From an uncultured delta proteobacterium (GTDB lineage Bacteria > Myxococcota > Myxococcia > Myxococcales > 40CM-4-68-19), in contig CAIWCD010000049.1 of NCBI GenBank assembly GCA_903911145.1, forward strand, positions 62,001 through 126,000: 64,000 nt of DNA, written 5' to 3'. Shown here one piece after another: positions 1 through 64,000 of this stretch. The translations under genes and the position numbers were made by a program. The notes below the pieces were generated by a model. That model saw only the letters and a program-made list of their open reading frames with translations. It did not search any database and had not been told where the DNA came from. Position 1 is the first letter of the stretch. Each line of letters starts with the position of its first letter.

Positions 1-729
1 AGGATCGGTCACCGCCACCATCACCCGCTTGCGGGCGCTCTCGCCATCTTCTCCGAGCTCGATCGCGTTGCCGTAGCTCTTCGACATCTTGCGGCCGTCG
101 AGCCCGAGAATCTTCGGCACCGCCGTCAAGAGCGGTCGCGGCTCAACCAGCACGGGCTTGTTCTCCTTGCCGTAGAGGTGATTGAAGCGGCGGACCAACT
201 CGCGCGCGAACTCGAGATGCGAGACCTGATCCTGCCCGACGGGCACCGCGTCCGCGCCATAGACTGCAACGTCAGCCGTCTGCAGCACCGGATAGCCGAG
301 GAAGCCGTGGGTCGCGAGATCCTTCTCCCGCAGTTGCTCCTGCTGTTCCTTGAACGTCGGCACGCGCTCCAGCCAGCCGAGCGGCGTGATCATGCTGAGC
401 AGAAGGTAGAGCTCGGCGTGCTGCTTGACGCGGCTCTGGATGAAGAGAGTGACGCGCTCCGGATCGAGCCCGGCCGCGACCCAGTCGGCAAACATGTCGC
501 GCGTCGAAGCTTCGATCTTCGATGGATCCGCGTACTCGGTCGTGAGCGCGTGCCAGTCAGCGGAGAAGAAGAAGCAGTCGGCCTGCTGCGAGATCGCGAT
601 CCAGTTCTTCACTGCGCCGTGGAAGTGACCGAGGTGGAGCTTGCCGGTCGGACGCATGCCGGAGACAACGCGGCGGGGCGGTTGGCGCGCGGGCGAAATT
701 GCTGCCTCTGGCGCTGCGGATTCAGTCAT
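1..729 (-). CDS. trpS: Tryptophan--tRNA ligase, C-terminus cut off by window edge
   Basis: Charges tRNA-Trp with tryptophan in the cytoplasm. The N-terminal 243 codons are present and the C-terminal part lies beyond base 1. The class I signatures are clear: a HIGH-type element read as HLGH inside GMRPTGKLHLGH near residue 30, and KMSKS encoded around bases 78-92. The ATG at 727-729 is preceded on the minus strand by a good GAGGAG ribosome binding site. It is divergent from argC across about 210 bp. I saw no T-box-like leader. The family assignment is secure. Confidence 0.95.
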   Translation of the reverse strand, partial: MTESAAPEAAISPARQPPRRVVSGMRPTGKLHLGHFHGAVKNWIAISQQADCFFFSADWHALTTEYADPSKIEASTRDMFADWVAAGLDPERVTLFIQSRVKQHAELYLLLSMITPLGWLERVPTFKEQQEQLREKDLATHGFLGYPVLQTADVAVYGADAVPVGQDQVSHLEFARELVRRFNHLYGKENKPVLVEPRPLLTAVPKILGLDGRKMSKSYGNAIELGEDGESARKRVMVAVTDP

Positions 730-902
730 GGCGACTCCTCGGGCGGCTCACGCCGCGCGCTCTTGCAGAAGCGGCAGCAACGCCGCGAGCGGGAGCCACT
801 ACATCAAGAGCGAGCAGCGAGTCCAGAGGGGGGCGGCATTGACGTATGCCGTGAGCGGTCGGGTGCGCGGCGGGACTGGGCGAATGACCGATCTCAAATC
901 GC

Positions 903-932
903 TTGCCCGCTCAAAGGCCGATCGCATATTTA
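903..932 (+). promoter_or_regulatory. Putative argC promoter
   Basis: TTGCCC at 903-908 and TATTTA at 927-932 are separated by 18 bp and resemble a sigma-70 -35/-10 pair. Transcription would start only a few bases before the argC ATG at 943, which has no ribosome binding site, so the message may be leaderless. The -10 lies inside the ArgR-type palindrome. This is read by eye and is an inference. Confidence 0.4.
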
Positions 933-936
933 TGCA
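923..936. promoter_or_regulatory. Putative ARG box (ArgR operator) upstream of argC
   Basis: The 14-mer CGCATATTTATGCA differs by one base from a perfect two-armed palindrome TGCATA-TT-TATGCA. It is strikingly AT-rich for this region and ends 6 bases before the argC start, over the likely -10. The form resembles known ArgR boxes (TGAAT/ATTCA in enterics, TGCAT-containing forms in actinobacteria). ArgR is encoded three genes downstream. A matching site lies inside argC at 1760-1773. Confidence 0.65.
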
Positions 937-942
937 CCCACT

Positions 943-2028
943 ATGCAAGTCAACGTCGCAATCTTCGGCGCGTCCGGATACTCGGGCGTGGAGGCCACCC
1001 GCATCCTCGCGGGACATCCCGCCTTCGAGCTGAAACTGGCCACTTCCGACCGCTGGGACGGCGAGCTCCTCGAGGCGCGACTGGGGCCGATCGGTCCTGC
1101 CGGCGCGCTGCGATATGCAGCGCATCCCGAAACCGGCGCCGAGGCTGCCCTGGCGGCCCGGGGATGTGTCGCGGCACTGCTCTGCACGCCGGCAGAGACG
1201 TCGCTCGCGCTCGCGCCTGCCCTCGTCGAGGCAGGCATCAAGGTCGTCGACCTATCCGGCGCATTCCGACTCCGCGACCCGAAGGTTTTCGCGGCTGCCT
1301 ATCGTTTCGAGCAGACAGCGCTGGGGTTGCTTGACGAGACTGTCTACGGGATGCCGGAACTCGGCGCTTCCACGCGCAGCGCGATTGCCCGGGCACGCAT
1401 GATCGCCAACCCCGGTTGTTATCCGACCGCGGCAACTCTCGCGCTCGCCCCGTTGTTCGAGGCCGGATTGCTGGCACCTGAACCGATCATCGTCGACGCG
1501 GCGAGCGGCACCACCGGCGCAGGCCGCAAGTCCACCGAGGACATGAGCTTCACCGAGGTTGCCGACGACTTCCGCGCCTATCGCGTGCTGCGCCACCAGC
1601 ACACCCCGGAGATCGCGCAGACCCTTGCCGTTGCTGCTCGCCGCGATGTTCCTCTGACCTTCACACCACACCTTCTCCCGGTGCGGCGAGGCATCCTCGC
1701 GACGGCCTACGCACGCCTTGCACAGGGGAGAGATGCGCGCGAACTCAAGCAGGCCCTTCTGCATAAATATGCAGGCGAGCCGTTCGTGCAGGTGGTGAAT
1801 TCGCCGGATCAGGTCTCGCTGCGCGCCGTCGTCGGCACCAATCGCGTTCAGGTGTCGGTGGAATGCGGCGGCGCAGCACCGGGTCCCGGCAACGACCCCG
1901 AGCGCGTCGTCGCTGTCTCGTCGATCGACAATCTCCTCAAGGGTGCAGCGGGACAGGCCATCCAGAACCTGAACCTCATGTGCGGCCAACCAGAGACGGC
2001 CGGCCTGCTCACCCTGCGCCCGACCTAG
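943..2028 (+). CDS. argC: N-acetyl-gamma-glutamyl-phosphate reductase
   Basis: NADPH-dependent reduction of N-acetylglutamyl phosphate to the semialdehyde, third step of arginine synthesis. The protein is 361 aa, a normal length. It begins with the Rossmann motif VAIFGASGYSGVEATR and carries the catalytic cysteine in ANPGCYPTA. A C-terminal region with GTNRVQVS and DNLLKGAAGQA is typical of the family. The ATG at 943 was chosen because the nucleotide-binding motif starts at residue 3; the open frame extends far upstream but that part overlaps trpS antisense and has no homology. There is no Shine-Dalgarno. It is the first gene of the arg cluster. Confidence 0.95.
   Translation: MQVNVAIFGASGYSGVEATRILAGHPAFELKLATSDRWDGELLEARLGPIGPAGALRYAAHPETGAEAALAARGCVAALLCTPAETSLALAPALVEAGIKVVDLSGAFRLRDPKVFAAAYRFEQTALGLLDETVYGMPELGASTRSAIARARMIANPGCYPTAATLALAPLFEAGLLAPEPIIVDAASGTTGAGRKSTEDMSFTEVADDFRAYRVLRHQHTPEIAQTLAVAARRDVPLTFTPHLLPVRRGILATAYARLAQGRDARELKQALLHKYAGEPFVQVVNSPDQVSLRAVVGTNRVQVSVECGGAAPGPGNDPERVVAVSSIDNLLKGAAGQAIQNLNLMCGQPETAGLLTLRPT
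1760..1773. promoter_or_regulatory. Putative second ARG box inside argC
   Basis: TGCATAAATATGCA is a perfect 6-bp inverted repeat with a 2-bp spacer and is the reverse complement, bar one base, of the site at 923-936. It falls in the codons for Leu-His-Lys-Tyr-Ala and forces AT-ending codons that are uncommon in this gene. An auxiliary operator inside argC is known in Bacillus subtilis, where it assists repression; the same role here is an inference. Confidence 0.55.
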
Positions 2029-2080
2029 ACGCACGAACCGTGCACTCCAGTTTCAACCCTGTCCGTTCCAGGAGCATCCA

Positions 2081-4180
2081 ATGAAGATCCCCCAAGGCTT
2101 CAAATTTGCCGGCCTCCACGCAGGCATCAAGCCGAACCGCAAGGACCTCGCGCTCGTCGTGAGCGAGACGCCCTGCTCCGCTGCCGGATGCTTCACGCAG
2201 AACCTCGCCAAGGCGGCCCCCGTGATCGACGGGGAGGCGCGTCTGCCGGCGGCGAATGTGCACGCGGTGATCATCAACAGCGGCAATGCGAATGCGCTCA
2301 CCGGCCCGGAAGGCCTCGCTGACGTGAAGGCCGTGCGAGAGGCTCTGGGCGCGGAGTTGCGGCTTCCGGCGTCCGCTGTCCTCACCGCTTCCACGGGCGT
2401 CATCGGGCACCGTCTGCCGGTGCACAAGTTGCTCGCTGCGATCCCGCGCGCGGTCGCGAGTCTCAAGCCCGAGGCGGAACTCGCTGCGGAGGCGATCCTC
2501 ACCACCGACACGCGCGTGAAGATGTCGACGCGCACCGTGCAACTGCCGGCGACTGACGGTTCGATGAAGGAGGTTGTGCTCTCGGCCATCTGCAAAGGCT
2601 CGGGAATGATCGCGCCCGAGTTGGCGACGATGATTGCCGTCGTCACCACGGACGCGGCCATCACGCCGCAGGCGCTCGCGATCTCGTTGCGCGCAGCGAT
2701 GGCAAAGAGCTTCAACAGCCTCACTGTCGATGGAGACATGAGCACCAACGACTGCGTCTTCGCGCTCGCCAATGGCCTTGCCGGCAACGCCGTATTGAGC
2801 GACCCGAGCGCTGCGCTCACCACGTTCTCCGACGCACTCGCCGACCTCTGCAAGCAGATGGCGAAGGAGATCGCGGCCGATGGTGAAGGTGCGACGAAGT
2901 TGCTCGAGGTCACTGTCTCGGGCGCGCCGTCATTCGAGATCGCACAGGACCTCGCCAAGGCGATCGCGGGAGGCTCGTTGGTGAAGGCGGCCATCTTTGG
3001 CGCCGATCCGAACTGGGGCCGCATCCTCGCGGCGGCTGGCGCGCGCGCTGGAACCAAGGGGTATCCGGTCGATCCCTCTGCGGCGCTTGTCCGCGTGCAG
3101 GGCGTCGTTGTCTACGATCGCGCACCGACCGGCGTCGACGCGAGCACGCTCAAGGCCCGCATGCGCGCCCCCGAGATCCTCGTCGAGTTGGAGTTCGGCA
3201 ACGGCCCTGGCACGTCGACCGCGTATGGCTGCGATCTCTCGTACGACTACGTGAAGATCAACGCCGACTACACCTCGCTGATCGTCCCGACTGAGAGCGG
3301 CGGCGTCGCGAAGGATGATCGCCTGAGCAACTACTCGCCGAACTTCAAGGTCTCCCTGCTCGTCGAGGCGCTGAGCTACATCCAGAAGTTCACTGGCACC
3401 CGCTGCGTCATCAAGTATGGCGGCGCCGCGATGGTGAAGGACTCGCTGAAGAAGAGCTTCTGCAATGACATCTCGCTGCTGCGCTCCGTCGGATTGCGGC
3501 CGATCGTCGTCCACGGCGGCGGCCCGGAGATCACGCGGACGCTTGAGAAGCTCGGAGGGAAGGCCGAGTTCGTCGATGGAATGCGTGTGACCAACACGAG
3601 CGATCTGAAGGTCGTCGAGATGGTGCTCACCGGCTCGATCAACACGGAACTCGTCACGCTGCTCAACCAGGAGAACGGCCACGCCGTCGGCGTCTCAGGC
3701 AAAGACGGCGGACTGCTGCGCGCGAAGAAGCTGCAAACGGAAGGACGCGACCTCGGGCAGGTCGGAGAGATCACGCGAGTGAACCGCGACTTTCTCGAGA
3801 TGCTGCTCAACCAGGGATACGTGCCGGTCATCTCGCCCATCGGGATCGGCGAAGACGACGGGCAGAGCTACAACATCAATGCGGATGCAGTCGCGGCGAA
3901 GGTCGCGGCGGCGATCGGCGCGCAGAAGCTCATCTACCTCTCCGATGTCGCCGGCGTGCTCAAGGCGGGCGAACTCGTGCCTGAACTGACTGCCGCAGAT
4001 CTGCGTTCGCTGCTCGCAGATGGGACGATCCAGGGCGGGATGAAGGCGAAGGTGCTCTCGATTCTCGAGGCCCTCCAGAACGGCGTGACGAGCGTGCATC
4101 TGATCGACGGGCGCGTTCCGCACAGCATCATCGGCGAGCTCTTCACTGATCGCGGCGTCGGCTCGCTGGTGTCCGCATGA
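2081..4180 (+). CDS. argJB: Fused glutamate N-acetyltransferase (ArgJ) and acetylglutamate kinase (ArgB)
   Basis: A single 699-residue open frame encodes two arginine enzymes. Residues 1 to about 401 are ArgJ, with the KGSGMI motif and the self-cleavage site Ala182-Thr183 in ELATMIAVVTTDA, where Thr becomes the nucleophile. Residues from about 405 to 699 are ArgB: the N-terminal helix LVEALSYIQKF (typical of arginine-inhibited hexameric kinases), IKYGGAAM, VHGGGPEI and the C-terminal HSIIGELFTDRGVGS. There is no stop at the junction and no ATG near the start of the ArgB part, so separate translation is unlikely. An AGGAG site precedes the ATG. ArgJ autoproteolysis would still yield an ArgJ-alpha chain and an ArgJ-beta/ArgB chain. 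It overlaps argR by ATGA. Confidence 0.95.
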   Translation: MKIPQGFKFAGLHAGIKPNRKDLALVVSETPCSAAGCFTQNLAKAAPVIDGEARLPAANVHAVIINSGNANALTGPEGLADVKAVREALGAELRLPASAVLTASTGVIGHRLPVHKLLAAIPRAVASLKPEAELAAEAILTTDTRVKMSTRTVQLPATDGSMKEVVLSAICKGSGMIAPELATMIAVVTTDAAITPQALAISLRAAMAKSFNSLTVDGDMSTNDCVFALANGLAGNAVLSDPSAALTTFSDALADLCKQMAKEIAADGEGATKLLEVTVSGAPSFEIAQDLAKAIAGGSLVKAAIFGADPNWGRILAAAGARAGTKGYPVDPSAALVRVQGVVVYDRAPTGVDASTLKARMRAPEILVELEFGNGPGTSTAYGCDLSYDYVKINADYTSLIVPTESGGVAKDDRLSNYSPNFKVSLLVEALSYIQKFTGTRCVIKYGGAAMVKDSLKKSFCNDISLLRSVGLRPIVVHGGGPEITRTLEKLGGKAEFVDGMRVTNTSDLKVVEMVLTGSINTELVTLLNQENGHAVGVSGKDGGLLRAKKLQTEGRDLGQVGEITRVNRDFLEMLLNQGYVPVISPIGIGEDDGQSYNINADAVAAKVAAAIGAQKLIYLSDVAGVLKAGELVPELTAADLRSLLADGTIQGGMKAKVLSILEALQNGVTSVHLIDGRVPHSIIGELFTDRGVGSLVSA

Positions 4181-4716
4181 GAGCGGCGACGCACGACAAG
4201 TCCGAGCGTGCTTCGCACGAAAGGCCCTCTCACGAGCGAGGAGAGAGTGAGGCGCATGACAAGGCGGCACGGCTCGACGCGATCAAGAGGATCATCCGTG
4301 AGCGCTCGGTTGCGACGCAGGAAGAGCTCGGCAAGCTCCTCCACGCCGAGGGGTTTCACGTCACACAAGGCACGCTCTCGCGCGACCTGACTCAACTTGG
4401 CGCTCTGCGCGTTGCTCGCTCTGGTGTCGGCGCGATCTACGAACTCGGCCCTGAGCCCGAGCCGATCCAGCGACTGCGTGCGCTCGGGGACCTCCTCCTC
4501 TTCATCTCCGACAACGAGGCGCTCGCCGTCGTCCGAACCCAGCCGGGAGCGGCAAATGCCGTCGCGCGCGCGATCGATCTGGCGCGCATTCCCGAGTGCC
4601 TCGGCAGCATCGCCGGAGACGACACGATCTTCCTCACCCCTGTGCGCGGCGTCGGCGCGCGGCGACTCTCGAACGCGCTGCGCGAACTGCTCGGCGAGAA
4701 CGGAAAGCGATCATGA
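4177..4716 (+). CDS. argR: Arginine repressor
   Basis: Hexameric, arginine-responsive DNA-binding repressor of arginine genes. The protein is 179 aa, slightly longer than usual because of a charged 30-residue N-terminal tail. The winged-helix part holds TQEELGKLLHAEGFHVTQG followed by TLSRDL. The C-terminal oligomerisation and arginine-binding domain contains VRTQPGAANAVARAID and GSIAGDDTIF. The start overlaps the argJB stop (ATGA) and there is no other in-frame methionine. Being in the operon, it likely controls its own synthesis through the palindromes at 923 and 1760. Confidence 0.95.
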   Translation: MRAATHDKSERASHERPSHERGESEAHDKAARLDAIKRIIRERSVATQEELGKLLHAEGFHVTQGTLSRDLTQLGALRVARSGVGAIYELGPEPEPIQRLRALGDLLLFISDNEALAVVRTQPGAANAVARAIDLARIPECLGSIAGDDTIFLTPVRGVGARRLSNALRELLGENGKRS

Positions 4717-6161
4717 TTCTGGCCAAGACCGATGCAGCAGGAGAGCGCGGGCTGCACCCCGCAGTGCTCGCATTTTCCTCCTCTCTCACGCTCGACAAGC
4801 AGTTGCTGCGCGAGGATCTGCTCGGCAGCCTCGCGCACCTGACGATGCTCTCCCGCCGCGAGATCATTCCGCGCGAAGCAGCGGCGCAGATCCGCGCAGG
4901 GATCATTGCGATCTGGACGGCGGCGCAGCAGGGAACGCTAGAGTTGCCCGACGAAGAAGACGTGCACATGGCGGTCGAGTCGCTGCTGACGACGCGCCTT
5001 GGGGAGAGCGCGGGGTTGTTGCACACAGCGCGATCGCGCAACGATCAGGTCGCGCTCGATCTGCGACTGCATGTGCGCGAACAGTGCGCGCTCGCACTCG
5101 AGAGCCTCTCCGCGCTTATCGAACTGCTCACGTCCCGCGCCGCTGCATCGCAGGAGATCTTCATTCCCTCATACACGCACCGGCAGCGCGCACAGCCGAT
5201 CTCGCTCGCGTATCTGCTCTGCGGTTACGCCGCGATGTTCGCAAGGGATGCCGAGGCGCTCTCCTTCGTGCTGCAGCAGTGCGACGTCCTCGCATTGGGC
5301 GTCGGCGCGATCGGCGGAACATCGCTGCCCATCGATCGGACGATCACCGCCGAGCTCCTGCGCTTCTCGCGGATCACCACGAACGGCCTCGACACGGTCG
5401 GTGACCGCGACTTCGCGCTCGACTTCGCCTACGCCACCGCGCGCTCGATGGTCCATGTCAGCCGCGTCTCGACCGACATCATCGATTTCTCCACGGCCGA
5501 ATTCGGCTACGCGAAGCTCGACGGAGAGATCGCCTGCGGCAGCTCGATGATGCCGCAGAAGAGAAACCCCGATCTCTTCGAACTGCTCCGCGGCAAGAGT
5601 GGGCGCGCAATCGGAAATCTCACGGGCCTCTTCGTCACGCTCAAGGGGTTGCCGGGCGGATACAACCGCGACCAGCAGGAGGATCGGCAGGCGCTGCTCG
5701 AGACGGGGCCGCTGCTGCGCACTGCGCTCGAGACGCTCGCGCTTGGTCTGTCGCGCGTGCAGTTTGATGGAGAGCGCACGCTCGCCGCGCTCAATGCCGA
5801 CTACATGCAGGCCACCGACGTCGCAGAGGCTCTCGCGCAGAAGGGCATCCCGTTTCGAACTGCGTACGGCCTGACTGGCAAACTCGTTCGGCGCTGCCAG
5901 GACGAAAAGCTGCCGCTCTCCCGCGCGACGCTCGCGATGGCGCAGGCGATCGACCCACGCTTCGATGCTGAGGTGATGCAGGCCTGCGACCCCCGCGCGT
6001 CGGTGTTGCGCAAACGCAACGAGGGAGGCACGGGTCCCGCGTCGGTGCAGACGCAGATCGCGACGCTGCAGGAGCGGGCCAGACAGATCGCCGCGCAGGC
6101 GAAGATGGTCCCGCGCCTCGACTCCACCTTCGCGTCGATCCAGAGCGCTTCGCTCTCCTAG
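4713..6161 (+). CDS. argH: Argininosuccinate lyase
   Basis: Splits argininosuccinate into arginine and fumarate. The protein is 482 aa. The fumarase/aspartase signature GSSMMPQKRNPD is present, with HTARSRNDQVALDLRL and the catalytic-loop context THRQRAQPIS upstream. The ATG at 4713 overlaps the argR stop by ATGA. No argG (the preceding enzyme) or argD is present in the window. Start, length and motifs agree with the family. Confidence 0.95.
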   Translation: MILAKTDAAGERGLHPAVLAFSSSLTLDKQLLREDLLGSLAHLTMLSRREIIPREAAAQIRAGIIAIWTAAQQGTLELPDEEDVHMAVESLLTTRLGESAGLLHTARSRNDQVALDLRLHVREQCALALESLSALIELLTSRAAASQEIFIPSYTHRQRAQPISLAYLLCGYAAMFARDAEALSFVLQQCDVLALGVGAIGGTSLPIDRTITAELLRFSRITTNGLDTVGDRDFALDFAYATARSMVHVSRVSTDIIDFSTAEFGYAKLDGEIACGSSMMPQKRNPDLFELLRGKSGRAIGNLTGLFVTLKGLPGGYNRDQQEDRQALLETGPLLRTALETLALGLSRVQFDGERTLAALNADYMQATDVAEALAQKGIPFRTAYGLTGKLVRRCQDEKLPLSRATLAMAQAIDPRFDAEVMQACDPRASVLRKRNEGGTGPASVQTQIATLQERARQIAAQAKMVPRLDSTFASIQSASLS

Positions 6162-6195
6162 TCATCTCCTCTCACGCACTTCTCGCGAGCTGCCA

Positions 6196-7191
6196 TTGAA
6201 CCCGACCAAGCGCGACTTTCTCCGACTCGCCGATCTTTCCCTCGACGAACACCGCGCGCTCTTCGCGAGAGCGCGCACGCTCAAAGCCGCTCGCAGCGCG
6301 GCCCAGGTCATCACAACACTTGCGGGCCGCTCGCTGCTGCTCTTGTTCGAGAAGAGTTCGACACGCACGCGCGTCTCCTTCGAGGCGGCGATCCAGCAGC
6401 TCGGCGGATCGGCGATCACGCTGCCGATGCAGGACAGCCAACTCGCGCGCGGCGAGCCGCTTGAGGACACCGCGCGCGTCGTCTCTCGGTACGTCGACGC
6501 GGTCATGTTCCGCACGCATGGTGACGCGCGGCTCGAGACATTCGCGAACGCATCACGCGTCCCGGTGATCAACGGACTCTCTGATGGTGGCCACCCGGTG
6601 CAGATCCTCGCGGACCTTCTGACGGTCGTCGAACACCTCGGCCCGCGTGCGTCGGGAGCAACGTTTCCTGATTCACTCGAGGTGCTGCGCGGCAAGCAGA
6701 TCGCGTGGATCGGCGACGGCGCGTCGAATATGGCGCTCTCGTGGATCGAGGCTGCGCATCTCTTCGACTTCACGCTCCGGCTCGCAGCGCCACCCGCGTA
6801 TCGGCCCGCCGCCGCCGACTTGTCAAAATTGGCGAAATTTCCAGACGGCGTCACGGAACGCGGTCGCGTGCTTCACTGCGATGCGCGCGAGGCCGCCCAT
6901 GGCGCTGACGCGGTGACCACCGATGTCTGGATCAGCATGGGCCAGGAGAAGGAGGCCGCTGCGCGCAAGGCGTCGTTCGACGGCTACTGCGTCGATGCCG
7001 AGTTGATGGCGCTCGCGAAGAAGGAGGCGATCTTTCTACACTGCCTGCCTGCGCATCGAGGAGAAGAGGTCACCGCTGCGGTGACCGATGGGCCGCAGAG
7101 CGCGATCCTCGATGAGGCCGAGAATCGGATGCACGTACAGAAAGCGCTGCTGGAGTTGATGATCCTCGGGGCCTTTCCCTCCAACACGTAG
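6196..7191 (+). CDS. argF: Ornithine carbamoyltransferase
   Basis: Makes citrulline from ornithine and carbamoyl phosphate. The protein is 331 aa. Carbamoyl-phosphate binding motif SSTRTRVSFE near residue 55, an HPVQ variant of the usual HPCQ/HPTQ motif in SDGGHPVQILAD, DVWISMGQE, and the ornithine-loop motif HCLPAHRGEEV. The best start is a TTG at 6196, because the family N-terminus begins here and the next in-frame ATG is within the domain; the ribosome binding site is weak. It lies 34 bp after argH and closes the arg cluster. Confidence 0.92.
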   Translation: MNPTKRDFLRLADLSLDEHRALFARARTLKAARSAAQVITTLAGRSLLLLFEKSSTRTRVSFEAAIQQLGGSAITLPMQDSQLARGEPLEDTARVVSRYVDAVMFRTHGDARLETFANASRVPVINGLSDGGHPVQILADLLTVVEHLGPRASGATFPDSLEVLRGKQIAWIGDGASNMALSWIEAAHLFDFTLRLAAPPAYRPAAADLSKLAKFPDGVTERGRVLHCDAREAAHGADAVTTDVWISMGQEKEAAARKASFDGYCVDAELMALAKKEAIFLHCLPAHRGEEVTAAVTDGPQSAILDEAENRMHVQKALLELMILGAFPSNT

Positions 7192-7199
7192 GGCCGACG

Positions 7200-7826
7200 A
7201 TGAGCGAGACGCAGGACATCTACACAGAGCGCGACGATGTCGATCCGATCACGCTGAACAACCTCGGACCGCTCACGGCGCTTGCTGGGATCTGGGAGGG
7301 AACGGGCAGCGATCTCCACCCCGTCGCAGAGGGCGAAGAGCGCGAGGGATACATCGAGCGGATGGAGTTGCACCCGATCGATCCGCAATCCAACGGGCCA
7401 CAGGTGCTCTACGGACTGCGCTACCGGATCCACATCACGAAGATTGGCGAGACCGAGACGTTTCACGATCAGGTCGGCTATTGGCTCTGGGAGCCAGCCA
7501 CCAAGACCGTCATGCAGACGCTCTCCATCCCGCGCGCGCAGATCGCACTCGCGGGCGGCCACGCTGAACCGGATGCGCGCACGTTGACGGTCAAGGCCAC
7601 GCTCGGCTCGCCGCAATTCGGGATCTGCTCGGGACCGTTTCTCGACGAGAACTTCAAGACGCTCTCGTATTCGATCACGATCGCGATGCACGACGCGGGC
7701 ACGTTCAGTTACGAGTCAGACACGGTGCTGCAGATGCCGGGGCGCGAAGCGTTCCACCACACGGACAGGAACACGCTGCGCAAGATCGGGGAGCCGCGGC
7801 CCAACCCGCGTGCGGCTGCACTTTGA
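7200..7826 (+). CDS. Heme-binding beta-barrel (nitrobindin/FABP-like) protein
   Basis: A 208-residue soluble protein with the N-terminal signature LAGIWEGTGSD (GxWxGxG) and a C-terminal HHTDRNTLRKI segment. These are the two ends of the nitrobindin/THAP4-like ten-stranded barrel, in which the C-terminal histidine is the proximal heme ligand. Members have been linked to ferric heme and NO chemistry, but function here is not established. It starts 8 bp after argF, probably co-transcribed, and meets the crotonase gene tail to tail. Confidence 0.75.
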   Translation: MSETQDIYTERDDVDPITLNNLGPLTALAGIWEGTGSDLHPVAEGEEREGYIERMELHPIDPQSNGPQVLYGLRYRIHITKIGETETFHDQVGYWLWEPATKTVMQTLSIPRAQIALAGGHAEPDARTLTVKATLGSPQFGICSGPFLDENFKTLSYSITIAMHDAGTFSYESDTVLQMPGREAFHHTDRNTLRKIGEPRPNPRAAAL

Positions 7827-7831
7827 AGCAA

Positions 7832-8590
7832 CTACTCGCGCGAACCGTGACGTCCTGCGCCCGCGCGAAAGCGCTCCGCTCCCGCGAGACCTTCGCTGGA
7901 AAGAGATGAGGCGCCCCGTCGAAGCTCGTTCTCCATCGCCTGCGCGAATGGCATGTCGAGGCCTTCGATCGCCGCGAGCCGATCACTGCGCAGACACGCC
8001 TGTGGCAGCGCCGCGAGTTCGCGCGCCAACTCCTCTGCGGCGGCCCGCGAAGTTCCGCGCGGCACAACGCGATTAACGAGCCCCATCGCCAGCGCCTCGG
8101 ATGCGATAACTGACCGGCCGGTCAGAATCAGGTCCAGCGCACGAGAGAGGCCGATCAGGCGCGGGAGGCGGACCGTTCCACCATCGATCAGCGGCACGCC
8201 CCAGCGGCGGCAGAGCACGCCGAGTTGCGCGTCTTCCTCAGCAACGCGCAGGTCGCACCAGAGCGCGAGTTCGAGGCCGCCAGCGACGGCGTATCCGGCG
8301 ATGGCGGCGATGACCGGTTTGGTGAGCAGCAAACGGGTCGGGCCCATCGGACCGTCGCCTTCGTCCTCGACGCGATTCCCCTCGCCCTCAGCGATTGCCT
8401 TGAGATCGGCGCCCGCGCAGAACGCGCCACCCTCGCCGAAGAGGACAGCGACGCTCGCGCTCTCATCGCTTTCGAAAGCCCGGAACGCATCGGCCAGCGC
8501 CTCTGCCGTGGCCCGATCGACGGCATTCCTACGAGCAACGCGCGCGAGGATCACGGTCGTCACCGCGCCCGTCTTCTCCACGCGCACCAT
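7832..8590 (-). CDS. Crotonase-family (enoyl-CoA hydratase/isomerase-like) protein
   Basis: A 252-residue crotonase-fold acyl-CoA enzyme. The oxyanion-hole glycines are visible in AFCAGADLKAIA and AGYAVAGGLELAL, followed by WGVPLIDGGTVRLPRLIG. In true enoyl-CoA hydratases the stretch before this last motif supplies a catalytic glutamate (PE.xLG); here it reads GVLCRRWGVPL, so the classical hydratase acid appears to be absent and the reaction cannot be named. The start is an ATG at 8588-8590, 12 bp downstream of the carB stop on the same strand, suggesting read-through from carB. Confidence 0.8.
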   Translation of the reverse strand: MVRVEKTGAVTTVILARVARRNAVDRATAEALADAFRAFESDESASVAVLFGEGGAFCAGADLKAIAEGEGNRVEDEGDGPMGPTRLLLTKPVIAAIAGYAVAGGLELALWCDLRVAEEDAQLGVLCRRWGVPLIDGGTVRLPRLIGLSRALDLILTGRSVIASEALAMGLVNRVVPRGTSRAAAEELARELAALPQACLRSDRLAAIEGLDMPFAQAMENELRRGASSLSSEGLAGAERFRAGAGRHGSRE

Positions 8591-8602
8591 CGCAACCTCC
8601 CG

Positions 8603-11830
<3,228 letters not shown>

Positions 11831-11862
11831 TTGCGCAGGGCGATTAGCACGAGGAGCGGGCC

Positions 11863-12573
11863 GTGACGAGCGGGAGTGAACAGGCACCGGAAGATCCGCG
11901 AATCGAGGCGGCGCTCGCGCGCAATCACCGCTACCTGTTCGAATTCGTCGAGGCTCTCTCTCTCTGTCCATGGGCGCGCCACTGCCGCGAGATGGGCCGA
12001 CTGACCCGGCGCGTGATCCTCGATGCCGGCGGCCCTCCCGGCAGCCCGGCCTTCTCGGCCCTGGTCGACGCTGCGATGACACAACTGCGCGCGCTCGCAG
12101 CGATGCCCGAGACGGAACTCGAAATCGGACTTCTCATTTTTCCTGCGCTGACAGCCGATCTGAGAGAGGGCCCAGCCGGCGCGCATGCCTTCGAGTTGCT
12201 CTGCGCCGCTGTCCGCGAAGCGATGCAGTGCGCCTTTGCGAATCAGGGACTCCCCTTCTACTGCGTCGCGTTCCACCCGGAACTCGGCCTTGATCTCTCC
12301 GACGAGAACCGCGCGGTGCGCTTCATTCGACGCAGCCCGGATCCGACATTTCAGCTCGTGCGCATCGCCGCACTCGAAGCCGCTCGCGGGCCCAATCTGG
12401 GCGACACCCGTTACGTCGATCCCGCCACGATGAGCGCTGAGGCGTTGATGGCCTATGAGCGCCCACTCTCGATCTCCGAACGGATCACCAGATTGAATTG
12501 GGAGACGCTGCAGCGCGAGGGGCCAGCCAAACTGCTCGCGCTGCTCGACGGGATCTCGCAGCACGGCCGCTGA
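11863..12573 (+). CDS. DUF1415-like protein
   Basis: A 236-residue protein resembling the DUF1415 family of unknown function. Family-like landmarks occur in order: [12 protein letters not shown] near residue 34 (family form CPFA), a beta-strand region [21 protein letters not shown] (family form FHP), and [12 protein letters not shown] (family form NRSPYPMLHLLRE). The start is a GTG at 11863 with a strong GAGGAG site just upstream. It is divergent from carB and followed after 59 bp by the YqgE gene. No enzymatic role is known to me. Confidence 0.65.
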
Positions 12574-12632
12574 CACAGGCGGCAGACAAGCCCGCGCTCG
12601 CATTCCTGTTGCGCATCTCGTCCGCACACTCC

Positions 12633-13187
12633 ATGCTCCGGTTCGTGATCAGCGAGCTCGCCCCCGGCTTCCTCATCGCCGTCCCGCAGATGAACGACCC
12701 GACGTTCTCGCGCGCGGTCGTGCTGCTCGTTGAACACAACGATGAGGGCGCGATGGGCATCGTCTTCAATCGGCCGGGAGAGATCACCATCGGCGACGTT
12801 GGCCGCGCCCACGGCATCACGGTCAATCGCGGCGCCGGCACGACGTTCAACGGCGGGCCTGTCCAGACCGATCGCGGTTTCTTGCTGCACCGGCGCGACG
12901 ACGTCCCTGAATCGGTCCGCATCGCCGAAGGGATCTGGCTCTCCGTATCGACGGACAGCTTGCGGCCGCTGCTCGCAGGAGATCCCGCGCTCTATCGTCT
13001 CTGTCTCGGGTACGCGGGATGGGGCCCTGGCCAGCTCGAGAAGGAAGTCATGGTCGGGGGTTGGCTCTCCGGGAACTGCTCGGCGGCGCGCGTTTTTGAA
13101 ACGCCGGCCGACAAAGTGTGGGATCTCGCCATTCGCGACCTCGGCGTCGATCCCGCTTTTCTCGTGCCCTCTGGTGGCCCGCAGTAG
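12633..13187 (+). CDS. YqgE/AlgH family protein (UPF0301)
   Basis: A 184-residue member of the YqgE/AlgH family, a conserved single-domain fold that in Pseudomonas was first linked to alginate regulation; its molecular role is unresolved. Family landmarks are [22 protein letters not shown], the motif [38 protein letters not shown] and the C-terminal [11 protein letters not shown]. The ATG at 12633 precedes the conserved N-terminus; an upstream extension of the frame overlaps the previous gene and was rejected. Confidence 0.88.
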
Positions 13188-13245
13188 TACAACGGCCGCC
13201 GTTTCTCTCGAGACGAATTCAACAGTCAGCGAAGGAGAGCACTCG

Positions 13246-13581
<336 letters not shown>

Positions 13582-13598
13582 CGCGTGCGGCAACCGCA

Positions 13599-14954
13599 GT
13601 GAGCAGCGCGAAGAAGCCCGAGCATCGGCGAAGGTGGACCGACCTGTTCGAAGACGGGTCGGCCGAGGGGGGCGTTGCCTCACTCGCGTTTCGCGCCGAG
13701 GCAATTGCCAAGCGACAGAGCGTGGAGTTCGACGCGGGGATGCGGCTCTGCTTGCAGCCCGATGCGCTCATGCCCGGCAATCGATTCGAGCCGCTCATCG
13801 ATGGAGCCGCGGCCTACCAGGCGATGCTCGATGCGATCGAGTCGGCCGAGCACACAATCGATCTGGAGACCTATATCTGGGAAGGCGACGCACTCGGACA
13901 CCGGTTCGCAGCGCTGCTCGAGCGCAAGGCCCGCGCGGGTGTTCGCGTTCGTGCGATGGCGGACGGCGCTGGAGCCTGGGCCGCCGGATCGATTCTGGCG
14001 CAGCTGCACACGGCCGGAGCGCACCTCGCCTTTTTCCATCCGATGACTCCCTGGCGGCGGCGCTGGGGCTGGTCTGTTCGCGATCATCGCAAGCTGTTGA
14101 TCGTCGACGCGCGCGTCGCTTTCACAGGCGGATTCAATCTCGCGAACGAGCAGGCGCCGACAGATTGGGGCGGGCTGGGCTGGCACGACATCCACGCGCG
14201 CATCGAAGGCCCGAGCGTGCGCGCGCTCCAGCGGCTCTTCGACGATGCTTTCCGTTATGCAAGCGGTGAGCGGGGCCGCGGATGGTCGCTCCTTCGCGAA
14301 CCGCGCCGTCACGCGCACGATCCTACGGAGCTCTCGAGCATCGCGCTTGTTCCGGAGACACCGCCACACGCGGTTCCGCCTGCAGCCCTCGCGCATCCAG
14401 CAGCGCACGCGCAACTTCAGGCGCTCGCAGTTGGCCGACGGCGCGACCGCCGCTTCATCCAGCGCCACTACCAGTACGCAGTCGCGATGTCGCGCGTGCG
14501 CGTCTCGATCTTCTGCTCCTACTTCATCCCCAACGCGAGTTGGCGCCGCACACTCACGAAGGCGGCGCGGCGCGGCGTCGATGTGCGCGTGCTTGTTCCG
14601 CGCATCAACGACATTCCCGCCGTGCACTACGCGTCGCGCTTCAGCTACCAATCCCTGCTCGATGCGGGCGTCCGCATCTACGAGTATCTGCCGACGATGA
14701 TGCACGCCAAGGCGCTGGTGGTTGATGATGCATGGTGCGCGATCGGGTCGTACAACCTCGACCAGCGCAGCCTGATGTACAACTGGGAGATCTCCGTCGC
14801 GGCCGTCGACGCGCGCGCCTGCGCCCAGCTTGAAGCGCAGTTCGAAGCAGACATCGGCAAGAGCCGCGAGATCGATCCGGCGCGGTGGAGCGAGCGAGGA
14901 TGGAGAGAGAAGTTCAAGGAGCGGTTCTTCTATCTCTTCCGTCTCCTGCTTTGA
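13599..14954 (+). CDS. Cardiolipin synthase-like phospholipase D protein
   Basis: Phospholipase D superfamily protein of 451 aa, probably a bacterial cardiolipin synthase-type phosphatidyltransferase. It has two HKD motifs: HRKLLIVDARVAFTGGFN and HAKALVVDDAWCAIGSYN, each with the following Gly/Ser and Asn. No clear N-terminal transmembrane pair is visible, unlike ClsA, so it is closer to the ClsB/C form. The best start is a GTG at 13599, just past the ferredoxin stop; no good ribosome binding site is seen. The final residues REKFKERFFYLFRLLL form a hydrophobic amphipathic tail. Confidence 0.85.
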   Translation: MSSAKKPEHRRRWTDLFEDGSAEGGVASLAFRAEAIAKRQSVEFDAGMRLCLQPDALMPGNRFEPLIDGAAAYQAMLDAIESAEHTIDLETYIWEGDALGHRFAALLERKARAGVRVRAMADGAGAWAAGSILAQLHTAGAHLAFFHPMTPWRRRWGWSVRDHRKLLIVDARVAFTGGFNLANEQAPTDWGGLGWHDIHARIEGPSVRALQRLFDDAFRYASGERGRGWSLLREPRRHAHDPTELSSIALVPETPPHAVPPAALAHPAAHAQLQALAVGRRRDRRFIQRHYQYAVAMSRVRVSIFCSYFIPNASWRRTLTKAARRGVDVRVLVPRINDIPAVHYASRFSYQSLLDAGVRIYEYLPTMMHAKALVVDDAWCAIGSYNLDQRSLMYNWEISVAAVDARACAQLEAQFEADIGKSREIDPARWSERGWREKFKERFFYLFRLLL

Positions 14955-14979
14955 GCGCGCGCGCCGAAGGTGGAGAGTG

Positions 14980-15972
14980 ATGAAGTTTCCACGACACGCG
15001 AAGGCGCTGTTCTCGGCGTTGGTATGCTCGTGCGCGGCGATGCCCCCGCAACCACCGAGCGTGCGCGGCCTGCCGCCCGATGATCATAGCGCGCCGTTCT
15101 CTGCGGTCTGGATCGGACACGCTACGGTGCTCATGCGTTTCGGCACGCACACGATCCTTGCCGATCCCAATCTCGCGTCGCGGATGTTCATGCTCTCGCG
15201 CTTGACGCTCGCGTCGCTCGACGAGCGGGAGATGCCACCGATCGACGCGGTGATTCTCAGCCACATGCACTTCGATCACTTCGACGCGCGAACGGTGCGC
15301 TCGCTCGGGCCGCGGCCCGTCGTGATCTACCCGACCGAAGGACAGTCCTACGCCGACGAGATCCTTCAGACCGATCAGCGTCCGTTGGCGAATTGGGAGA
15401 CCACGGAGATCGACGGGATCAAAATCACCGCAGTTCCCGCCCGCCACCAGGGCGGTCGATATGGATTCGACTTCATCTGGAACCACGCCTACACGGGCTA
15501 TGTGATCGAAGGCGCCGGCAAGCGCATCTACTTCGCGGGAGACACGGGTTGGGACGCGGAGATGTTCAAAGAGATCGGCGAGCGCTTCCCCGGAATCGAT
15601 CTCGCGTTCATCCCGATCGCGCCCGCGCGGGGAGACTCAGTCGAGCGACGCGATCCATGGGGACACGTCGGACCACATCTGGCCCTGAGAATCTTCGAAG
15701 CTATCGGCGCCAAAGAGATGGTGCCGATCCATTACGAGGCGTTCTTCACCACCGCCGGGCATCTCGGGGATGCGCGGCGGGCGTTGCGCGATGCCGTGCT
15801 GGAGGCGGGCGAGAACGATCGCGTACTCGCGATCCAGGTCGGAGAGCGGGTCGTGCTTCCGTTTGAGGGAGCGCCCAGAATCTTCGGCGAACACACGGCG
15901 CAACGCTCAACCGACAGGCCGCCGCCAACGGGAGCCGACGCTATCCGCCCAGTTGCTGCGCCATCGAAGTGA
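14980..15972 (+). CDS. Metallo-beta-lactamase-fold hydrolase (NAPE-PLD/UlaG-like), probable lipoprotein
   Basis: A 330-residue metal-dependent hydrolase. The N-terminus ALFSALVCSC may be a lipoprotein signal with the lipobox cysteine near residue 18. The zinc site is HMHFDHFD, followed by PARHQGGRYGFD, the strand YFAGDTGWD and HVGPHLALRIF...PIHYEAFF, an arrangement typical of the N-acylphosphatidylethanolamine phospholipase D-like branch. The neighbour is a cardiolipin-synthase-like enzyme, so a lipid substrate is plausible but unproven. A GGTGGAG-like site precedes the ATG. Its 3' end overlaps the convergent HDOD gene by 32 bp. Confidence 0.85.
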   Translation: MKFPRHAKALFSALVCSCAAMPPQPPSVRGLPPDDHSAPFSAVWIGHATVLMRFGTHTILADPNLASRMFMLSRLTLASLDEREMPPIDAVILSHMHFDHFDARTVRSLGPRPVVIYPTEGQSYADEILQTDQRPLANWETTEIDGIKITAVPARHQGGRYGFDFIWNHAYTGYVIEGAGKRIYFAGDTGWDAEMFKEIGERFPGIDLAFIPIAPARGDSVERRDPWGHVGPHLALRIFEAIGAKEMVPIHYEAFFTTAGHLGDARRALRDAVLEAGENDRVLAIQVGERVVLPFEGAPRIFGEHTAQRSTDRPPPTGADAIRPVAAPSK

Positions 15973-17023
15973 ACCGCTTGACGTCGTTGTCGAACGAGCG
16001 AAGCTGGAACTTGCTCAAGCCGAGGCAGTAGAGGCTCTCCTCGATCTCCCCGAGTCGCTCTTCCGTCGGCGCGCGACTCTGCAGGAGATGGATCGCTGAT
16101 GCGAGGCGCACGATGTGAAGCTCAATCGAGTGCTCGCTCGGTGCGACGCCGCGCACGTGGTGCTCGAGGCAGATCTGCAGTGCAGTATCCGGAAGACGCC
16201 ACTCGCGGTGGACCTCCGCCCCGATCTCGATGTGGACCGCATCGAGCAGGGCCTGCACGCCTGGAACGGTGAGGCTCTTGGGCGGAGCATCTGGCCCTGT
16301 CATCCCGGCGAGCACGCGCAGGCCGACCGACATGCCGATGTCGTGGAGCAGCCCGCCAAGGAAAACCACGTCGGAACGCGTCTTCAGCTTCGGCAGCGAA
16401 AGAGCGAGAGAGGCAGCCGCAAGCGCCGTGGTGCTGGCGTGGATGAAGAGTTCGAGGAACACGGGGCCGTAGAGCGCCTGCTCGGTGCGACGCTGCGGGT
16501 CGAAGACGGACTTCGCCGAAAGCGCACAGCCGATGCGGGCGACCTCGCGCATGCCGAGCCGCGTGATCGCATCGCGCACGCTGTCGATACGGCCGAGCGC
16601 GCGATAGGCCGCAGAGTTCGCGACGCGCAGCACGGCCGCCGTCAAGGACGGCTCGAGCGAAATCAGCTTCGTGAGCTCAGTCGGATCGGCGTCCGGTTGC
16701 TGAACCTGGTTGAGGATTCGCATCGCCAACTGGGGCGGCGAGCCGGGCACTGGATGCGTCTCGCGAAACTGCGCGAGAACCCGGGAGGTGAGCTCGGGGT
16801 CTGCTTCGACTGGCGGAGTCTCGGGCATCTGCAGTTGGAGAGCCTCGATGATCTCCAACCGCCCGATGAACTCAGGTGCCCCTTTTTGCGCGCCTGGATT
16901 CGACGTCCTGGTCGCCCCAGGATTTGACGTACGCCCTACACCCGGACTCGAAGTGCGCGCGCCTTGAGCCGCTGTCTGCGAGTCCCCATCGCGCCCCAAA
17001 AGTCGGTCAAGCCAGTTCGCCAT
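15941..17023 (-). CDS. HDOD domain signalling protein
   Basis: A 360-residue cytoplasmic protein. Residues 1-50 are a low-complexity leader containing near-repeats of RTSNPGA. A HDOD domain follows (about residues 85-290), with the core GGLLHDIGMSVGL and EHHVRGV. HDOD proteins are degenerate HD-domain regulators found in chemotaxis, type IV pilus and c-di-GMP circuits; they generally lack phosphodiesterase activity. It lies 82 bp downstream of two unrecognised genes and may be the last gene of the pyr/car transcript, or have its own promoter. Confidence 0.85.
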   Translation of the reverse strand: MANWLDRLLGRDGDSQTAAQGARTSSPGVGRTSNPGATRTSNPGAQKGAPEFIGRLEIIEALQLQMPETPPVEADPELTSRVLAQFRETHPVPGSPPQLAMRILNQVQQPDADPTELTKLISLEPSLTAAVLRVANSAAYRALGRIDSVRDAITRLGMREVARIGCALSAKSVFDPQRRTEQALYGPVFLELFIHASTTALAAASLALSLPKLKTRSDVVFLGGLLHDIGMSVGLRVLAGMTGPDAPPKSLTVPGVQALLDAVHIEIGAEVHREWRLPDTALQICLEHHVRGVAPSEHSIELHIVRLASAIHLLQSRAPTEERLGEIEESLYCLGLSKFQLRSFDNDVKRFTSMAQQLGG

Positions 17024-17105
17024 TTAATCACCCAGGGCCCAGGAATCCGGGCCGCACGGTCTCATTCGACAACATGCCACGCAAATGGCTTCGAGGGCCA
17101 GCAAC

Positions 17106-17789
17106 TCAGGGACGTTCCGGCCCTGGTCCTAGTGCGGACCTCAGCACGCGTCCCGCTGCGTCGACCACTTCGGAACAGAGAATCGAACCAGGAGCGGACC
17201 AGTTGTCTGGCGTCCACGGGCCTGCGTAGAGCCACCGAGAGGTGCATCCGTCCGAACCACAGAGCTTCTGCTCCGGCACGCCAAGATTCGCCTCGGCAAG
17301 CGCGCGCGCGGCTGGTCCCTGCTCGAGTGCGCTGCAGTTTGCGCGAAATTCGTTGACGCTGCAGATCTTCCGCGTCGCTCGGCAGGTCGTCGCCGCGCGC
17401 TCGGAGAGCGACTCGCGCACGGGATGGATGGCGCGTGCGCCGCCGATCGCGAATGCCACGATGAGCAACGGCGCGAGCGCGCCCCAGGCGGGCCAGAGTA
17501 CGCGCTCGATGAGCTTGCGACCGAATCCCACTCCGCACCCGGCACCGAGAACCGCCCCGATGAGCGAGGCCAGCGCGAGCCAGCGCCCCGCGGCGTCACC
17601 CTGCGCGAGCGCTCCTTCGACCAGTCGTTGCAACACGACCGCAGCAGCGAACGAAATCAACGGAAGGCCGATGGCAGCAAGCGTGCGCACCGGCCGTGCG
17701 CGCGGCTTCGCGGCTACAGGTTCCTCGAGCAGCGCCGGATCGAGTGGCGTCCCGAATGGCGAACTGGCTGGGCCGGGCGTCAACGTCAC
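17106..17789 (-). CDS. Unrecognised three-helix membrane protein with Cys-rich C-terminal domain
   Basis: I do not recognise this 227-residue protein. After a Pro/Ala-rich cytoplasmic start there are three hydrophobic helices at about residues 36-58, 68-92 and 99-121. The remaining 100 residues are hydrophilic with six cysteines (TTCRATRKIC, NCSAL, KLCGSDGC, ILCSE), which suggests a disulfide-stabilised domain outside the membrane. The GTG start follows the previous gene's stop directly (TGA then GTG), so the two are translationally coupled. Confidence 0.7.
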   Translation of the reverse strand: MTLTPGPASSPFGTPLDPALLEEPVAAKPRARPVRTLAAIGLPLISFAAAVVLQRLVEGALAQGDAAGRWLALASLIGAVLGAGCGVGFGRKLIERVLWPAWGALAPLLIVAFAIGGARAIHPVRESLSERAATTCRATRKICSVNEFRANCSALEQGPAARALAEANLGVPEQKLCGSDGCTSRWLYAGPWTPDNWSAPGSILCSEVVDAAGRVLRSALGPGPERP

Positions 17790-18500
17790 TCAGGTCTCCG
17801 GATGTTGCTCTGCCCGGATCCGTTTGTGTCCGAGGAAGGGCGTCTCGAAATTGTAGATCGCAGTGAGCGGCACGTTGCGAAATCTCTCCGCCTGCAGCGC
17901 CATGCGCGAAACTTCCCAGCAGAACGAGCGAGGGTCAGACAGAGACAGGGCCTTGAGCCGCTTCTTGATCTCCTTGACGATCGTGCGGCGCGCCTCGCGC
18001 GGGTGGAAAATGAAGCTGCTGGAGAAGTGCCACTTGCTCGCCACAGGGATCAGGCGGGCCTCGATGACATCTCCCGATTCGAGTCCGAACATCTGCTGCC
18101 GCTCGAGGACGTCGTAGCTGTCGCCTGTGAAGAGATCGCGGACGCGGACCATCCCTGACGGAACGCGGCGCAGGAGTGAACGGCGGCCGCGGAACTCATA
18201 GAGCGCGAGGCGGGAACTCATGCCGCCTGCGATCAGATCCCGCTCTGCGTTGCCAAGCTGCGCGCCGCGCTCATTGAGGAACCGCTGCGCCGGCGACTGC
18301 TCACCGCGATCGCTGCGCACGCGGCGATCGAACAGATACCAGTTGAAGAAGCCCTGCATCCGCTGCTCAAACGATCGGTCGTTCTCGTGAACTTCGCCGC
18401 CGCTCTGCGCGAAGTACTCGTGCTTGGCCGCAACGATGTCGGCGTCGCCGATCGCATGCGCGGACCACGAGAGGAGATGATCGATGAGTTGCTGAATCAT
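17790..18500 (-). CDS. Unrecognised conserved-looking soluble protein in the pyr/car operon
   Basis: I cannot assign this 236-residue protein to a named family. It has no signal peptide or membrane segment. Notable segments are RMQGFFNWYLFDRRV near residue 50, VRVRDLFTGDSYDVLERQQM, and SGDVIEARLIPV, which read like a structured alpha/beta domain rather than disorder. The ATG overlaps the carA stop (ATGA), so it is translated from the pyrimidine operon. Such tight coupling argues that it is a real gene. Confidence 0.75.
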   Translation of the reverse strand: MIQQLIDHLLSWSAHAIGDADIVAAKHEYFAQSGGEVHENDRSFEQRMQGFFNWYLFDRRVRSDRGEQSPAQRFLNERGAQLGNAERDLIAGGMSSRLALYEFRGRRSLLRRVPSGMVRVRDLFTGDSYDVLERQQMFGLESGDVIEARLIPVASKWHFSSSFIFHPREARRTIVKEIKKRLKALSLSDPRSFCWEVSRMALQAERFRNVPLTAIYNFETPFLGHKRIRAEQHPET

Positions 18501-19633
18501 GCGCGGCTGCGGGGACCCTGCTCGTCGATGAGATCGGCGAAGCGGCGGAACAGATAGCGCGAGTCGTGCGGGCCGGGGGAATCTTCCGGGTGGTACTGCA
18601 CGGCAAACATCTTTGCCTCACGCACCGCAAGCCCCTCGACGGTACCGTCATTGAGGTTGATGTGCGTGATCTCCGCCCTGCCCTCGAGCGACTTCGGGTC
18701 GGCGGCGAAGCCGTGGTTCTGCGAAGTGAGATCGATGTGGCCACCGGCCAGTTCGCGCACGGGATGGTTCGCGCCGCGGTGGCCGAACTTGAGCTTGTAG
18801 GTCCGGCCGCCAAGCGCCAGCGAGAGGATCTGGTGGCCGAGGCAGATTCCCATGAGCGGCACTTTTCCGATCAACGCAGCGGCCTGCTTGTCCGCCCCCA
18901 GCACGGCCGCGGGATCGCCCGGGCCATTCGACAGCATCACGCCGTCGGGCTTCTGCGCGAGGATCCAGTCGGCACTCGTATTCGATGGGACCACCGTGAC
19001 GGCGCAGCCGACGTCGACGAGTTGCCGCAGAATGCCGCGCTTCACGCCGAAGTCGACGACGATCACCCGCCGCGTTTGCCCGCTCGCGCCGGCCGCATCG
19101 CGCTCGATCTTCTCGCTGCCTTCGGTCCACGCGTAGCTCTCGCGCGTGCTGACCTTCGAGGCGAGGTCCTGCCCTTCCATACTCGGAATCGACTTCGCCC
19201 GCTCGATGAGCGCCTGGGCAGTTGCGCCACTGGTGTCGATGATCCCGGGCTGCGCTCCAGCGCTGCGAAGAACGCGAACCAGCCGCCGCGTGTCGATGCC
19301 CTCGATGCCGACGATGCCGTTCTGCGCGAGGTAGTCAGGAAGCGAAATCTCCGAGCGCCAGTTGCTCGGTTCGCGGCAGACGCGGCGCGAGATGAAGCCT
19401 CCGGCCTGTGGCCTCGACGCCTGTCCATCGCGAAGATGCACGCCGTAGTTGCCGACCTCGGCGACCGTGAACGTGACGAGCTGCCCGATGTAGCTCGGGT
19501 CCGTGAGGATCTCCTGGTAGCCCGTGTGCGCGGTGTTGAAGACGACCTCGCCGCGCGCTTCCCCTTCGGCGCCGCAGGAAACTCCCTCGAAGATCTCGCC
19601 GCACGCGAGCGCAAGCGTTGCTCTCTTGGTCAT
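18497..19633 (-). CDS. carA: Carbamoyl-phosphate synthase small subunit
   Basis: Glutaminase subunit that feeds ammonia to CarB. The protein is 378 aa. The N-terminal CPSase domain contains EVVFNTAHTGYQEILTDPSY; the C-terminal class I amidotransferase has the nucleophile cysteine in GICLGHQI and the His/Glu pair in QYHPEDSPGPHDS. It overlaps pyrC by ATGA upstream and the unrecognised 18500 gene by ATGA downstream, so it belongs to a pyrB-pyrC-carA translational chain. Confidence 0.96.
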   Translation of the reverse strand: MTKRATLALACGEIFEGVSCGAEGEARGEVVFNTAHTGYQEILTDPSYIGQLVTFTVAEVGNYGVHLRDGQASRPQAGGFISRRVCREPSNWRSEISLPDYLAQNGIVGIEGIDTRRLVRVLRSAGAQPGIIDTSGATAQALIERAKSIPSMEGQDLASKVSTRESYAWTEGSEKIERDAAGASGQTRRVIVVDFGVKRGILRQLVDVGCAVTVVPSNTSADWILAQKPDGVMLSNGPGDPAAVLGADKQAAALIGKVPLMGICLGHQILSLALGGRTYKLKFGHRGANHPVRELAGGHIDLTSQNHGFAADPKSLEGRAEITHINLNDGTVEGLAVREAKMFAVQYHPEDSPGPHDSRYLFRRFADLIDEQGPRSRA

Positions 19634-21009
19634 CGGTGTTGGTCCCGCTGGTCTGCAGATGGACTGCTCAGTTGCTGCGGCTTCGCCTGGTGCTTGAGTT
19701 GGCCCTCGACGTAGGTACGCATCACGCGCCCGCGCAACGTCCAGCCGAGGAACGGACTGTTCTTGCTCTTGCTCGCGAGAGCGGCGGCCTCGACGGTCCA
19801 GGTCGCTTCGGGATCAACGACGATCACGTCCGCGCTGGCGCCGGGAGCGAGCGTTCCCAGGGGGAGCCCGAGAACGCGCGCGGGTCCCCACGCGAGCCGC
19901 TCGACCGCAGCAGACAACGACAACTCACCCTGGCGCACAAGCGCGAGAGAGAGCGCGAGCGATGTCTCGAGGCCGATCACGCCGTTCGCGGCGCAGCCAA
20001 ACTCGACCTCCTTGTCGAGCGGACCGTGCGGCGCATGGTCGGTCGCGATCGCGTCGAGCGTACCGTCCGCGAGCGCGCCCACCACGGCCTGCCGATCTCC
20101 CTCTGCACGCAGAGGCGGAGTCATCTTTGCGCAGGGATCATAGACACGACCCGCGGGAGCACCGGGATAGCCGGGTGCAGCGATGCCAGCGACCGCTTCG
20201 TCGGTGAGCGTGAAGTGATGCGGCGCGGCCTCACCCGTTGCGCGAATTCCGCGCGCCTTGGCCTCGCGCAGCGCGCGCACAGAGCCGGCCGCGGAGACGT
20301 GGCAGATGTGGAGGCGAGCGTGCGCCAACTCAGCGAGCAGGAGATCTCGCTCGACCATCACGACTTCGGCCACAGCCGGCACGCCCGGCAATCCCAGGCG
20401 CGTCGCAACCGGCCCCTCGTTCATCGCGCCACCAGCCGACAGCGTGAGATCTTCGGCATGGACGAAGACGGGCAGATCGAGATCGCGCGCGTATTCAAGC
20501 GCGCGACGCATCACGCCCGCGTTCATCACGGGGCGGCCATCGTCGGTGAGCGCGACAACGCCCGCGTCCTTGAGTTCCGCGTGATCCGCGAGCGCCTCAC
20601 CAAGAGAGCCACGCGTGATCGCGCCCGCCACCAGCACTCGGCAGAGATTCGCCTCGCGCGCGCGGGCCTGCACCAGGCGCACCTGCGCGGCGCTGTCGCA
20701 GACAGGACGTGTGTTCGGCATCGCGACAATCGTAGTGACGCCGCCCTGCACTGCCGCACGGCAGCCAGTTTCGATCGTCTCCTTGCCCTCGTCGCCGGGT
20801 TCGCGAAGATGGACATGAAGGTCGACGAGGCCTGGGAGAACCCATTTCCCCTCGCACTCGACGATCTCATGCAGCGCGCGCTCGTCCGCGCTGGGAGCGG
20901 CCTCGCGCACTTCAAGCACGCGCCCATTCTCGAGCACCACCGTGCGCACCGCATCGAGGCGGGACGCCGGGTCGACGACGCGACCACCGACGAGATAGAC
21001 GCGGCTCAC
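19630..21009 (-). CDS. pyrC: Dihydroorotase, amidohydrolase type
   Basis: Closes carbamoyl aspartate to dihydroorotate, third step of pyrimidine synthesis. The protein is 459 aa, class I (PyrC as in Bacillus/Aquifex). Zinc ligands are seen in DLHVHLREPG, FVHAED, HICHVSAAGS and ATDHAPH, and GVIGLETSLALSL is conserved. The GTG start overlaps the pyrB stop (GTGA). The C-terminus has a short polar tail beyond the usual end. Confidence 0.96.
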   Translation of the reverse strand: MSRVYLVGGRVVDPASRLDAVRTVVLENGRVLEVREAAPSADERALHEIVECEGKWVLPGLVDLHVHLREPGDEGKETIETGCRAAVQGGVTTIVAMPNTRPVCDSAAQVRLVQARAREANLCRVLVAGAITRGSLGEALADHAELKDAGVVALTDDGRPVMNAGVMRRALEYARDLDLPVFVHAEDLTLSAGGAMNEGPVATRLGLPGVPAVAEVVMVERDLLLAELAHARLHICHVSAAGSVRALREAKARGIRATGEAAPHHFTLTDEAVAGIAAPGYPGAPAGRVYDPCAKMTPPLRAEGDRQAVVGALADGTLDAIATDHAPHGPLDKEVEFGCAANGVIGLETSLALSLALVRQGELSLSAAVERLAWGPARVLGLPLGTLAPGASADVIVVDPEATWTVEAAALASKSKNSPFLGWTLRGRVMRTYVEGQLKHQAKPQQLSSPSADQRDQHR

Positions 21010-22046
21010 AGTTCCGCCTCGGTGAGTGTGATCTCGTCAAGCTGCGCGCGCGACCCTTCGTGTCCGTTTGACACGAAGCTCGAGACGTCGGCGCGCAGGC
21101 AGAGCGCGAGCGCCGCCATCCGCACGGCGACCCCGCTGTCCACCTGATCCATCACCAGCGAGCGCGGACCATCGAGCACATCGCTGGTGATCTCGACCCC
21201 GCGATTGACCGGCCCCGGATGAAGCACGAGCGCATGCGCGGGCAGACGCGCAAGGTGAGCAGCCGTGAATCCCCAGCGGCGCGCGTAGTCGCGCGTCGAG
21301 GGGAGTCGGGCATCGCCGATTCGCTCCTGCTGGATGCGCAGACACATCACGGCGTCGACGCCATCGATGGTTTCACCGAGTGTGTGGTGCACCGTGCAGC
21401 CAAGCTTCTCGATGCCGATCGGCAGCAGCGTCGAAGGCCCGCCGACACGCACGCTCGCGCCCAGCGCGGTCAAGCAGTGGATGTTGCTGCGCGCCACACG
21501 GCTGTTGGCGATGTCGCCGATGATCGCGATCGAGCGCCGCGACAGGTCACCCAACCTCTCGCGAAGGGAGAGTGCGTCGAGGAGCGCCTGTGTTGGATGC
21601 TCGTGTGCGCCGTCGCCCGCGTTGATTACGCTTGAGTTGACCTCTCGCGAGATCAGATGCGGCGCGCCGGCCATCGGGTGACGAATGACGATCGCGTCAG
21701 CGCCGACGGCTTCGAGATTCCTCGCCGTATCACCGAGCGTCTCACCCTTCGAGAGCGAGCTGCCCTCTTTCTGCAGCGCAATCACCTCGGCGCCCAGCGC
21801 GCGCGCGGCCATCTCGAAAGAGCTGCGGGTGCGCGTCGAGGCCTCGAAGAAGAGTGTGACGACTGTCCGCCCCGCGAGAAGTTGCCGCCGCGCAACAGGC
21901 GCCGGCCCGCCAGCAGCGCGTGCTTGCGCGCGTTCGCGCTTGAACTTCGTCGCGAGAGCAAGCAACGCCTCGATCTGCGCACGCGGCAGCGATTCGACGC
22001 CGAGCAGGTGGCGAGGAAATTCGATCTCGTGTGGGCGCGTCAGCAT
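21006..22046 (-). CDS. pyrB: Aspartate carbamoyltransferase catalytic subunit
   Basis: Condenses carbamoyl phosphate with aspartate. The protein is 346 aa, about 30 longer than the E. coli enzyme, with the extra residues mostly at the C-terminus. Motifs: FFEASTRTRSSFE, DGAHEHPTQALLDA, and the aspartate loop region LVLHPGPVNRGVEI. The ATG at 22044-22046 begins ten bases after the previous stop; an upstream in-frame ATG at 22067 would overlap that gene by 11 bp and is possible. No pyrI regulatory gene is adjacent; in bacteria with this type the partner is often PyrC. Confidence 0.95.
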   Translation of the reverse strand: MLTRPHEIEFPRHLLGVESLPRAQIEALLALATKFKRERAQARAAGGPAPVARRQLLAGRTVVTLFFEASTRTRSSFEMAARALGAEVIALQKEGSSLSKGETLGDTARNLEAVGADAIVIRHPMAGAPHLISREVNSSVINAGDGAHEHPTQALLDALSLRERLGDLSRRSIAIIGDIANSRVARSNIHCLTALGASVRVGGPSTLLPIGIEKLGCTVHHTLGETIDGVDAVMCLRIQQERIGDARLPSTRDYARRWGFTAAHLARLPAHALVLHPGPVNRGVEITSDVLDGPRSLVMDQVDSGVAVRMAALALCLRADVSSFVSNGHEGSRAQLDEITLTEAEL

Positions 22047-22056
22047 CGCGGCGGGC

Positions 22057-22785
22057 CTAAACGCCATGCAGCAGGCGCCGCGCGAAGTGCGGCGAGAGGC
22101 CGGCGACGAGAATCTTCTGGGCGGTTCGCTCGGCGTCGTATTCGACGCGGTGATACTCGACCGTCTCGTTCGCGTCGTCCCAGATCCCGAAGCAGGAGCG
22201 CGGATCGTAGTCCCGCGGCTGGCCACACGATCCGATGCTGCAGATGTACGTCTTGTCGGGCTCGATCTGGACCTGCTCCTCCCAGACGTCCTGGACCTTC
22301 TCGCCGAGGAGAAACGCCCGCTGCAGATGCGAATGCCCGATGAAGGTCAGGTGCGCGAGCCGCGGCGCGCGAATGACGAGATCTTCGGCCTGCTCGAGCG
22401 CAAAGACGTACTCGAACGCTGCCGGATCGCGCGGGGAGGCGTGGCCGTAGAGCACCTTGCCTTCATCGCGCGTGTAGGCGAGGCCTTTGAGCCACGCGAG
22501 GTTCTCGGCGGAGATCCTCTTGGAGGTCCAGTCGAGCGCGTCGCGTGCGGCGCCGTAGTAGTAGCTGTAATCCATTCGACCAGCGACGGCTGCGTCGTGA
22601 TTTCCGAGCACCGCGAACTCGCAGAGCGAGCGCACGCGATCGCAGCAGGCATCGGGGTCGGCGCCGTATCCGACGGTATCGCCGAGGCAGACGTAGCGAT
22701 CCACCGAGAGCTTCGAGGAGGCCTGGATGCAAGCCTCCAGCGCCTCGATGTTGGCGTGGATGTCTGTGAGGATGCAGGTGCGCAT
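22057..22785 (-). CDS. Calcineurin-like metallophosphoesterase
   Basis: A 242-residue cytoplasmic phosphoesterase of the YfcE-like branch. The binuclear metal motif set is complete: LTDIHAN (DxH), CLGDTVGYG (GDxxG), LGNHDAAV (GNHD), YGHASP, and GHSHLQR (GHxH). The substrate cannot be told from sequence; relatives act on cyclic nucleotides, diadenosine polyphosphates or phosphoproteins. It sits between the PfkB-type kinase and pyrB in the same direction. Confidence 0.88.
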   Translation of the reverse strand: MRTCILTDIHANIEALEACIQASSKLSVDRYVCLGDTVGYGADPDACCDRVRSLCEFAVLGNHDAAVAGRMDYSYYYGAARDALDWTSKRISAENLAWLKGLAYTRDEGKVLYGHASPRDPAAFEYVFALEQAEDLVIRAPRLAHLTFIGHSHLQRAFLLGEKVQDVWEEQVQIEPDKTYICSIGSCGQPRDYDPRSCFGIWDDANETVEYHRVEYDAERTAQKILVAGLSPHFARRLLHGV

Positions 22786-22865
22786 GGTCGAAGGGGTCGT
22801 TGCTTACCGCGCGCGTCAGGTCAGGGCAAGCACGAGCGCACGCGGCTCATGCTGGCCGTTGCCAA

Positions 22866-23786
22866 TCAGGAAATCGCGTCGAGATCATCGAAGTGGGTGA
22901 GCGCGCGGAACGAGCCGAAGCGCGCCATCACTTCAACCATCGAGAGCTCGCGCAGGCGGTCCATCGAAAATTGTTCGACGGTGAATGATGCGAGCGTCGA
23001 GCCCATCACCAGCGCCTGCTTGAGCGCCCCCACATCTGTGGTGTTCAAACGATCGAGCAGGCCGAGGAAGCCGCCCGCGAACGTGTCGCCCGCGCCCGTC
23101 GGATCGAGCACGTCTGCGAGAGGGAACGCTGGCGCGTGGAACGTCTCTGCTCCGTGGAGGAGCAGCGCACCGTATTCTCCGCGCTTCACCACGACATACT
23201 TCGGACCCATCTTCGCAATCGCGCGCGCGGCCTTGAGGACATTGGCCTCGCCGGAAAGCTGGCGCGCTTCGCCATCGTTGACGAGAAGCACGTCGACGCG
23301 CTTGAGCAGCTCGAGCAGCTTCGCGCGCTTACCGCTGATCCAGAAGTTCATCGTGTCGGCCGCGACCAGCTTGGGATTCTGCACCTGGTCGAGCACACGC
23401 AACTGAAGCTCGGGGTCGATGTTCCCGAGGAAGATCCGGTCAGCCTTGCGCGCCCACTCGTCGAGCTTCGGATCGAACGTCTCGAAGACATTGAGCTGCG
23501 TATCCAGCGTCTGCGCGCTGTTCAGGTCGAAGCCGTACTTGCCCTTCCATCGGAAGGTGCGCCCGCTCACCTTTTCGAGACCCTCGAGCCGCACGCGGCG
23601 ATCGCGCAGAAACGCCAACTCCTCGATGGGGAAGTCGTCGCCGATGACGCCGACCACTCCCACTTCTGTGAGGAGACTCGCGGCCGCGGAGAAGTAGGTT
23701 GCGCTCCCGCCAAGCGCATTGTCGCGCGCGCCAAACGGGGTTTCGACCGAGTCCAACGCGACGCTGCCGACGACGAGGAGTGACAT
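22866..23786 (-). CDS. PfkB-family sugar/nucleoside kinase
   Basis: A 306-residue ribokinase-superfamily ATP-dependent kinase. The N-terminal GGSATYFSAAAS matches the substrate-binding di-glycine element, and the C-terminal DPTGAGDTFAGGFLG carries the catalytic aspartate and anion hole. The short form and the N-terminus lacking a lid segment fit carbohydrate or nucleoside kinases; the position ahead of pyrimidine genes hints at a nucleoside, but this is an inference. It ends 80 bp before the phosphoesterase gene. Confidence 0.88.
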   Translation of the reverse strand: MSLLVVGSVALDSVETPFGARDNALGGSATYFSAAASLLTEVGVVGVIGDDFPIEELAFLRDRRVRLEGLEKVSGRTFRWKGKYGFDLNSAQTLDTQLNVFETFDPKLDEWARKADRIFLGNIDPELQLRVLDQVQNPKLVAADTMNFWISGKRAKLLELLKRVDVLLVNDGEARQLSGEANVLKAARAIAKMGPKYVVVKRGEYGALLLHGAETFHAPAFPLADVLDPTGAGDTFAGGFLGLLDRLNTTDVGALKQALVMGSTLASFTVEQFSMDRLRELSMVEVMARFGSFRALTHFDDLDAIS

Positions 23787-23841
23787 GGAGACTTCTCGAC
23801 CTCACTGTTGAACGGCGTGAAAGAGCGAACTGCGTGGTGAT

Positions 23842-24558
23842 TCAGGAAGCGAGCCCTGCGAGCAGGAAGAGCGACTTTCCTTCGTACGTGCGATCTCCCG
23901 GCGGTTCGCGCAGCGCAGCGTGTAGCAGGGCTTGCGCGACCTGAACATCCTTGATTGCACGGTAGCGCCAAAGCGGGCCAGCAAAGAGACGTGCCGAGAG
24001 CCGCATCGCTCCCATCGCGAACAGCTCCGCAGGCCGACGTTCCGCGCGGTGACCGAGCAGCAGCGACGGATGAACGAGCTTCACTCCGCGCGGGAATGAC
24101 AATTCGTGCAGACCCGCTTCGAGTTCGCCCTTCACTCGATTGTAGAAGACGGAACTCTTCACGTCGGCCCCCACCGCGGTCACCGCGAGAAACTGCTCGG
24201 CGCCGGCCTCGAGTGCAGCACGGGCGAGCGCGAGCGGCGCATCGAGATCAACGGCGCGAAACGCCGCCTGCGAACCGGCCTTCGCAATCGTCGTTCCGAG
24301 GCAACAGAAGACGTCTGTGGGCCGCGCCTCGTCGAGCGCGGCCCTCAACGCGGCAGCGTCGGCGAAGTCGACAATCACCTCGTGCAGACGCGGATTGGAG
24401 ATGCCGAGAGGGCGGCGCACGAGGGCCGTTACCGACTCGATCTCCGGCGCGTCCGTCGGCGATGCACCAGACCGCGACGTGTCGAGCATCAACCGCAGCA
24501 ACTGGCTGCCGACCAGACCGCTCCCGCCCGCGATGACGATGCGACGGGTCTCCGTCAC
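23842..24558 (-). CDS. NAD(P)-binding Rossmann protein (atypical SDR, TIP30-like)
   Basis: A 238-residue atypical short-chain dehydrogenase-like protein. It begins with the Rossmann motif VIAGGSGLVGSQL, then CCLGTTIAKAGSQAAFRAVD, AVTAVGADVKSS, the putative YxxxK pair in FYNRVKGELE, and HPSLLLGHRAERRPAE. These are typical of a COG0702-type oxidoreductase group whose substrates are mostly unknown. The GTG start overlaps the stop of the upstream membrane gene (GTGA). Confidence 0.85.
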   Translation of the reverse strand: MTETRRIVIAGGSGLVGSQLLRLMLDTSRSGASPTDAPEIESVTALVRRPLGISNPRLHEVIVDFADAAALRAALDEARPTDVFCCLGTTIAKAGSQAAFRAVDLDAPLALARAALEAGAEQFLAVTAVGADVKSSVFYNRVKGELEAGLHELSFPRGVKLVHPSLLLGHRAERRPAELFAMGAMRLSARLFAGPLWRYRAIKDVQVAQALLHAALREPPGDRTYEGKSLFLLAGLAS

Positions 24559-25589
24559 GAGGCATCTCCACTGCCCGCGCCATCCGTTGGAGCCGCGGGC
24601 AGATTCATTGGTGTACCAATGATTGGAGTACCAACCATTTCGACCGCAGGCACCAACCCGACCGGCGCGGGAGGACTCGTCCGCGGTGCATCCATCTCAA
24701 ACGTGCCCGGCGGTTGTGCGCGATCGAGTACGTCAGCACGCGCCAACTCGCAGAACGCGATCAGCCGCGCGGCGCGGCCCCAGGCAAGCGAGGCGAGAGC
24801 GAGTTGAGACAGGAGCAGAGCGAGCAGGATCTTGCCCGCGGAAGCCTGCTCGAGATGGTGCCGCAGCAGGAGAAAGAGAGATGCGACGACCAGCGAGATG
24901 CTGAGCGTTCCGAGGCCGATCCAGACCGAGCGCAGCGGCCTTCGTAGCAGGAGAAGCCCTCCAGCGAAGACGGCGAAGAACGCCGAACGCCGCACGGGTT
25001 GGGCAGCAAACTGCGCACGTGCAGCATCCAGCCAGAGGATGACGAGAACGACAACAAGACCCGCGATGATCGCGGAGAGCCGCGCGTTACCCGAGGCCGC
25101 GCTCTCCGTCACTGCTGTCTCGCGCACGCTCTCCGACCATTTGACGACCGAGGCGACCAACGCCCCCGATAGCCCGACGGGGATGAGCGCGGCGAAGAGT
25201 GTGCGGAACATCCGGCCGAAGAATGTTGCGCCCCCGGCGAACAGTTCGCGCGAGGAGAGAGGCTCCTCGCTCGTCGCCTCTGCGAGGGTGGCGCCGGCGA
25301 AGAGCGCGCCGAAGAGAAGCGCAAGCACCGCGGCCATCAGAATCGACTGCTCCGGATGACCACTCTCCGGCCCGCCAAGCTGTGCAATCAGGTCCAGCGC
25401 AACGGGCGCGCTCAGGCGGTTCGTCAGTTCGCGCACATCAGGCAGGAAGGCCAATTGCCGTTCGAGAAAGTCTGCCCACGGCTGCACCGCGACCCATCCG
25501 GAGAGAGCGAGCAAGATGAGTTGCAGCGCGAGAAGCCGCCACTGCGCTGCACGAACGAGAGATCTGCGCAGGAGCCCGGGCGTGATCAC
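24555..25589 (-). CDS. Unrecognised polytopic membrane protein
   Basis: A 344-residue protein with about seven hydrophobic helices (near 17-36, 84-105, 132-152, 172-190, 203-221, 229-247 and 257-275) and a cytoplasmic Pro/Thr-rich tail. I recognise no enzyme motif. The GTG start overlaps the stop of the peptidase gene upstream (GTGA), so it is coupled to that peptidase and to the NAD(P)-binding gene downstream. The pairing with a secreted metallopeptidase suggests a shared envelope process, which is an inference. Confidence 0.75.
   Translation of the reverse strand: MITPGLLRRSLVRAAQWRLLALQLILLALSGWVAVQPWADFLERQLAFLPDVRELTNRLSAPVALDLIAQLGGPESGHPEQSILMAAVLALLFGALFAGATLAEATSEEPLSSRELFAGGATFFGRMFRTLFAALIPVGLSGALVASVVKWSESVRETAVTESAASGNARLSAIIAGLVVVLVILWLDAARAQFAAQPVRRSAFFAVFAGGLLLLRRPLRSVWIGLGTLSISLVVASLFLLLRHHLEQASAGKILLALLLSQLALASLAWGRAARLIAFCELARADVLDRAQPPGTFEMDAPRTSPPAPVGLVPAVEMVGTPIIGTPMNLPAAPTDGAGSGDAS
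24604..24641. repeat. Double copy of a short palindromic repeat at the end of a membrane protein gene
   Basis: Two 15-bp units, ATTGGTGTACCAATG and ATTGGAGTACCAACC, follow each other. Each is an inverted repeat around TTGG and CCAA. The first shares its core with the copy in carB at 10371. In the minus-strand gene it encodes Val-Gly-Thr-Pro-Ile-Ile-Gly-Thr-Pro-Met in the disordered tail. Confidence 0.4.
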
Positions 25590-28042
25590 AGGCCACCCAA
25601 AAGCGAGAAGAGGATCTGCATCCAGTTGAAGAGTTCAAGCGCCCATCGCCGCGGAGCGAGCTTGTCCGGCGTGCGCGTGCGGCCGTCGTCGAGCTTGTTG
25701 ACGTCGAGCAGGAGATTGCGTTCCGGATCGAGTTGCGCCGATTCGACGCGCGCGGGTCCTTCGAAGATCCACTTGTGCCAGCGCTCTCCCGCGGGCCAGG
25801 CCACTCGATCCTCGCGGCCATCCTCGAATTTCACCAGCAGCGTCTGCGCCACCTGCGCGCCGCGGCGCTGCGTCTTGACTGTGCTGCGAAAGGGAAACGG
25901 GCCCGGATGAAACGGCTTGCCGGTCTGCGATCGCAAGATCGTCCCGCCATCAGCGAACACCGCTCCGCCCGCACCCGTGGCCTTCGCGAACGCTTCGCGC
26001 GTATCGGCAACCAGCTTGTCGGTCTCGTCCTCGGTGAGTTCGACGCGCCCGCCGTCGCGCAGCTCCGTTCCGGGCTCGGGGACGATCTCCACGCTCTCCA
26101 CCGAACGAACGAGATCATCGATCGGTTGCGCGGAGTAGACCTGCACGTCGAACCAATCACGCACCAACTGCTTCTCCTCGGGTGCGTCGCAGCTGTCGAC
26201 CAGAGCCTCGCGAAGATCCGCCGCACTCGGATGCCGATGGTGCCAGCGCTGGTAGTAGAGCTTCATTCCTCGAGCGAGTACGTCGCCACCGAGTTGAGCC
26301 TCGAGGTCGTGCAGCACAAGTGCCGTGCGCGGATAGATCGATTCATAGGTGCCGCTCGAATAGCGGTGCCACGAACTCGCCGCGAGGGGGTCGGCCTGGA
26401 AGTGCGACGCTCCGCCCATCCGCTCGATCAGCCACTGCGTCGGAGCGGGGATATGGAATCCGAGCTTGCCGAACCAGCCGAGGTCGAAGCGAACCTCCTC
26501 GTCGCCGAGCATGCGCGCGTCCCAGAATTCGTTGAGCCCCTCGTCGAGAAATGGCTCCTCGAACTCATTGCTCGCGAGCAGACCCATGAAGTAGCCGTGC
26601 CCGAACTCGTGGACGGTCGTGAAGAGAGTCATATAGGCGCTTGCAGGACCGGTGCTGCCCTCGGTCGTAAAGAACGTCTCGTACTCCATGCCGCCCGCTT
26701 CATCGGCATTGAACGGCGGGATCACGACCGTGATGTGCGGATATGGATATGGGCCGAGGGTATCGGAGAAGTATTTGAGACTATCGAGCGTCGCCCGCTG
26801 CGCGATGGCCGCAGACGCTGCAAACTCCGAGGGGAAATAGGTCTCGACAGTCACCTTCGGGCTGCCGGCCCCTTCATATGTCGCTATGAATGGAGCGGGA
26901 TACTTGTCCCAGGCGGCAAATACCGCGTCGTGGATATCGTCTTGATGGAGCTGGTGCACGACGCCCGCGCTCGTCTCGCGCGGTTCGCCTACGCGCTGCC
27001 CACTCGCCGCGATCGTGAATCCCTTCGGCGCCGTGACTTGAAGATTGTACGTGCCGAAGTCCGCATAGAACTCCGAGTGCAGATGGAACTCGTGCACGTT
27101 CCAACGATCCTCCGTCGCGCCCCGCTCGCCCCTGCGCTCGAGCACGCCGATCTTCGGGAACCACTGCGCGACGAGATGGAACGAGTCGAAGTACCCCGTG
27201 CGCGCGATCACTCGCGGGAGCTGATCGTGGAAGCGGATCTTGATCTCGGTCGTTGCTCCGGGAGCAACCTCCTCGGGCAACTCGACGCGCAGCACACTGC
27301 GATCGGTCTCGGGGCCATCGTCGGGATGGGCGAAGCACGACTTAGAAATTTGCGCGGCCGAGTGCGGGCAAGCCGCGATCGGCAACTCGATCGGCTTCCC
27401 GAGCTGCGAAATCTCGAGCAGGTCGATGTAGCCCCACTCGCCCTTCTTGATCTCAACCGCAGAGCGGAAATCGGACTTCCCCTTCTCGGTCATCCACGTG
27501 CTGTGCGGGCCCTCGAACGCGTTGAGATAGAGGTGAAAGTAGACGGCGTGAATGGGCGTGTCGCTCCGGTTCGTCCAGTGCAGCGTCTCGCTTCCCTCGA
27601 CGGTGTGGGTCTTCGGATCGAGCGTCGCTTGCAGGTCGTAATTGGCGACGCGCTCGGAAAGAGCAGAGAGATCTGCACTGCGCGCGTCCCTCGAAAAGAC
27701 GCGTGAGTCACTGGGCATCCGGACAGGAGCGAAGTCGGCTCCCACTGCAGTCGGCTCGAGTGAGCGCGCACGATCCGCTTTTTGAGAGCTGACAAAGACG
27801 TCTAGTGCCGCGAAGGGCCCGCCGTCACTCTCCCCGGCCAAAACCTTTTCCTCGATTGCGCGCAGAAGACGGTCGCGTGCCTGTGCACTACCCAGCTCCT
27901 GCCCGCCGACCTTCGACGAAAATTCATCCGGAGAGTTCGGCCCACCTTGAGGTGCGTTGGACCCAGCTGCCAGCACCCCGAGGGAGACGAGCGCGGCACA
28001 GAGCGCGGAGAGCAGCAGACGCCGAAGTTGGTTTCGTCGCAT
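25586..28042 (-). CDS. Secreted M1-type (gluzincin) zinc metallopeptidase
   Basis: A large exported metallopeptidase of about 818 aa. It opens with a signal peptide ([24 protein letters not shown]). The zinc site is HEFGH, followed after exactly 18 residues by the glutamate of DEGLNEF, the M1 gluzincin spacing; GGMEYE upstream replaces the aminopeptidase GxMEN motif, so an aminopeptidase mode is uncertain. About 250 residues after the catalytic domain are non-catalytic, ending in a hydrophobic segment ([17 protein letters not shown]) that may anchor it. Start ATG at 28042 is chosen for the signal peptide; ATG 28057 is also possible. It heads the long minus-strand gene run and is divergent from asnS. 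Confidence 0.85.
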
Positions 28043-28141
28043 TCGGCCGGCGGACATATCACGGCGCAATCGAATGCAGAGCCCTTCCCGCACGCGCCGC
28101 TCGTGCTAGCTTCCGCGCCCCCTTCACTCTGCGGAGCTCAC

Positions 28142-29452
28142 ATGTACCCGACCCTCTCCGTCTCCGACATCGCCGCTGGCAAGTACGAGCCCGGCGCCGA
28201 GCTGCGCCTCACCGGCTGGCTCTACCAGAAGCGATCGAGCGGCAAGCTCGCGTTCCTCCAGTTGCGCGATGGAAGCGGCACGATCCAGTGCGTCGTCTCG
28301 AAGAAGGAGGTCCCCGAAGCCTCGTGGGCCGCCGCCGAGAACGCGCCGCAGGAGTCGTCGATCGCCGTCACGGGAATACTTGCAAAAGACAACCGTTCGC
28401 AGCTCGGCTACGAACTTCAGGCGCGCACGATCGAGCTGATTCAAGGCGAGGCCGGCTATCCGATCCAGCCGAAGGAGCACGGCGTCGGCTTCCTGCAGGA
28501 GCAGCGTCACCTCTGGCTGCGCAGCTCGCGCCAGCGCGCGATCCTCAACGTGCGCCACACGATCATCAAGGCGATCCGCGACTACTTCGATGAGCGCGGC
28601 TTCACGCTTGTCGACGCGCCGATCCTCACTCCTGCGGCCTGTGAAGGCACGAGCACGCTCTTCGAGGTCCCCTACTTCGATCTCGGAAAAGCGTTCCTCA
28701 CGCAGTCGGGCCAACTCTACGGCGAAGCGGCCGCGATGGCCGTGGGCAAGGCTTACGTGTTCGGCCCGACCTTCCGCGCGGAGAAGAGCAAGACGCGCCG
28801 GCACCTCACCGAGTTCTGGATGGTCGAACCCGAGGTCGCGTTCATGGATCTCGATGGCGACATGGATCTCGCCGAGGACTTCCTCTGCGAGATCGTCAAG
28901 CGCGTGCTCGCCAAGCACGAGAACGAATTGAAGACCGTGCTTGAGCGCGACGTCGAGGCGCTGAAGAAGGTGCAGAAGCCCTTCCCGCGCATCACGTACA
29001 CCGAGGCGGTCGAGACGATCGCGAAGACGGGTCACCCCATCAAGTGGGGCGACGACCTCGGCGGCGACGAGGAGACGATTCTCTGCAAGTCGTTCGACCG
29101 GCCGGTGATGGTGCATCGCTATCCGAGCGACATGAAGGCCTTCTATTTCAAGAAGGACCCGAACGACCCAAAAGTGGCGCTGGGCGTGGATGTGCTTGCG
29201 CCTGAAGGGTACGGAGAGATCATCGGAGGCGGGCAGCGCGAGGAGGATTACGCGACGCTCAAGGCGGGAATCGAGAAGCACAATCTGCCGCTCGAGGCGT
29301 TCGGCTGGTATCTCGATCTGCGCAAGTATGGCTCGGTGCCGCACGCAGGTTTCGGACTCGGCGTCGAGCGGACGGTGAGCTGGATCTGTGGCCTGCACCA
29401 CGTGAGGGAGACGATTCCGTTTCCGCGCATGATGGAGCGGTTGACGCCGTAG
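28142..29452 (+). CDS. asnS: Asparagine--tRNA ligase
   Basis: Charges tRNA-Asn. The protein is 436 aa. An N-terminal OB-fold anticodon domain ([20 protein letters not shown]) is followed by the class IIb catalytic core: motif 2 [21 protein letters not shown] region and motif 3 [15 protein letters not shown]. The absence of a C-terminal insertion and the reading of the active site (CEGTSTLF) favour AsnS over AspS. The ATG at 28142 starts 100 bp from the divergent peptidase gene. It is followed by a strong hairpin terminator. Confidence 0.95.
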
Positions 29453-29575
29453 GCGGTCTGGCACGAACGGCCGGCACACGACTGTCCTCCCTCGCGCGGA
29501 TCTGTCTCGGCGTCGGGGTGACAAGGAGAGGCAGCGACAGTCTCAAGATCGGGGCGTGCGTCTCTTTGAAAATGA

Positions 29576-29609
29576 AACGCCCCGCGCACAGTGAAGTGCA
29601 CGGGGCGTT
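29576..29609. terminator. Bidirectional-type hairpin between asnS and the His/Pro-rich gene
   Basis: Outer arms AACGCCCCG and CGGGGCGTT pair perfectly, with an inner GTGCAC-like extension and a GTGAAG loop. The plus-strand side is followed by TTCTTGCTT and the minus-strand side by TTTCATTTTC. It sits between two convergent genes (asnS and the gene ending at 29649) and can serve both. Confidence 0.75.
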
Positions 29610-29648
29610 CTTGCTTGCGTCTCCGCGTTTTGCGGAGAGATGCGCGAG

Positions 29649-30830
29649 CTACTTCTTCTCTTCCTTCTTGTCGTCCTTCTTGTCGGCCTGCCGCTTCGGC
29701 ATCACGCCAGGAGAGGGCTTCTGCGGGGGCCCGAGCGGGGTTGGGTGAGCGGCAGGCGGAGGCGCTGGATGCGCCGTGGGCGGAGGCTGCGGCGCGACGT
29801 GCATCGTGGGGGGCGGCTCGGCTGGATGCTGAATCGGGAACGGCGTGTGCATCTCAGGAGGCGGCGCAGGATGCGCGACGGGAGGGGCCGGGTGCTGCTC
29901 GATCGGCTGCACCGGTCGACCCGGAGGCATCGGCGGATGATTCTCTCCGTGGCCGGGCTCATCGTGACGAACCGGGGGCTGGCCAATCGGACGAGGAGGC
30001 GGCAGCACGATGACGCGTTCATGCTGCCACGGCTGAGGACGGATGGTCCCGACCGGCGCCGGGTGCAGCTCGGGAGGATGGTTCACGTGGCCGACCACTT
30101 CGCGCGGCGGCTCGTAATGCGGGGGTGGACGCACCACCTCCGTGCGGATCACGACAGCATGCTCGCGATCGTAATAGTAGCCATGGCGTCGCGGGTCGTA
30201 GATGAAGCCGACCTCAGGACGATACGGGTGGCGATGCGGCTCGTAGATTCCGCACCAGCCGCCGCCCGGGATCGGATGCTGGCCCGCGTAGAACCATTCG
30301 CGAAAGCCTTCGCCGAAACGGAAGAAGCCGTTCACCAACTGGAACTGGTCGAAGAACTCCGGCTCGTAATAGTGGACATGCGCGCCCTCTGCGAGGCACC
30401 AACCGCCGCCCGGAATCGGGTGGTGGCCCCAGAATCCGACGGGATTCGACGGAGGCGGCGCCTGCACATAGATGACCGGCTCCGGAGGCGGGATCCAATC
30501 CGACGGTGGATCGTCGTAGACGGGCGCGTCTCCGTACGTCGCAACAGGCTCGACCGGTTGCTCGGCGCTGTCGATCGAGCGAGCCGCCTCCTCGAGTTCC
30601 GCCCTCGCCTGCCGCGCCAACTCCACCGCGCGCGCACGGTGTCCGCTGAACTTGTACTCCTGCCCATCGTCGACTCCGCTGGGGTTGAGCGTGTCGATCG
30701 CGGCGTCGAGTTGCTGCGCGGCCTGGTGCAAACGTGGATGCCGCTGTTCGTCCATCGCCGAGGCCGCCGTCGATGCAGCCACCATCGCTGCAAATGCCAC
30801 AGCCGCAAACGTCGTTCTCTTGAGACTCAT
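29649..30830 (-). CDS. Secreted His/Pro-rich protein with duplicated HPIPGGGWC motif
   Basis: A 393-residue exported protein I cannot assign to a named family. Signal peptide MSLKRTTFAAVAFAAMVAASTAASA is cleaved at about residue 25. A helical region (about 28-90) is followed by two copies of a motif: HHPIPGGGWC at 136-145 and HPIPGGGWC at 185-193, each followed by a His/Tyr/Pro segment (VHYYEPE; HRHPYRPE). The C-terminal 170 residues are low-complexity Pro/His/Ala ending in a Lys-rich tail. GGGAGGG precedes the ATG. It is the last gene of the housekeeping run. Confidence 0.75.
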   Translation of the reverse strand: MSLKRTTFAAVAFAAMVAASTAASAMDEQRHPRLHQAAQQLDAAIDTLNPSGVDDGQEYKFSGHRARAVELARQARAELEEAARSIDSAEQPVEPVATYGDAPVYDDPPSDWIPPPEPVIYVQAPPPSNPVGFWGHHPIPGGGWCLAEGAHVHYYEPEFFDQFQLVNGFFRFGEGFREWFYAGQHPIPGGGWCGIYEPHRHPYRPEVGFIYDPRRHGYYYDREHAVVIRTEVVRPPPHYEPPREVVGHVNHPPELHPAPVGTIRPQPWQHERVIVLPPPRPIGQPPVRHDEPGHGENHPPMPPGRPVQPIEQHPAPPVAHPAPPPEMHTPFPIQHPAEPPPTMHVAPQPPPTAHPAPPPAAHPTPLGPPQKPSPGVMPKRQADKKDDKKEEKK

Positions 30831-30885
30831 GCGAGACCCTCCCTGATGATGGACGGCGAACAGTCTGCGCGCCGTCTGAAACCCG

Positions 30886-31899
30886 CTATCGCTTCTTACC
30901 CTTGCTCTTCTTGGATTCGGCTTTCGGCTCCGGCGGAACGAACCGCGGCGATTTGTAGTCCGCCGGTAGCGGTGCTTTCCCCCCGACCAGACGCGAGGCC
31001 GGGTCGACAAACAACTCCTTCTGGGAAGCTGCTTCCTTCTCAGCAGTCGCTATCTTCTGGATAGCTGCTTGCCGTTCAATCGCTGCACTCTTTTCGGAAG
31101 CAGCCATCCCCTGCCTGGCCAGCGCAGGCTCGGAGGCAACCGGCCTCGACGAGGCAAGCGGTGCACTCGTCGTCGCGACCGGAGGAGGCGGCGTCAGATC
31201 CGCAAGGGGAGCGATCGGCAGCTCCGCGTCGGCGGCCGACAACGGTCGTCGCACGAGTGAGGAATCGGGCTTCGGAATGCCCGGGCTGGTCGCGAATGAG
31301 AGCGGCGACGCCTTGGGAATCGTCGTGGCCGCTGGCTTGTGCGTCACGCTCGTGCGCACGGGCGGATGAGACTTGGGCGGCGCATTCACCTTGATCACCC
31401 GCCGCTCGTGACGCGCTTCGGAGCCACCGCGACTCGCCGCATGCGAAAGCGCGCGCACCATCGCCGCGGGGTCGAGACCAAACACGCGGGCACGAGCCGG
31501 ACCGTTGGGTTCGTCGACGAGAGTGCGAATGCCGAGATCAAGCGAGATGCTCGCTGGCAACTGAAACGCCGCATCTTCAACGCCCGCGCGGCCGATCCGC
31601 CGAATCCGCTCGGCAACGCGCGCCGCCAACTCCTGCTCGCTCTGGCCCTGCGGTCCCATCCCGAAGAGGAACAGCTTGCGGAAGCCGAGTTTCGAGCCGG
31701 GCGTCAGCAGCGCTTCTCCATCCTCGCCTTTGACGAGACCGGAGCGAAGCATCCGCGACAGGCCGCCTGACAGCCGCCAATCGCAGAGCCCCGACAAACC
31801 CACGAGCGGTCGTTCATCCAGTCCCACGAAGAGACAGAGCGCCTCGGCGTTCGCCTGGTCGAAGGCCTCCAGCGTGAGCGGATAGAACGACAGGTCCAT
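30886..31899 (-). CDS. Stand-alone M17 peptidase N-terminal-like domain protein
   Basis: A 337-residue protein. The first 150 residues look like the N-terminal macro-like domain of leucyl aminopeptidase (LSGGLSRMLRSGLVKGEDGE then KLFLFGMG), but no M17 catalytic domain follows. Instead the remainder is disordered, rich in Ala/Pro/Ser/Lys, with a Lys-rich end. The ATG at 31897-31899 overlaps the nusB stop (TGATG), so it is translationally coupled to nusB. It may be a regulatory or binding module; function is unknown. Confidence 0.75.
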   Translation of the reverse strand: MDLSFYPLTLEAFDQANAEALCLFVGLDERPLVGLSGLCDWRLSGGLSRMLRSGLVKGEDGEALLTPGSKLGFRKLFLFGMGPQGQSEQELAARVAERIRRIGRAGVEDAAFQLPASISLDLGIRTLVDEPNGPARARVFGLDPAAMVRALSHAASRGGSEARHERRVIKVNAPPKSHPPVRTSVTHKPAATTIPKASPLSFATSPGIPKPDSSLVRRPLSAADAELPIAPLADLTPPPPVATTSAPLASSRPVASEPALARQGMAASEKSAAIERQAAIQKIATAEKEAASQKELFVDPASRLVGGKAPLPADYKSPRFVPPEPKAESKKSKGKKR

Positions 31900-32321
31900 C
31901 AGTTCAGCTTGGGCAGCGCGCCCGTCTCTTTCGCGTGCGCGATCTTGTCGAGAATGCCGTTGACGAAGCTCGACGACTCCTCCGAGCCGAACTTCTTGCC
32001 GAGCTCGACGGCCTCGTTGAGCGTCACGCGCACTGGCACGTCGGGCAATCGAAGAAGCTCGAAGATCGCAAGGCGGAGGATGTTGCGATCGACGCGCGCC
32101 ATCCGATCGATCTTCCAGTTGGTCGACGCCTTTTCGATCAGGCCGTCGATGTTCGCGCGCTCGGCGGTGACGCCGTTCACCAGCTCCTCGGCGAACTTCT
32201 GCGTCTCGGAATCGAGAGGATCGAAATGGCCAGAGAGCACCTCGAGACCGGTGCCACCCGAAGTGTCCTGCTGGTAGAGCGCCTGCAATGCGATCTCGCG
32301 GGCCTTGGTGCGTGAACCCAT
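31899..32321 (-). CDS. nusB: Transcription antitermination protein NusB
   Basis: All-helical 140-residue factor that binds boxA RNA with NusE (S10) for rRNA antitermination. Characteristic segments are KAREIALQALYQ, INELIEK-like IDGLIEKAS, DRMARVDRNILRLAIFELL and LNEAVELGKKFGSEESSSFVNGILDKI. It lies 6 bp after ribH, the usual ribH-nusB arrangement. Confidence 0.95.
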   Translation of the reverse strand: MGSRTKAREIALQALYQQDTSGGTGLEVLSGHFDPLDSETQKFAEELVNGVTAERANIDGLIEKASTNWKIDRMARVDRNILRLAIFELLRLPDVPVRVTLNEAVELGKKFGSEESSSFVNGILDKIAHAKETGALPKLN

Positions 32322-32327
32322 CTGTCC

Positions 32328-32819
32328 TCAGCCGACGCGCATGGTGCGCAAGAGATTGACCTGCTCGACGCAAGCGAGTGCGACTTCAGCGCCCTTGTTT
32401 CCCGGGCCAGGCTCCGCGCGCTCTTCCGCCTGCTCGCGCTCGCGAACCGTGAGCAGGCCGAAGGCGATCGCAACCGGACGCGCACGCGCCGCGGCCTGGC
32501 CGGAGAGCGTCGCGAGCGCATTGGAGACCGGGCCGGCGATGTATTTGTAATGATCGGTATCGCCGCGGATCAGGCAGCCGATCGCGATGATGCCATCGAC
32601 GCCGGTCTCGACCGCGCGGGCGGTTGCGCCAACCAACTCGAACGCGCCAGCGCAGCGATGGATCGCGATCTCCTCGCGAACAGCACCATGCGAGATGAGC
32701 GCCGAGAGCGCGCCCTCGAGAAGTGGCTCGGTGATGTCGGCATTCCAGCGCGCCACGCAGATGGCGTAGCTGTGTCCACTCGCCTGCGCGCCGCTGAGCT
32801 GTTCAATCGATCCCGACAT
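32328..32819 (-). CDS. ribH: 6,7-dimethyl-8-ribityllumazine synthase
   Basis: Condenses the pyrimidinedione with dihydroxybutanone phosphate. The protein is 163 aa. Motifs GAFELV, GCLIRGDTDHYKYI (catalytic histidine) and GNKGAEVALACVE are present. ATG 32817-32819 precedes the conserved N-terminus. The gene lies 34 bp after ribBA. Confidence 0.95.
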   Translation of the reverse strand: MSGSIEQLSGAQASGHSYAICVARWNADITEPLLEGALSALISHGAVREEIAIHRCAGAFELVGATARAVETGVDGIIAIGCLIRGDTDHYKYIAGPVSNALATLSGQAAARARPVAIAFGLLTVREREQAEERAEPGPGNKGAEVALACVEQVNLLRTMRVG

Positions 32820-32853
32820 CGCGGCGCATCCTAGAGAGAAACGATCCCACTGC

Positions 32854-34086
32854 CTACTTCTTGTCGCCGACCAGCGAGAGCAGATGCCCCATCTTGTCGC
32901 GCTTGGTGCGCAGATACTCTTCATTGCTCGCGACCGCAGGCAGTTCGATCGCGACGCGATCGACGACCTCGAGTCCCCACGCCTTGAGCCCGACGATCTT
33001 CTTCGGATTGTTCGTCATCAGCCTCATCCGGCGCACGCCGACATCGCGAAGCATCTGCGCACCGATACCGTATTCGCGCAGGTCCGCCTTGAATCCGAGC
33101 TTGAGATTCGCCTCGACGGTATCCGCGCCGCCGTCCTGAAGTTGATACGCCTTGAGCTTGTTGACGAGGCCGATCCCGCGCCCCTCCTGGTCGAGATAGA
33201 TCAGCACGCCCTTGCCGGCCTCGTTGATCATCTCGAGTGCGCGATGCAACTGCGGGCCGCAATCGCAGCGCTCGCTGCCGAAGACATCGCCGGTCAGACA
33301 CTTCGAATGCACGCGCACGAGCACAGCTTCGTCGGGTGCCCACGTGCCTTTGACCAGCGCAACATGTTGGGCACGATCGACTTCGTTCTCGTAGGCGATC
33401 GCGCGCAACTCCCCGGCCAGCGTGGTCGGGAGCGTCGCCTCGCCCGCGCGCTTGACCAGGTTTTCGCGCTGGACACGGAACTCGATGATGTCCGCGACGC
33501 TCAGGATCAAGAGGTCATGAATGGCGGCGAACTTCTCCAGATCGGGCAGGCGAGCCATCGTGCCGTCGTCGTTCATCACCTCGCAGATGACGCCCGACGG
33601 ATTCATTCCCGCGAGTCGCGCCAGATCGACCGAACCCTCCGTCTGTCCCGCGCGCACGAGCACGCCTCCGTGCCGTGCGCGCAGAGGGAAGATGTGGCCC
33701 GGCCGCACCACGTCCTCGGGGCGCGCTTGCGGGTTGATCGCGGCCTTCACTGTCACTGCGCGATCGTGCGCGCTGATGCCAGTGCTCACGCCGTGCGCCG
33801 CTTCGATGCTCACGGTGAACGCAGTTGAGTAGGTGCTTTCGTTCTCCTGCACCATCATCGGCAAACCGAGGCGCCGCACCTGCTCCTCGGTCATCGAGAG
33901 ACAGATCAGGCCGCGCGCGTGCTTCGCCATGAAGTTGATCGCCTCAGGCGTAACCATCTCAGCCGCAAGCACGAGGTCGCCTTCATTCTCCCGATCGGCG
34001 TCGTCGACGAGGATGACCATGCGTCCTCGGCGCATCTCTTCGAGGGCACGTTCGACGCGGGAGATGGAATCGCCTGGCAGGGTCAT
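32854..34086 (-). CDS. ribBA: Bifunctional dihydroxybutanone-phosphate synthase / GTP cyclohydrolase II
   Basis: Supplies both branches of riboflavin synthesis. The protein is 410 aa. The RibB half (about 1-205) has [24 protein letters not shown] and [10 protein letters not shown]. The RibA half has [18 protein letters not shown] with the three zinc cysteines, and DQEGRGIGL. The ATG at 34084-34086 overlaps the ribE stop (ATGA); an upstream extension lacks homology. Because GTPCHII residues are intact, both activities are expected. Confidence 0.96.
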
Positions 34087-34745
34087 GAGTGCGTCCTGTG
34101 TTGCTCGAAGGGAGATCCCGCTTCGCTCGGCGCAGCTTGCGTGCCGAGGAGCCGAGCGACGTGCTTGCCGAGAATGTCTGCCTCGACATTGACCGGATTG
34201 CCCGGCTGCTTCCTGCTCCAACTCGTCTTGCGAAGCGTCTCGGGGATCAGCAGAACCGCGATGTCGTCGTCGCCGAGGAGGGCGTTGACCGTCAGCGAAA
34301 TTCCATCGAGCGCGACAGAGCCCTTCTCGACGACGAGACGAGACAGTCCTTGGGGCAGCGCAACGCGGATGCGAACCATCTCGCCGACCGGCGTGATCGA
34401 AACGATGTGGCCCACACCGTCGACGTGACCGAGCACCAGGTGACCGCCGAGCCGCTCCCCGAGCGCGAGCGGTCGCTCGAGATTCACTTCGTCGCCGACC
34501 TTACGCTCCCGCAGCGTCGTGCGTGCGAGCGTCTCCTCGGAGGCGTCAGCGCTGAAGCGCATCGCGTCGCCATCCGGTTCGCGCGACACCACGGTCAGGC
34601 ACGCACCGTCGACAGCAACGCTCGCGCCGACAGAAAGATCTGACTCGGGCAGTCGCGTGCGCACGACGATGCGCGAACCGCTGCCAGAAGGCGCCGGCGT
34701 GTGCAGGACGATGGTGCCTCTGTCCTCGACGAGCCCGGTAAACAT
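34083..34745 (-). CDS. ribE: Riboflavin synthase alpha subunit
   Basis: Dismutates two lumazines into riboflavin. The protein is 220 aa with two similar barrel domains, the first starting [10 protein letters not shown] and containing GACLTVV, the second HVDGVGHI and [11 protein letters not shown]. The C-terminus (KHVARLL plus a tail) forms the trimer helix. The gene lies 64 bp after ribD. No FMN riboswitch was seen upstream in the rib block; ribD overlaps nrdR. Confidence 0.95.
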
Positions 34746-34809
34746 GCGCGCCTCCAGTCGCGGCGGGTGCTAGCAGGGAATGGAGGGGTGCGGCAAGCGA
34801 TGCACGCAG

Positions 34810-35982
34810 TCAGACCGGGCGCGCGCGCAGCCAGAGATCAGGCGCGCAGGTCGAGGCATCCACCGACACCATCTGCAACTTGAGCGCGTCCGCCATCGAG
34901 CGCGGACCAGCAAAGCCCGCCCACGATCGCGCGCCCTGCCCGGCCAACTTGGGCGCAACGAAGAGGTGCAACTCGTCCCAGAGTCGCGCGCGCAGGAAGC
35001 TGCCGTGGATCGCGGCTCCGCCCTCGACGAGGATTGAAGTAACTCCACGCGCACCGAGTTGCCGCAGCAGATTGCGCAAGTCGACGCGACCGTTGCGTTC
35101 AGTTTTGCAGAGCAGAAGCTCAGCGCCCGCTCGGGTGAGCGCACGTCGCTTCGCGAGAGGCGCCGCCACGGTCGTCGCAACGATTGTCGCCGCCGAACCT
35201 GGCTCGCGGAGCATCCGCGCAGAGGTCGGTGTGCGGCCGCGCGCGTCGACGACAATCCGCAACGGATCTCGAGTCGGAAGATTCGAGATCGTTTGAGTCC
35301 CAAGCATCTTCCGCGGCCGCTCCAGACGCACAGTGAGTTGCGGATCATCGGCGAGCACCGTGTTCACGCCGACGAGCACAGCATCGAGATCGTTGCGCAG
35401 AAGATGCACACGACGGCGGGAAGGCTCGCCGGTCACCCAACGCGAATCACCGCTCGCCGTCGCCAGCATTCCGTCGAGCGTCACCGCGGCCTTCAGCACA
35501 ACCCACGGTCTGCCGGTCGTGATGAATCTGCTCCACTGCTCATTGGCGTGATCGCACTCATCCTCGAGAACACCGACGATAACCTCGACACCTGCACGTC
35601 GCAGTCGCGCCGCGCCACCGCCGACCACGTCTCGATTCGGGTCGCGCGTCCCGACAAAGACACGTTTGATTCCCGCGGCGAGAACCGCCGCCGTGCACGG
35701 AGGCGTGCGTCCGTGGTGATTGCACGGCTCCAGCGTGACAAAGAGATCCGCGCCGTCTGCCGACGCGCCTGCGTCCTGGAGCGCGACGACTTCTGCGTGG
35801 GCAGCGCCAGCGCGCGCGTGATGGCCGCGGCCCAGCACCCGCGAGCCCTTCACCACCAGCGCGCCGACGATCGGATTCGGATGCGTGCGCCCGCGCGCCT
35901 GCTCGGCCTGCGCAAGCGCCTCGCGCATGAACGCCTCTTCGCGCGGCCCGACACGACTCGCGCGCGCTCGCTTCATGCTCAC
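34810..35982 (-). CDS. ribD: Bifunctional pyrimidine deaminase/reductase RibD
   Basis: Deaminates and reduces the riboflavin pyrimidine intermediate. The protein is 390 aa. The deaminase half has the zinc site HAEVVAL and [13 protein letters not shown]; the reductase half has [20 protein letters not shown] and ILVEGGAAI. The GTG at 35980-35982 overlaps the nrdR stop (GTGA); an ATG two codons later is an alternative. It is the first riboflavin gene of the block. Confidence 0.95.
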
Positions 35983-36455
35983 TTCTTCGCCGGTGCGCCT
36001 TTGCGCTCGTGGATGAGCTCTTTCAGCTCGCTCATGAACTCGCCGAGATCCTTGAACGAGCGATAGACGGAGGCGAAACGGACATAGGCGACCTCATCAA
36101 GCTTCGAGAGTTCGCGCATGACCTGCTCGCCGATCATCGTGCTGAGAATTTCCTTCTCGCCGATCTCTTGCAGGCGCCGCTCGATACCGTCGACGACCGC
36201 CTCGACCTGCTCAGAGGAAACCGGCCGCTTCTGGCAGGCGAGCTGAATTCCGCCGACCACCTTCTTGCGATCGAACGCTTCGCGACGCCCGTCCTTCTTC
36301 ACCACCATCGGCAGAATCTCTTCGACCCGCTCGTACGTCGTAAAACGACGCGCGCAGGCCAGACACTCACGTCGGCGCCGGATGACCACGCCCTGGTTCG
36401 AGAGGCGTGAATCAATCACCTTGTTCTCGAGTTCAGCGCAGAACGGACACTTCAT
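35979..36455 (-). CDS. nrdR: Transcriptional repressor NrdR
   Basis: Zinc-ribbon and ATP-cone repressor of ribonucleotide reductase genes. The protein is 158 aa. The zinc ribbon is CPFC near the start and CLAC near residue 32; the ATP-cone begins [16 protein letters not shown]. The ATG overlaps the glyA stop (ATGA). The order glyA-nrdR-ribD is common in deltaproteobacteria. Confidence 0.95.
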
Positions 36456-37708
36456 TTGGATGCGTTCCGATAGAGCGGAAAGCTCTGACAGAGTTCACGC
36501 ACCTCGCCCTTGACCTTCTCGGCAACCGCGAGATCTTCGGGCGCGTCGAGCACGCGCAGAATCAATTTCGCGACAACGGCCATCTCGGCGACGTTCATCC
36601 CGCGCGTCGTCAGCGCGGGCGTGCCAAGCCGCAGGCCGCTCGTCACAAACGGCTTCTCCGGATCGCCGGGGATCATGTTCTTGTTTGTCGTGATGTGCGC
36701 GCGCTGCAGCGAGGCCTCGGCGATCTTCCCGGTGAGCTTCTTCGGACGCAGATCGCAGAGCATGAGGTGGTTGTCGGTGCCGCCGGAGACCAGGCGCACA
36801 CCGCCCGCGATCAGTCCTGCTGCGAGCGCCTGCGCATTTGCCAGAACCCGCTTTTGGTAAGTCACAAACTCGGGCTGAAGCGCCTCGCCAAACGCGACGG
36901 CCTTCGCTGCGATGATGTGCTCGAGTGGGCCGCCCTGGATTCCCGGAAACACGTTCGAGTCGATCACCTTCGAGTGCTGGGCCTTGCTCAGAATCAGCCC
37001 CGACCGAGGCCCGCGCAGCGTCTTGTGGGTCGTCGTTGTCACCGCATCTGCAAGCGGCACGGGGCTCGGGTGCAGGCCCGTCGCGACGAGTCCGGCGATG
37101 TGCGCGATGTCGCAGACCATCACTGCGCCGACCGAGTCGGCGATCTCGCGGATTTTATCGAAATCGATAATTCGCGAATACGCGCTCGCGCCGGCAAGGA
37201 TTGCCTTCGGCTTCACCTCGAGAGCTTGTGCAGCTGCCTTTGCGTAGTCGATGCGCTCGGTGATCGGATCGAGCGTGTAGTGGTGGATCTCGAAGAGGCG
37301 GCCGGAAAAATTCACCGGCGAGCCGTGCGTGAGGTGGCCGCCCTGCGCGAGCGAGAGCGACATCACGCGATCTCCCGGCTTGAAGAGCGCGAAGTAGGTC
37401 GCCATGTTCGCCTGCGATCCCGCGTGCGGTTGGACGTTCGCGTGCTCGGCGCCAAACAACTTCTTTGCGCGATCGATCGCCAACTGCTCGACCTGATCGA
37501 CCACCTCGCAACCGCCGTAGTAGCGCTTGCCGGGCAAGCCCTCGGCGTACTTGTTGGTCAGCGGCGAACCCGCCGCTTCGAGCACAGCGCGAGAGACGAA
37601 GTTCTCGCTCGCGATCAACTCGAGTCCGTACTCCTGGCGCTCGGTTTCGGCGTCGATGAGTCGGGAGATCTCGGGATCAGCGGAAGCGAGCGGCGAGTTG
37701 AAGGACAT
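36452..37708 (-). CDS. glyA: Serine hydroxymethyltransferase
   Basis: PLP enzyme converting serine and tetrahydrofolate to glycine and methylene-tetrahydrofolate. The protein is 418 aa. The PLP lysine is in [21 protein letters not shown] and GSQANMATY are conserved. The region upstream (37709-37856, 148 bp) separates it from rpiB and may hold a promoter; I see only a small GGCGAT/ATCGCC inverted repeat at 37816-37828 there. An AT-rich palindrome occurs inside the gene at 37155-37170. Confidence 0.96.
37155..37170. repeat. TTATCGA/TCGATAA palindrome within glyA
   Basis: TTATCGA-AA-TCGATAA is a perfect 7-bp inverted repeat. The same half-sites form the core of the larger palindromes at 44570-44602 and 60375-60406. 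It encodes Ile-Ile-Asp-Phe-Asp and could be a chance product of codons. Confidence 0.3.
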
Positions 37709-37856
37709 GGTTGTGGATCTCCGAGGCTGTCGAAAGCCGCCGCTTCATAGCGCGCGCACGCAAAGCACGGCAACCGCCGTCGCGCGTGGCGCCGCCGATC
37801 GGCCGAACAGGAATAGGCGATGATCGCCGCAAAGCCGCGCGGGCGGCGGATGAGCG

Positions 37857-38312
37857 CTATCGGGCCGCGTCGAGTGCGGCGAGCTTGTCGACGCGTCGCT
37901 GGTGTCGGCCGCCCTCGAATGCGCTGTCGAGGAATGCGTTCAGGATGCTGATACCGACGCCGAGCCCGACCACACGCTCGCCCAGACAAAGCACGTTCGC
38001 GTCGTTGTGCGCCCGTCCCATGCGCGCCTCGAACTCCGTGTGGCAGAGCACTGCGCGGATGCCGTGGCGCTTGTTTGCCGCGATGCTCATACCGAGCCCG
38101 GTGCCGCAAACGAGCACGCCCAGCGAGGCCCGGCCGCCGACGACCTCATCGCAGACCTTCGCTGCGTAGTCCGGATAGTCGACGCTCTCAGACGAAAACG
38201 GCCCGAGGTCGTTCACCTCGACGCCGCGCGCGAGCAGCGTCCGGTAGATTTCTGCACGCAGCAGAAGCCCCGCGTGATCCGAACCGATGGCGATGCGAAG
38301 CGGGGCTGGCAT
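37857..38312 (-). CDS. rpiB: Ribose-5-phosphate isomerase B
   Basis: Interconverts ribulose 5-phosphate and ribose 5-phosphate. The protein is 151 aa. RpiB/LacAB motifs: IGSDHAGLLLR at the N-terminus, DYPDYAAKVC, the catalytic-cysteine loop GVLVCGTGLGMSIAANK, and HNDANVLCLGERV. It is 70 bp downstream of fabF with a palindrome between them. Confidence 0.95.
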   Translation of the reverse strand: MPAPLRIAIGSDHAGLLLRAEIYRTLLARGVEVNDLGPFSSESVDYPDYAAKVCDEVVGGRASLGVLVCGTGLGMSIAANKRHGIRAVLCHTEFEARMGRAHNDANVLCLGERVVGLGVGISILNAFLDSAFEGGRHQRRVDKLAALDAAR

Positions 38313-38354
38313 TCGAGTGTCTCCTTCCGACCGCGCTGGGAGCGGCGCAGCGGA

Positions 38355-38376
38355 GATCGTTGGTATACAAACGATC
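38355..38376. repeat. 22-bp palindrome between fabF and rpiB
   Basis: Arms GATCGTT and AACGATC flank GGTATACA, giving 20 of 22 matched positions. It lies 6 bp after the fabF stop and 42 bp before the rpiB start. It resembles the dispersed TTGG...CCAA repeats at 10371, 24604 and 41239. No U-tract follows, so it is not an obvious terminator; a regulatory or RNA-stability hairpin is possible. Confidence 0.45.
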
Positions 38377-38381
38377 TGGAA

Positions 38382-39626
38382 CTAGCGCATCCGAGACAGG
38401 GCAATCACCGCGTTGGTGCCACCAAACCCGAACGAGTTCGAGAGTGCCGCGTCGACACGCAGTTCGCGAGCGACATTCGGCACATAATCGAGATCGCACT
38501 CCGGATCGGGCTGCTCGAGATTGATCGTCGGCGGAAGGATTCCGTGAAAGATCGCGAGAGCCGTAAAGGCGGCCTCGACGCCGCCAGCTGCGCCCAGCAG
38601 ATGGCCCGTCATCGACTTCGTCGAGCTGACAGCGAGGCCGCTGCTGGCGTGAGCACCGAAGACCGCTTTGATTGCCTTCGTCTCGGCGATGTCGCCGACC
38701 GGCGTCGAGGTGCCGTGCGCGTTGACGTAACCGACCTGCTCCGGGTTCAGTTGCGCATCCGCAAGGCAGCGCTGCATTGCGCGGATGGCTCCAGCGCCGG
38801 ACGGCGCGGTGATGTGGAACGCATCGGCGGTCGCAGCGTACCCAGTGACTTCGCAATAGATGCGTGCGCCGCGAGTTCGCGCGTGCTCGAGCTCCTCGAG
38901 GATGAGGATCCCTGCACCCTCTCCAGGCACGAACCCATCACGGCCAAGATCAAACGGTCGCGACGCCTTCGCTGGAGCGTCATTGCGTTCGGAGAGCGCG
39001 CGGGCGGCGACGAACCCCGCAATGCCCAGAGGCGTAAGAGTCGCCTCGGAACCGCCGCAGATCGCGATGTCGATATCGCCGCTCTGGATGTGGCGAAGCG
39101 ATTCGCCAATGGCGTGATTGCCGGTCGCGCACGCGGAGACAGGTGCGAAGTTGACGCCCGTCGCACCGTGTCGGATCGAGATCTGCCCAGCGGCGAGATT
39201 GACGATGATCGAAGGAATGAAGAACGGGCTGATCTTGCGATGGCCGCGCGCGGAGAGCGTGGCGTGGGTCTCCTCGAGCGTGCCGAGCCCGCCCATACCC
39301 GAGCCAACGATGACACCGCACATCTCGCCGAGCGGCTGGTCGATCGGCAATCCCGCGTCTTGAAGTGCCAACTGCGCGCCCGCGAGCGCGTAGTGGATGA
39401 AGGGGTCGTTGCGACGGACCTCCTTCTTATCGAGGAACTTCTCGGCGTCGAAGCCACGGACCTCAGCGCCGATGCGCGAGGGAAGATCCTTGGCGTCGAA
39501 GCGCGTGAGCAGCGAGACTCCACTCTCTCCGCGGATGGCCGCCTGCCAGGTCGCCTCGACTCCAACGCCCAGCGGCGTGACGAGGCCGAGGCCTGTCACG
39601 ACCACCCTGCGAGCTGCGCGCGCCAT
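38382..39626 (-). CDS. fabF: 3-oxoacyl-ACP synthase II
   Basis: Elongating beta-ketoacyl-ACP synthase. The protein is 414 aa. Catalytic cysteine in [13 protein letters not shown], histidines in [11 protein letters not shown] and [11 protein letters not shown], and the C-terminal [10 protein letters not shown]. The Cys-Thr-Gly form and both histidines point to an active condensing enzyme, not a chain-length factor. It begins 24 bp after acpP. Confidence 0.95.
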
Positions 39627-39650
39627 GCGGCTCCCCGCCTTCTCGCCGCT

Positions 39651-39884
39651 CTACTTCTTGTGCTCGTTGATGAAGTTGACGGCGTCCTGGACGGTCTTGA
39701 TGTGCTCAGCCTCTTCGTCCGGGATCTCGACCTCGAACTCCTCTTCCATCGCCATCACCAACTCAACGATGTCGAGAGAGTCCGCGCCCAAGTCCTCGAT
39801 GAAGGCGCTGTCCGCCTTGATCTCATCTTCACCGACGCCGAGCTGCTCAGCGATGATGCTCTTGACCTTCGCCTCGACGGACAT
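39651..39884 (-). CDS. acpP: Acyl carrier protein
   Basis: A 77-residue acidic carrier with the phosphopantetheine serine in [20 protein letters not shown]. The ATG and length are standard. The upstream gap of about 130 bp to fabD (39885-40014) contains no gene and may carry an extra acpP promoter, as ACP is needed in large amounts. Confidence 0.97.
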
Positions 39885-40014
39885 TCGTAGCGCTCCTCGA
39901 ACGGGTTTCTTGCGGCGACGCCCCGCCCACCGTGGGCAGCAACGTCGGGCCGCGGGTCATAGCACAAAGGGGCAGCGAGGCAAGGGTCTGCGCGTCGGGA
40001 TACCGTCGTTGAAC

Positions 40015-40971
40015 TCAGGAAAACAGCGCCACTGCCTCTCGCAGACTCTTTTCGTCTTCGATCGAAATCATCCGCACCGACTTGTCGATTCTACGCGTCA
40101 GGCCAGAGAGAACCCGCCCGGGCCCGAGTTCGATCAGAGTATCGATCCCCGCGCGAACCATCGCTTCGATCGTTTCCACCCAGCGCACTGGCGCGACGAC
40201 CTGCTCGATCAGCAGCGGCACGATGCGCCCAGCGTCCGTGTTGGGGGTCGCCGTCACGTTCGCGTACACAGGCGCGCGAGGAGTCGTGAAGGCGATGCTG
40301 CCGAGGGTCTCGGACAGACGCACCTGCACCGGGGCCATCAGCGCGCAATGGAAAGGCGCCGATACAGGCAGATGCATTGCGCGCCGCGCCCCGCGCGACT
40401 TTGCACCCGCGATCGCCCGCTCAACCGCTGCGGCGTGACCGGCGATCACGGTCTGCTCGGGGCTGTTGTAGTTCGCGGGCGAAACAGTCTGCCCATCGGC
40501 CGTGCAAGCCTCGGCGCAGGCCTCCGCGACCGCGGAGGGAGCGAGTCCGAGAATGGCCGCCATCGCGCCCACACCAGCCGGCACCGCGTCCTGCATGAAC
40601 GTCCCGCGCGCACGCACGGCGCGCACGGCATCGGTCAGGGAGAGTGCGCCGGCCGCAACCAGCGCGGAGTATTCGCCAAGCGAGTGGCCCGCGTAGGCAG
40701 CAACGAATCCGGGAAGCTGCGCTTTCGCCCCAAGCGCGGCGACGAACGCGCGCTCAGCTGCGATCGAGACCGCAAGGATCGCCGGCTGCGTGTTCGCCGT
40801 TCGCATGAGCTCATCCTCGGGGCCCTCAGCGATCAGCCTCATCAGCCCGCCACCGAGCGCGGCTTCAGCCTCATCCAGCGCCGCTCGCGCCGCAGGGAAG
40901 GTTTGCGCCAGCGACAATCCCATTCCCACCGACTGAGACCCTTGTCCCGGAAAGACGAAACCGATCGACAT
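40015..40971 (-). CDS. fabD: Malonyl-CoA:ACP transacylase
   Basis: Loads malonyl groups onto ACP. The protein is 318 aa. The N-terminal FVFPGQGSQSVGMG and active-site GHSLGEYSAL are present; the second catalytic histidine is in SAPFHCALM. The ATG at 40969-40971 is preceded by AAGGAG; a TTG two codons upstream was rejected. It lies 19 bp after fabH. No fabG follows, unlike the usual fabD-fabG-acpP order. Confidence 0.96.
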   Translation of the reverse strand: MSIGFVFPGQGSQSVGMGLSLAQTFPAARAALDEAEAALGGGLMRLIAEGPEDELMRTANTQPAILAVSIAAERAFVAALGAKAQLPGFVAAYAGHSLGEYSALVAAGALSLTDAVRAVRARGTFMQDAVPAGVGAMAAILGLAPSAVAEACAEACTADGQTVSPANYNSPEQTVIAGHAAAVERAIAGAKSRGARRAMHLPVSAPFHCALMAPVQVRLSETLGSIAFTTPRAPVYANVTATPNTDAGRIVPLLIEQVVAPVRWVETIEAMVRAGIDTLIELGPGRVLSGLTRRIDKSVRMISIEDEKSLREAVALFS

Positions 40972-40990
40972 CTGCAACTCCTTCAGGCGC

Positions 40991-41986
40991 TCAGACCGAC
41001 CAGCGGAGCAACCCGCTGCCCCAGGTCATGCCGCCGCCGATTGCCATCATGAGGATTCGATCGCCGTCGCGCAGCTTGCCCGCACGGTGTGCCTCGTCGA
41101 GCGTCAGCGGCAGCGAGGCAGACGAGGTATTCCCGACCTGCTCGATGTTGAGATGACATTTCTCGAGCGGGATCTCGAGACGCTTCATCACCGCCTCGAG
41201 GATGCGCAGATTCGCCTGGTGCGCGATGACATGATCGAGATCGTTTGCACTCAAATCATTGGCACTCAAAGCTTCTCGGCAAACCGCCTCGAGAGCGCGC
41301 ACAGCGAATCTGTAGACCTCGCGGCCATTCATGTGAATGAACGCCTCGCGCGCATCGAGCACACTCTGCGAGAACGGCCTGGCCGAACCGCCGCCTGGCA
41401 TGCAGAGGATCCCGGCCTGCGTGCCGTCCGAGTGCAGATGGATTGAAAGCAGTCCACGATCGTCTCGCGGTTCCGGCCCCAGCACCATCGCTCCCGCGGC
41501 ATCGCCGAACAGCACGCATGTCGCGCGGTCCGTCCAATCGGCGATGCGCGTGAGCAACTCGGCGCCGATGACCAGCACGCGCTTCGCGGCGCCGCTGCGA
41601 ATGTACTGGTCCGCGATCGAGAGCGCGAAGAGAGACCCCGCGCAGGCTGCACTCAGGTCAAACGCGACAGCGTTCTTCGCACCAAGCTTCGCCTGCACGA
41701 GCACAGCCGTGGACGGAAACTGCATGTCGGGCGTGACTGTCCCGACGATGAGCAGATCGATCTCTTCAGCGTTGGTGCGCGCACTGTCAAGCGCCGCGCG
41801 CGCCGCGTGGACCGCCATGTCACTGGTGGCCTCTCCGGGCGCGGCGCGCCTTCGAGCGCGAATTCCGGTGCGCTCGAAAATCCAATTGTCGCTCGTATCG
41901 ACGCCGAGCTTCGCGACAAGATCGTCATTGCTCAGCCGTTCGCTGGGCAGGTACGAGCCAGTCCCGAGGATCTTCGTGCGAGGCAG
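40991..41986 (-). CDS. fabH: 3-oxoacyl-ACP synthase III, probable CTG start
   Basis: Initiates fatty acid synthesis by condensing an acyl-CoA with malonyl-ACP. The triad is intact: cysteine in SAACAGSLF, histidine in HQANLRI and asparagine in NTSSASL. The first in-frame ATG (41816-41818) would remove the conserved N-terminus, but homology runs on upstream through TSDNWIFERTGIRARRR and ends at PRTKILGTGSYLPSERLS. The codon before this is CTG (41984-41986), five bases after GAGGAG supplied by the last two rpmF codons. I therefore call a 331-residue protein with a CTG start. Part of the C-terminal half (SANDLSANDLDH) contains a five-residue duplication. Confidence 0.85.
   Translation of the reverse strand: MPRTKILGTGSYLPSERLSNDDLVAKLGVDTSDNWIFERTGIRARRRAAPGEATSDMAVHAARAALDSARTNAEEIDLLIVGTVTPDMQFPSTAVLVQAKLGAKNAVAFDLSAACAGSLFALSIADQYIRSGAAKRVLVIGAELLTRIADWTDRATCVLFGDAAGAMVLGPEPRDDRGLLSIHLHSDGTQAGILCMPGGGSARPFSQSVLDAREAFIHMNGREVYRFAVRALEAVCREALSANDLSANDLDHVIAHQANLRILEAVMKRLEIPLEKCHLNIEQVGNTSSASLPLTLDEAHRAGKLRDGDRILMMAIGGGMTWGSGLLRWSV
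41239..41273. repeat. Two 15-bp related units inside fabH
   Basis: GTTTGCACTCAAATC and ATTGGCACTCAAAGC follow each other and produce the duplicated Ser-Ala-Asn-Asp-Leu in FabH. They loosely resemble the 15-bp units at 24604-24641. The likeness may be accidental. Confidence 0.3.
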
Positions 41987-41988
41987 AG

Positions 41989-42171
41989 CTACTCCTCGGC
42001 GCCCTTCATCACTTCCTTGCCCTTGTAGTGACCGCAGGCCGGGCAGGCGCGGTGCGCGAGGACAGGCCCCGTGCAGTTGGTGCAGGTATTCACGTTCGGA
42101 GCCGTGACCTTCCAGTTCGCGCGGCGTGAATCTCGCTTCTGCCGGCTCATGCGCTTCTTCGGGACACCCAT
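41989..42171 (-). CDS. rpmF: 50S ribosomal protein L32
   Basis: A 60-residue ribosomal protein of the zinc-binding type, with CTNC and CPAC zinc knuckles. MGVPKKRMSRQKRDSRRA is the typical start. The usual downstream plsX is absent; fabH follows directly. Confidence 0.97.
   Translation of the reverse strand: MGVPKKRMSRQKRDSRRANWKVTAPNVNTCTNCTGPVLAHRACPACGHYKGKEVMKGAEE
41992..41997 (-). promoter_or_regulatory. Ribosome binding site for the CTG start of fabH
   Basis: On the minus strand GAGGAG is formed by the last two codons (Glu-Glu) of rpmF. It is spaced five bases from the CTG at 41984-41986, with the rpmF stop TAG in between. This decides the fabH start. Confidence 0.55.
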
Positions 42172-42175
42172 CTGA

Positions 42176-42835
42176 CTACTCCTTGCTTGGCTTGAGGTTC
42201 GTGGAACTTTGCGACAACCGGACAGCCTTCAGCGCCGCCCAGCGTGGATCAATATTTTCGACGACACAGCCGCAGTCGCGCTGGTTCTTGTCCTGCCCGC
42301 AGATCGCGCAGAGACCAAGGCACTCCTCGCGGCAGACCGGCGACGGCGGCAGCGCGAGAATGATCTGCTCGCGAACCGCCGGAGCGAAATCGATCGTGTT
42401 CCCGACGTACGTCTCTTCGTCGGCGAGCTTCAGATCGAACGAACCGGCCGCGCCCTCTTCGTCGCGATCGTGCCGCGTGCCGTGTTTCTTCGCCGCATCA
42501 TCGGTCGCGTCGTCCTTGTCCTTTCGCCGCGCGGTCTCTGCGCGGGAAGGGCTCTGCGGCTCGTACGTCAACGTCAACTCGAGTGCCTCGTCGAGTTCGA
42601 CATCCTTGAGGCAGCGCTTGCACTGGCCGGTCAGCGGTATCGCCGACGTCGCCTGGACGAGGACCTTCTTACCCATCCTCGTGAGACGGGCCTTCACCGT
42701 CGCCGGTCCCCGCGCGTGAAACTCGGTGGGGTGATCGCCGAGCAGCGCCTCATCGAGATCCTCGCGCGACATCACGGCCTCCCAGGGCTGGGCGGAGTCG
42801 TGGATATCGTCGACGTGGATGGTGAGGGGCTTCAC
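42176..42835 (-). CDS. DUF177 (YceD-like) protein
   Basis: A 219-residue DUF177 protein, which commonly precedes rpmF and is thought to assist 23S rRNA or large-subunit assembly. It has the CKRCL element near residue 73, a charged linker (about 100-125), and the CREECLGLCAICGQDKN cysteine motif followed by DPRWAALK. The start is a GTG at 42833-42835. It is the first gene of the long minus-strand operon, 4 bp before rpmF. Confidence 0.9.
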   Translation of the reverse strand: MKPLTIHVDDIHDSAQPWEAVMSREDLDEALLGDHPTEFHARGPATVKARLTRMGKKVLVQATSAIPLTGQCKRCLKDVELDEALELTLTYEPQSPSRAETARRKDKDDATDDAAKKHGTRHDRDEEGAAGSFDLKLADEETYVGNTIDFAPAVREQIILALPPSPVCREECLGLCAICGQDKNQRDCGCVVENIDPRWAALKAVRLSQSSTNLKPSKE

Positions 42836-42892
42836 GGAGAGGGTCTTGGGCTGGTGGAAAACGGCGCGTTCTAGAGGGGAGAGACGCGAATG

Positions 42893-43405
42893 TCAAGGTA
42901 CGTCGATGCGAGGCTTGCCCGCGAGCGCACCAAGAAGGTGCGCGAAGATGGGGCGCATCACGAGGCGCAGCGCCACAGCCACGAACGGCGCACAGATGAA
43001 CCACGCAAGCACGCCGCGCGCGAGCGCCTCTGCGTAGAACGAGAGAAAATGGGCGGCGCCGCTCCCGAGCTCAAGCTTGAGCTGCGCCAGAGTCAGAGGC
43101 AGCGCAGGCTCGCCGAGCAGTCGCTGGCCGAACTGGATGAACGGAATGAGCAAGAGCAACTGCAACGGTGCTGCAGCAAAGTTCGCGAGCTGAATCGTGA
43201 CGAGATTGAGCCGCAGGCCAACCGCCACCACCGTGCAGAGAAGAGACGTCACGCCCGGGATCGGCAATACGCTCAGCGCCACTCCGAGCCCGGCGCTCCA
43301 CGCCAACTCCTTGGGACCGACCCCTCGCTTGAGTTGCGAGAGCAGCGGCCCGACGAGTCGCCGTTGCACGAACGTCTCACGCCCGCTGGCAGCACCGGTA
43401 GTCAT
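42893..43405 (-). CDS. DUF2062 membrane protein
   Basis: A 170-residue DUF2062 protein. After a short basic N-terminus comes the motif GVGPKELAWSAGLGVALSVLPI, then a hydrophobic region with about three helices (PGVTSLLCTVVAVGL, FAAAPLQLLLLIPF, VLAWFICAPFVAVALRL). The family is of unknown function, found with glycosyltransferases or lipid genes in some bacteria. ATG 43405 is preferred; 43417 is possible. It is divergent from the SRPBCC gene. Confidence 0.8.
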   Translation of the reverse strand: MTTGAASGRETFVQRRLVGPLLSQLKRGVGPKELAWSAGLGVALSVLPIPGVTSLLCTVVAVGLRLNLVTIQLANFAAAPLQLLLLIPFIQFGQRLLGEPALPLTLAQLKLELGSGAAHFLSFYAEALARGVLAWFICAPFVAVALRLVMRPIFAHLLGALAGKPRIDVP

Positions 43406-43504
43406 CGCGCACTCCATCGCCGTGCAGCGCCTGCAGGTCAAGTACGTCGCCGTTCGCCTGTCGCCCGCGATTCCCTCGCGCGGGGCGATTGCGGCGTTAT
43501 CTCT

Positions 43505-43990
43505 GTGCCCGTGATATTCCGCTACGAGAGCTTCATCCCCGCACCGCTGGCCTGTGTCTTCGCATTCCATGAGTCGCCTGGCGCGCTCGACCGGCTCATC
43601 CCCCCTTGGGAAACCGTCCGCATCATCAAACGCGGCGAATCTCTCGCGCCCGGAACGCGTGTCGTGATGGAGATGAAAATCGGTCCGTTCCCGATCATCT
43701 GGGAAGCACTCCACACGCGATACGAGAAGAACGTCTTCTTCGAGGACACACAGCAGAGGGGGCCATTTTCGCGCTGGGTTCACACGCATCGGTTTGTCGC
43801 TGTCGAGGGCGGAACAGTGCTCATCGACGAGATCAATTACGCGCTTCCTCTCGGTGCGCTCGGGCAACTCCTCGGCGGATTCGCGGTGCGCAAACAGCTT
43901 GCCCGGATGTTCAGGTTCCGCCACGAGGTGACGCGCAAGGCATGCCTCGACGAGCTCTCCGCGACGCCCGCCGCGCCGCCGATTCCTTGA
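43505..43990 (+). CDS. SRPBCC ligand-binding family protein
   Basis: A 161-residue START/SRPBCC-fold protein with the pattern FIPAPLACVFAFHESPGALDRL and PPWETV, the aromatic GPFSRWVHTHRF segment, DEINYALPLG, and the final FRFRHEVT. This group is sometimes called SulA-like cell-division inhibitor relatives, but its biochemical role is not settled. Start is GTG at 43505; a second GTG is two codons later. Confidence 0.8.
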   Translation: MPVIFRYESFIPAPLACVFAFHESPGALDRLIPPWETVRIIKRGESLAPGTRVVMEMKIGPFPIIWEALHTRYEKNVFFEDTQQRGPFSRWVHTHRFVAVEGGTVLIDEINYALPLGALGQLLGGFAVRKQLARMFRFRHEVTRKACLDELSATPAAPPIP

Positions 43991-44020
43991 CCCGCCTCAC
44001 CAACCCGCTAGGTTCTTCGC

Positions 44021-44353
44021 ATGCGCCGCGCACTCTGGTTCGCCCCGATCACAGCCCTCGTCTTCTTCCTCCTCGGCTCATGGCTCGGCCCAAAGGGAAT
44101 CAGCTACTGGTTCACACCGCCTGTGCTCGCAGGCGCGCCGGTGACGTTCAGTTGCACGCCTTCGATCGATTGGGCGATGACCCATCTGTTGATCGTTCAG
44201 ATGTCCGCCACTCTCGCCGGTCTCGTCGCTGGCGTGCTGCTGACCTGGTGGCTCAACCGCCGAGCAGCTCGCAAAGAGGCGGCGCAACTCGCCGCAGCCA
44301 GCGCGAATGGCGCAAAGGACGCGACCGCCGTCACGAGCGCAGCGACGAAGTGA
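44021..44353 (+). CDS. Small two-helix membrane protein, unrecognised
   Basis: A 110-residue protein with helices at about residues 6-23 and 54-78, one cysteine in the loop between (TFSCTPSIDWAMTH), and a basic, Ala-rich cytoplasmic tail. No family is recognised. It follows the SRPBCC gene by 30 bp on the same strand. Confidence 0.6.
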   Translation: MRRALWFAPITALVFFLLGSWLGPKGISYWFTPPVLAGAPVTFSCTPSIDWAMTHLLIVQMSATLAGLVAGVLLTWWLNRRAARKEAAQLAAASANGAKDATAVTSAATK

Positions 44354-44527
44354 CCGTCGCGCCGTGGAGAACTACATCGGGCCGCTCTCCCGACGGGTAA
44401 GCCCCCCAGATGAAGCGTGTCGCGACGATGGCCAAGCGAACTGGCGCGGGCTGGAGTGACGCGACTCATCGACGGACAGTGCGGCACCGGCACTCCCTCG
44501 GCAGACGCAGTCCCGCACGAAGCACGA

Positions 44528-44555
44528 AGGCCCCGAGCATTTCTGCCCGAGGCCT
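44528..44555 (-). terminator. GNRA-capped hairpin downstream of rpsA
   Basis: In the rpsA transcript direction, AGGCCTCGGGCA and TGCTCGGGGCCT pair over 12 positions (two G-U) around a GAAA tetraloop. On the plus strand the wobble pairs become mismatches, so the minus-strand RNA is the likely functional form. No U-tract follows. It may be a Rho-assisted terminator or 3' stability element. Confidence 0.5.
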
Positions 44556-44569
44556 CCATTCGCTGCCGT

Positions 44570-44602
44570 TATCGAAACTTATCGAATCGATAAGTTTCGA
44601 TA
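44570..44602. terminator. Perfect 33-bp palindrome just downstream of rpsA
   Basis: Arms TATCGAAACTTATCGA and its exact complement are separated by one A, giving 16 paired positions with no mismatch, beginning 7 bp after the rpsA stop. It is AT-rich. The core TTATCGA-A-TCGATAA recurs at 37155 and 60389. It may be the first part of a terminator region or a protein binding site. Confidence 0.5.
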
Positions 44603-44609
44603 GTCCCGG

Positions 44610-46352
44610 CTAGCGGCCCTTCTTGCCCAGCTTGTCGGCGAACACATCGCCGAAGCTCGCCTTGCCCGCGCTCTGCTGCGCGCGCATGTACTCGCGGTAG
44701 TCGTCGCCCTCGTGAAGCGCCTGCTTCACCGAGAGAGCAACCTTGCGCTCGTGCGGGTCCATGTCGATGACCTTGACGTCGAGCTCATCGCCTTCCTTCA
44801 CGACATCGCGCGGATTCTCGACGCGCTCGTCGCGGAGTTCGGAGACGTGCACGAGGCCTTCGATTCCCGGCTCGATCTCGACGAACGCGCCGAAGTCGGC
44901 AACCTTCGTGACCTTGCCCTTGACGCGCGAACCGATCGGATACTTCGTCGGCAGCTCCGTCCATGGATCCGGGTGCAGCTGCTTGATACCGAGGCTGAAG
45001 CGCTCGTTCTCGACGTCGATGTTGAGAACCACCGCCTCGACTTCGTCACCCTTCTTGAACATGTCGCCCGGGTGCTTGATGCGCTGGGTCCACGAGATGT
45101 CCGAGACGTGCACCAGGCCGTCGATACCCTCCTGGACGCCGACAAAGATGCCGAAGTCGGTGACGTTGCGAACCTGGCCGCGGATGACAGAGCCGATCGG
45201 GTACTGCTCCTCGAGGAGCGTCCACGGATTCGCTTCGATCTGCTTCATGCCGAGCGAGATGCGCTTGGCCTTCGCGTCGACATCGAGAACGACCGCGTTG
45301 ACCACATCGCCGATCGCCATGACCTTCGACGGGTGCTTGACCCGCTTGGTCCAGCTCATCTCGCTGATGTGGACGAGGCCCTCGATGCCGGGCTGCATCT
45401 CGATGAAGGCGCCGTAGTCGGTGAGGCTGACCACCTTGCCGCCCACGCGCGTTCCCGGCGGGAACTTCTCCGCCGCGTGAACCCACGGGTCCTCCTGGAT
45501 CTGCTTGAGGCCGAGGCTGACGCGCTCGGTGGCCGGGTCGAACTTCAGGACCATGACCTTAAGCTCATCGCCAACGTTCAGCATCTCGCTGGGGTGACCG
45601 ACGCGGCCCCACGACATATCGGTGATGTGCAACAGACCGTCGATGCCGCCGAGGTCGATGAACGCGCCGTAGTCGGTGAGGTTCTTGACGATGCCCTGGA
45701 GGACCGCGCCCTCCTTGAGCTTCATCAGCGTGTCCTTCTTCAGCTCCTCGCGCTCCTTCTCGAGCAGCACGCGGCGGGAGAGGACGATGTTGCCCCGCTT
45801 CTTGTTGAACTTGATCACCTTGAACTTGAACTTCTCGCCGATCAGCTTGTCGAGATTGCGGATCGGGCGCAGGTCAACCTGCGAGCCGGGCAGGAACGCC
45901 TTGACGCCGATGTCGACCGAGAGGCCGCCCTTGACGCGTCCGACGATGGTGCCCTCGACGAGTTCATCGCGTTCGCACGCGGCAGAGATCTCGTCCCAGA
46001 TGCGCATCTTGTCGGCCTTCTCCTTGGAGAGGACGACCATGCCCGTGTCGTTCTCTCGCGACTCGAGGAGAACCTCGACCGGATCGCCGATCTTGACGTT
46101 GGGCTTGCCGTCGAGCATCCCGAACTCCTGGATGGCGACCTGGCCCTCGGACTTGTAGCCGATGTCGATGACAGCGAAGTCCTTGGTGACCTGGACGACG
46201 GTGCCCTTGACGATCTCGTTTTCCTTCAGCTCGCCCTTGCCGCTACCGCCCTTCGCCTTGAAGCTCTCCTCGAGCATTGCGGCGAAATCTTCATCTTCGA
46301 ATCCCGGCGGCATCGCTTCCGTCACTGCGCTTGCGTGAGTGGTGTTGGACAT
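44610..46352 (-). CDS. rpsA: 30S ribosomal protein S1
   Basis: A 580-residue S1 protein with six S1 RNA-binding repeats at about residues 45-115, 132-198, 219-287, 304-374, 391-461 and 478-547, seen by the recurring VTDFGIF/GLVHVSDISW pattern. It unwinds and holds mRNA on the 30S subunit. The ATG at 46350-46352 follows the family start; the Asp/Glu-rich N-terminus (GFEDEDFAAMLEESFK) matches. The gene is divergent from the glutathione transferase across 237 bp (46353-46589), in which I see no gene. Confidence 0.96.
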   Translation of the reverse strand: MSNTTHASAVTEAMPPGFEDEDFAAMLEESFKAKGGSGKGELKENEIVKGTVVQVTKDFAVIDIGYKSEGQVAIQEFGMLDGKPNVKIGDPVEVLLESRENDTGMVVLSKEKADKMRIWDEISAACERDELVEGTIVGRVKGGLSVDIGVKAFLPGSQVDLRPIRNLDKLIGEKFKFKVIKFNKKRGNIVLSRRVLLEKEREELKKDTLMKLKEGAVLQGIVKNLTDYGAFIDLGGIDGLLHITDMSWGRVGHPSEMLNVGDELKVMVLKFDPATERVSLGLKQIQEDPWVHAAEKFPPGTRVGGKVVSLTDYGAFIEMQPGIEGLVHISEMSWTKRVKHPSKVMAIGDVVNAVVLDVDAKAKRISLGMKQIEANPWTLLEEQYPIGSVIRGQVRNVTDFGIFVGVQEGIDGLVHVSDISWTQRIKHPGDMFKKGDEVEAVVLNIDVENERFSLGIKQLHPDPWTELPTKYPIGSRVKGKVTKVADFGAFVEIEPGIEGLVHVSELRDERVENPRDVVKEGDELDVKVIDMDPHERKVALSVKQALHEGDDYREYMRAQQSAGKASFGDVFADKLGKKGR

Positions 46353-46589
46353 GAAATCAGGTGCCTGCGTTTCTTGTTTTTGCCCCTGGAAGTGAGAGCC
46401 GCACGCCACGGGGAGGAATGGCGGAAGCCGGAAGAAAATTCGTCTCTGGTCGCAAAAGCGCGCGGAACCTAGTCAGGTGGCAGAGGTGTGTCAAGCGAGG
46501 GTCGGCCGACGAACCGCGGCGCGACTTGCTGCATCAGTAGCGCGCACGATCGCAAGATCGACGCTCTCGACCCCTTCGCGGAGTTCCAT

Positions 46590-47192
46590 ATGAAGCTCTA
46601 TTACGTCCCCGGCGTCTGCTCGCTCTCCCCTCACATCGCGCTGCGCGAGTCCGGCCTGAAGTTCGAACTCGACAAGGTCGACCGCAATACCAAGAAGACC
46701 GCGAGCAACGGCGCCGATTATAATTTGATCAATCCGAAGGGGTACGTCCCCGCGCTCCAACTCGACGACGGATCGGTTCTTACCGAGGGACTCGTCATCG
46801 TTCAGTACATCGCTGACCTCGCGCCCAAGAAGCAGCTCGCGCCGAAATATGGAACGATGGAGCGTTACCGACTCAATGAGTGGCTGGCCTATATCGCTAC
46901 CGAAATCCACAAGGGGTATGGCCCCTTGTTCCGCATCAAGAACGCCGAGGAGAAGGGGCCGTTCGTCGAGAATCTCGAGCGCCGCCTCGGGTACATCGCG
47001 ACCCAACTCGAAGGGAAACCGTACTTGATGGGCGAGCAGTTCACGGTCGCGGACGGATATCTCTTTGCTGTAATGACCTGGTCCCCGCGGGTCGGGATCG
47101 ACATCGCGAAGTGGCCCCTGCTCAAGGCCTACTTCGACAGGGTCGCGGCGCGACCGGCAGTGCTGGCGGCGCTTGCGGCAGAAAAGAGCTAG
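46590..47192 (+). CDS. Glutathione S-transferase family protein
   Basis: A 200-residue beta-class-like glutathione transferase. The thioredoxin-fold half begins MKLYYVPGVCSLSPHIALRESG with the class-beta cysteine at residue 10, then KGYVPALQLDDGSVLTEGLVI (cis-Pro and glutathione-binding Glu). The helical half has the conserved FTVADGYLFAV. GGAG lies six bases before the ATG. The 236 bp that follow (47193-47428) hold the 47285 inverted repeat but no gene. Confidence 0.9.
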   Translation: MKLYYVPGVCSLSPHIALRESGLKFELDKVDRNTKKTASNGADYNLINPKGYVPALQLDDGSVLTEGLVIVQYIADLAPKKQLAPKYGTMERYRLNEWLAYIATEIHKGYGPLFRIKNAEEKGPFVENLERRLGYIATQLEGKPYLMGEQFTVADGYLFAVMTWSPRVGIDIAKWPLLKAYFDRVAARPAVLAALAAEKS

Positions 47193-47284
47193 CCGTCTTC
47201 ATCTTTGCAGCATCGGAAGCGGTGCGCGGCGCAGGGGAGCATGCGATCCCTGCGCTGAATGCCATACTTTCACATACCAACACA

Positions 47285-47308
47285 CAGTCGGTCGATTCCG
47301 ACCGACTG
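47285..47308. repeat. 10-bp-arm inverted repeat upstream of the repeat protein gene
   Basis: Arms CAGTCGGTCG and CGACCGACTG flank ATTC. A smaller related inverted repeat, GGTCG-GATA-CGACC, follows directly at about 47308-47321. The pair lies 120 bp before the ATG of the secreted repeat protein. Without a U-tract, an operator is as likely as a terminator. Confidence 0.5.
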
Positions 47309-47428
47309 GTCGGATACGACCGATTCATTCAAACTGTCGCCGATCGCGAAGGTTGATATCACGTCGCATTCGGGTGGCACTTGATTCGCAGGTAGCCCCG
47401 GCAGGCCCCGTGTCTAGCCGGAGGTACA

Positions 47429-49915
47429 ATGAAGTTCGACGTTTCTCGGTTGCATCGACTCGCCCTCGCCGCTGTCGCTGCTGCGCTCTGCGCCAGTCCG
47501 GCCGCACGGGCGGCACTCCCGAACAATGGCCTCGGCAATAACGGTCTGGGCAACAACGGTCTGGGCAACAACGGCCTAGGGAACAACGGCCTGCCAAACA
47601 ACGGCCTCGGCAACAACGGCCTGGGTAACAACGGGATCGGAAACAACGGCATCGGCAATAACGGGCTTGGCAACAACGGCCTGGGCAACAATGGGCTTGG
47701 CAACAACGGCCTGATGGTTGACGAGGCCCTCGATGTCGCGATCTTCGCAAACCGCGCCATCTTCACTGCGTTCACGACCAACGCGCTGTCGTGCGCGAAC
47801 CTGAACAACATTCCCGCGATGAACCAGGTCTTCTCCACGCAGGTGACGGACACCGGAGTCATGCCGGTCAGCAGCAAGTGGGTTCAGTACATCTACAAGG
47901 ATGTGCACGCCGCGAATGAGCCTCCGTGCATCGTCAAAGACAACTTCCATACTCCGGCCTGGTTTCAACCGATCGCACTGGTCGGCGGCGTTGGACTGTG
48001 CGCGCAGACCTGGGGCGCCGATGCGGGGCTCGCGGGAGACGCGCGGTGCCGTCAGTTGCTCTCCGCGACGCTCGCAACTCAGATGAACCAGTCGGGAGAC
48101 GAGAACGAATACTCGTTGCTCGGGGATAGCAAGACCGGCGCACCGCATCGGTCGACTGTTGCTGGGGGATGGAGCGACGAGGATGCACTGACCCAGCCCA
48201 GTTCGGCAGTCCCGACATGGGCATTTGTATTCAGGACCGACAACCTCGTCTCGTCTCTGCAGTCCTGCACGCAAACCGATGGTGGCACGCTGCCCGCGAG
48301 CGGTTCCACCGACTGCGGTTGGCAGGCGGGGTACAGCTATCGTTGCCACGTCGGCGATGTCGATAGCCTCTCCCTTTCGACCACGGCAACGACGGTCACT
48401 GGCTCAATCATCCCTGTGTCAATCCGGGTGAGCCAGGGAATCATGGGCAGCAACTCGACCGACGCCAACAAGATGGGTGAAGCAACGACCTACTCCCCGA
48501 CGACCGTCCCGACTTCGAACACCGTCGCGTCAGTGAAGTTCACCTGCCCCGCGTCAGAAGTCGTGAACTTCCAATACGCACCGTATAATCGGAGTGACTT
48601 GGCCCGCCTGCTTCTGCCGGGCACCAACCAGCATTCGCAGTTGAATGTGACTGCGTCGAACCTTTCGGCAGCGACGACGGCTCCGGTTGCAACGTATGGC
48701 TATACGTCCACGTGGCCTGTGGGCAAGTTCGGCCCTCTTCCGAGTAACGAGAAACAGGTCTTCACTGCGGCGGAGATGTCGGTGAAGGCGGACTTCTTCC
48801 AGGCCTGGACGGGTGATGCCACGACGTGGAGCCCGCTTAACCCAGCATTCAACCGCAACGCCTGTCAGGTCGGGTACGACACCACGGGACGGGCGCTGAA
48901 CTGTACATCGAAGGGAACGGTCGAACTTGCCTGCGCGGTGACCTGCACCGGCGGCTCGGGTGCGATGGCCAGAATGGCTGCCAACGCGCAGGTGCCGATC
49001 TTCCACGGCGCGGAATGGCTCGACTTCGGATGGAATACTCAGCAGTCGTACTATCTGGCTCGAACCTGCAGCCGGAATGGACAAGCGTGCATCGTCCCTC
49101 CTGCGTATGGAGATGCGACCAACACCCGCGATGCGCCGGATGTGAACAGCGTTGAGCGTCCCCTCTACTGCAAGAGCATCACGGCGCATCTGCTCGATGG
49201 TGGCAGCAACCCTCTCGACAGCGGCGTTGCGACAATCAACACGCTCCAGGACAGCGATGTCTGCAATCACCAGACATACAATGTCGTCAACGGTGATTTC
49301 GAATATGGAGGCTCCACGCTTGGTGCGACGTATGGATGGGCGCTCGACGGAGGGGCAACCGTTGTCGCAGGAGAGGCGCCAACCTATGCCGCGACTACCT
49401 ATGTGGGAAACGCGATCCAGCTTGGCTCGGACGCGGCAACGACAACCGTGCCGGCGACTCTTGACTCTGCGCCGCTGGTCGTGCCCAACGATGGAATCGC
49501 GCGGACGCTCTACTATGCGGAAAATACCGATTGCGCGGGCAATGCATCGGCGGGACTCAACGTGACCGTCGATACCATCGCGGCGACCGGTGCGGTGACA
49601 CACAGCGCCAACCTGGCGAGTGTCGCGTGCCCAACCCAGGCCGGGTGGGCCCAACACATCGTGTCGCTTGGGACTACCTATAACGGCAAGACCATCAAGA
49701 TCCATTTTGACTATCACAGCGGGATCACTGCTTCGCTCGCAACGATCGACAATGTGTTCCTTGGAAATGACGATCCGAACTATACGGTCACGACGTTCTT
49801 CCCGACTTTCTATCCGGGCTATGCGATTGACGCATCGATCAAGTGCGCGGATACGAGATACGGCGCCTGCTGGAGCTTTGGGTACACTTACCCGCCTCCG
49901 TTGAGCCCCAAATAG
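47429..49915 (+). CDS. Large secreted Cys-rich protein with Asn-Asn-Gly pentapeptide repeats
   Basis: An 828-residue exported protein of no family I can name. Signal peptide at 1-29 (ALAAVAAALCASPAARA). Residues 31-95 are 13 tandem pentapeptides, (G/P)NNG(L/I). A long domain follows (about 96-615) with MVDEALDVAIFANRAIF at its start and about 20 cysteines spread over the whole protein, suggesting disulfides. Residues about 619-780 begin VNGDFEYGG and end TIDNVFLGNDD, like a carbohydrate-binding jelly-roll module. There is no C-terminal anchor or sortase signal. A GGAGG site lies five bases before the ATG and a strong terminator follows. It is a likely surface or matrix protein. Confidence 0.8.
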   Translation: MKFDVSRLHRLALAAVAAALCASPAARAALPNNGLGNNGLGNNGLGNNGLGNNGLPNNGLGNNGLGNNGIGNNGIGNNGLGNNGLGNNGLGNNGLMVDEALDVAIFANRAIFTAFTTNALSCANLNNIPAMNQVFSTQVTDTGVMPVSSKWVQYIYKDVHAANEPPCIVKDNFHTPAWFQPIALVGGVGLCAQTWGADAGLAGDARCRQLLSATLATQMNQSGDENEYSLLGDSKTGAPHRSTVAGGWSDEDALTQPSSAVPTWAFVFRTDNLVSSLQSCTQTDGGTLPASGSTDCGWQAGYSYRCHVGDVDSLSLSTTATTVTGSIIPVSIRVSQGIMGSNSTDANKMGEATTYSPTTVPTSNTVASVKFTCPASEVVNFQYAPYNRSDLARLLLPGTNQHSQLNVTASNLSAATTAPVATYGYTSTWPVGKFGPLPSNEKQVFTAAEMSVKADFFQAWTGDATTWSPLNPAFNRNACQVGYDTTGRALNCTSKGTVELACAVTCTGGSGAMARMAANAQVPIFHGAEWLDFGWNTQQSYYLARTCSRNGQACIVPPAYGDATNTRDAPDVNSVERPLYCKSITAHLLDGGSNPLDSGVATINTLQDSDVCNHQTYNVVNGDFEYGGSTLGATYGWALDGGATVVAGEAPTYAATTYVGNAIQLGSDAATTTVPATLDSAPLVVPNDGIARTLYYAENTDCAGNASAGLNVTVDTIAATGAVTHSANLASVACPTQAGWAQHIVSLGTTYNGKTIKIHFDYHSGITASLATIDNVFLGNDDPNYTVTTFFPTFYPGYAIDASIKCADTRYGACWSFGYTYPPPLSPK
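47519..47713 (+). repeat. 13 tandem 15-bp coding repeats
   Basis: Thirteen in-frame 15-bp units encode (G/P)NNG(L/I), with Pro in units 1 and 6 and Ile in units 8 and 9. Synonymous differences between units (aac/aat, ggc/ggt/ggg, ctc/ctg/ctt) show that the array is not very recent. It is the only tandem protein repeat of this kind in the window. Confidence 0.95.
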
Positions 49916-49937
49916 CGACTTCGATGTCCTCTACACT

Positions 49938-49978
49938 CGAGCGGCCCACGCGCAAGCGTGGCCGCTCGTTTGTTTTTG
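49938..49978 (+). terminator. Rho-independent terminator after the repeat protein
   Basis: CGAGCGGCCCACGC and GCGTGGCCGCTCG form a 13-bp stem with one bulged C around a GCAA loop, followed by TTTGTTTTTG. It lies 22 bp after the stop and separates the gene from the kinase gene. Confidence 0.85.
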
Positions 49979-50014
49979 CGGCGGCCGCATCGTCTGCCAT
50001 AGTCTGTTGAACCG

Positions 50015-53000
50015 ATGAAGCGACCACCGACCGACAACCGCGCCCCTCTCGGTCGCCGTTTGCGCGCATCTCTGTTCCCGCAAACGTGGATGTGCGCTCT
50101 GCGCTGCGCATGGTTCGTTGCGCTTGCCACCGTTCAGGCTGCAATCGCCGAACCTCGATCGGGGTTTGTTGCTGAGGTAGTCCAACCCTCGGCCGCGGAA
50201 CTCTATGACGCGGCAACACCAGCACTGAAGACGTTCACCACTTCGGATGGACTGCCAGACAACACGGTGGAGGGCCTGGCATACGACCGAACCGGGCACC
50301 TGTGGATTGGCACACAGGACGGTGCCGCCGTCTATCTGGGACACTCCTGGAAGCCGATTACATTTCCAGGCACAAAACCCTCGCGCCTTGTTCACGCCGT
50401 CCTGGCGGCTTCGGATGGAAGCATCTGGTTTGGAACAAGCGGAAGCGGCGTCTTCCGACTCAAGAACAACCAATGGAGCTCCTATGACGCAAGTTCCGGG
50501 CTTCCATCGTCTGAGGTTTTCTGCATTGGCGAGACGAACGAGAACAACAGGCCGGTCATCTGGATTGGAACTCGAAATGGACTCGCGAAAATAAAGGACG
50601 GCGCGCTGCGCACAGTCCAGCGTTCTGGCCCTCCTGCAGTCAACACCATCACCGCGCTTGTCACCGATGAATCGACCGGCGATCTCTGGGTTGGTTCCGA
50701 GAACGGTCTGGGGCGAATTGTCCGCGGAAGCGACTCCTACGCGGAGTCGGTAAGACTTTCCGGACGCATGATCCGAAGCCTTCTGGTTGAGCGTGGCGAC
50801 GGCGATCACAACATCCTCTGGGTCGGCACGAACGATGGGTTGGTTTCCTACCAGGGCGAAGCGGCGTCGGATGTTTCCCTGGGCAGCAACATCAAACCGC
50901 AAGTCATTGGCCTGACCCAAAGCCACGAATCCGATGGTTCGGCGACTCTCTGGGTTGGAATCCGAGGTGTGGGATTTGGGAGATTGCACAAGGGAGAGTG
51001 GAAGCAGTTTGGAAAGCAGGAAGGTCTTGCCGACGAGAACGTGATCGCGTTGGCATCAGGAACTTCTGGAGGCAGAAATCTCATCTGGGTTGGAGGCGAC
51101 GGAGGCCTCGTTCGCCTGGCCGAGCGCGGGTGGTTCTCATTCCCATCTGGGCCAGCAGTATTGCGAGGGAAGGCAACCAGCCTGCTCGAAAGCAAAGATG
51201 GAAGCATCTGGATGGCGACCGAGTTGGGGTTGGGGCGTTTCAACCGCGACCACTGGACAATCTATCGACCGCCTGCAAGCAGAGCACAGGACGTTGTCGT
51301 CTCTCTCGTGGAAACAACCATCGACAATGAACTGCGTGTGGTTGCGGGCACGGCACAAGGGAACATTTTTCAACTCAAGGCTGAGGAATGGGAACTTCTC
51401 GCCAACCTCGATCCGGGAAACAATATCGCGCGGGCACTCCTGTCTGTAGTGGAGACGGATGGAAGCACCAGCCTGTGGGTCGGCCTCCAGCGCGGACTCT
51501 TTCGCCTCAAGAATGGAGAAGTGACCCATTACGACACGACTTCCGGACTTCCGAGCGACTGGATTCTCAGTCTCGGCGTCACCTACGGCCCGAGCCTGAC
51601 TCCAACTGTATGGGTCGGTACATATGGGGGACTGTCACGATTTCATGCGGGGCAATGGGAGACGGAATCCAGCCACACAGGGTTGCCGCACGATGTGGCA
51701 TCCGCGATTGCAACCACGAACGACTCGACGCTCTGGGTTGGCACACCGGCAGGAGTGGGCCGACTCAAGCTCACGGCCAAGACGCACAATTGGGAGATTT
51801 TTTCCGATCGTTCCGACCCGGCAGTGCGCGGCGTTGTCTACCAGGTCCGGTCCGATGCGCAGGGGCGGATCTACTTTTTTACAAACAAAGGAGTCTCGCG
51901 CCTGACACTTGGTAAAGAGGGGAACCCAACCGTCACGAGTTTCGGGCAAGAGGACGGCCTTCCCAATGTCGAATGCGTGTATGCCGGCGCGCTGATCGAT
52001 CGGCGCGGGCGTATCTGGGCTGCGACCAATGGCGGCGTCGCTGTGTTCGACCCGACAACGGAACTTCAACATCCTGAACCCGCACCGCTCGAACTCGATC
52101 GCATTCTCGTCAACCGGATCGAACGCCCCGGCGACCAACTCGTGTCGCTCAGGCACGACGAGAACGAAATTACGTTTGAGTATTCGCTACTGAGTTATTT
52201 CCGCGACTCAGACACGCGATACCGTACACAACTTGTCGGTGCCGACAGACTTCCCACCGACTGGGGCACCGACCACAAGCGGGAGTTTTCTACCCTTCCC
52301 GCTGGGCACTATGAGTTTCATATCTGGGCAAAGAACTATGCTGGGATCGTCTCATGGTCGGGCGCGCAGCACTTTGAGATCCGTCGCGCTCCCTGGCTGA
52401 CACCCTGGGCGTTTTTTCTCTATGGAACCATACTGACCGTCGCCGCCTATTCCATGTTCCGTTATCGCACTCGTGAACTACACCGACGAGCTGAGATGCT
52501 CGAGCAGACCGTCGCGGATCGGACCAGGGAGGTTGAGGAGAAGAGGCGAGAGGTAGAGGCCAAGAACGCTGCACTGGCGGCCAGCAATGATGAACTCGAA
52601 GAGAGAAACGTCGAGCTCGTCGAATCCTATAAGCAGGCCGACCGGATCTTCTCGGCGCTTGCGGACGCGCTCTCGGGAACAACGTTGGACGGAAAATTCC
52701 GCCTCGACGAAAAAATTGGGGAGGGTGGCTTCGGCGCTGTCTTCAAAGCAACCCAGATCGCAGGAGGCCCGCCGGTTGCGGTCAAGGTCTTTCGACCGCA
52801 GGCGGGCAATGCCTCCGCTGAGTCGTTGGAACGATTCAGACAGGAAGGAGTCTCAGCAAGTCGGGTCGCGCACAAGAATGCAGTCAACATTCTTGACTCA
52901 GGCATCTCCGCCGAAGGGATCGCCTACCTTGTAATGGAGTTGCTCGAGGGACGATCGCTTTCGGCGGAATTGAAGCAACTTGGTAAGCTTTCCATCCGGC

Positions 53001-53527
53001 GCGCGGGACAGATCGCAAGTTCTGTCCTCAAGGCACTGGCGGTCGCGCACCAGTCTGGAATTGTTCATCGCGACATCAAGCCAGACAACATCTTCATTCA
53101 CCACGATGCCGACGGAGAGATCATCAAGGTGGTCGACTTCGGTGTCGCCAAATTGCGAGACCAGGAGACCAAAGACAAGACCCTGACTGTCACCGGGGCG
53201 ATCGTTGGAACGCCCGCATATATGGCTCCCGAACGGCTTGAGAGTCGACCCTATGATGGGCGTAGCGACGTCTATAGTGTTGGTATCGTGCTCTATGAAA
53301 TGCTGACGGGTGAGCCGCCGTTTCAATCGCAGGAGAACAACATCTGGTCGCTGGTGATGATGCACCTCACCGTCGCACCTCGCGCCTTGAGTGAGCTCGA
53401 CCCGACCATTCCACCCGAAGTTGCGCAGGTCGTGCTTGAGGCGCTTGCGAAGAACCAGGAAGAACGTCCTGACGCGGCGACACTGATTGGGAGAATCGAA
53501 CAGAGCTTTGGATTGACGCAAGGCTGA
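50015..53527 (+). CDS. Beta-propeller sensor fused to a Ser/Thr protein kinase
   Basis: A 1170-residue receptor kinase. A basic start and hydrophobic segment (WMCALRCAWFVALATVQAAIA) exports residues about 50-690, which hold about 13 Reg_prop blades (LWIGTQDG, LWVGTNDG, IWVGGDGG and so on), enough for two seven-bladed propellers. A Y_Y_Y-like domain (ending HYEFHIWAKNYAG) follows, then a transmembrane helix at about 794-816, a coiled coil (about 820-880) and a complete Hanks-type kinase at 891-1165: GEGGFGAVFK, Lys924 in VAVK, HRDIKPDN with Asp1020, and DFG Asp1041. Reg_prop/Y_Y_Y usually sits with histidine kinases; a Ser/Thr kinase output is unusual. Confidence 0.92.
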   Translation: MKRPPTDNRAPLGRRLRASLFPQTWMCALRCAWFVALATVQAAIAEPRSGFVAEVVQPSAAELYDAATPALKTFTTSDGLPDNTVEGLAYDRTGHLWIGTQDGAAVYLGHSWKPITFPGTKPSRLVHAVLAASDGSIWFGTSGSGVFRLKNNQWSSYDASSGLPSSEVFCIGETNENNRPVIWIGTRNGLAKIKDGALRTVQRSGPPAVNTITALVTDESTGDLWVGSENGLGRIVRGSDSYAESVRLSGRMIRSLLVERGDGDHNILWVGTNDGLVSYQGEAASDVSLGSNIKPQVIGLTQSHESDGSATLWVGIRGVGFGRLHKGEWKQFGKQEGLADENVIALASGTSGGRNLIWVGGDGGLVRLAERGWFSFPSGPAVLRGKATSLLESKDGSIWMATELGLGRFNRDHWTIYRPPASRAQDVVVSLVETTIDNELRVVAGTAQGNIFQLKAEEWELLANLDPGNNIARALLSVVETDGSTSLWVGLQRGLFRLKNGEVTHYDTTSGLPSDWILSLGVTYGPSLTPTVWVGTYGGLSRFHAGQWETESSHTGLPHDVASAIATTNDSTLWVGTPAGVGRLKLTAKTHNWEIFSDRSDPAVRGVVYQVRSDAQGRIYFFTNKGVSRLTLGKEGNPTVTSFGQEDGLPNVECVYAGALIDRRGRIWAATNGGVAVFDPTTELQHPEPAPLELDRILVNRIERPGDQLVSLRHDENEITFEYSLLSYFRDSDTRYRTQLVGADRLPTDWGTDHKREFSTLPAGHYEFHIWAKNYAGIVSWSGAQHFEIRRAPWLTPWAFFLYGTILTVAAYSMFRYRTRELHRRAEMLEQTVADRTREVEEKRREVEAKNAALAASNDELEERNVELVESYKQADRIFSALADALSGTTLDGKFRLDEKIGEGGFGAVFKATQIAGGPPVAVKVFRPQAGNASAESLERFRQEGVSASRVAHKNAVNILDSGISAEGIAYLVMELLEGRSLSAELKQLGKLSIRRAGQIASSVLKALAVAHQSGIVHRDIKPDNIFIHHDADGEIIKVVDFGVAKLRDQETKDKTLTVTGAIVGTPAYMAPERLESRPYDGRSDVYSVGIVLYEMLTGEPPFQSQENNIWSLVMMHLTVAPRALSELDPTIPPEVAQVVLEALAKNQEERPDAATLIGRIEQSFGLTQG

Positions 53528-53648
53528 TCGCCGTTGGGAGGCGCAATGAGCGCAGAGACGAACTGCGTGCTCGGGATATCCGCCGAACATTGACTCGATC
53601 AATCGCCCGTGAATATGCTTTCGCGTTGCGAGTGAGGAGTTCGTCGTC

Positions 53649-54713
53649 ATGGACAAGCCAGAACAGATGATCGAGGATCTTCGTCGTCTGGTTTCAGTGA
53701 CGAAGGTCATTACGTCGTCGCTCAGCGTCGACGAGCAGCTTCCGTTGATCATGGACGCGGTCATCGCGCTTACGAATGCAGACAAGGCGATGCTGCTTCT
53801 CTTTGAAAATGGTCGATATGAGGTGCGCGCGGAGCGGCCCGCGCCCGCAGACACGAAGAGCAGCCGGCCGGCATATTCGACTGGCGTGATCAACCAGGTG
53901 GTTGAGTCAGGTGAGCCGCTCTTCATTCTCGATACCGATCTCCACGCGCAGATGGCCAGACAGGTCAGCGTGCAGGCGATGCAGTTGCGGACGGTCATGT
54001 GTACGCCGCTGCGGTCGAGGACGGGGATCTTCGGGGTGCTCTACGTCCATGCCTCGACGCCGCTGCTGGCGTTCAACGAGCGCAAGAAGGAGATCTTCAA
54101 CTCGCTTTCCGATTACGCCTCGATCGCACTCGACAATGCGCGTCTGTTTACCGCTTCAATCAGCGATCCGATGACGGCGCTGTACAATCATTCCTATGGC
54201 CAGCGGCGCCTGGACGAAGAGCTCATGCGTGCGAAACGACATGGGCGACATCTCAGTTTCGCGTTGATCGATGTCGATAAATTCAAAGCCGTGAATGACA
54301 GTTATGGACACCGCAAGGGCGACGCATTGATATGCGGCATCGCCTCTGCTCTGCGAGGTTCGGTCCGGCAGACCGATATCGTTGCCCGGTATGGCGGAGA
54401 TGAATTCGCCATCATCATGCCTGAGACCGGTGGTTCTACAGGTGCACCTGGGTCTGAGATCTCAGGCTCACGCATTCTCGCGGAGCGTCTGAGAGACAAG
54501 CTGAATGTAGAACTGGTTGCTGGGGTTCCGAAGATCAGTGCGAGCATTGGAATCGCGTGCTACCCAGTCGATTTTCCCAATGAGAAAGAGCGGGAAGATT
54601 TGACGCCAGGAGACCTGGTCGATCGCGCGGACAAGGCGCTCTACGCGGCAAAGAGACTCGGAGGAAATCGAGTCTGTGACGCTCACGAGCAGGCCGCTGC
54701 GCCGTCGAACTGA
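53649..54713 (+). CDS. GAF-GGDEF diguanylate cyclase
   Basis: A 354-residue cytoplasmic protein: a GAF domain (about 20-165) and a GGDEF domain (about 170-345). The active site GGDEF is intact at 249-253, and the product-inhibition site RQTD (240-243) is exactly five residues before it. SDPMTALYNHSYGQRRLDEEL and DVDKFKAVND match active cyclases. No response-regulator receiver is present, so regulation is through GAF. It follows the kinase gene by 121 bp with GAGGAG before the ATG, and is convergent with the NtrC-type gene. Confidence 0.93.
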   Translation: MDKPEQMIEDLRRLVSVTKVITSSLSVDEQLPLIMDAVIALTNADKAMLLLFENGRYEVRAERPAPADTKSSRPAYSTGVINQVVESGEPLFILDTDLHAQMARQVSVQAMQLRTVMCTPLRSRTGIFGVLYVHASTPLLAFNERKKEIFNSLSDYASIALDNARLFTASISDPMTALYNHSYGQRRLDEELMRAKRHGRHLSFALIDVDKFKAVNDSYGHRKGDALICGIASALRGSVRQTDIVARYGGDEFAIIMPETGGSTGAPGSEISGSRILAERLRDKLNVELVAGVPKISASIGIACYPVDFPNEKEREDLTPGDLVDRADKALYAAKRLGGNRVCDAHEQAAAPSN

Positions 54714-54717
54714 ATGG

Positions 54718-56130
54718 TTATTGATTTTCTTCGTTGAGCTGTTTCCGCGGACGGCCACCGTGGCCGGGCCGGCGCAGGCCGTGACGGGTCAACGCCCGCG
54801 CAAGAGCCAGCCGCTGGATTCCCAGCAGTGCCGCTGCTTGTGTCTGGTTATCCATCGCCTCACGCATCGCAAGCTCGATTGCGTCCCGCTCGAGGTTGTC
54901 AAGAGCATTGGGGCCGAACCGGAGCAGAAGTCGTGCATCGCCGGGAGAGGATTTCGCAGCTCCGGCCGATCCCGTCGGGCGCTGGGAGAGATGCAGTTCC
55001 CCGGCCTCCAACAGACCGTCTGAAGAGGAGACGATTGCCGCTTCGAGCAGGTTCTTCAACTCGCGCACGTTTCCGGGAAAATCATAGGCGACCAACTTCG
55101 CCTTCGCCGATGGCGAGAGCCCCGTGATGGAGCGGCCCAGTTCGCGATTGAAATGCTCGACGAAATAGTCGGCGAGGTGCAGCACGTCGGCGCCACGTTC
55201 ACGCAGCGGCGGCACGCGAATCGTGAAGACGCTGAGCCGATAGTAGAGATCAGCACGGAACGTCTTTTCCGCGACCATCTGGCGAAGATCTCGATGCGTC
55301 GCCGCGACCACGCGCACATTGAGCTTGCGCGGCCGCTTCGAGCCGAGTCGCCAGATCATCCGATCCTCGAGGACGCGCAGCAGCTTCGCCTGCATCGTCA
55401 ACGGCAGTTCGCCGATCTCATCGAGAAAGATCGTACCGCCCTCTGCCATCTCAAATCGGCCGACGTGATCCGCGTCCGCGCCGGTGAACGAGCCCTTCTC
55501 GTGGCCAAACAACTCGCTCTCCAGAAGTTGTTCCGGGATCGCGCTGCAGGTCACTGGAATCAGCGGCTGGCCTGCCCTCTCCGAGAGACGGTGGATCGCC
55601 TCGACGATCAGCTCTTTGCCTACGCCGCTCTCGCCTTCGATGAGCGCAGTGGTGGCAGGAGTTCGAGCGACGGAGCGAACCCGCTCGAGCACGTCGGCCA
55701 TATTGCGTGCGCGGCTGATGATGCGCGTCAGGATGAGCCGTTCGCTCTCGGCCCAGCGCGGTCGCACAATCTCCGGACGATTCGCGTAGACGAGCGCGTG
55801 AAGCGAGTCAGACAGCTCAGCACCGGGCGCGACATAGCTATGCGCACCGAGGCGCATGCAACGAACGGCCTCATGAACCGACGGCTGAAAGGCGACGACA
55901 ACAACCGGAACGGTGCACGCAGCAAGCAATCGAGAGAGATCCTCGGGTGCCGCCGAAGCGAGCACGATCGCGTCGACACCACCGTCGGCCACCAGAGACA
56001 GACAGCTCTCGAGATCGGGAGCGACTGCGAGCTCCGCGGCGACCTCGGAAAGCGCGGAGCGCAACGATTCCTGCTCCGCCGCAGACGCGCACACCACCAC
56101 GCGCACGGCTCGCTGCGTCGCCACCGTCAT
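54718..56130 (-). CDS. Sigma-54-dependent regulator with degenerate receiver domain
   Basis: An NtrC-type bacterial enhancer-binding protein of 470 aa. The AAA+ domain has Walker A GESGVGKE, GSFTGA (loop that contacts sigma-54, Ser for Ala), and Walker B GTIFLDEIGE; a Fis-type helix-turn-helix ends the protein (NQTQAAALLGIQRLALARALTR). The N-terminal 120 residues fold like a receiver but lack its chemistry: no acid pair after the first strand (VVVCASAAEQ), Ala-Ser where the phosphorylated Asp should be (AIVLASAAPE), and no lysine in the last loop. Phosphorylation control is therefore unlikely. ATG 56128-56130 chosen. Confidence 0.9.
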   Translation of the reverse strand: MTVATQRAVRVVVCASAAEQESLRSALSEVAAELAVAPDLESCLSLVADGGVDAIVLASAAPEDLSRLLAACTVPVVVVAFQPSVHEAVRCMRLGAHSYVAPGAELSDSLHALVYANRPEIVRPRWAESERLILTRIISRARNMADVLERVRSVARTPATTALIEGESGVGKELIVEAIHRLSERAGQPLIPVTCSAIPEQLLESELFGHEKGSFTGADADHVGRFEMAEGGTIFLDEIGELPLTMQAKLLRVLEDRMIWRLGSKRPRKLNVRVVAATHRDLRQMVAEKTFRADLYYRLSVFTIRVPPLRERGADVLHLADYFVEHFNRELGRSITGLSPSAKAKLVAYDFPGNVRELKNLLEAAIVSSSDGLLEAGELHLSQRPTGSAGAAKSSPGDARLLLRFGPNALDNLERDAIELAMREAMDNQTQAAALLGIQRLALARALTRHGLRRPGHGGRPRKQLNEENQ

Positions 56131-56155
56131 CGCTCCCTCATCAGCCACAACTGAG

Positions 56156-56776
56156 TCATAGATAGCGTTCGATCTGCTTGAATAGATCGAGTCGGTCGAC
56201 GAGGTTGGTGAGGTAGTCGAGCTTGTCCGTGGAAAGTTCGATGACGGGAGAGAGCGTGTAGCGACCGCGCCACTCATCATAGAGCTTGTTCAGTCGCTTC
56301 AGATACTCAGTCGGGATCTGCTGCTCCATCGCCCTTCCCCGCCGCGCGATCCGCTTCTTGAGAGCAGGCACCGGGCATTTGAGGAAGATCATCAAGTCGG
56401 GAGGCTGCAGCGAACTGGTCACCGAATCAAACAGCTCGCGATACATCTTGTAGTCGCGCGGATCGATCATTCCGGTTCGATACAGGTTCTCGCAGAAGAT
56501 CTCCGCGTCCTCATAGATCGTCCGATCCTGGACCACCGTGCCCGGGTCGGCCATCAACTCGCGATGAAGTCGGAACTTGTGCGTGAGGAAATAGATCTGC
56601 GAGTGGAACGCCCACTTCTTCATATCGGCGTAGAAATCGACCAGATATGGGTTGGTATCGTTCGGCTCGAAGAAGGGCTTGAGCCCGTAGCGTCGGCAGA
56701 GGAACTGAACGAGTTCGCTCTTGCCTGCGCCCATGTTCCCGGCAACGGCGAGGAAGCGTTTTTGGACAGGGCGCAT
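56156..56776 (-). CDS. Deoxynucleoside kinase family protein
   Basis: A 206-residue deoxynucleoside kinase-like P-loop enzyme. Walker A is GNMGAGKS at about residue 13, and DRTIYEDAEIF supplies the substrate-binding Asp-Arg and Glu. The lid carries KKRIARRGRAMEQQIP. It would phosphorylate a deoxynucleoside for salvage, substrate unknown. It ends 25 bp before the sigma-54 regulator and is divergent from plsC. Confidence 0.88.
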   Translation of the reverse strand: MRPVQKRFLAVAGNMGAGKSELVQFLCRRYGLKPFFEPNDTNPYLVDFYADMKKWAFHSQIYFLTHKFRLHRELMADPGTVVQDRTIYEDAEIFCENLYRTGMIDPRDYKMYRELFDSVTSSLQPPDLMIFLKCPVPALKKRIARRGRAMEQQIPTEYLKRLNKLYDEWRGRYTLSPVIELSTDKLDYLTNLVDRLDLFKQIERYL

Positions 56777-56830
56777 GCGCCAATTTCATTAGCACGGTCG
56801 CCGTCCGGCTGGGTGTAAGGTGCGCACCCG

Positions 56831-57652
56831 ATGGAAGGACAAAACGATGGCGTGCTCTCCGACCTGCTCGCCTACGCACGCTTCTGGTTTGCGATGGCGG
56901 TCACTGTCGTCGGCGCGATCCTGGGGTTCTGCGGTGCGACGCTCGGACTCTTCATGCCGCGCAAGCTCGGCCGGCGTTGGATGCTCCAGTTCCCCGTGAT
57001 CTGGGCGCGGATGATTCTCTGGGCGGCGCGCTGCCCGATCGACGCGCAGTTCGAGGCGCCGCTTCCTGAGGGCGGCATCTTCATCTTCGCCAATCACCAG
57101 AGCACGCTCGACATCATCGCGCTCTTTCTCTTGATGAAGGACCGGCCGATCTCGTTTGCCGTCAAGCGCGAACTCTTCGGTGTGCCAATCATGGGCTGGT
57201 ACCTGCGAATGGCGGGTTTCATTGAAGTGGACCGCAACAGCCGCGAGCGCGCGATCAAGAACTACGCGAAGGCGGGCGGATACCTGCGCGAGGGCGCGAC
57301 GATCGGGATCTATCCCGAGGGGACGCGTTCGATCGACGGGTCGGTTCTTCCGTTCAAGAAGGGGCCGTTTGTGCTCGCGATCGAGACGCAGATGCCGATC
57401 GTGCCGATCGCCGTGGATGGCGCGCAGCGCGCCTCGCGCAAGCACACCAAGAAGCTCTACGGGACGACGATTCATGTACGCATCGGCAAGGCAATTGAGA
57501 CGCGCGGCCTGGTCGCGGAGGATCGCGACGCGCTTCTCATTCGCACGCGCAAGGAGATCCTCGCGCTGCATCTCAAGGCTGGAGCCGCCCCGAGCCCCGA
57601 GGAGCCGATGATCGCGCCCCCGGGGAAGCGTACCGGGGAGCGCCAGGCGTGA
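56831..57652 (+). CDS. plsC: 1-acyl-sn-glycerol-3-phosphate acyltransferase
   Basis: Membrane acyltransferase making phosphatidic acid. The protein is 273 aa. Two hydrophobic stretches near the N-terminus (FWFAMAVTVVGAILGFCGA) anchor it. The catalytic motif is NHQSTLDIIAL (HX4D), the glycerol-phosphate motif YPEGTRS and a PIVPIAVDGA motif follow. The stop overlaps the next gene's GTG (GTGA). Confidence 0.93.
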   Translation: MEGQNDGVLSDLLAYARFWFAMAVTVVGAILGFCGATLGLFMPRKLGRRWMLQFPVIWARMILWAARCPIDAQFEAPLPEGGIFIFANHQSTLDIIALFLLMKDRPISFAVKRELFGVPIMGWYLRMAGFIEVDRNSRERAIKNYAKAGGYLREGATIGIYPEGTRSIDGSVLPFKKGPFVLAIETQMPIVPIAVDGAQRASRKHTKKLYGTTIHVRIGKAIETRGLVAEDRDALLIRTRKEILALHLKAGAAPSPEEPMIAPPGKRTGERQA

Positions 57653-59028
57653 GCGCGCGTTCGGGACGACAGCGGATCCTGGCGGCTCTGGTCTTCGCTG
57701 GTTCTCAATTGGCCACAGCGTGCGCGACCGCGCCCAGAGCGGACTCGCGCGATCCGATCGGATTGACCGAGCAAGGCCAGGCAGATCTCTTAGCGAACAA
57801 ACCGGCGGTCGCACTCGAGTCGTTTGAAGCGGCGCTGCATGCAGACCACAAGCGTCTTGCGGCGGTGCGTGGACGCATCGAGGCCGCGCGCAGACTTGGG
57901 CGTCTTTCACAGATCGCGAGTGCTGCGGAACTCCAGGCCGCGCAAGATCCGAACGACGGCATTGCCTGGTACACGCTCGGTCTCTGTCGATTCGCGGCCG
58001 GCGATCAGGCCGGCGCCGTGGCCGCGCTCGGTCGTGCCGTCGAGACGCTGCAGGACACGCTGGGCCAGGCCGACGCGCAGTACCGATTGGGAATTGCTCT
58101 CTTCAACGACGAGAAGTTTGCGCTGGCACGCGGGCCGCTCGAGCGGGCTGTGGCGTTGAATCCGAAGAGTGCGCGTTATCGCGTGCCGCTTGCGAGCTGC
58201 GTCGATCGCCTCGGTGATCGCAAAGCGGCAATCGCGCTGCTAGCGCCGATCCCCGAACTCTCGCCCACGCCCGAGGAGGCGAAGCTGGCGATGCAGACTT
58301 CGCGCGTACTCACGGAGCCGTTTCGTGGCGTGCCGCAGGAGTCTCGTGCGCAACTGGAGCAAGCGCTCGGATATCTGCTGCGCGACGCGCCCGGTCTCGC
58401 CGTCGCGCCGCTCGAGGCGCTTCTCGAAAAGCTGCCCGACCTCGGCGCAGCGCACGCGCTGCTTGGACTCGCTGCGCAGCGGCTGGATGAAGCAGGGCGT
58501 GCAATGACCGAACTCAAGCGCGCCGCAGAGCTCTCGCCCGAGGCGCCGCAGCCTCATGTCTATCTCGCCGAGTTCTATGCCGGCCACGCGAGGCCCGAGC
58601 TCGCGCTCGAGGAGTACAACGCCGCACTCGCGCGCGATCCTCTCGACGTCGCGACGCTGCGCAAGCTGGCGATGCTCGAGCTCGAACGTCCGACGGGAGC
58701 GCCAGCCGCAGTCGTGTCGCTGCGCAAGGCAGTCGCTCTCACGCCAGACGACGACGCGCTTGGGTTGCTGCTCGCGCGCGCGGAGCTCTCTGGCGTTGAT
58801 GCGGCCGCGGGGCAGACGAGGCTCGAGAAGCTCGCGCAGAAGCGTCCCGACGACGCCGAGGTGTTGCTGCGCCTGGCGATGGCACTGCTCGATGCGCGCA
58901 GCCAACTGCAAGGCGATGCGCGCACGGAGATGACTCGACGCGCAGTGCAACTGACGCAGAAGGTGCTCACGCTCCAACCCGACAACGCCGGTGCGTCGCG
59001 GCTGCTCACTGCGCTGCAGAAGGGTTAG
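57649..59028 (+). CDS. TPR-repeat lipoprotein
   Basis: A 459-residue lipoprotein: a signal peptide with lipobox LATAC (cysteine at about residue 25), then a nearly all-helical protein with about ten tetratricopeptide-like repeats (for example WYTLGLCRFAAGDQAGAVAALGR and VYLAEFYAGHARPELALEEY). Such proteins scaffold envelope complexes. It starts GTG, overlapping plsC (GTGA). Confidence 0.85.
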   Translation: MSARSGRQRILAALVFAGSQLATACATAPRADSRDPIGLTEQGQADLLANKPAVALESFEAALHADHKRLAAVRGRIEAARRLGRLSQIASAAELQAAQDPNDGIAWYTLGLCRFAAGDQAGAVAALGRAVETLQDTLGQADAQYRLGIALFNDEKFALARGPLERAVALNPKSARYRVPLASCVDRLGDRKAAIALLAPIPELSPTPEEAKLAMQTSRVLTEPFRGVPQESRAQLEQALGYLLRDAPGLAVAPLEALLEKLPDLGAAHALLGLAAQRLDEAGRAMTELKRAAELSPEAPQPHVYLAEFYAGHARPELALEEYNAALARDPLDVATLRKLAMLELERPTGAPAAVVSLRKAVALTPDDDALGLLLARAELSGVDAAAGQTRLEKLAQKRPDDAEVLLRLAMALLDARSQLQGDARTEMTRRAVQLTQKVLTLQPDNAGASRLLTALQKG

Positions 59029-59038
59029 GCTCGAACTT

Positions 59039-59623
59039 GTGAGCGACGTTTCGACAGCGCAGGGCTCTGACCCGGGCGGCAACCGATCACCGGGCCGACG
59101 TCCTTTCCAGGGATGGGGCAAGGCCATCGCGCGAGCGCTGGCGCTGGCGGCGAATGCGCTCGTTCGAATCTCGCGCCTTGGCGTCCATGAGGCGAAGGAG
59201 CGCGGTGGTCATGCGCTTCATCAATTCGCGCAGCGGCCGCAGCAGACGCGCCAGCGTGTCTACGCGTTCGGCAGCTATGGACTGGTGCTCGCGGTCACTC
59301 TCGCTGCGCAGTTGTGGGAGCCGAATTCGCTGCAGGCCTACGTCAAGATCGAACCGGTCGCGCTGCCCGAGGCGACCGTGGTCTTCGTGCGCAACGATTC
59401 GAGCCACACCTGGAAAGACGTCAAGGTTCTGCTCAACGATCGCTTTGAGTACCAACGACCAGACCTGCCGCCGACGCACTACATCTCGCTGCAGGTCGAT
59501 CGCTTCGCCAGTTACGATGCCAACGGTAAGGCGAGCTATGCGGCGAAAGATCTGGTGCCGAAGAAGGTTTCGCTCGAATGCGACAGGGGCCACTTCGTGC
59601 TCGATCTGGAAAAGCAACCATGA
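59039..59623 (+). CDS. Single-pass membrane protein of unknown function
   Basis: A 194-residue protein with a charged N-terminal cytoplasmic part (about 90 residues), one helix at about 80-100 (AFGSYGLVLAVTLAAQLW) and an outer domain beginning YVKIEPVALPEATVVFVRN that looks like beta-strands. No family recognised. The GTG start at 59039 is ten bases after the TPR gene stop. Its stop overlaps the next gene (ATGA), which encodes a CheY-like regulator, so the two may act together. Confidence 0.7.
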   Translation: MSDVSTAQGSDPGGNRSPGRRPFQGWGKAIARALALAANALVRISRLGVHEAKERGGHALHQFAQRPQQTRQRVYAFGSYGLVLAVTLAAQLWEPNSLQAYVKIEPVALPEATVVFVRNDSSHTWKDVKVLLNDRFEYQRPDLPPTHYISLQVDRFASYDANGKASYAAKDLVPKKVSLECDRGHFVLDLEKQP

Positions 59624-60006
59624 CCGCGAACAAGGGCTGCGTACTGGTGGTCGACGACGATCCGGAGATCGTCAACTTTCTTGGGACGCTCCTCGAACTC
59701 GAAGGGATCACGACCCAGCTCGCCACCAGCGCGGCGCAGGCGGAGAGGATTCTCGCGTCTCCAGCTGCTCGGGAGATCAAGCTGGTGCTGCTCGATATCG
59801 CGATGCCGGATCGAAATGGCCTCGATCTCTGCCGTGCAATGCATGAGGATCCGCGGCTGCGCGAACTGCCGGTGTTCGTGGTCTCTGCCCGGCCAGGACG
59901 CGATGTGATCGAGCGCGCGCGCGAGGCTGGCGCGAAGCAGTTCATCCGCAAGCCGTTCGAGAACGCCGAACTCCTCGCACTGATCCGCGATCAACTCGGC
60001 ATCTAG
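59620..60006 (+). CDS. CheY-like single-domain response regulator
   Basis: A 128-residue receiver domain with no output domain. The acid cluster VVDDDPE, phosphorylation Asp in LLDIAMPDRNG, Ser in VVSARP and Lys in FIRKPFEN are all present, so it should be phosphorylatable. No cognate histidine kinase is adjacent. The ATG overlaps the preceding stop. Confidence 0.93.
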   Translation: MTANKGCVLVVDDDPEIVNFLGTLLELEGITTQLATSAAQAERILASPAAREIKLVLLDIAMPDRNGLDLCRAMHEDPRLRELPVFVVSARPGRDVIERAREAGAKQFIRKPFENAELLALIRDQLGI

Positions 60007-60034
60007 TCCCGCCCCTCGCGCGATTCGCGCGTGG

Positions 60035-60355
60035 CTAGAGACATTGCATGAAGAAGAAGTTCGCGTGCTCGCCCGTGGTCGAGCAGGTGACGGAGAACTT
60101 GTCGAGCGAGCATCCGGCGTTCTCGCGGCTCTCCGGCGTGGGCAGCGGTTTCTGCTCTCCGATGCGCCAGTGGCCGCCGCCCTCGCATCGCTGCGCGTTC
60201 ATGTAGTCGACCTCGTCGCTCATCCGCTCGACATGCATCGGATTGTCTTGCGACATACCCAGCGGCCCCTTCGGCTTGGGCGGTGTCACCGGTTCGGCCG
60301 CGCAGGAGACGATTCCGACAGACAGAGCGACGAGGACAGAAGCAAGGGCGCGCAC
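60035..60355 (-). CDS. Small putative lipoprotein, unrecognised
   Basis: A protein of 106 aa if begun at the GTG at 60353-60355, which has GGAGG four bases before it. A GTG six codons further upstream (60371-60373) is also open but lacks a ribosome binding site. A signal peptide ends in the lipobox IVSC, then a short Pro-rich linker. The mature part has a four-cysteine pattern (RCEGGG, GCSLD, VTCST, MQCL). No family recognised. Confidence 0.65.
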   Translation of the reverse strand: MRALASVLVALSVGIVSCAAEPVTPPKPKGPLGMSQDNPMHVERMSDEVDYMNAQRCEGGGHWRIGEQKPLPTPESRENAGCSLDKFSVTCSTTGEHANFFFMQCL

Positions 60356-60374
60356 GAGGCCTCCGGAGGGCACA

Positions 60375-60406
60375 ATCGATAACCGTGATTATCGATCTTT
60401 CGATAA
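60375..60406. repeat. Nested TTATCGA/TCGATAA palindromes between recG and the lipoprotein gene
   Basis: ATCGATAA and TTATCGAT form an 8-bp inverted repeat around CCGTGA, and the second arm also pairs with TCGATAA at 60400-60406 around TCTT. The same half-sites occur downstream of rpsA and within glyA. The sequence lies 69 bp downstream of the recG stop and just upstream of the lipoprotein start, so terminator and operator roles are both possible. Confidence 0.45.
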
Positions 60407-60475
60407 CGTGATTTGCGAATCAGCGGCACGACAGAACGCGCGAAGAACTACCAGACCAGGATTGCGGACGCGCGA

Positions 60476-63211
60476 TTATCCAACGCGCGCAAGGCTGAGG
60501 CGCCCGCGCCAGCGCTCGTGCAGATGGCGACGCAGTTCCACATTCTCGGCAAGCGCGAGGTCGGGATCGCTCTCGACCAACGCGAACGCCTCCTCTCGAG
60601 CCTCAGCGAGGATCTTCTGATCGCGCGCCAACTCTGCCACAGCGAAATCGGGCACCCCGCTCTGCCTCGTTCCGAGAAACTCACCGGGGCCGCGCAGTGC
60701 CAGGTCTGCCTCGGAGATGCGAAAACCGTCATTCGTCTCTTCCATCACCTTGAGCCGCTGCTTCGCGCTGGCACCGAACTCCGCGCCGCTCGCGCCCGTC
60801 ACGAGCAGGCAGAAGCTCTTCGCAGCCCCACGTCCGACGCGGCCACGCAACTGGTGCAACTGCGAGAGGCCGAATCGCTCGGCGTGTTCGATCAGCATCG
60901 CGCTGGCGTTGGGCACATCGACGCCGACTTCAATCACCGTCGTCGCGACGAGAATGCGATCGGTCCCTTTGCGAAACCGCTCCATCGCCGAGGCGCGCTC
61001 CTCGCTCGACTGGCGACCGTGGACGAGGCCGATCGGCACGCCAGGAAACACTTCGCGCATCAACCGCTCGCGCTCGATCGTCGCCGCCTTGAGTTCGACG
61101 AGCTTCTCGCTCTCCTCGACGAGCGGCAGAACGACGTATGCTTGATGACCCGCGGCAAGCTCACGCCGGATCACGTCGTAGGCCTTGTCGCGCTGCGCGT
61201 CGCGGAAGACCTTGGTGACGATTGGCGTGCGTCCCGGAGGAAGCTCGTCGAGCACCGACACATCGAGGTCGCCATAGAGCGTGAGTGCGAGCGTGCGCGG
61301 GATCGGCGTCGCGGTCATCACCAGCGTGTCGGGCCGAGTGCCCTTGGTCATCAACCGCTGCCGCGTGAGCACACCGAAACGGTGCTGCTCGTCGATGATC
61401 GCAAGACCGAGACGATGGAACTGCGTCCCTTCTTCGGCGAGCGCATGCGTTCCGACCACCAGCTGTGCGGTGCCGCTGCGCACGAGTCGCTCGGCAAACG
61501 CGCGCTCCTTCGCGCCCATCGATCCGGTGAGCAACTCGACGTGAACGCCGCTGCCCTTGAGCATCGCGACGAGCGAGCGGTGGTGCTGCTCGGCAAGCAA
61601 CTCCGTCGGCGCCATCAGCGCGGCCTGGTAGCCGTCCTCGATCGCCACGCGCGCAGCGCAGAGCGCGACCGCCGTCTTGCCCGAACCGACATCTCCCTGC
61701 AGCAGACGATTCATCGGCTCGCCGTGCCGCATGTCCTTCGCGATGGCCTCCACCGCACGCCGCTGCGCACCGGTCAGCGGCCAGGGCAGCGCAGCCGTGA
61801 TCCTCTCGAGCGAGTCGGGCGTCGCACGAAACGAGATTCCGGGCTCAATGCGTGCACCGCGCCGTTTCAGCGCGAGCCCGAGTTGAACGAGAAACAGCTC
61901 CTCGAACGCGAGGCGGCGCCGAGGCTCGCCCGGGCTGCGACCCGCCGCTGCTTCCTCCGCGTAGACCTCGGGGAAGTGGGTCTCGCAGATCGATTCGCGC
62001 AGGGAGAGAAGCTTGCGTTTGACAAGTATTTTCTCTGGCAGCAGATCGCGCAGCGCGGGAGCAAACTCGTCGAGCGCGCGGCGCACAATGCGACGATAAC
62101 TGCGCGCGGCCACCCCTTCCATTTCCGAATAGATCGGCACGACGCCGCCGAACGAATCATCGCCGGAGCCGCCACCAGAGCGCCCCGACTGCTCGCCGAG
62201 CGAGACCTGCTCCGCGCCCGAGAGCATCTCGACGTCGGGATGGGTCATGGTCTTGCCGCCGCCGCGGAATCCCGCCTTCACTTCGCCACCGAGCAGCACG
62301 CGCGCGCCAGGAACGAACTTCTTGAACAGATCGAAGCGGAAGTGGAACCAGAGCGCGAGAAGCGAACCTCCTGCGTCATCGCGGAACGAGACCTCGAGTC
62401 GACGCTTGCGACCGTGAGCCTCGCGCGCCTTGACCACAGTGGCCGCGATCACCGAGCGCTCACCGAGAGGCGCGTCTGCGATCAGTCGCGGGTGGCGACG
62501 ATCTTCGTAGCGCCGCGGAAGATTGAGCAGCAGATCGCCAACCGTGGCGAGACCCTTGAGTTCGAGACGCTGGCCGACCGCCGGGCCGACGCCGCGAAGC
62601 TGCGTGACAGGGGTCGAGAGAGGATCGCGCGCGGCCGCGCTGGAGGCCGATGCGCGCGATCCTGCATCGCGAGATGGCTGCGACGCAGCAGGTTCGCGGG
62701 TAGTACCGACCCCGCGGGAAGGCGCTGTCGCGGGAGTTGCCGCTTTGGCACGCGATGAAGCCGCAGGAACCGCACGCAACTCGCCATCAGCAGCAGCGGC
62801 GCGGCGCGGGGACGAGCGTGCAGTCGGTTTGGGAGCAGAAGGAGGAGCGCGCGCCGCGTCCGGAACAGGGGCGCCGCCGAGCGCTGCGACTTCGTGTGGA
62901 ATTGACACTATCCCTACGAGCGCGCGCACGAGCGCGCCGAGCGCCGAGCGGCGCTGCGCTTCATCGGCACGATCAAACCCGCGCGCAGCAAGGCCCAGCG
63001 CTTCGACCGCGTCCCGCTGTGCTCCCGCGACTGGCAACGCGGCAGCGACCGCCCGCGAAACGAGCGGCTCGAATTCGCGCAGCGAGGGGAGTTTGGAGAG
63101 ACCAGCGCGCGCGAGAAAACGGAGAGGAGGCAAGAGCGGCGACAGCGCGAGTGTAAGCTCCGGTGCCGCAGCGGAACTCCGCGCGGCGTCGTCGGAGGCG
63201 CTCCCCTGCAC
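60476..63211 (-). CDS. recG: ATP-dependent DNA helicase RecG
   Basis: Branched-DNA helicase for replication-fork rescue. The protein is 911 aa, about 200 longer than E. coli RecG. Residues 1 to about 200 are an extra N-terminal part, partly Ala/Ser/Pro-rich and disordered. The wedge domain follows (LRGVGPAVGQRLELKGL), then motifs I GDVGSGKTAVA, II DEQHRFGV, III TATPIP and VI HQLRGRVGRG. The GTG start is two bases after the greA stop on the minus strand. Order greA-recG is on the same transcript. Confidence 0.95.
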   Translation of the reverse strand: MQGSASDDAARSSAAAPELTLALSPLLPPLRFLARAGLSKLPSLREFEPLVSRAVAAALPVAGAQRDAVEALGLAARGFDRADEAQRRSALGALVRALVGIVSIPHEVAALGGAPVPDAARAPPSAPKPTARSSPRRAAAADGELRAVPAASSRAKAATPATAPSRGVGTTREPAASQPSRDAGSRASASSAAARDPLSTPVTQLRGVGPAVGQRLELKGLATVGDLLLNLPRRYEDRRHPRLIADAPLGERSVIAATVVKAREAHGRKRRLEVSFRDDAGGSLLALWFHFRFDLFKKFVPGARVLLGGEVKAGFRGGGKTMTHPDVEMLSGAEQVSLGEQSGRSGGGSGDDSFGGVVPIYSEMEGVAARSYRRIVRRALDEFAPALRDLLPEKILVKRKLLSLRESICETHFPEVYAEEAAAGRSPGEPRRRLAFEELFLVQLGLALKRRGARIEPGISFRATPDSLERITAALPWPLTGAQRRAVEAIAKDMRHGEPMNRLLQGDVGSGKTAVALCAARVAIEDGYQAALMAPTELLAEQHHRSLVAMLKGSGVHVELLTGSMGAKERAFAERLVRSGTAQLVVGTHALAEEGTQFHRLGLAIIDEQHRFGVLTRQRLMTKGTRPDTLVMTATPIPRTLALTLYGDLDVSVLDELPPGRTPIVTKVFRDAQRDKAYDVIRRELAAGHQAYVVLPLVEESEKLVELKAATIERERLMREVFPGVPIGLVHGRQSSEERASAMERFRKGTDRILVATTVIEVGVDVPNASAMLIEHAERFGLSQLHQLRGRVGRGAAKSFCLLVTGASGAEFGASAKQRLKVMEETNDGFRISEADLALRGPGEFLGTRQSGVPDFAVAELARDQKILAEAREEAFALVESDPDLALAENVELRRHLHERWRGRLSLARVG

Positions 63212-63213
63212 GG

Positions 63214-63729
63214 CTACCCCTCGCGCCCCGGTTCCGCGTCGATCACGTACTCGACGAACTCGACCTCGAGCACCTCATAGGTTCGCGAACCGCCGGGCGC
63301 GGGGATCTTCACCTCGTCGCCGACCTCGCGACCGATCAGTCCACGCGCGACCGGGCTCGTAATGCTGATGCGACCCTTCTTGATATCCGCCTCGGGCTCG
63401 CCGACGATCACGTACTGGATCTTGTGGCCCGAATCGACGTGCTCGAGTCGCACCGTCGCGCCGAAGACGATCCGCTCGCCGGTGAGCTTGGTGACGTCGA
63501 TGATCTCCGCGCGCGCGAGCCAATCCTCGAGCAGCGAGATGCGGCCAGCGATGTGCGACTGCTTCTCTTTCGCAGCGTGGTACTCCGCGTTCTCACGCAG
63601 ATCGCCGTGATCGCGCGCAGTCGAGATGTCCTGCACATTCTTCGGGCGCTCGACGCTCTTGATGTGCTTCAGCTCGCGCTTGATCGACTCCACGCCAGCT
63701 TTGGTGATCGGGATATTGCCGTCTGCCAC
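63214..63729 (-). CDS. greA: Transcription elongation factor GreA/GreB
   Basis: Rescues backtracked RNA polymerase by stimulating transcript cleavage. The protein is 171 aa. The coiled coil carries ITKAGVESIKRELKHIK and the acidic tip ISTARDHGDLRENAEYHAAKE; the C-terminal domain begins FGATVRLEHVDSGHK. Start GTG at 63727-63729 was chosen because the family begins here; an upstream extension of 18 codons has no homology. Confidence 0.92.
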   Translation of the reverse strand: MADGNIPITKAGVESIKRELKHIKSVERPKNVQDISTARDHGDLRENAEYHAAKEKQSHIAGRISLLEDWLARAEIIDVTKLTGERIVFGATVRLEHVDSGHKIQYVIVGEPEADIKKGRISITSPVARGLIGREVGDEVKIPAPGGSRTYEVLEVEFVEYVIDAEPGREG

Positions 63730-63806
63730 TTGCTGCCTCGCTCTGAAATGTGCGTCACGCCAAGTGGGCGACAATGACAACAACGGATCGCTGGGTCAAT
63801 CGAAGA

Positions 63807-64000
63807 TCACTCCTGGCGTGCAGCAGCGCCGTGGAGAAACTTCGCGCGCCCGGGAAGCGCCTTCTTCGCGACTGCGTCCGGCATCGACGATAGGTTGCGA
63901 CGCATCGGTGCGTTCGTTTCCGCGCGGAGATTGCGCAAGATCGCAGGCGATGCGGCCGACGAAAAGAGCGCTGTGACCGTCTGCGCGGACGCGTAGTTCT
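63807..64000 (-). CDS. C-terminal end of an unrecognised protein, cut by window edge
   Basis: An open frame of 64 codons runs in from the right edge and stops at TGA 63807-63809. Third codon positions are GC-rich as in the neighbouring genes, which favours coding. The visible residues (VTALFSSAASPAILRNLRAE and onward) do not identify a family. It may equally be non-coding. Confidence 0.35.
   Translation of the reverse strand, partial: NYASAQTVTALFSSAASPAILRNLRAETNAPMRRNLSSMPDAVAKKALPGRAKFLHGAAARQE

Follow-up and report, generated by a model that had tools for sequence, protein, structure and literature searches.

Receptor Ser/Thr kinases with an external beta-propeller have a precedent in PknD of Mycobacterium tuberculosis (PMC2877116, PMC1262709), which places a beta-propeller outside and a Hanks kinase inside with one membrane pass between them, the kinase being N-terminal and the single six-bladed NHL propeller C-terminal. 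Double propellers are found in the Bacteroides hybrid two-component (HTCS) sensors BT4663, BT3049 and BT4673, which combine a signal peptide, a 14-bladed double propeller, a Y_Y_Y domain and a single transmembrane (TM) helix, and Reg_prop sensors are also known from Reg_prop-histidine kinase and Reg_prop-GGDEF proteins. Signaling helices (S-helices) are coiled coils with a common ERT-type signature that join sensor and catalytic domains and have been proposed to restrain downstream catalytic domains until a signal arrives; in the paper describing them, their main outputs are histidine kinases and cyclases, an S/T/Y kinase is one node of the domain graph, propellers go unmentioned, and replacing the ERT threonine by Ile is reported to keep Sln1p from switching off (PMC1592074). 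All of these elements were thus already known separately. What appears to be new in the locus described here is a Reg_prop sensor on a Ser/Thr kinase, a pairing that is uncharacterised in the open-licence papers searched, where neither Reg_prop nor the term "two component regulator propeller" was described together with Ser/Thr kinases.

The receptor gene lies in a 64,000-nucleotide stretch of DNA (the window) from an uncultured member of the Myxococcales, and its features are as follows.

50015..53527, + strand: receptor open reading frame, 1170 aa, frame intact, in the order Reg_prop x14, Y_Y_Y-like domain, TM helix, signaling helix/coiled coil, Hanks-type Ser/Thr kinase
50015..50149, + strand: signal peptide with a long n-region, residues 1-45 (hydropathy peak at 26-45, model helix at 22-44)
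50216..52084, + strand: double beta-propeller with 14 blade motifs, residues ~68-690 (motif count, AlphaFold2 model, Z 37.4 to the BT4663 periplasmic domain)
52085..52390, + strand: Y_Y_Y-like beta-sandwich, residues ~691-792 (Pfam Y_Y_Y E 0.0012, below gathering; the 4a2l alignment reaches residue 792)
52403..52468, + strand: TM helix, residues 797-818, a hydrophobic peak with approximate boundaries (hydropathy and model)
52469..52675, + strand: coiled-coil linker bearing A834-D-R-T837 as its signaling-helix mark (distance from the mark to the G-loop 2 mod 7; S-helix definition from PMC1592074)
52637..52687, + strand: family signature QADRIFSALxxALxGTxLDGK, residues 875-891, at the junction of the coil and the kinase N-lobe (invariant or near-invariant across the family)
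52688..53512, + strand: Hanks-type Ser/Thr kinase domain with complete motifs, residues 892-1166 (Pfam, motifs, fold match)

This architecture is real, and the strength of the matches is far beyond chance. Pfam identified Reg_prop in five stretches (E 2.1e-20) and Pkinase at residues 896-1157 (E 5.8e-55), and the double-propeller periplasmic receptor with one TM helix and a complete Hanks-type kinase that had been read from the letters by a sequence-only reading was borne out by Pfam, motifs and fold match alike. That reading was right about the propeller but undercounted its blades at about 13: we counted 14 motifs (starting at residues 96, 137, 182, 224, 268, 312, 357, 398, 442, 487, 532, 573, 619 and 667, at a spacing of ~43 residues), which is the number needed for two seven-bladed propellers. 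The Y_Y_Y-like domain that it had also proposed is upheld by the coverage of the 4a2l alignment, although the Pfam score stayed under the gathering threshold. Two hydrophobic peaks fit a signal peptide at 26-45 and a single TM helix at ~797-818, which put the propellers outside and the kinase inside. All kinase motifs are kept, namely the G-loop (902-907), VAVK (K924), E944, HRD (D1020), DFG (D1041), APE (E1073) and R1151; the Asp1020 singled out earlier for mutation is the catalytic-loop aspartate of the HRD motif. An inactive or accidental fusion, whether a pseudokinase or a sequencing or assembly artefact, is refuted on sequence grounds and retains next to no probability: within its order (145 genomes) the protein stands alone, as such an accident might, but its frame is uninterrupted, its catalytic motifs are complete, and it has a full-length homologue and dozens of relatives.

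Structure prediction, which had been set beforehand as a check on the propeller, returned a double propeller matching BT4663. The AlphaFold2 monomer model of the receptor (37-sequence alignment) had a mean pLDDT of 83.7, with coil residues 827-847 poorly resolved (pLDDT <50). The modelled ectodomain superposed on the periplasmic sensor of BT4663 (4a2l) with Z 37.4 and an rmsd of 3.4 over 674 residues at only ~20% identity, and the HTCS sensors BT4663, BT3049 and BT4673 as a group matched it with Z 33-37 over 647-684 residues; the modelled kinase superposed on PknB with Z 32.5 and an rmsd of 1.8 over 259 residues. Foldseek likewise ranked BT4663 (4a2l) first for the ectodomain and PknB first for the kinase, and hybrid two-component sensors were the sole matches when the PDB was searched with the ectodomain sequence. 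PknB/PknA-type kinases are alike in the catalytic domain (Z 30-32, ~35% identity), whereas the window receptor has no PASTA domains and carries its kinase at the C-terminus; the NCBIfam PknB_PASTA model gave 268.9 bits against a cut-off of 450, and no NCBIfam model names the receptor protein. In contrast to PknD, the receptor has two seven-bladed Reg_prop propellers and a Y_Y_Y-like domain at its N-terminus, with the signaling helix lying between these and the kinase. It also differs from the Bacteroides HTCS proteins in its output, since Pfam detected only Pkinase on the cytoplasmic side, with no HisKA/HATPase, receiver or AraC HTH domain, and no polysaccharide locus was seen nearby. Lacking a histidine kinase, the receptor falls outside the HTCS class, although up to the kinase it probably works as HTCS proteins do.

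The coil between sensor and catalytic domains, an EMLEQTVADRTREVEE coil, contains the mark A-D-R836-T837; the consensus of the family described below is RTAEL at this position, and single members mostly have ERT. Every one of the 48 non-redundant members with an ERT-type motif had it at a distance of 2 mod 7 from the G-loop. Nine different lengths occurred (37, 58, 65, 72, 79, 86, 93, 100 and 128 residues; 65 in the window protein), and were these random and mutually independent, the chance of such an outcome would be ~7^-8 = 1.7e-7, a figure that becomes less extreme once shared ancestry is considered. Propeller-free members with the ERT motif followed the same rule, members without it had lengths of either 6 mod 7 or 3 mod 7, and the segment from the membrane-side WA motif to ERT was exactly 38 residues in 40 of 41 Ser/Thr-kinase members. 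In a histidine-kinase control of just six proteins, the lengths were 26 and 54 residues in HExRTP types, four heptads apart, and 42 in HEINNP types. The best reading of these lengths is that the register, or rotation, of a continuous coiled coil would matter for the kinase as it does in histidine kinases, and the exact 2 mod 7 rule suggests that a Ser/Thr kinase is here coupled in a locked register, in the manner of a histidine kinase. The main alternative, that the seven-residue steps record tandem DNA duplication of heptad units and not selection for register, draws on near-identical consecutive heptads in some coils (e.g. NQELDSK NVELDSK NVELASK in L161), but we consider it improbable, given that the rule held without exception in 48 of 48 members over nine lengths, that most of the sequences show no obvious recent duplication, and that the TM-to-ERT segment shows next to no length variation.

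We infer kinase activity, dimerisation and ligand-driven gating according to the following scheme. The receptor, probably a dimer, would sense a periplasmic ligand through the double propeller and Y_Y_Y-like domain, whose fold is shown by modelling, and the ligand would change how the two ectodomains of the dimer are arranged, a step that has been proposed for hybrid two-component sensors. The movement would pass through the TM helix to the signaling-helix coiled coil, whose fixed register relative to the kinase points to mechanical coupling. The coil leads directly into the kinase N-lobe and may thereby permit or block N-lobe pairing and trans-autophosphorylation, presumably at the activation-loop sites T1058/T1060, which align by eye with T171/T173 of PknB; Ser/Thr substrates would then be phosphorylated. 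Taken as a whole, this explanation, a single-pass inner-membrane receptor kinase with a Ser/Thr output on a two-component input and a register-coupled coil, appears to us fairly probable.

To place the receptor among its relatives, we define the QADRIF-linker Ser/Thr kinases as proteins in which a QADRIFSAL..AL.GT.LDGKYRL linker is fused to the kinase, a definition that the window protein fits. It was the sole Reg_prop protein found in its own genome, and the genus mate G008 (88% complete) lacks its gene, which marks the gene as accessory. Related sensors of the same order carried histidine kinases wherever the output was readable by motif, in agreement with the usual pairing that the sequence-only reading had named, and no second sensor-kinase junction of the receptor type was found in the 145 genomes of the order. 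A sensor-only scan of the genome collection yielded no relatives, a junction scan of viral contigs no match, and a plasmid search no match to the sensor-kinase junction that spanned 80% of the query; the best 10 plasmid matches included Reg_prop proteins with HK, GGDEF or cyclase outputs. A full-length homologue of the same architecture, 38% identical over 1118 aa, was present in a MAG of the Myxococcota group (G157, MAG SJ496; L070/L098). The junction-based scan of public genomes recovered 27 loci. Nearly all came from a pair of MAGs that are Acidobacteriota-like, namely Blastocatellia SSF51 and a MAG that is labelled Actinomycetota but has scaffolds named WN_Acidobacteria; in addition there was a Myxococcales MAG, whose member (L073/L149) has a membrane N-terminus and no propeller. 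Scores were bimodal, in that family members matched the whole linker-kinase model and generic kinases matched from the N-lobe on only; by linker-covering matches, there were 43 copies in MAG G195 and 16 in G196. The module occurred in at least 14 of 396 Acidobacteriota genomes sampled (best 11 matches per genome scored), among them 3.7 Mb genomes with two large replicons. One carrier, G311, we take to be Chloracidobacterium thermophilum, so that the family probably has a cultured host. Reg_prop Ser/Thr kinase genes also stood in tandem pairs in Acidobacteriota (L132 4160-7828 and 7611-11483; L144 4317-8084 and 8364-12161), one of them in a two-replicon genome. The sequence-only reading, which had set itself to be refuted if the combination of Reg_prop and Pkinase proved common and characterised, missed both the recurrence of this combination in Acidobacteriota and the heptad-locked signaling-helix linker; recurrent as the architecture is, it is nevertheless undescribed in the papers searched.

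The inputs of the first 28 members comprised Reg_prop (20), Y_Y_Y (18), 7TMR-DISM (5) and GAF (1), and further members had 7TMR-DISM with PAS or response-regulator receiver domains, in one case also with HisKA. Thus, with Reg_prop, 7TMR-DISM, PAS, GAF and receiver partners, a Ser/Thr kinase output is attached to a wide range of two-component inputs. A related linker joins receiver domains to Ser/Thr kinases in L105 (1-2436), L107 (766-2448), L119 (922-2463), L150 (9083-11299) and L153 (6029-7612); the additional HisKA of L105 suggests a His-Asp to Ser/Thr relay in one chain.

Both halves of the receptor grouped with Acidobacteriota proteins in trees. The kinase tree, in which the bootstrap had not settled, divided the family and the myxococcal kinases sampled into separate groups (100/100) and placed the three Myxococcota-group members as a clade (100/99) inside Acidobacteriota rows (98/80). 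In the sensor tree, the window and G157 sensors paired (99/93) and grouped with the sensors of Ser/Thr kinases from Acidobacteriota, plus one sensor from that phylum with another output (100/99), apart from the Myxococcota histidine-kinase sensors; this tree requires at least 4-5 switches of output type. We rejected the idea that the two halves were joined within Myxococcota, since each had its nearest relatives among Acidobacteriota members. The GC content of the stretch (0.57-0.59 versus 0.65) agrees with acquisition from Acidobacteriota, though the low GC reaches beyond the receptor gene. The simplest reading of the trees is that the receptor gene was acquired from Acidobacteriota, the direction of transfer being the one that the nesting suggests, and the family was probably assembled there and passed to a few Myxococcota.

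The genes scanned around the receptor encode a GST, a secreted Asn-Gly-repeat protein, a GAF-GGDEF protein, a sigma-54 regulator and a deoxynucleoside kinase, of which three were mapped as follows.

47429..49915, + strand: secreted protein, NNGLG pentapeptide repeats at its N-terminus, 99 bp upstream of the receptor gene (positional counterpart in L070)
53649..54713, + strand: predicted GAF-GGDEF diguanylate cyclase, 121 bp downstream of the receptor gene
56159-56776, - strand: deoxynucleoside kinase (Pfam dNK, E 2e-51), beside the sigma-54 activator

Sensing of an oligosaccharide, as in the Bacteroides hybrid two-component sensors and as the sequence-only reading had supposed, is rather unlikely. 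The nearest solved ectodomain is that of the heparin/heparan sulphate sensor BT4663, and calorimetry has shown HTCS ectodomains to bind defined oligosaccharides (PMC3243724); however, Pfam found no carbohydrate-active genes among the scanned window neighbours, and hence no link to a polysaccharide utilisation locus, none stood out on visual inspection of the Acidobacteriota loci, PorZ uses the same fold (although it fell below the cut-off here), and identity to BT4663 is low. That the sensor instead reads a protein partner, with the upstream secreted Asn-Gly-repeat protein as cognate ligand, anchor or co-receptor, we also regard as unlikely. In both the genome of the window (G000) and G157, the Asn-Gly pentapeptide array occurs at a single locus, immediately upstream of the Reg_prop kinase on the same strand (~13 NNGLG copies in the protein upstream of the window receptor; NGRPS repeats in the secreted G157 neighbour, L070 5828-7600), and Myxococcota NG-repeat genes elsewhere adjoin Ser/Thr kinase genes at 15 of 31 further loci versus ~8% of background positions. 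Against a partnership, the two upstream proteins resemble each other only weakly in their globular parts, Acidobacteriota family members have no NG-repeat neighbour, and many NG-repeat genes lie away from any kinase gene. When 195 genomes of the phylum were searched at 1e-6, the globular part of the window NG-repeat protein had no homologue; the predicted structure of this protein reached a pLDDT of only 26, and its profile match to the L228-type NG-repeat family was weak (E 0.034). For Myxococcota, the pair of NG-repeat protein and receptor nonetheless offers the most promising clue to a ligand or a partner.

At the NG-repeat loci outside the main two (L228-L259), the kinase of those 15 lay within 600 bp, and some reading frames overlapped the kinase frame, which makes individual cases less certain. 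A Pkinase-nSTAND1-FGE-sulfatase protein (L231, L233 and L234 scanned) beside an ADYC-domain NG-repeat protein was a recurrent myxococcal pair; the ADYC-bearing NG-repeat proteins scanned were L231, L236, L238 and L249, one of which also scores as a pentapeptide repeat, and ADYC is unmentioned in the eLife paper on STAND conflict systems. Downstream of the receptor, the GAF-GGDEF gene is a possible operon mate, although it is not conserved in L070, and its product may form a c-di-GMP branch of the receptor pathway; no close homologue was found in its family. Promoter and terminator scans gave nothing above chance.

The switching of bacterial receptor Ser/Thr kinases by their outside domains is poorly understood, and the sensor side and signaling helix of this receptor, both of a kind well studied in two-component receptors, together with the exact seven-residue rule over nine lengths, make a mechanical model directly testable. 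A broader proposal, that two-component inputs (Reg_prop, 7TMR-DISM, PAS, GAF and receiver, plus the signaling helix) have been re-plugged onto Hanks-type kinases that would be gated by coil register exactly like histidine kinases, with the Myxococcota receptor paired with its secreted Asn-Gly-repeat partner, is a tentative one to which we give slightly less than an even chance. The family itself shows two-component and eukaryote-like outputs to be interchangeable on one sensor, many times within single genomes.
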